From the NCBI GenBank assembly GCA_030609785.1, contig JAUWTC010000013.1:1-14638 (forward strand): a stretch of 14,638 nt of DNA, given 5' to 3'. The notes beneath the pieces are model-generated. The model searched no databases. It saw only the letters and a list, made by a program, of their open reading frames with translations, and had not been told where the DNA came from. The stretch comes from Holophagae bacterium. GTDB taxonomy: Bacteria; Acidobacteriota; Thermoanaerobaculia; Thermoanaerobaculales; Sulfomarinibacteraceae. How positions within the stretch are numbered: the stretch's first letter is position 1; each line of letters opens with the position of its first letter. The position numbers were made by a program, and so were the translations under genes. This document shows positions 1 through 14,638 of this stretch, piece after piece.

Positions 1-2
1 CA

Positions 3-1016
3 CACGATTCCAAGATTTTCCCCGAGTCTTTGAGCCGGATTCGAAACCGACTGGCGGGATTGTCAATGGATATCGAAGAATTGACTGTCGTTTACGACAA
101 GGGAAACCTGTCCAAGGCCAACCAAGAGATGGTCGATAAGGCGCCTTTTCACTACGTGACCTCATTGACGCCGATATACCATGCCGACTTGACACAAATC
201 CCAATAGACGACTATTCCCCGCTGCCAAAGGGGAGTCGCCTCGAGGGTGTCCGGGCATTGCGATTAACCCACAATATCTGGGGTGGTGAGCGCACGGTGA
301 TCCTCTTCATCAGCGAACAACTCCGCGATGGGCAAATCCGTGGTCTACAGCAACACCTGGACAAACGTCTCAAGACTCTCGCTGAGTGGAAAAAACAATT
401 GGGAAAACCTGACGGACGCCCATGTAATGAAGCGATAGCGTCCAAGCGGATCGACAAGCTCCTCAGCGGTCAGCACCTCCGAGATATCCTCCACATCGAG
501 TATCACCCAAAAAGAAAAGGGTCTGCCAAGCTGGAGTATTGGGTCGACGAAGACGCACGATTGCACCTGCATACCGAGGTCTTTGGCAAGCGAATCGTGG
601 TCACCAACCGTCACGAGTGGTCAACCGAAGATATCCTTTTGGCCTACCGTGGACAAAGCCACGTCGAGGCGGTTTTTCGTCAATGCAAAGACGACGAGCA
701 TCTCGCCATACGCCCTCAATTTCATTGGACAGACCAGAAGATACACGTACATGCTTTCATCTGTCTTCTCGCTTTGTTGCTGGCTCGTACGGTCGAGTAC
801 AAAGTCCGTCACCTGGACGGTCCAAAATCCCTTTCCGGTCTCCTCGATGCTCTTGCAAACATACGCCTTGCCATGGTGCTACAGCCGTCCGGAAAACAGG
901 GCGGTCGCCCCAGGGTCGAATGGCAACTCGAAGATGCCGACAAAGATCTCGCTAAACTCTTCCAGGCCATTGTCCCCAATCAGGCCCCGTTTGTGTATAC
1001 CCGCAAAATGACCTGA
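3..1016 (+). CDS. IS1634-type (IS4 superfamily) transposase, 5'-truncated by the window edge
   Basis: The reading frame is open to the left edge, so the TTG at 30 is probably internal and the gene starts outside the window. The visible part is about 338 residues. It carries the second catalytic Asp region (VVYDKGN, near nucleotides 90-110) and the Glu-bearing C1 signature YRGQSHVEAVFRQCK around 645-690. That signature fits the Y-(2)-R-(3)-E-(6)-K spacing of the IS4 superfamily except that Q sits at the Arg position. After it comes the hydrophobic IHVHAFICLLALLLAR helix typical of IS1634-type enzymes. Family knowledge says such proteins catalyse DDE cut-and-paste transposition. The first catalytic Asp should lie to the left of the window, so I cannot say whether the element is intact. 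The gene ends 204 bp before ftsE and reads in the same direction. Confidence 0.9.
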   Translation, partial: HDSKIFPESLSRIRNRLAGLSMDIEELTVVYDKGNLSKANQEMVDKAPFHYVTSLTPIYHADLTQIPIDDYSPLPKGSRLEGVRALRLTHNIWGGERTVILFISEQLRDGQIRGLQQHLDKRLKTLAEWKKQLGKPDGRPCNEAIASKRIDKLLSGQHLRDILHIEYHPKRKGSAKLEYWVDEDARLHLHTEVFGKRIVVTNRHEWSTEDILLAYRGQSHVEAVFRQCKDDEHLAIRPQFHWTDQKIHVHAFICLLALLLARTVEYKVRHLDGPKSLSGLLDALANIRLAMVLQPSGKQGGRPRVEWQLEDADKDLAKLFQAIVPNQAPFVYTRKMT

Positions 1017-1029
1017 AGCCCTTCTGTTT

Positions 1030-1053
1030 CCTCTTCTTAAGAGGGAATATTCC
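1030..1053. other. Two adjacent palindromes after the transposase gene
   Basis: CCTCTT and AAGAGG (1030-1035 and 1039-1044) form a 6-bp stem with a CTT loop. It runs directly into the perfect palindrome GGAATATTCC (1044-1053). No U-tract follows, so this is a weak terminator at best. It lies where the right end of the insertion sequence should be and may be part of that end. The terminal inverted repeat cannot be identified because the left end is outside the window. I see no gene in 1017-1220. Confidence 0.35.
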
Positions 1054-1176
1054 TACGACGTCAGTAAACTCGCGCTAGCCCGATGATCGAAAGCTGACGG
1101 CCGGCTTCCGGACCATCCCGGCGGAATGACGCCAACCGGGAATCGCAGGCGGTGCTGGGCCCTACGATTTCAACTG

Positions 1177-1207
1177 CTGACTCCTGGAACCCGGATTCCG
1201 GTACACT
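1177..1207 (+). promoter_or_regulatory. Possible weak ftsEX promoter with overlapping palindrome
   Basis: TACACT at 1202-1207 resembles a -10 box and lies 13 bp before the ftsE ATG. CTGACT at 1177-1182 is a poor -35 with a long 19-bp spacer. The palindrome CCGGATTCCGG (1191-1201) abuts the -10. If used, this promoter would give a leader of only a few nucleotides, in keeping with the missing Shine-Dalgarno sequence before ftsE. Alternatively the genes are read from the transposase side. Confidence 0.28.
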
Positions 1208-1220
1208 GCTTGCCGTTACC

Positions 1221-1889
1221 ATGATTCGCCTCAGGAATCTCACGAAGACCTATGACGGACGCAGGATTCTGCGCGGGATCGACCTCCAGGTCGAAGCCGG
1301 TGAGTTCCTGTTTCTGACCGGGGCCTCCGGCGCTGGGAAGAGCACCCTGCTGAAGCTCCTCTACGCGGCTGAAAGGCCGTCAGACGGTGGCGTGTGGGTG
1401 GCGGGCCAACGCGTTGATCAGTTGTCTCGCCACAAGTTGGCGCTGCTTCGACGGAAGATCGGTGTGATTTTTCAGGATTTCAAACTTCTTCGCCACAAGA
1501 CCGTGTTGGAAAACGTGACCTTTGTTCTCCGTTTCCACGGATTGCGTACTCGGGAAGCACACCGTCGGGCGTACCAGGTTCTCAAACGTCTGGGTCTTCA
1601 CCATCGCCAATCTGCCCTGCCCGAGGTTCTTTCCGGCGGCGAACAGCAACGTGTCGCGATCGCCAGGGCACTCGCCTATCAGCCGCGCCTGATTCTGGCC
1701 GACGAACCGACGGGCAATCTGGACGCCGATCTGGCGGGGGAACTCTTGAGCCTGTTGTGTGACATCAACTATCAAGGGGCCACCATCATGGTAGCGACCC
1801 ACGATCATGCCTTGCTGGAGGCGATGCCGGCCAGGACCCTGGTGTTGCATCAGGGCCGGATCGAGTATGACGGGAGCTGGCCCCCGTGA
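1221..1889 (+). CDS. ftsE: Cell-division ABC transporter ATP-binding protein FtsE
   Basis: This is a 222-residue ATPase, the usual FtsE length. It shows Walker A GASGAGKST (34-42), a Q-loop in the FtsE-typical context IGVIFQDFKLL (Q85), signature LSGGEQQRVAIARA (137-150), Walker B LILADEPTGNLD (157-168) and H-loop His194 in ATHDH. FtsE works on the cytoplasmic face with the membrane protein FtsX. In studied species the pair couples ATP hydrolysis at the septum to activation of a periplasmic peptidoglycan hydrolase. I chose ATG 1221 because the protein then begins MIRLRNLTKTY, the standard ABC start; a longer frame from 1152 has no homology-like sequence. There is no clear Shine-Dalgarno sequence, so the message may be nearly leaderless. 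The stop overlaps the ftsX start. Confidence 0.93.
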   Translation: MIRLRNLTKTYDGRRILRGIDLQVEAGEFLFLTGASGAGKSTLLKLLYAAERPSDGGVWVAGQRVDQLSRHKLALLRRKIGVIFQDFKLLRHKTVLENVTFVLRFHGLRTREAHRRAYQVLKRLGLHHRQSALPEVLSGGEQQRVAIARALAYQPRLILADEPTGNLDADLAGELLSLLCDINYQGATIMVATHDHALLEAMPARTLVLHQGRIEYDGSWPP

Positions 1890-2743
1890 TGATGCACATC
1901 TTCGAAGAGGGTCTGGCTCTTCTGCGTCGCCGGGGCGCGGTCAGTGCAGTCCTGGCATTGTCAATGGCAGTGCCCATGGCGTTGGCAGGCTTCACGACAA
2001 GCCTGAGCCTGTGGTCTCGACCTCTGGTGGCTTTGGAGAGCCACGCCACGGTTGTCAGGGTCCTCCTCCATCCAAGAATGGACGTAGCGCAACGACAAGC
2101 TTGGATTGCCGAACAGGCCCGCAATCACCGGGACTGGCGCCTGTCCGAGATCGACCGGGAGACCTTGGAAGAGCGCCTTCAGGTGTGGTTTCCCTACCTC
2201 GAGGATCTTCTTGAAGGCGAGCACGCGATCGAGTTGCCGACGCTGGTCGAGATCGAGGCCGGAGATCCCGAAGAGGTCACTGCTCTGGCCGAAGGCCCGG
2301 CCGTGATCGCCGTTGGACCAACATCTTCCATCGACCGGGTCCTCGGCCTGACGGCGCGGACGATGACATGGCTCCTCGGGGCCATCAGTGTGATCTTGCT
2401 GGCGTCTGCATTCTTGCTGGCGGCCACATGGATCCACCTTGAGGTCTTCCGCCACGCCGATGAGATCACGATCATGCGTCTGGTCGGAGCAACCGAGAGC
2501 GCTATCAGGAGTCCCTTTGTAGTTGCCGCCCTGATACCAGGCATCTGTGCCGGTCTGGCCGCTTCCGTGGGAGCCTGGTATCTGATCCGCATGGTCGCGA
2601 TTGCGGTTGAGGCGGTTGGGCTGAGCGCCCCGGTCTTTCCTCCCTGGTTGGTGGCAGCCGAGATTGGAGTGGGTGTGGTCCTGCCGATGGCGGCTGCCCT
2701 GGTCACGATGGCCCGTCACGCGAGGGTTGGTGAGACGGACTGA
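1886..2743 (+). CDS. ftsX: Cell-division membrane protein FtsX
   Basis: This 285-residue protein has the FtsX topology. TM1 is at about 19-41, followed by an extracytoplasmic domain at about 50-155, TM2 at 160-183, TM3 at 209-234 and TM4 at 253-275. Between TM2 and TM3 lies the conserved cytoplasmic motif EITIMRLVGAT (193-203), which in the family contacts FtsE. The extracytoplasmic loop normally recruits an amidase or endopeptidase activator; no such gene is visible next door. GTG 1886 gives a 4-nt GTGA overlap with the ftsE stop and lies 9 nt after GGAG (1873-1876). ATG codons at 1889 and 1892 are also possible and change the protein by only one or two residues. The gene converges on the Exb operon's terminator. 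Confidence 0.9.
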   Translation: MMMHIFEEGLALLRRRGAVSAVLALSMAVPMALAGFTTSLSLWSRPLVALESHATVVRVLLHPRMDVAQRQAWIAEQARNHRDWRLSEIDRETLEERLQVWFPYLEDLLEGEHAIELPTLVEIEAGDPEEVTALAEGPAVIAVGPTSSIDRVLGLTARTMTWLLGAISVILLASAFLLAATWIHLEVFRHADEITIMRLVGATESAIRSPFVVAALIPGICAGLAASVGAWYLIRMVAIAVEAVGLSAPVFPPWLVAAEIGVGVVLPMAAALVTMARHARVGETD

Positions 2744-2821
2744 AAGCGATCCTTCGGGAATCTTCCCGCGAACGAACCCATCCTCTCGCAAAGAACGCCA
2801 AGAAAAGAAGAAAGCAGGGGC

Positions 2822-2847
2822 AAAAAAAGGCGCCCCGAAGGGCGCCT
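2822..2847 (-). terminator. Intrinsic terminator of the Exb-TonB-PATAN-TPR operon
   Basis: Read on the minus strand, a perfect 8-bp stem (AGGCGCCC and GGGCGCCT, 2828-2835 and 2840-2847) with a 4-nt loop is followed by seven T residues (2828 down to 2822). It starts about 20 bp after the stop of the TPR gene. On the plus strand the hairpin is not followed by a T-run, so it serves mainly the minus-strand operon. Confidence 0.88.
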
Positions 2848-2867
2848 CAAAATCAGAGAAATAAAAC

Positions 2868-4091
2868 TCACTGCTCGCGGAGCATTTTGAGGTGTTCGCG
2901 AAGGTCATTCGCCTCTTCAACCTCGCCGATGGCTTCGAGTTCTTTGATCTGCTGTTCGAGGGCGATGAGTTTGCGTTCGTACGCAGCCTTTGCTAAGTCA
3001 GCCTCTACGTTCTTGGCGGCATCGGCTTTCTTTTTCTCGACGTCGCTGACCTTCCTTGAATTCCCGGCATTCTTGTACGCCGTGATGGCATCGTCATATT
3101 TCTTGGTCTTGTCGTAGACGAAACCCATTTGGTTGTGGACCTGGGTCCGCATTTTCCCGCTGACGCCGATCTTCAGGGCCTGCTGCAAATCGGTAATGGC
3201 GGATTTGTACTGGCCCAGATTGGTGTTGCATTGTGAATGGTAGTAGTGCACCAGGGCATTCTGGGGTTGCTTGGATCGAGCCCGGTCAAACCACCCCAAT
3301 GCCTTCTGGTAGTCCTTGGCGCCCAGGCGGGTCTCTCCAGCAAGCAGAAGGTTGTCAAATGTGGGCGAGGCGCTCGCCAGTTTTTCGGCAATGACGGCGC
3401 CTTGAGAGTAGTAGCTGTCCTTCTGCGAGCCGCCGGCACGGCGACCGGCGGAGATCGCTGACTTGACAGCGGAGGTTCCACTCTTGGTGCTGGACGGGTC
3501 CAGTTCAAACGCTTTTTTGAACGCAGCGAAGGCCTTGCCGTAGTCCTCTTCTTTGCTGTAGGCATAACCGAGGGTGTAGAACATTTCTGAGTTCTTCGGG
3601 GTCGCTTTGGTTTGGGCTTCCAAAACGTTGACGGCCTCTCCGGGGAACCCGGCCATAATCGCAGCATTGGCGAAAGCCGGCGCATAACTCTGGCGGGCCC
3701 GAGTATCCAGATCGGAGTAACGGACCTTCTTGAGAGTCAGGTACGCGTCATTGTACTGTTTGGCCTGGATCAGAGTCTGTCCGAGTGCGATGGCATACGA
3801 AGCATTGCCAGGGTCCAACTCGGTGGCCTTTCGAAGACTGGCCAGAGCTTTTGACGTCTTTTTGTCCCCCCGCAGGGAGAGCCCCAACAAATAGTGGCTT
3901 CCGGCGTGGTCGGGACTTTGCTCAACGACCTTTTGAAACCACTGAACGGCGTTCGAATACTCTCGGGCCCTGAAGGCCTCAAGGCCTTTGTTGTAGTCCT
4001 GATTGTCCTCGGCTCCAGCCGGAAGGGCCACCGCGAGGAGCAGGATCCCGACGCACAATCTGGCGCCGAGGCGGAATCCTGAGTGAATCAT
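2868..4091 (-). CDS. Secreted TPR-repeat protein with C-terminal coiled coil
   Basis: This is a 407-residue protein with a Sec signal peptide: a basic start, the hydrophobic stretch CVGILLLAVALPAGA, and a likely cut after Ala27 (no lipobox Cys). Tetratricopeptide repeats follow at roughly 31-63, 65-97, 168-200, 246-278, 280-312 and 314-345, with an irregular stretch between 98 and 165. Residues 350-407 are charged and heptad-like, predicting a coiled coil. The expected place is the periplasm, where TPR proteins act as assembly scaffolds. It is the last gene of the exbB-exbD-exbD-tonB-PATAN operon, 17 bp after the PATAN stop, with AGGAGG five bases before ATG. The context suggests a partner or adaptor of the Exb/TonB machine. 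The exact function is unknown. Confidence 0.85.
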   Translation of the reverse strand: MIHSGFRLGARLCVGILLLAVALPAGAEDNQDYNKGLEAFRAREYSNAVQWFQKVVEQSPDHAGSHYLLGLSLRGDKKTSKALASLRKATELDPGNASYAIALGQTLIQAKQYNDAYLTLKKVRYSDLDTRARQSYAPAFANAAIMAGFPGEAVNVLEAQTKATPKNSEMFYTLGYAYSKEEDYGKAFAAFKKAFELDPSSTKSGTSAVKSAISAGRRAGGSQKDSYYSQGAVIAEKLASASPTFDNLLLAGETRLGAKDYQKALGWFDRARSKQPQNALVHYYHSQCNTNLGQYKSAITDLQQALKIGVSGKMRTQVHNQMGFVYDKTKKYDDAITAYKNAGNSRKVSDVEKKKADAAKNVEADLAKAAYERKLIALEQQIKELEAIGEVEEANDLREHLKMLREQ

Positions 4092-4108
4092 GAACGCCTC
4101 CTTGAGGT

Positions 4109-4945
4109 TCAGGATGAACCTTCGTCAATTCCGCCGAGCAGGGGGCGAACCTGCTCGTCAAACATCGCTGCGACTTCGGCACCCTTGAGGAGAGAAATGG
4201 CCTTGGAATTTTGTGCGACCATTTCTCGGATGATGCCAAGGTCTCCACCCCGTTCGATCGAGGTGCACGCGCCGGCATATTGTTTTTCAATCGTCTTTTC
4301 GCCGCCGGAACCGACGACGTCGACGGCCACGGTGCGGATTTTTTCGGCCAGACCCAGAAGGGTGATCGGACTGGGGCCGGCTTGAAAACCGCCGTTGTCC
4401 TGACCCTCTTCCGGTTCTCTGAGGGCGACAAGTCCTGATGTGATCATTCCGAAGAGGAGCTTCGATACGTCGAACGCAGACCAGCGGAGGATGGTCGCTA
4501 CTTGCTCGATCGAACGCCGCCCATCGACATGGGTGACCAGGATCCACTCTTGAGGACTGAGTGTGACCTGATCCTGCCCTTCCCTTGGGGAAAAGAACGG
4601 CACCAGGTCCAGCGAGGGAATACGGCGCGACAGAACCCGCCACTCGTCCAGGCGTCGGGCAGCTTCCATCATCAGATTGGCGTTGGAACGCTGCACGGTT
4701 ACGTCGGTTGAGGTTTCCCCCGGTGTGAAGGAAAAATCTCCGGTTGACCAGATGGCCATCTCATAAACGGCCTGTTCTCCGCGGAGATTTCCGATATTGG
4801 CATCGATAATCTGGCCGTCTTTGAGGAAGATCTTCCCCTGGTCGTCTCCATTGATCAGATGGAAGGCTCCGGTCTTTCCGGACACGCTGACCAACTGGAT
4901 CACGTCCGGAAGGGAGAGTTCTGAGAGTGAGCCTTGCAGAGCCAT
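4109..4945 (-). CDS. PATAN-domain (DUF4388) protein
   Basis: This is a 278-residue soluble protein with no signal peptide or TM segment. Residues 1-100 match the PATAN/DUF4388 pattern: ALQGSLSELSLPDVIQLVS, then SGKTGAFHL, a G-x-I-F-x-x-G-x-I-x-x-A hairpin, GEQAVYEMAIWSTGDFSF. Residues about 125-175 (SPQEWILVTHVDGRRSIEQV to SGLVAL) look like the winged-helix-like domain that often follows PATAN. The tail is helical and unassigned. In studied examples PATAN domains act as protein-protein modules in signalling and motility regulators, often with receivers. Here the gene sits 25 bp after tonB and 17 bp before the TPR gene, so a cytoplasmic regulator or adaptor of the Exb/TonB complex is a reasonable inference. 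The Shine-Dalgarno sequence is weak, which suggests coupled translation. Confidence 0.87.
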   Translation of the reverse strand: MALQGSLSELSLPDVIQLVSVSGKTGAFHLINGDDQGKIFLKDGQIIDANIGNLRGEQAVYEMAIWSTGDFSFTPGETSTDVTVQRSNANLMMEAARRLDEWRVLSRRIPSLDLVPFFSPREGQDQVTLSPQEWILVTHVDGRRSIEQVATILRWSAFDVSKLLFGMITSGLVALREPEEGQDNGGFQAGPSPITLLGLAEKIRTVAVDVVGSGGEKTIEKQYAGACTSIERGGDLGIIREMVAQNSKAISLLKGAEVAAMFDEQVRPLLGGIDEGSS

Positions 4946-4970
4946 AGAGTTCTGGTATCTCCCGTTCGTT

Positions 4971-5696
4971 TTACTGCAGGTTGAACCGAACAGTCAGGAT
5001 GTAGAGAACCTCGACCGGTTTCCCGTTGAGTGTCGAAGGTTTGAAGGTCCACTTTCTGACGGCTGATTCTGCGGATTCCGTCAGACCCAGCGGCAGACCC
5101 CTGAGTACGATGACCCTGGTCACTTTCCCTACCTTGCCAATGGTGCACTCCAACACGACCACCCCCTGGATGCGGGCTCGACGCGCCGCTTCGGGATAGA
5201 TGGGGTTGGGTCCGCTGAGTCGTACCGGCTCCGTGATGTTGCCGCCGACAACGAACCTGATCGGTCCTTCGGGTTCGGGCGCCGGAGGCGCGTCGGGAAC
5301 CCCGAGGATCAGACTGTCGTCCGCGATGAAATCCAGATCCTCCTCGGGATCTTCCTCACGAATCGGCTCCGGCTCGTCCGGCGTCGGATCGGGGATCGGG
5401 ACCTTCTTGGTCTTAGGCTTGGGAATCTGCTGCAGCTCCTGCTTCGGGGGTTGCTTGAACTTGACCTGTTTGACCACGTAGATCTTGGTTTTCTTCTGGT
5501 CGTGGTCACCGGCGTCGTCGCCCCAGACCAGGAAGTTCCAATTCATAATAAAGAACACCGCATGCAGGACCATCGCACAGATAAACGCGATTCGAGCAAA
5601 TTTCGCATCCTGCGCTTCCTCCATCGCGATGATTTCCATCACCGTCTGGGGGAGCTGGGGCCCCTTTTGGGCTGCGGGCTTGGGAGTCTCATTCAT
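4971..5696 (-). CDS. tonB: TonB-family energy transducer
   Basis: This is a 241-residue protein with TonB layout. It has a cytoplasmic N-terminus, one TM helix at about 34-58 (FARIAFICAMVLHAVFFIM) and an acidic Pro-rich periplasmic linker (82-145). The TonB C-terminal domain covers about 150-241, containing YPEAARRARIQGVVVLE and the SAVRKWTFKPSTLNGKPVEV strand pair. His45 inside the TM helix is placed like the ExbB/ExbD-coupling histidine of classical TonB, so this copy is probably energised by the proton gradient. The partner outer-membrane receptor is not in the window. The start ATG 5696 lies 13 bp after the second exbD stop. The protein is longer at the N-terminus than classical TonB (33 residues before the TM), as is common outside Proteobacteria. 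Confidence 0.93.
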   Translation of the reverse strand: MNETPKPAAQKGPQLPQTVMEIIAMEEAQDAKFARIAFICAMVLHAVFFIMNWNFLVWGDDAGDHDQKKTKIYVVKQVKFKQPPKQELQQIPKPKTKKVPIPDPTPDEPEPIREEDPEEDLDFIADDSLILGVPDAPPAPEPEGPIRFVVGGNITEPVRLSGPNPIYPEAARRARIQGVVVLECTIGKVGKVTRVIVLRGLPLGLTESAESAVRKWTFKPSTLNGKPVEVLYILTVRFNLQ

Positions 5697-5709
5697 CCTT
5701 CACCCCCGA

Positions 5710-6186
5710 TTACTGAGCTACGCCCAGCATGGTCCAGATATTACTGATTTCACGCTGGGTTGGAATGGAAATGGTTTCGATCTTGATCCCGCCGTCTTCG
5801 ACCGGGGTTCTCAAGATGTCGAAGACATAGATCATGTTGCCGTAAGTCGCCTCGGGGTCGGTTCGCAGAATCACTGGTTTCTTCGGATTCTCGCGGAGTG
5901 TCTCCGCGATATAAGGCAGCAGTTTATCGGCGATCTGTTCTTTGGCCATTGGATTTCCGTCGAGCTGAAGGTCTCCCCCGGGCTGCACGAAGACATCGAT
6001 CGAGTCCTCTTGTTTGATCTCGGGTGTCTCGGTGTTGTCTTCGGGAAGAGCGAAATCCAACCCGCGAGTCGCGGAGAACACCGAGGTGACCATGAAGTAA
6101 ATGATCAAGAGGAACGAGATGTCGGCCATGGAGCCGGTGAAGATCTCTGACTCGATCTCCCGCTTGCTATTTTTGAATACTCCCAT
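5710..6186 (-). CDS. exbD: ExbD/TolR-family biopolymer transport protein (second copy)
   Basis: This 158-residue ExbD/TolR protein has a short cytoplasmic N-terminus, one TM helix at about 20-40 (SMADISFLLIIYFMVTSVF) and a periplasmic domain. Asp22 in the MAD motif corresponds to the essential proton-carrying Asp of ExbD and TolR. The periplasmic part has the family core, ending with strand-helix segments such as KPVILRTDPEATYGNMIYVFDIL. It is 11 bp downstream of the first exbD and 13 bp upstream of tonB. The periplasmic domain differs clearly from the first copy (for example FVQPGGDLQLDGNPM is absent there), so the two are paralogues that may form a mixed rod inside one ExbB pentamer. Confidence 0.92.
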   Translation of the reverse strand: MGVFKNSKREIESEIFTGSMADISFLLIIYFMVTSVFSATRGLDFALPEDNTETPEIKQEDSIDVFVQPGGDLQLDGNPMAKEQIADKLLPYIAETLRENPKKPVILRTDPEATYGNMIYVFDILRTPVEDGGIKIETISIPTQREISNIWTMLGVAQ

Positions 6187-6197
6187 GATCGCCCCCG

Positions 6198-6638
6198 TCA
6201 GCCGTCGACGGTTCTCTGGTCTGAGAGCAGGTAAATGGTCTTGACCTTCGACTGCTTCAGAGCATCGAGAACCGCGTCGACTTTTTCGTAGTGCACATCC
6301 TCGTCCGCCTTGATGATGAATTCCTTGGTGGGGTCCTGAGCAACCACGGTGGAGGCAAAGGTGATGACCTCCTCATTGGTGCTGACGGGCAAGGACATTT
6401 CTTCACCGGTGGAGACCCTGACTATCTCGCCCGTGTCCGGGGAGGAAATCGAGATCACCGCGGCCTTTTTGGGGATATTTTTGCGCACCCAGGTTTCCGG
6501 AAGGTCGACCTGGGTCCGGTCTACCTCGGTGTTGTAGGTCAACACGAAGAAGACGATCAGCAGAAAGACGATGTCTGCCATCGACGCCGTGAAAATCTCA
6601 CCGCCGCTCTTCTTCACTCTACCGCGGATGACTGCCAT
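6198..6638 (-). CDS. exbD: ExbD/TolR-family biopolymer transport protein (first copy)
   Basis: This 146-residue ExbD/TolR protein has the TM helix at about 20-38 (SMADIVFLLIVFFVLTYNT), which carries the proton-path Asp22. A periplasmic domain of about 105 residues ends in EFIIKADEDVHYEKVDAVLDALKQSKVKTIYLLSDQ, the typical ExbD C-terminal core. It works in the inner membrane as part of the proton-driven ExbB-ExbD motor. ATG 6638 follows AGGGAGG and lies 27 bp from the exbB stop. The basic, Gly-rich N-terminus (VIRGRVKKSGGEIFTASMAD) is parallel to that of the next gene, which shows the duplication. Confidence 0.92.
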   Translation of the reverse strand: MAVIRGRVKKSGGEIFTASMADIVFLLIVFFVLTYNTEVDRTQVDLPETWVRKNIPKKAAVISISSPDTGEIVRVSTGEEMSLPVSTNEEVITFASTVVAQDPTKEFIIKADEDVHYEKVDAVLDALKQSKVKTIYLLSDQRTVDG

Positions 6639-6665
6639 CGCGGCCTCCCTTCGTTCGTATCACTC

Positions 6666-7334
6666 TCACGCCTTGGGCGCGTCGGTGCCCTGGGTCGAGC
6701 TGTACCGCTGACTGTCCATCTCGATGAAGGTTTCCATCAACATGTTGGTGGCGGTCTCGATGTCACGCACGAAGCGGGTGATCTTGGTGTTGTACCAGTT
6801 GTAGGCCAGCTGGGCCGGAATGGCGACGATCAGGCCGGTTGCGGTCGTGATCAACGCTTCCGAGATGCCGGATGCGACCGCGCCGGGGTTGGTCAAACCT
6901 TCGGCCGCGAGGGTGGCGAAGGACTTGATCATGCCGGTAACGGTCCCGAGGAAGCCCAACATCGGGGCGACGTTGGCTGTGGTGGCCAAAACGCCCATGC
7001 GGCGCTCGAGCCGGTCCAGTTCGTACATCGCTGCATTTTCGATGGTCTTCTCGATGTCTTCACGGGTGTGGCCGAAGCGCAGGAGGCCGGCCTTCATCAC
7101 CGAGGCCACCGGACCGCGGCTTTGCTCGCAGACCTTGATCGCTTCTTTGACGTTCCGGTTAACCAGAAGAGCCTTGCGGATCTTGGTCAGGAACTCGTTG
7201 ACGTTGATTTTCGCCTTCGAAAAGACGATGTATCTCTCGATGATGAACGTCAGTGCCAGGAGCGAGAAAAAGAGAAGGGGCCACATCATGGGTCCACCCT
7301 GGCGGAAATAGGTTGCGAGCGTTCCGAAGTGCAC
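6666..7334 (-). CDS. exbB: MotA/TolQ/ExbB proton channel family protein
   Basis: This is a 222-residue protein with three TM helices: about 17-37 (MWPLLFFSLLALTFIIERYIVF), 120-142 (ANVAPMLGFLGTVTGMIKSF) and 156-178 (GISEALITTATGLIVAIPAQLAYNW). The cytoplasmic loop between TM1 and TM2 contains the family stretch IEKTIENAAMYELDRLERRMGVLATTA. The APMLGFLGTVTGMI and ISEALITTATGLIVAIPA motifs define the family, with the conserved TM2/TM3 Thr residues lining the proton path. It forms the pentameric stator of the Exb/Tol motor. The start is GTG 7334, chosen because AGGAGG precedes it on the minus strand by seven bases. It is the first gene of a six-gene operon. ExbB fits better than TolQ because a TonB-type gene follows and no TolA, TolB or Pal is seen. 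Confidence 0.93.
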   Translation of the reverse strand: MHFGTLATYFRQGGPMMWPLLFFSLLALTFIIERYIVFSKAKINVNEFLTKIRKALLVNRNVKEAIKVCEQSRGPVASVMKAGLLRFGHTREDIEKTIENAAMYELDRLERRMGVLATTANVAPMLGFLGTVTGMIKSFATLAAEGLTNPGAVASGISEALITTATGLIVAIPAQLAYNWYNTKITRFVRDIETATNMLMETFIEMDSQRYSSTQGTDAPKA

Positions 7335-7399
7335 GATCTTCCTCCTATAGGTTTACAAGTTCTCGGGTCTGGGCCGGCCCCAGAAAAGCCCGGAGTTCG

Positions 7400-7428
7400 A
7401 TTGTGACCTATCCCGGCGTGAGTCACAA
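7400..7428 (-). promoter_or_regulatory. Putative exb operon promoter inside an inverted repeat
   Basis: On the minus strand TTGTGA (7428-7423) and CACAAT (7405-7400) are spaced by 17 bp, each matching 4 of 6 sigma70 consensus positions. The same bases form a perfect inverted repeat, TTGTGAC (7401-7407) and GTCACAA (7422-7428), with a 14-bp centre. A nested palindrome GTGAGTCAC lies at 7418-7426. The arms cover both promoter boxes, so a dimeric regulator bound here would block or tune transcription. The arms are too far apart for a CRP site. A G+C-rich hairpin (7369-7383) lies in the leader before the exbB Shine-Dalgarno sequence. Confidence 0.4.
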
Positions 7429-7560
7429 GGGTGTTTCCGCCGGAATGGATCAATTTTTTGTTAACTCACCCCTTTCGTGAGAAGGGCAGCGAATCGTAGC
7501 ACGAGGATTTTCTATGCGTCAAGGAACCGAACGGCGGCGGTTGCGGGTTGGGCGTGGTTC

Positions 7561-7744
7561 GAAACCGGAAACTCGAAACTGAAGACCCTATCCAGCGAGG
7601 CTTTAGGGGAATGTTCGTCACCGCGTTATCTCCTCGGATGCGGTTTGGTCGGTCCCCATGAATGATGGTCGAGTGGGGTCCGGCGCCGATTGCCTTGATC
7701 AACACTGCCGGAATCAGAAGTTGAGTTTCAAGTTTCAAGTATCC
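7561..7744. repeat. Segment bounded by inverted GAAACT-type heptamer arrays
   Basis: Left array: GAAAC occurs at 7561, 7568 and 7575, an exact 7-bp period (GAAACCG, GAAACTC, GAAACTG). Right array: AGTTTCA occurs at 7724 and 7731, followed by a degraded copy at 7738, again with a period of 7 and in inverted orientation. The arrays enclose about 140 bp without a gene. Such an arrangement could be a small non-autonomous element or a dispersed intergenic repeat. Copies elsewhere in the genome cannot be tested here. Confidence 0.45.
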
Positions 7745-7753
7745 GGGCCAACG

Positions 7754-8260
7754 TCACTGCCCCTGCCGGGGACGGTGATGAATATGGGTCAAAGCGATGG
7801 CCATGGCGTCAGCCGCATCGTGGGGCGGCGTCTTGTGCAGGCCGAGAAGGCGGCTGACCATGAAGGCGATCTGTGGCTTCTCCGCCCTGCCGTGACCGAC
7901 GATCGACTTCTTGACCTCGGCCGGCGTGTAGTCGGTGACGCCAATCCTCGCGGACCCCAGAACCGACAGTATGACTCCTCGCGCCTCTGCCAGGACGACC
8001 GTCGATCGTGGATTGCGGCCGGTAAACGCCGTTTCGACCGCCGCCTGATCCGGACCGTGTTCCTCGATGACCTTGGCCAGCCGCTCCGCGAGGTCAGACA
8101 GTCGGGTCGAACGGTCGTCGCCCTTCGGTCTGATAACGCCGAAGTCAAGCAGGTGATACCGATTGCCCTCGGCCGTCACCACCGCCCAACCCGTGGCGGC
8201 TGACCCTGGATCGATGCCGACGACACGGAACCGACTGGGTGCGGTTATCGAAGGCGTCAG
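7754..8260 (-). CDS. ruvC: Crossover junction endodeoxyribonuclease RuvC (probable CTG start)
   Basis: RuvC is a dimeric nuclease that resolves Holliday junctions. The four metal-binding acidic residues are present, numbered from the proposed start: Asp17 in VVGIDPGS, Glu76 in AAVETAF, and Asp148 and Asp151 in HDAADAMAIA. The DYTPAEVKKSIVGHGRAEK segment and the 168-residue length also fit the family. No in-frame ATG, GTG or TTG occurs near the beginning of the domain. The best start is CTG at 8260-8258, which overlaps the yebC stop as CTGA and has GGAG (8269-8266) five bases upstream. ATA at 8248 is a weaker choice. An in-frame extension to 8554 would run inside yebC and reads as a shadow. 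The yebC-ruvC order is common, but ruvA and ruvB do not follow. Confidence 0.9.
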   Translation of the reverse strand: MTPSITAPSRFRVVGIDPGSAATGWAVVTAEGNRYHLLDFGVIRPKGDDRSTRLSDLAERLAKVIEEHGPDQAAVETAFTGRNPRSTVVLAEARGVILSVLGSARIGVTDYTPAEVKKSIVGHGRAEKPQIAFMVSRLLGLHKTPPHDAADAMAIALTHIHHRPRQGQ

Positions 8261-9006
8261 AGCAACTCCAGGACGGCCTCGTCGATGTCGAAGTTGGCCC
8301 AGACGTCTTGTACATCGTCCTGGTCGTCGAAGGCTTCCATCAAGCGGATCATCTGCTGGGCCTTCTTGCCTTCGAGTTCGACGGTTGTCGAAGGCTCCAT
8401 GTCGAACTGTGCTGCTTCTATATTGACGCCGGCAGCCTCCATCGTCTCTTTGACCTGGTGGAGTTCGTCTGGTGCGGTGAAGATACGAAAGTACTCGCCA
8501 TCCTCGGTGTCGAGGTCGTCGGCGCCGGCTTCCAAAGCCTGCTCCATCAACCAATCCTCGTCGAGGTCATCGGCGCGGGCCACCAGGATCAGACCCTTGC
8601 GGGTGAAAAGCCAACCGACACTTCCGTTTTCCCCGAGGTTTCCGCTGTGTTTGGAGAAGAGGTGGCGGATCTCGGGAACGGTTCGATTACGATTGTCCGT
8701 CAGGCACTCGAGCATTACGGCGACCCCGCCTGGGCCATAGCCCTCGAACCGAACCTCCTCATAATTGACGCCTGGAAGTTCACCGGTGCCTCGTTGGATC
8801 GCTCGGTTCATATTGTCGGCGGGCATATTTGCAGCCTTGGCGGCAGCAACAGCGGCTCGCAGTCGCGGATTGCTGTCGATATCCCCGCCGCCCGCACGAG
8901 CGGCAACTGTGATCTCCCGGATGATCTTGGTGAAGATCTTGCCGCGCTTGGCATCGGCCCGACCCTTTTTGTGCTTGATGGTGCTCCATTTGCTGTGGCC
9001 TGACAT
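8257..9006 (-). CDS. yebC: YebC/PmpR-family protein (TACO1 homologue)
   Basis: This 249-residue protein begins MSGHSKWSTIKHKKGRADAKRGKIFTK, the invariant YebC N-terminus. It continues with AANMPADNMNRAIQRGTGE, the YEEVRFEGYGPGGVA core, and TDNRNRTVPEIRHLFSKHSGNLGE. Family members act in the cytoplasm, either as transcriptional regulators (PmpR-like) or as ribosome-associated factors easing translation of proline stretches. That second role is notable because a nearby gene encodes a long Pro-Thr repeat. ATG 9006 is chosen because it gives the conserved MSGHSKW start and follows GGAGG; an upstream in-frame start at 9123 adds unrelated residues. Its stop overlaps the ruvC start. Confidence 0.95.
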   Translation of the reverse strand: MSGHSKWSTIKHKKGRADAKRGKIFTKIIREITVAARAGGGDIDSNPRLRAAVAAAKAANMPADNMNRAIQRGTGELPGVNYEEVRFEGYGPGGVAVMLECLTDNRNRTVPEIRHLFSKHSGNLGENGSVGWLFTRKGLILVARADDLDEDWLMEQALEAGADDLDTEDGEYFRIFTAPDELHQVKETMEAAGVNIEAAQFDMEPSTTVELEGKKAQQMIRLMEAFDDQDDVQDVWANFDIDEAVLELL

Positions 9007-9075
9007 TGCGCCTCCGTAACCCGTCTTGTTCTCTTCTCTTCGTCCGATTGCTTTCCTTGAGTCGGACCACCCTTG

Positions 9076-9104
9076 ACAATAGCGTGTTGGAGTCCCGTTG
9101 TCGA
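9076..9104 (-). promoter_or_regulatory. Putative sigma70-type promoter of yebC-ruvC
   Basis: On the minus strand TCGACA (9104-9099, 5 of 6 to TTGACA) and TATTGT (9081-9076, 4 of 6 to TATAAT) are separated by exactly 17 bp. Transcription would begin near 9069, leaving a leader of about 60 nt before the yebC Shine-Dalgarno sequence. No operator is obvious. Confidence 0.42.
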
Positions 9105-9226
9105 AGTTTGTTGGGCTTCCCACCGGCGTTCGGTCGGCATTGGGTCCGCCGGGTTCAGGTACGATTTATCAGATAGAAGATCCGGAGGACTCTCTCATTA
9201 AAACTGTATTTCGCCGAGGGGAGCGG

Positions 9227-9256
9227 TTGACTTCACGGGCGGGTCGAACATAATAA
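9227..9256 (+). promoter_or_regulatory. Putative sigma70-type promoter of the kinase-TonB gene
   Basis: TTGACT (9227-9232, 5 of 6 to the -35 consensus) is followed after 16 bp by CATAAT (9249-9254), or after 18 bp by TAATAA (9251-9256). This is the most AT-rich patch of the divergent spacer. The expected transcript begins near 9261, so GTG 9259 cannot be the translation start. A small hairpin (TGGACT with AGTCCA, 9260-9279) would sit at the very 5' end of the message, upstream of GAGGA (9286-9290). Confidence 0.5.
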
Positions 9257-9297
9257 ACGTGGACTCTTCACCCAGTCCAACACCTGAGGATGGTGAT

Positions 9298-11958
9298 ATG
9301 AGCGCGAATATTCTTCTTGTCGAGTACGAACCGCGATACGTGGAGCGGGTGCAAAAGGCACTCGGTGGCCCTGGTTACGCCCTGGAGGTGGCTGGCAACA
9401 TCGACGCTGCCGTTGAGGTCTGTGCGGCGTTCGAACCCCACGCAGTCATCATGACCTCCGTGCTGCCGCGGATCAAAATCGAAGATGCCATTACCCAGTT
9501 GAGGGCCCGCGCGGGTTTGCGGACGACGCCGATTTTGATTCTGATGTCCGGCTACAAAGGCGAGGACCCCAAAGCGGATGCCGCTCGATATGCGGCTCAG
9601 GACATCCTGGAACGACCGTTCACGGGAGATGTGCTGCTCCAGCGCCTTGAGGCGATGTTGAGCGAGGCAACGGACCCTGCTGCCACCCAGGCGATCCCGC
9701 AAGACATGCTCGAGGCGCTTCGGCGGAACGCCGGCAAGGAAGACAAAAGTTTTACCTCGGACGAGTTGTTCGGCGACATCCTCTCCGATGTCGAGAGTGT
9801 CGATGCTCCGAAAAAGGCTGGCCCAAAAGACGTTCCTGTCCACAAAGCCGGGGCCGTCAAGGTCGATGATGTCCTGGCAGGGTTGGTGGATAGCGAACAC
9901 AAGCCCCGTCCTGTCAAACGAGCCGTGACGCCTTCCGAAACCGACGTTGACGCCATCCTTTCGAAAACGTTGGCCGGCATGGACGTTCAGCCCGTTCGTC
10001 AGGCCAAGAAGAGCGAGCCGGCCCCGCCGGTCTCGACGCCGCCTGAGCCCAAACCCCCGGTGGCGCCGCCGTCATCTCCTGAAGTCAAGGCCACAAAGAC
10101 CTCGAAGGCGGCGAAGGCGGACGAGAATCAATTCGGTCAGTACATCCTCAAGGACCACATCGCTACCGGCGGAATGGCCGAGGTATTCAAGGCGCGGATG
10201 ATGGGTATGGAGGGCTTCCAGAAGACGGTCGCCATCAAGCGGATTCTGCCGCACCTGACGGACAACGACGAATTCGTCACGATGTTCATCGACGAGGCCA
10301 AGCTGGCCGCCCAGTTGAACCACAACAACATCATCCACATCTATGATCTCGGCAAGATCGATCGGTCGTACTACATTGCGATGGAGTACATCGAGGGGCT
10401 CGATTTGCGGTCCCTGCTGAAGAACTGTCGAGATCGTGACGCCCATCCTCCGATCCCAATCTCACTCCACATCGCGACAATGCTGGCTTCGGCACTGGAC
10501 TACGCCCACCGAAAGCAGGATTTTGAAGACCGGGACCTCGGGCTCGTTCACCGGGACGTGTCGCCGCAAAATGTGCTGATCTCGAATGACGGTGACATCA
10601 AACTCTGCGATTTCGGAATCGCCAAGGCGGCTTCAAAAGCGTCCCATACCCGTGCCGGCGCTCTCAAGGGCAAGCTGCAATACATGTCGCCGGAACAAGC
10701 CTGGGGCAAGAGCATCGACCACCGGTCGGACATCTTCTCCCTTGGACTGGTGCTGTACGAGATGCTGACCGGCTCGAAGCTCTTTGCCGGCGATTCTGAA
10801 TTGTCCATTCTCGAGCAGGTTCGAAATCCCACGGTGGCTGCGCCTTCCGGCATCAATCCGGACATTCCGGAAGATGTCGAGACGGTTGTTCTCAAGGCTC
10901 TCGAATCCGACCTTGGCGATCGCTATCAGTCCGCCCGTGATTTCCAAAGCGACCTCGAGGAGGTCATGCGGAAATATGGATGGACGGTCGATTCGGCGGC
11001 GTTGGCTCGGTTTATGAGGGAACTGGTCAAGGGCAAGAAATTCACGCAGATTCCCGGGCGAAAGGTGACAGCGAAGGAGCCCGCCAAGGCGATGCCGCCT
11101 GTCGAGCCGCCTGCGCCGGCGCCTCCAACTGGACCGACGTCTCTTGACACCCTCCCCGATGACGGTGGCGAGCCTGTTGTCGTCGAGGAGGCAGCTGCCG
11201 TTGCCGTGGCTTCGGACGGCGAGTCATCCAATATGAAATGGCTCTTGATCGGCGCCGCTGCGTTGGTGATCGTCGTCGGTGGCCTCTGGATGGTGATCAG
11301 TGGCGGAGGGCCGGAGGGCCCACCCCAGCAGGGTGATACCCCGGTAGCTGCCGTGGTCGAAACCCCGACCGCTCCGGCCGGTCTGATGACCGAGGAGGAG
11401 ATGGCAGCGGCCGCCGCACAGGCCGCGGCGGAGATGGTCGAGGAGAAGAGCGAGGAGATGCGGGAGCGCCTCGAAGAAGAGTTCCCGACGCCAACGCCGA
11501 TTCCCCCGACACCGACCCCCGAGCCCACACCGACGCCAGAGCCGACGCCAGAGCCGACTCCCACCGCGGTGCCGGTAGCGCCCGCGGCAACGGCGACGCC
11601 GATTCCCCCGACCCCGACGCCGATTCCCCCGACCCCGACGCCAACGGTCCGGGAGGGAGATATTGTCGAGCCGGGCGGCCCCGGAGTTATCCTGCCTTCA
11701 ATCATCGATAAACCGACGCCGTCCTTTCCGCCGATGGCTCGGAGGATGAGGGCGGAAGGAACCGTGACCCTGGAGATCCTGGTTGGAACCAACGGGACCG
11801 TTGAGCAGGTCAAGATGCTCAACAACAGTCGTCCGGGCGTCGGTTTCGAAAAGGCTGCCGAAGATGCGGTTCGGAATTGGAAGTACAAACCCGCAACCAA
11901 GAATGGCGTGAAAGTCCGAATGTGGATTCCGGTTCGGATTCCGTTCAGTGTTCGTTGA
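9298..11958 (+). CDS. Trans-envelope Ser/Thr kinase: pseudo-receiver, kinase, TM, Pro-Thr stalk, TonB C-terminal domain
   Basis: This is an 886-residue multidomain protein. Residues 1-121 are receiver-like, but the phospho-acceptor Asp is replaced by Thr53 (PHAVIMTSVLP) and the Lys-Pro pair is Arg106-Pro107, so phosphotransfer is unlikely. Residues 122-278 form a low-complexity linker. Residues about 279-561 are a Hanks-type kinase: Gly loop ATGGMAEVF, Lys314 in VAIKR, His418-Arg419-Asp420 in HRDVSPQN, Asp438-Phe439-Gly440, and MSPEQ. All catalytic residues are present. A single TM helix lies at 648-667, then an Ala-Glu-rich helix, a Pro-Thr repeat at about 730-783 and a TonB C-terminal domain at about 800-886 (FPPMARRMRAEGTVTLEILV, NWKYKP). 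The kinase should be cytoplasmic and the TonB domain periplasmic. ATG 9298 follows GAGGA by seven bases. Function is inferred, and the substrate is unknown. Confidence 0.93.
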   Translation: MSANILLVEYEPRYVERVQKALGGPGYALEVAGNIDAAVEVCAAFEPHAVIMTSVLPRIKIEDAITQLRARAGLRTTPILILMSGYKGEDPKADAARYAAQDILERPFTGDVLLQRLEAMLSEATDPAATQAIPQDMLEALRRNAGKEDKSFTSDELFGDILSDVESVDAPKKAGPKDVPVHKAGAVKVDDVLAGLVDSEHKPRPVKRAVTPSETDVDAILSKTLAGMDVQPVRQAKKSEPAPPVSTPPEPKPPVAPPSSPEVKATKTSKAAKADENQFGQYILKDHIATGGMAEVFKARMMGMEGFQKTVAIKRILPHLTDNDEFVTMFIDEAKLAAQLNHNNIIHIYDLGKIDRSYYIAMEYIEGLDLRSLLKNCRDRDAHPPIPISLHIATMLASALDYAHRKQDFEDRDLGLVHRDVSPQNVLISNDGDIKLCDFGIAKAASKASHTRAGALKGKLQYMSPEQAWGKSIDHRSDIFSLGLVLYEMLTGSKLFAGDSELSILEQVRNPTVAAPSGINPDIPEDVETVVLKALESDLGDRYQSARDFQSDLEEVMRKYGWTVDSAALARFMRELVKGKKFTQIPGRKVTAKEPAKAMPPVEPPAPAPPTGPTSLDTLPDDGGEPVVVEEAAAVAVASDGESSNMKWLLIGAAALVIVVGGLWMVISGGGPEGPPQQGDTPVAAVVETPTAPAGLMTEEEMAAAAAQAAAEMVEEKSEEMRERLEEEFPTPTPIPPTPTPEPTPTPEPTPEPTPTAVPVAPAATATPIPPTPTPIPPTPTPTVREGDIVEPGGPGVILPSIIDKPTPSFPPMARRMRAEGTVTLEILVGTNGTVEQVKMLNNSRPGVGFEKAAEDAVRNWKYKPATKNGVKVRMWIPVRIPFSVR
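11596..11642 (+). repeat. 21-bp tandem repeat in the Pro-Thr stalk
   Basis: Two identical 21-bp units (11596-11616 and 11617-11637) plus a partial third encode TPIPPTP repeats. They lie within a longer degenerate Pro-Thr-Glu coding stretch (about 11485-11645). Slippage here would change stalk length in frame. Confidence 0.7.
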
Positions 11959-11985
11959 CGATTTGATCGAATAGGAGGAGGAACG

Positions 11986-12210
11986 ATGACCCTTTCAGAC
12001 GGCCAGAAAAAACTCTACGAAGATGTGTTGCAACAAGAGAAGAAGCAGATCGAAGATCTCGAAGGCCAGATTCAGGAAGAACTGGCAGCAGTGAAGGCGA
12101 GGATCTCGGATCTCCAGGGTGCTCAAAAAGCGGCGCATCAGATGTACGATGCTGCCTGTCAAAGGCTGGGAATCCCCAACGAATTCGAGGAAGACGGCTC
12201 CAAGGATTGA
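11986..12210 (+). CDS. Small coiled-coil protein of unknown function
   Basis: I do not recognise this 74-residue protein. It is highly charged and helical, with heptad-like spacing from about 5 to 55 (YEDVLQQEKKQIEDLEGQIQ), then a short GIPNEFEEDGSKD acidic tail. It has no signal peptide, TM segment or Cys. It is probably real: a strong AGGAGGAGG precedes ATG 11986, it lies 27 bp after the kinase gene in the same direction, and a terminator follows its stop. Co-transcription with the kinase suggests a partner or substrate. A general small coiled-coil protein is the alternative. Confidence 0.75.
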   Translation: MTLSDGQKKLYEDVLQQEKKQIEDLEGQIQEELAAVKARISDLQGAQKAAHQMYDAACQRLGIPNEFEEDGSKD

Positions 12211-12227
12211 GGGGATGACCCGCCGAT

Positions 12228-12254
12228 TCAAACCCCGGCTCGGCCGGGGTTTGA
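12228..12254 (+). terminator. Intrinsic terminator after the kinase operon
   Basis: A perfect 11-bp stem (12228-12238 with 12244-12254, arms TCAAACCCCGG and CCGGGGTTTGA) with a 5-nt loop is followed by TTGTGTTCC. It begins 17 bp after the small coiled-coil gene. The T-run is weak, so some read-through into accD is possible, and no clear accD promoter is seen in the 50 bp that follow. Confidence 0.72.
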
Positions 12255-12304
12255 TTGTGTTCCTGGCAGCGGTAGGGCGCCCGGATGATGGGACGGAGTG
12301 AAGC

Positions 12305-13105
12305 ATGAAAAAAGGACAGGGGGTCCCTCGGGGCCTGTGGATCAAATGCGAACGATGCGGGGCGATTCTCTACCACAAAGAGGCGACCGCGAATTTGCAC
12401 GTCTGTCCCAAGTGTGACTACCACTTCAGGATGTCGGCCCACGAGCGGTTGGAATCGCTCTTTGATGCCGGCCGGTACAAGACCCTGTTCAATCGCGTTC
12501 GATCCACTGATCCACTGGAGTTCACCGACTCGAAGGCCTACAAGGACAGGATCAAGGTCTATCAGAAGAAGGTTGGTCCGCAGGACGCGGTCGTCGTCGG
12601 CCAAGGCGAGATCGATCGGGGTCCGACCGTCATAGCCGCGATGGAATATGCCTTCATGGGCGGGTCGATGGGTTCTGCGGTTGGCGAGAAAATTGCGCTC
12701 GCCGGCGAGCGGTGCCTGGATCGTCGTCTGCCCTTGGTCATTGTCGCGTGTTCCGGCGGCGCCAGAATGCAGGAGGGGATTCTCTCCCTGATGCAGATGG
12801 CGAAAATTTCCTCAGTCTTGGCGCGGATGCGAGAGAAACGACTGCCCTTCATCTCGGTTCTTACCGATCCGACGACCGGCGGCGTCACGGCCAGTTTCGC
12901 CATGCAGGGCGACCTCAACATTGCCGAACCGGCCTCGTTGATCGGATTTGCCGGCCCCAGGGTGATCGAGCAAACCATCCGGCAGACCCTGCCCGAGGGT
13001 TTCCAGCGTTCCGAGTTTCTGCTGGAACACGGCATGCTCGATCGTATCGTTCATCGCCACGAGTTGAAGTCGACCCTCGCCACATGCCTGGGTTACTTCC
13101 GCTAA
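12305..13105 (+). CDS. accD: Acetyl-CoA carboxylase carboxyltransferase subunit beta
   Basis: This 266-residue beta subunit works with AccA to move the carboxyl group from biotin to acetyl-CoA, giving malonyl-CoA for fatty-acid synthesis. The N-terminal zinc ribbon is complete (Cys15, Cys18, Cys34, Cys37, in IKCERCGAILY and HVCPKCDYHF). The crotonase-like core shows SGGARMQEG (150-158) and PTTGGVTASFAMQGD (189-203), the family's acyl-binding glycine motifs, and ends with the usual GPRVIEQTIRQTLPEGFQRSEFL segment. ATG 12305 follows CGGAG by six bases. It overlaps folC by 22 nt, an arrangement shared in spirit with many bacteria that pair accD and folC. Confidence 0.96.
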   Translation: MKKGQGVPRGLWIKCERCGAILYHKEATANLHVCPKCDYHFRMSAHERLESLFDAGRYKTLFNRVRSTDPLEFTDSKAYKDRIKVYQKKVGPQDAVVVGQGEIDRGPTVIAAMEYAFMGGSMGSAVGEKIALAGERCLDRRLPLVIVACSGGARMQEGILSLMQMAKISSVLARMREKRLPFISVLTDPTTGGVTASFAMQGDLNIAEPASLIGFAGPRVIEQTIRQTLPEGFQRSEFLLEHGMLDRIVHRHELKSTLATCLGYFR

Positions 13106-14289
13106 TTCTGGAGAAACGACGACCTGGGCGGATCCGCCCCAGCCTCGATCGACTGACCGAAGCGCTTCAGCACCTGGGGAACCCACAGAACACATTTTCA
13201 TCGGTCCTTTTGGTTGGGACCAACGGCAAGGGCTCGACCGCAGCGATGTTGGAAAGAGTCCTGTCTGCCGGGGGAGTCAAAACCGGTTTGGCGACCTCGC
13301 CTCATCTGGTTCGGGTCCATGAGCGAATGAGGGTCGACGGGTGTGAGATCGGCGGTGACCGGCTGGCGGCGATCCTCGACAGACTGGAGACCTACCCGGA
13401 CTTGACCTTCTTCGAAACGCTGACGGCCGCAGCCTTCGTGCACTTCGCGGAAAGTGGTGTTGATGTGGCCGTTCTCGAGGCGGGCATGGGCGGTCGTTGG
13501 GACGCCTCGCGGGCGGCCGGGAGCGCGATCGCTGGATTGACCAATGTTGGATCGGATCACCGGCGTTGGCTGGGAGATCGGCCGGAGGCGATCGCGGACG
13601 ACAAGGGCGCGGCACTGGCCGCCGCCGACATCGGTGTTTACGGGCCACAGGTCGACCGATGGGTCATCGAGCGATTGGCCCTGCCCGGAGTCAGGGAGGC
13701 GTCGGCATTAGTGAAGGTCCGGCCGGGCGGCACCCGCGGGAGGCTTGAGGCGCGATTGACCGGCTCCGATTGGACCCAGTTTGAAATACCTCTTGAGGGA
13801 GAGCATCAACGGGCCAATCTGCATCTCGCCCTGGCAGTGGCCGAAGCCTGCCGGGAACTGGGGTGGATTGGTCCGCTGAAGGCGGAGACGGTCGTCGAAG
13901 CGCTTCGTGGCACTCGGTGGCCGGGCCGACTCTCCAAAACCATGGTTGGAGACCGTTTGGTCCTCCTGGACGGAGCCCATAATCTCGAGGCGGTCGAGAG
14001 CCTGGCGGTCTACCTCAGAGAGCAGACCGTCCGGTACAATCTGGTCTTTGCCTGTCTTGACGACAAACCCGTCCGAAAGATGGCCGACATCCTTCGGCCG
14101 GTCGTCGGCGAGGTTGCAGTCTGTCCTTTGGAGGATCCGAGGAGCATGCCCGTCGAGGCTCTCCTCGAGGCCTTCCCGGGCGCCGTCGTCCTTCCGGGGC
14201 CCGCTGACGCCGTAGCGTGCCTGGGCGATCCTGTGCTCGCGGCGGGTAGTCTACGATTGGTTGGAGCCCTCTTGGGCATGGGAGGCTGA
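13084..14289 (+). CDS. folC: Bifunctional folylpolyglutamate synthase / dihydrofolate synthase
   Basis: This is a 401-residue Mur-ligase-family enzyme that adds glutamate to folates, or to dihydropteroate. The N-terminus has the expected [19 protein letters not shown] segment, followed by the ATP P-loop GTNGKGST (45-52). The folate-site motif [16 protein letters not shown] is present. The Mg and carbamate region reads [20 protein letters not shown], keeping the Lys that is normally carbamylated. The C-terminal domain has [17 protein letters not shown] 13084 is chosen because it gives a family-like start; the frame is open further upstream but lies inside accD. There is no good Shine-Dalgarno sequence, so translation is probably coupled to accD. 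The next gene starts two bases after the stop. Confidence 0.93.
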
Positions 14290-14291
14290 TC

Positions 14292-14638
14292 GTGTGGAAT
14301 AGATTTGAGATTCGCGACAGGCAGTCTTTGGAAGACGACGAGGGTCGGCGTCTGGCCCCCTGGGCGACGCCCTCGGTCGAAGGTTTGCGATCCGCCGTTG
14401 AGGATCTTGATGATCCCCTCCGTCCGGCCTTTCAAAGGGATCGTGACCGGATTCTCCACTCCCGGGCCTTTCGCCGGCTGAAACACAAGACCCAGGTCTT
14501 CGTTCCCCACCTGGCGGACCATCCCAGGACCCGGTTGACCCACACCCTGGAGGTGGCGCAGGCGGGTCGGACCATCGCAAGGGCCCTGGCGCTCAACGAA
14601 GATCTGGTCGAGGCGATCGCTTTGGGTCATGATCTCGG
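14292..14638 (+). CDS. dgt: dGTPase-like dNTP triphosphohydrolase, 3'-truncated by the window edge
   Basis: The first 115 residues are visible. The protein matches the N-terminal part of the Dgt family: [20 protein letters not shown], then [20 protein letters not shown] and [13 protein letters not shown]. This contains the HD metal site (His84 in THTLEV, His113-Asp114 in GHD). Such enzymes cleave dNTPs to the nucleoside and triphosphate, limiting dNTP pools. GTG 14292 follows GGAGG (14281-14285) by six bases and starts two bases after the folC stop, so it belongs to the accD-folC operon. The rest of the HD domain, including the later metal-binding Asp, is outside the window. The exact substrate preference cannot be judged. 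Confidence 0.9.

Follow-up and report, generated by a model that had tools for sequence, protein, structure and literature searches.

A Ser/Thr kinase joined across the membrane to a TonB C-terminal domain in Acidobacteriota: a candidate envelope sensor

One chain of 886 residues, encoded in the window (the whole 14,638-nucleotide stretch of DNA analyzed here), combines in the computed layout a cytoplasmic degenerate receiver and an intact kinase with an apolar transmembrane (TM) helix, a periplasmic helix, a Pro-Thr stalk and a TonB-fold tip. The established role of TonB domains is to transmit force to receptors of the outer membrane. The reading that we favor, with moderate confidence, is a Ser/Thr transmembrane sensor kinase built like the PASTA kinases, whose TonB tip would grip a partner in the envelope and which would not be driven by ExbBD. 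Searches of an open-access library yielded no description of a kinase-TonB_C protein, and to that extent the combination appears to be unpublished.

Domain architecture and distribution of the family

The kinase gene starts with an ATG at 9298, and its stop codon ends at 11958. The frame is also open up to a GTG at 9259, yet a Met stands at the 9298 position in 134 of 141 full-length relatives. The features of the protein, all on the plus strand, are as follows.

9298..11958, plus strand: receiver-kinase-TM-stalk-TonB_C protein, 886 residues (open frame; Pfam; 141 full-length relatives aligned)
9298..9666, plus strand: degenerate receiver domain, residues 1-123 (Pfam Response_reg; model pLDDT; Thr53 at the phospho-Asp position)
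9745..9795, plus strand: signature motif TS(D/E)(D/E)(L/I)FGD(I/L)L in the receiver-kinase linker, residues 150-166 (alignment of 141)
10132..10962, plus strand: Hanks-type Ser/Thr kinase domain, residues 279-555 (Pfam; invariant residues; PknB-like C-lobe fold)
11239..11298, plus strand: single apolar TM helix without His, residues 648-667 (model helix; hydrophobicity; family comparison)
11392..11481, plus strand: periplasmic helix, residues 699-728 (predicted in two models; conserved)
11485..11646, plus strand: Pro-Thr-rich stalk, about residues 730-783 (sequence; conserved PTPTPxPPT pattern)
11716..11949, plus strand: TonB C-terminal domain, residues 807-884

The original prediction of kinase, TM helix, Pro-Thr stalk and TonB C-terminal domain in one 886-residue chain is borne out by the frame, by Pfam and by the AlphaFold model. 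Its list of domains and neighbors was also right about the Exb operon, and it had missed the N-terminal receiver and a constant DUF4388 neighbor. Two separate genes joined in error can be ruled out, given a frame without internal stop and the same fusion in relatives. The assembly error that had been considered as an alternative is likewise ruled out: many independent contigs carry the kinase-TonB_C architecture (the longest of those listed, that of P0033, measures 3.3 Mb), and the join is not an artefact.

A search with residues 770-886, with candidates confined to 0.55-1.75 times the query length so that ordinary short TonBs could not appear, matched 173 proteins. All 120 of the matches listed carry both kinase and TonB_C, and 100 of these 120 carry Response_reg as well. 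The architecture search proposed along with the original prediction thus yields a recurrent family. Among 39 related genomes, the source genome included, the best match reaches E <= 1e-115 in all but one (38 genomes), the exception (G035) being 74% complete. The named kinase loci belong to Acidobacteriota metagenome-assembled genomes (MAGs), the closest labeled Thermoanaerobaculales or Holophagae; the source genome is itself a 2.8 Mb MAG, 79.8% complete, in 457 contigs. A receiver-plus-motif profile matched all 297 genomes searched because ordinary receivers match too, so it yields no prevalence figure for the phylum and served only to find 20 more regions.

The tip is TonB-like by profile, by sequence and by fold. 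The Pfam TonB_C profile scores 70.5 bits (cut-off 24.6), which answers the concern that the terminal domain might fail to match such profiles, and TIGR01352 scores 60.4 bits (cut-off 27.1). Solved TonB chains (by sequence) and fold comparison agree, with receptor-bound TonB 6i97_D as top fold match, and a false TonB_C match is ruled out. Over 141 relatives the domain has a mean column conservation of 0.68; judged from the alignment, the tip is retained and under selection in most lineages.

Most lineages are not all of them. Five (L056, L063, L065, L074 and L084) lack the TonB tip entirely and end in a TM helix plus 66-192 residues without TonB_C, indicating that the tip is not essential to the core task of the family. 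In Geothrix the chain keeps the TM helix only; the two Holophagae receiver-kinase-TM proteins examined stop three residues past its hydrophobic window. On the kinase tree, TonB_C shows 11 gains or losses, at least 9 of them forced, a count inflated by 3'-truncated rows that were counted as a group of their own; the label "none" (without TonB_C) gives 7 changes, at least 5 of them forced.

These relatives bear on the idea that the tip is mainly a structural tether, holding the kinase at outer-membrane or peptidoglycan sites for localization and not for sensing. The long Pro-Thr stalk and helix would suit a tether, and tip-less relatives that keep the TM helix, with a helical tail or, in Geothrix, alone, indicate that kinase function does not need the tip. 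The retention of the tip under apparent selection speaks against this idea, as does the fact that membrane kinases with an outer domain are usually sensors, which is established for PASTA kinases. We consider this reading improbable.

Like the PASTA kinases PknB, StkP and Stk1, the protein has a cytoplasmic Hanks kinase, a single TM helix and an extracytoplasmic domain in the place of the sensor. It differs from them in carrying TonB_C on a Pro-Thr stalk outside and an added receiver-like domain at the N-terminus; PASTA repeats were not found in it with Pfam up to E 0.1. The Holophagae receiver-kinase-TM proteins (e.g., Geothrix) share the receiver-like domain, the FGD motif, the kinase group and the TM helix. 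They differ in lacking TonB_C and in mostly keeping the receiver Asp.

The missing TM histidine and the linked Exb/TonB block

E. coli TonB needs His20 in its TM helix. In the kinase, the TM helix at 648-667 has a hydrophobic core without His, as originally claimed, and also without any charged residue (AlphaFold model helix and sequence). The best 19-residue window is free of H, D, E, K, R, N and Q in 155 of 157 relatives, the two exceptions being P0059, with one core His, and P0115, whose best window falls in the kinase. If the window is required to lie after the kinase motif, a core His occurs in 1 of 148 relatives, and in 5 of 148 if three flanking residues are counted; the other 9 of the 157 were left out, as the strict motif was not found in them. 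A second hydrophobic window appears in 43 of the 157, and all 38 that were checked lie inside the kinase, about 36 residues before the HRD motif, so a second TM helix was rejected.

A same-method control rules out chance. Within a 25-residue TM window, His is present in 0 of 53 TonB_C kinases from the fetched loci, as compared with 28 of the 39 TonB_C proteins that have such a window but are not kinases; most of the 11 control proteins without His look like signal peptides or receptors. The TonBs encoded at the kinase loci have the TM His in 21 of 21 cases, the window's own TonB included. Hence, at the level of sequence, the missing TM His is a family-wide trait and not an impression from a single protein. 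The N-terminal TM anchor with a coupling His that marks a TonB transducer is also absent, as the TM helix of the kinase stands behind 640 cytoplasmic residues.

The minus strand of the window carries the following genes upstream of the kinase.

8257..9006, minus strand: yebC, divergent from the kinase (NCBIfam)
7754..8227, minus strand: ruvC (NCBIfam)
6666..7334, minus strand: ExbB/TolQ-like proton channel (Pfam MotA_ExbB, 119.9 bits)
6198..6638, minus strand: ExbD/TolR-like protein (Pfam)
5710..6186, minus strand: second ExbD/TolR-like protein (Pfam)
4971..5696, minus strand: true TonB, TM helix with His (Pfam TonB_C, 73.1 bits)
4109..4945, minus strand: DUF4388 protein, the most constant neighbor of the kinase family (Pfam, 89.6 bits)
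2868..4091, minus strand: TPR protein, traveling with the Exb/TonB block (Pfam)

The predicted Exb/TonB operon is real; ruvC and yebC separate it from the kinase, whose start is about 2 kb away. Many loci keep the minus-strand order ftsE-ftsX / TPR-DUF4388-TonB-ExbD-ExbD-ExbB-ruvC-yebC as well as the plus-strand order kinase-small ORF-accD-folC. The small ORF (11986-12210, plus strand) encodes 74 residues with heptad-like repeats behind a strong ribosome-binding site. Of seven loci looked at, it has clear counterparts in L026, L029, L034, L039 and L048; in L028 and L035 the longest-frame pick gave another frame. At the left end of the window, a transposase (DDE_Tnp_1, 3-1016, plus strand; 24.4 bits against a cut-off of 23) runs off the contig, which therefore probably breaks inside an IS element.

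Linkage was counted in 46 loci, from which duplicates and Holophagae-type loci had been removed and which had at least 5.5 kb upstream and a receiver score of at least 60. Linked genes are DUF4388 in 32, yebC and accD in 27 each, and ExbB in 20, so that conservation near exb loci, a check suggested with the original prediction, amounts to 20 of 46. In 41 of the loci the 3' end of the kinase gene is complete: TonB_C and linked ExbB occur together in 14, TonB_C without linked ExbB in 22, and ExbB without TonB_C in 5 (the tip-less lineages named above); no locus lacks both. All 23 genomes checked encode an ExbB somewhere; the absence of a linked ExbB is not the absence of ExbB, and a motor encoded elsewhere could still act on the kinase. 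None of the three, TonB_C, DUF4388 and ExbB, occurs nearby in ten Holophagae-type loci.

From these data one can ask if the linked ExbB-ExbD-ExbD motor energizes the protein in the way of TonB, TolA or GltG, with the kinase reporting or controlling the work of the motor. The linkage in 20 of 46 loci would fit such a joint function, as would the presence of ExbB in every genome checked. Precedent comes from Myxococcus gliding. The cytoplasmic part of GltJ is a GYF/zinc-ribbon. Neither FHA nor GYF/zinc-ribbon was found in the cytoplasmic part of our protein, where Pfam shows receiver and kinase only; the kinase and the receiver-like domain replace FHA or GYF here, and the TM helix lacks His. GltG (FHA, TM, TonB_C) binds the ExbB homolog AglR in a two-hybrid assay, and the AglRQS motor, with one ExbB and two ExbDs, has the make-up of the operon in the window (PMC3169522). 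GltG and GltJ share with the kinase a cytoplasmic signaling domain, a TM helix and a periplasmic TonB_C, and they too sit with a motor of one ExbB and two ExbDs (PMC3169522, PMC9389320). The AgmX/PglI C-terminal model NF033768 scores 26.0 bits, below its cut-off of 40. Myxococcota provided no certain GltG yardstick, the two scanned proteins with TonB_C and a TM helix far from the start (L181 and L183) having no named cytoplasmic Pfam domain.

Against a motor-driven kinase stand the TM His count (0 of 53 kinases, 21 of 21 linked TonBs) and the loci in which TonB_C occurs without linked ExbB (22 of 41) or ExbB without TonB_C (5 of 41). The missing His and this uncoupling make energizing by ExbBD in the manner of TonB unlikely as judged from sequence, and the earlier suggestion that the protein may not be energized by ExbBD is strengthened. 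We regard the motor-driven reading as unlikely, if the least so of the alternatives.

The tip and the true TonB next door can also be compared directly. Like E. coli-type TonB, the tip is a TonB C-terminal domain by profile, sequence and fold; the differences are the 600-residue cytoplasmic part and the apolar TM helix without His. In the 14 loci that carry both domains, the kinase tips are on average 42.5% identical to one another and the linked TonBs 67.1%. The tip has the lower value in 91 of 91 pairs, and it diverges independently of the TonB of its own genome. A tree of 90 TonB domains, drawn from a short alignment of few columns and leaving many forks unresolved, sets the kinase tips apart from the linked TonBs almost as a single group (2 changes), with three Myxococcota TonB_C proteins placed among the tips. 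A recent copy of the adjoining TonB is not supported, as the tips group apart, albeit in this poorly resolved tree. The source genome encodes three further TonB_C proteins, on contigs C252, C422 and C294; those of C252 and C294 have a TM His, and that of C422 starts with a signal-peptide-like stretch.

This comparison weighs on the proposal of a decoy or regulatory role toward TonB, in which the tip would compete for TonB-dependent receptors or the kinase would phosphorylate the linked Exb/TonB proteins and so tune nutrient uptake. Receptors are at hand, with 12 TonB-dependent receptor matches in the source genome (11 over cut-off), the Exb/TonB genes are linked at kinase loci, and the fold of the tip is closest to a TonB in its receptor-bound form. 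Shared receptors would constrain both domains, whereas the tip is the less conserved in every pair and groups apart, and TonB_C and the linked Exb block are separable both ways. Competition with the canonical TonB for receptors, which the original prediction had offered as an option, has become less likely on account of this much faster divergence and uncoupling, and we regard a role as decoy or regulator as unlikely.

Cytoplasmic domains and the DUF4388 neighbor

The kinase domain matches Pkinase with 136.1 bits (cut-off 31.7). Every one of the 141 full-length relatives has K314, E333, D420, N425, D438 and T451, which include the catalytic Lys, Glu, Asp and Asn and the DFG Asp of Hanks kinases. 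From these residues the kinase looks active. Its best-scoring family is the PASTA kinase model NF033483, with 298 bits, below the cut-off of 450. The C-lobe has a PknB-like fold, with PknB as best PDB match, and the N-lobe is poorly modeled in the AlphaFold structure. Fold searches with the whole model matched kinases only.

The N-terminal domain matches Response_reg with 34.0 bits (cut-off 30.2) and is modeled as a receiver fold of alternating strands and helices, at a pLDDT of about 90-96. The phospho-Asp, switch Thr/Ser and Lys of a receiver are replaced by T53, M83 and R106: among 141 full-length relatives the first position holds Thr in 137, Asn in 3 and Ala in 1, the second Met in 137 and the third Arg in 136. 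By its residues, the domain does not look like an aspartate switch. In a wider set, in which the alignment is less sure for the more distant relatives, the phospho-Asp position of 29 TonB_C-bearing relatives shows T 10, S 10, N 4, D 1, R 1 and 3 gaps, and that of 19 relatives without TonB_C shows D 13, the remainder being S, T, N, E or gap.

The FGD signature motif is conserved throughout the alignment of 141 and is found in Holophagae-type kinases as well. It is thus common to kinases with and without the TonB tip, with a second copy in L063 and L056, and is perhaps a docking motif.

DUF4388, which we take to be the PatA-like/PATAN domain, is linked without ExbB in 13 of its 32 loci. Two Aminicenantes-type loci (L071, L159) have it linked with unrelated genes between. 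Fusions occur elsewhere: a Ser/Thr kinase-DUF4388 protein in a genome of the same family (L212, 235-2202, plus strand) and, in the source genome, a receiver-DUF4388-DegV protein on contig C226 (L223, 970-2940, plus strand), DegV being a fatty-acid-binding domain. These fusions lend more weight to a tie of DUF4388 to both kinds of domain.

Proposed mechanism and implications

For the favored sensor kinase we envisage the following course. The tip would bind a partner in the periplasm or the outer membrane by adding on to a beta-strand or a TonB-box-like peptide of that partner. Engagement of the tip, its loss, or tension might then be passed along the stalk, the periplasmic helix and the TM helix and affect how two kinase domains pair; these would autophosphorylate on the activation loop and subsequently phosphorylate cytoplasmic targets. 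The receiver-like domain may serve for docking or regulation and not as a switch worked by aspartate phosphorylation. Among possible cytoplasmic partners, the DUF4388 protein is the strongest candidate. ExbBD would not drive the protein as it drives TonB.

A more daring version, which we consider improbable, is a self-contained gauge of envelope tension or contact. Here the tip would hook an outer-membrane protein and pull on the stalk would regulate the kinase, whose Ser/Thr activity would switch the receiver-like domain (Asp replaced by Thr/Ser) and send the signal to DUF4388. The histidine kinase would thus be replaced by the protein's own Ser/Thr kinase in switching the receiver-like domain. 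If true, this would combine TonB mechanics with the logic of a one-component receiver and with Hanks kinase signaling, a hybrid that has not been described before.

In this family a Ser/Thr kinase carries the TonB domain at its outer end, an arrangement conserved across a large group of bacteria whose signaling is little studied. The protein is a concrete example, open to testing, of a TonB fold that would serve sensing instead of energy transfer, and the relatives with and without the tip are a natural comparison set. The findings suggest that this kinase provides the Acidobacteriota with an unstudied route for informing the cell interior about the condition of the outer envelope.
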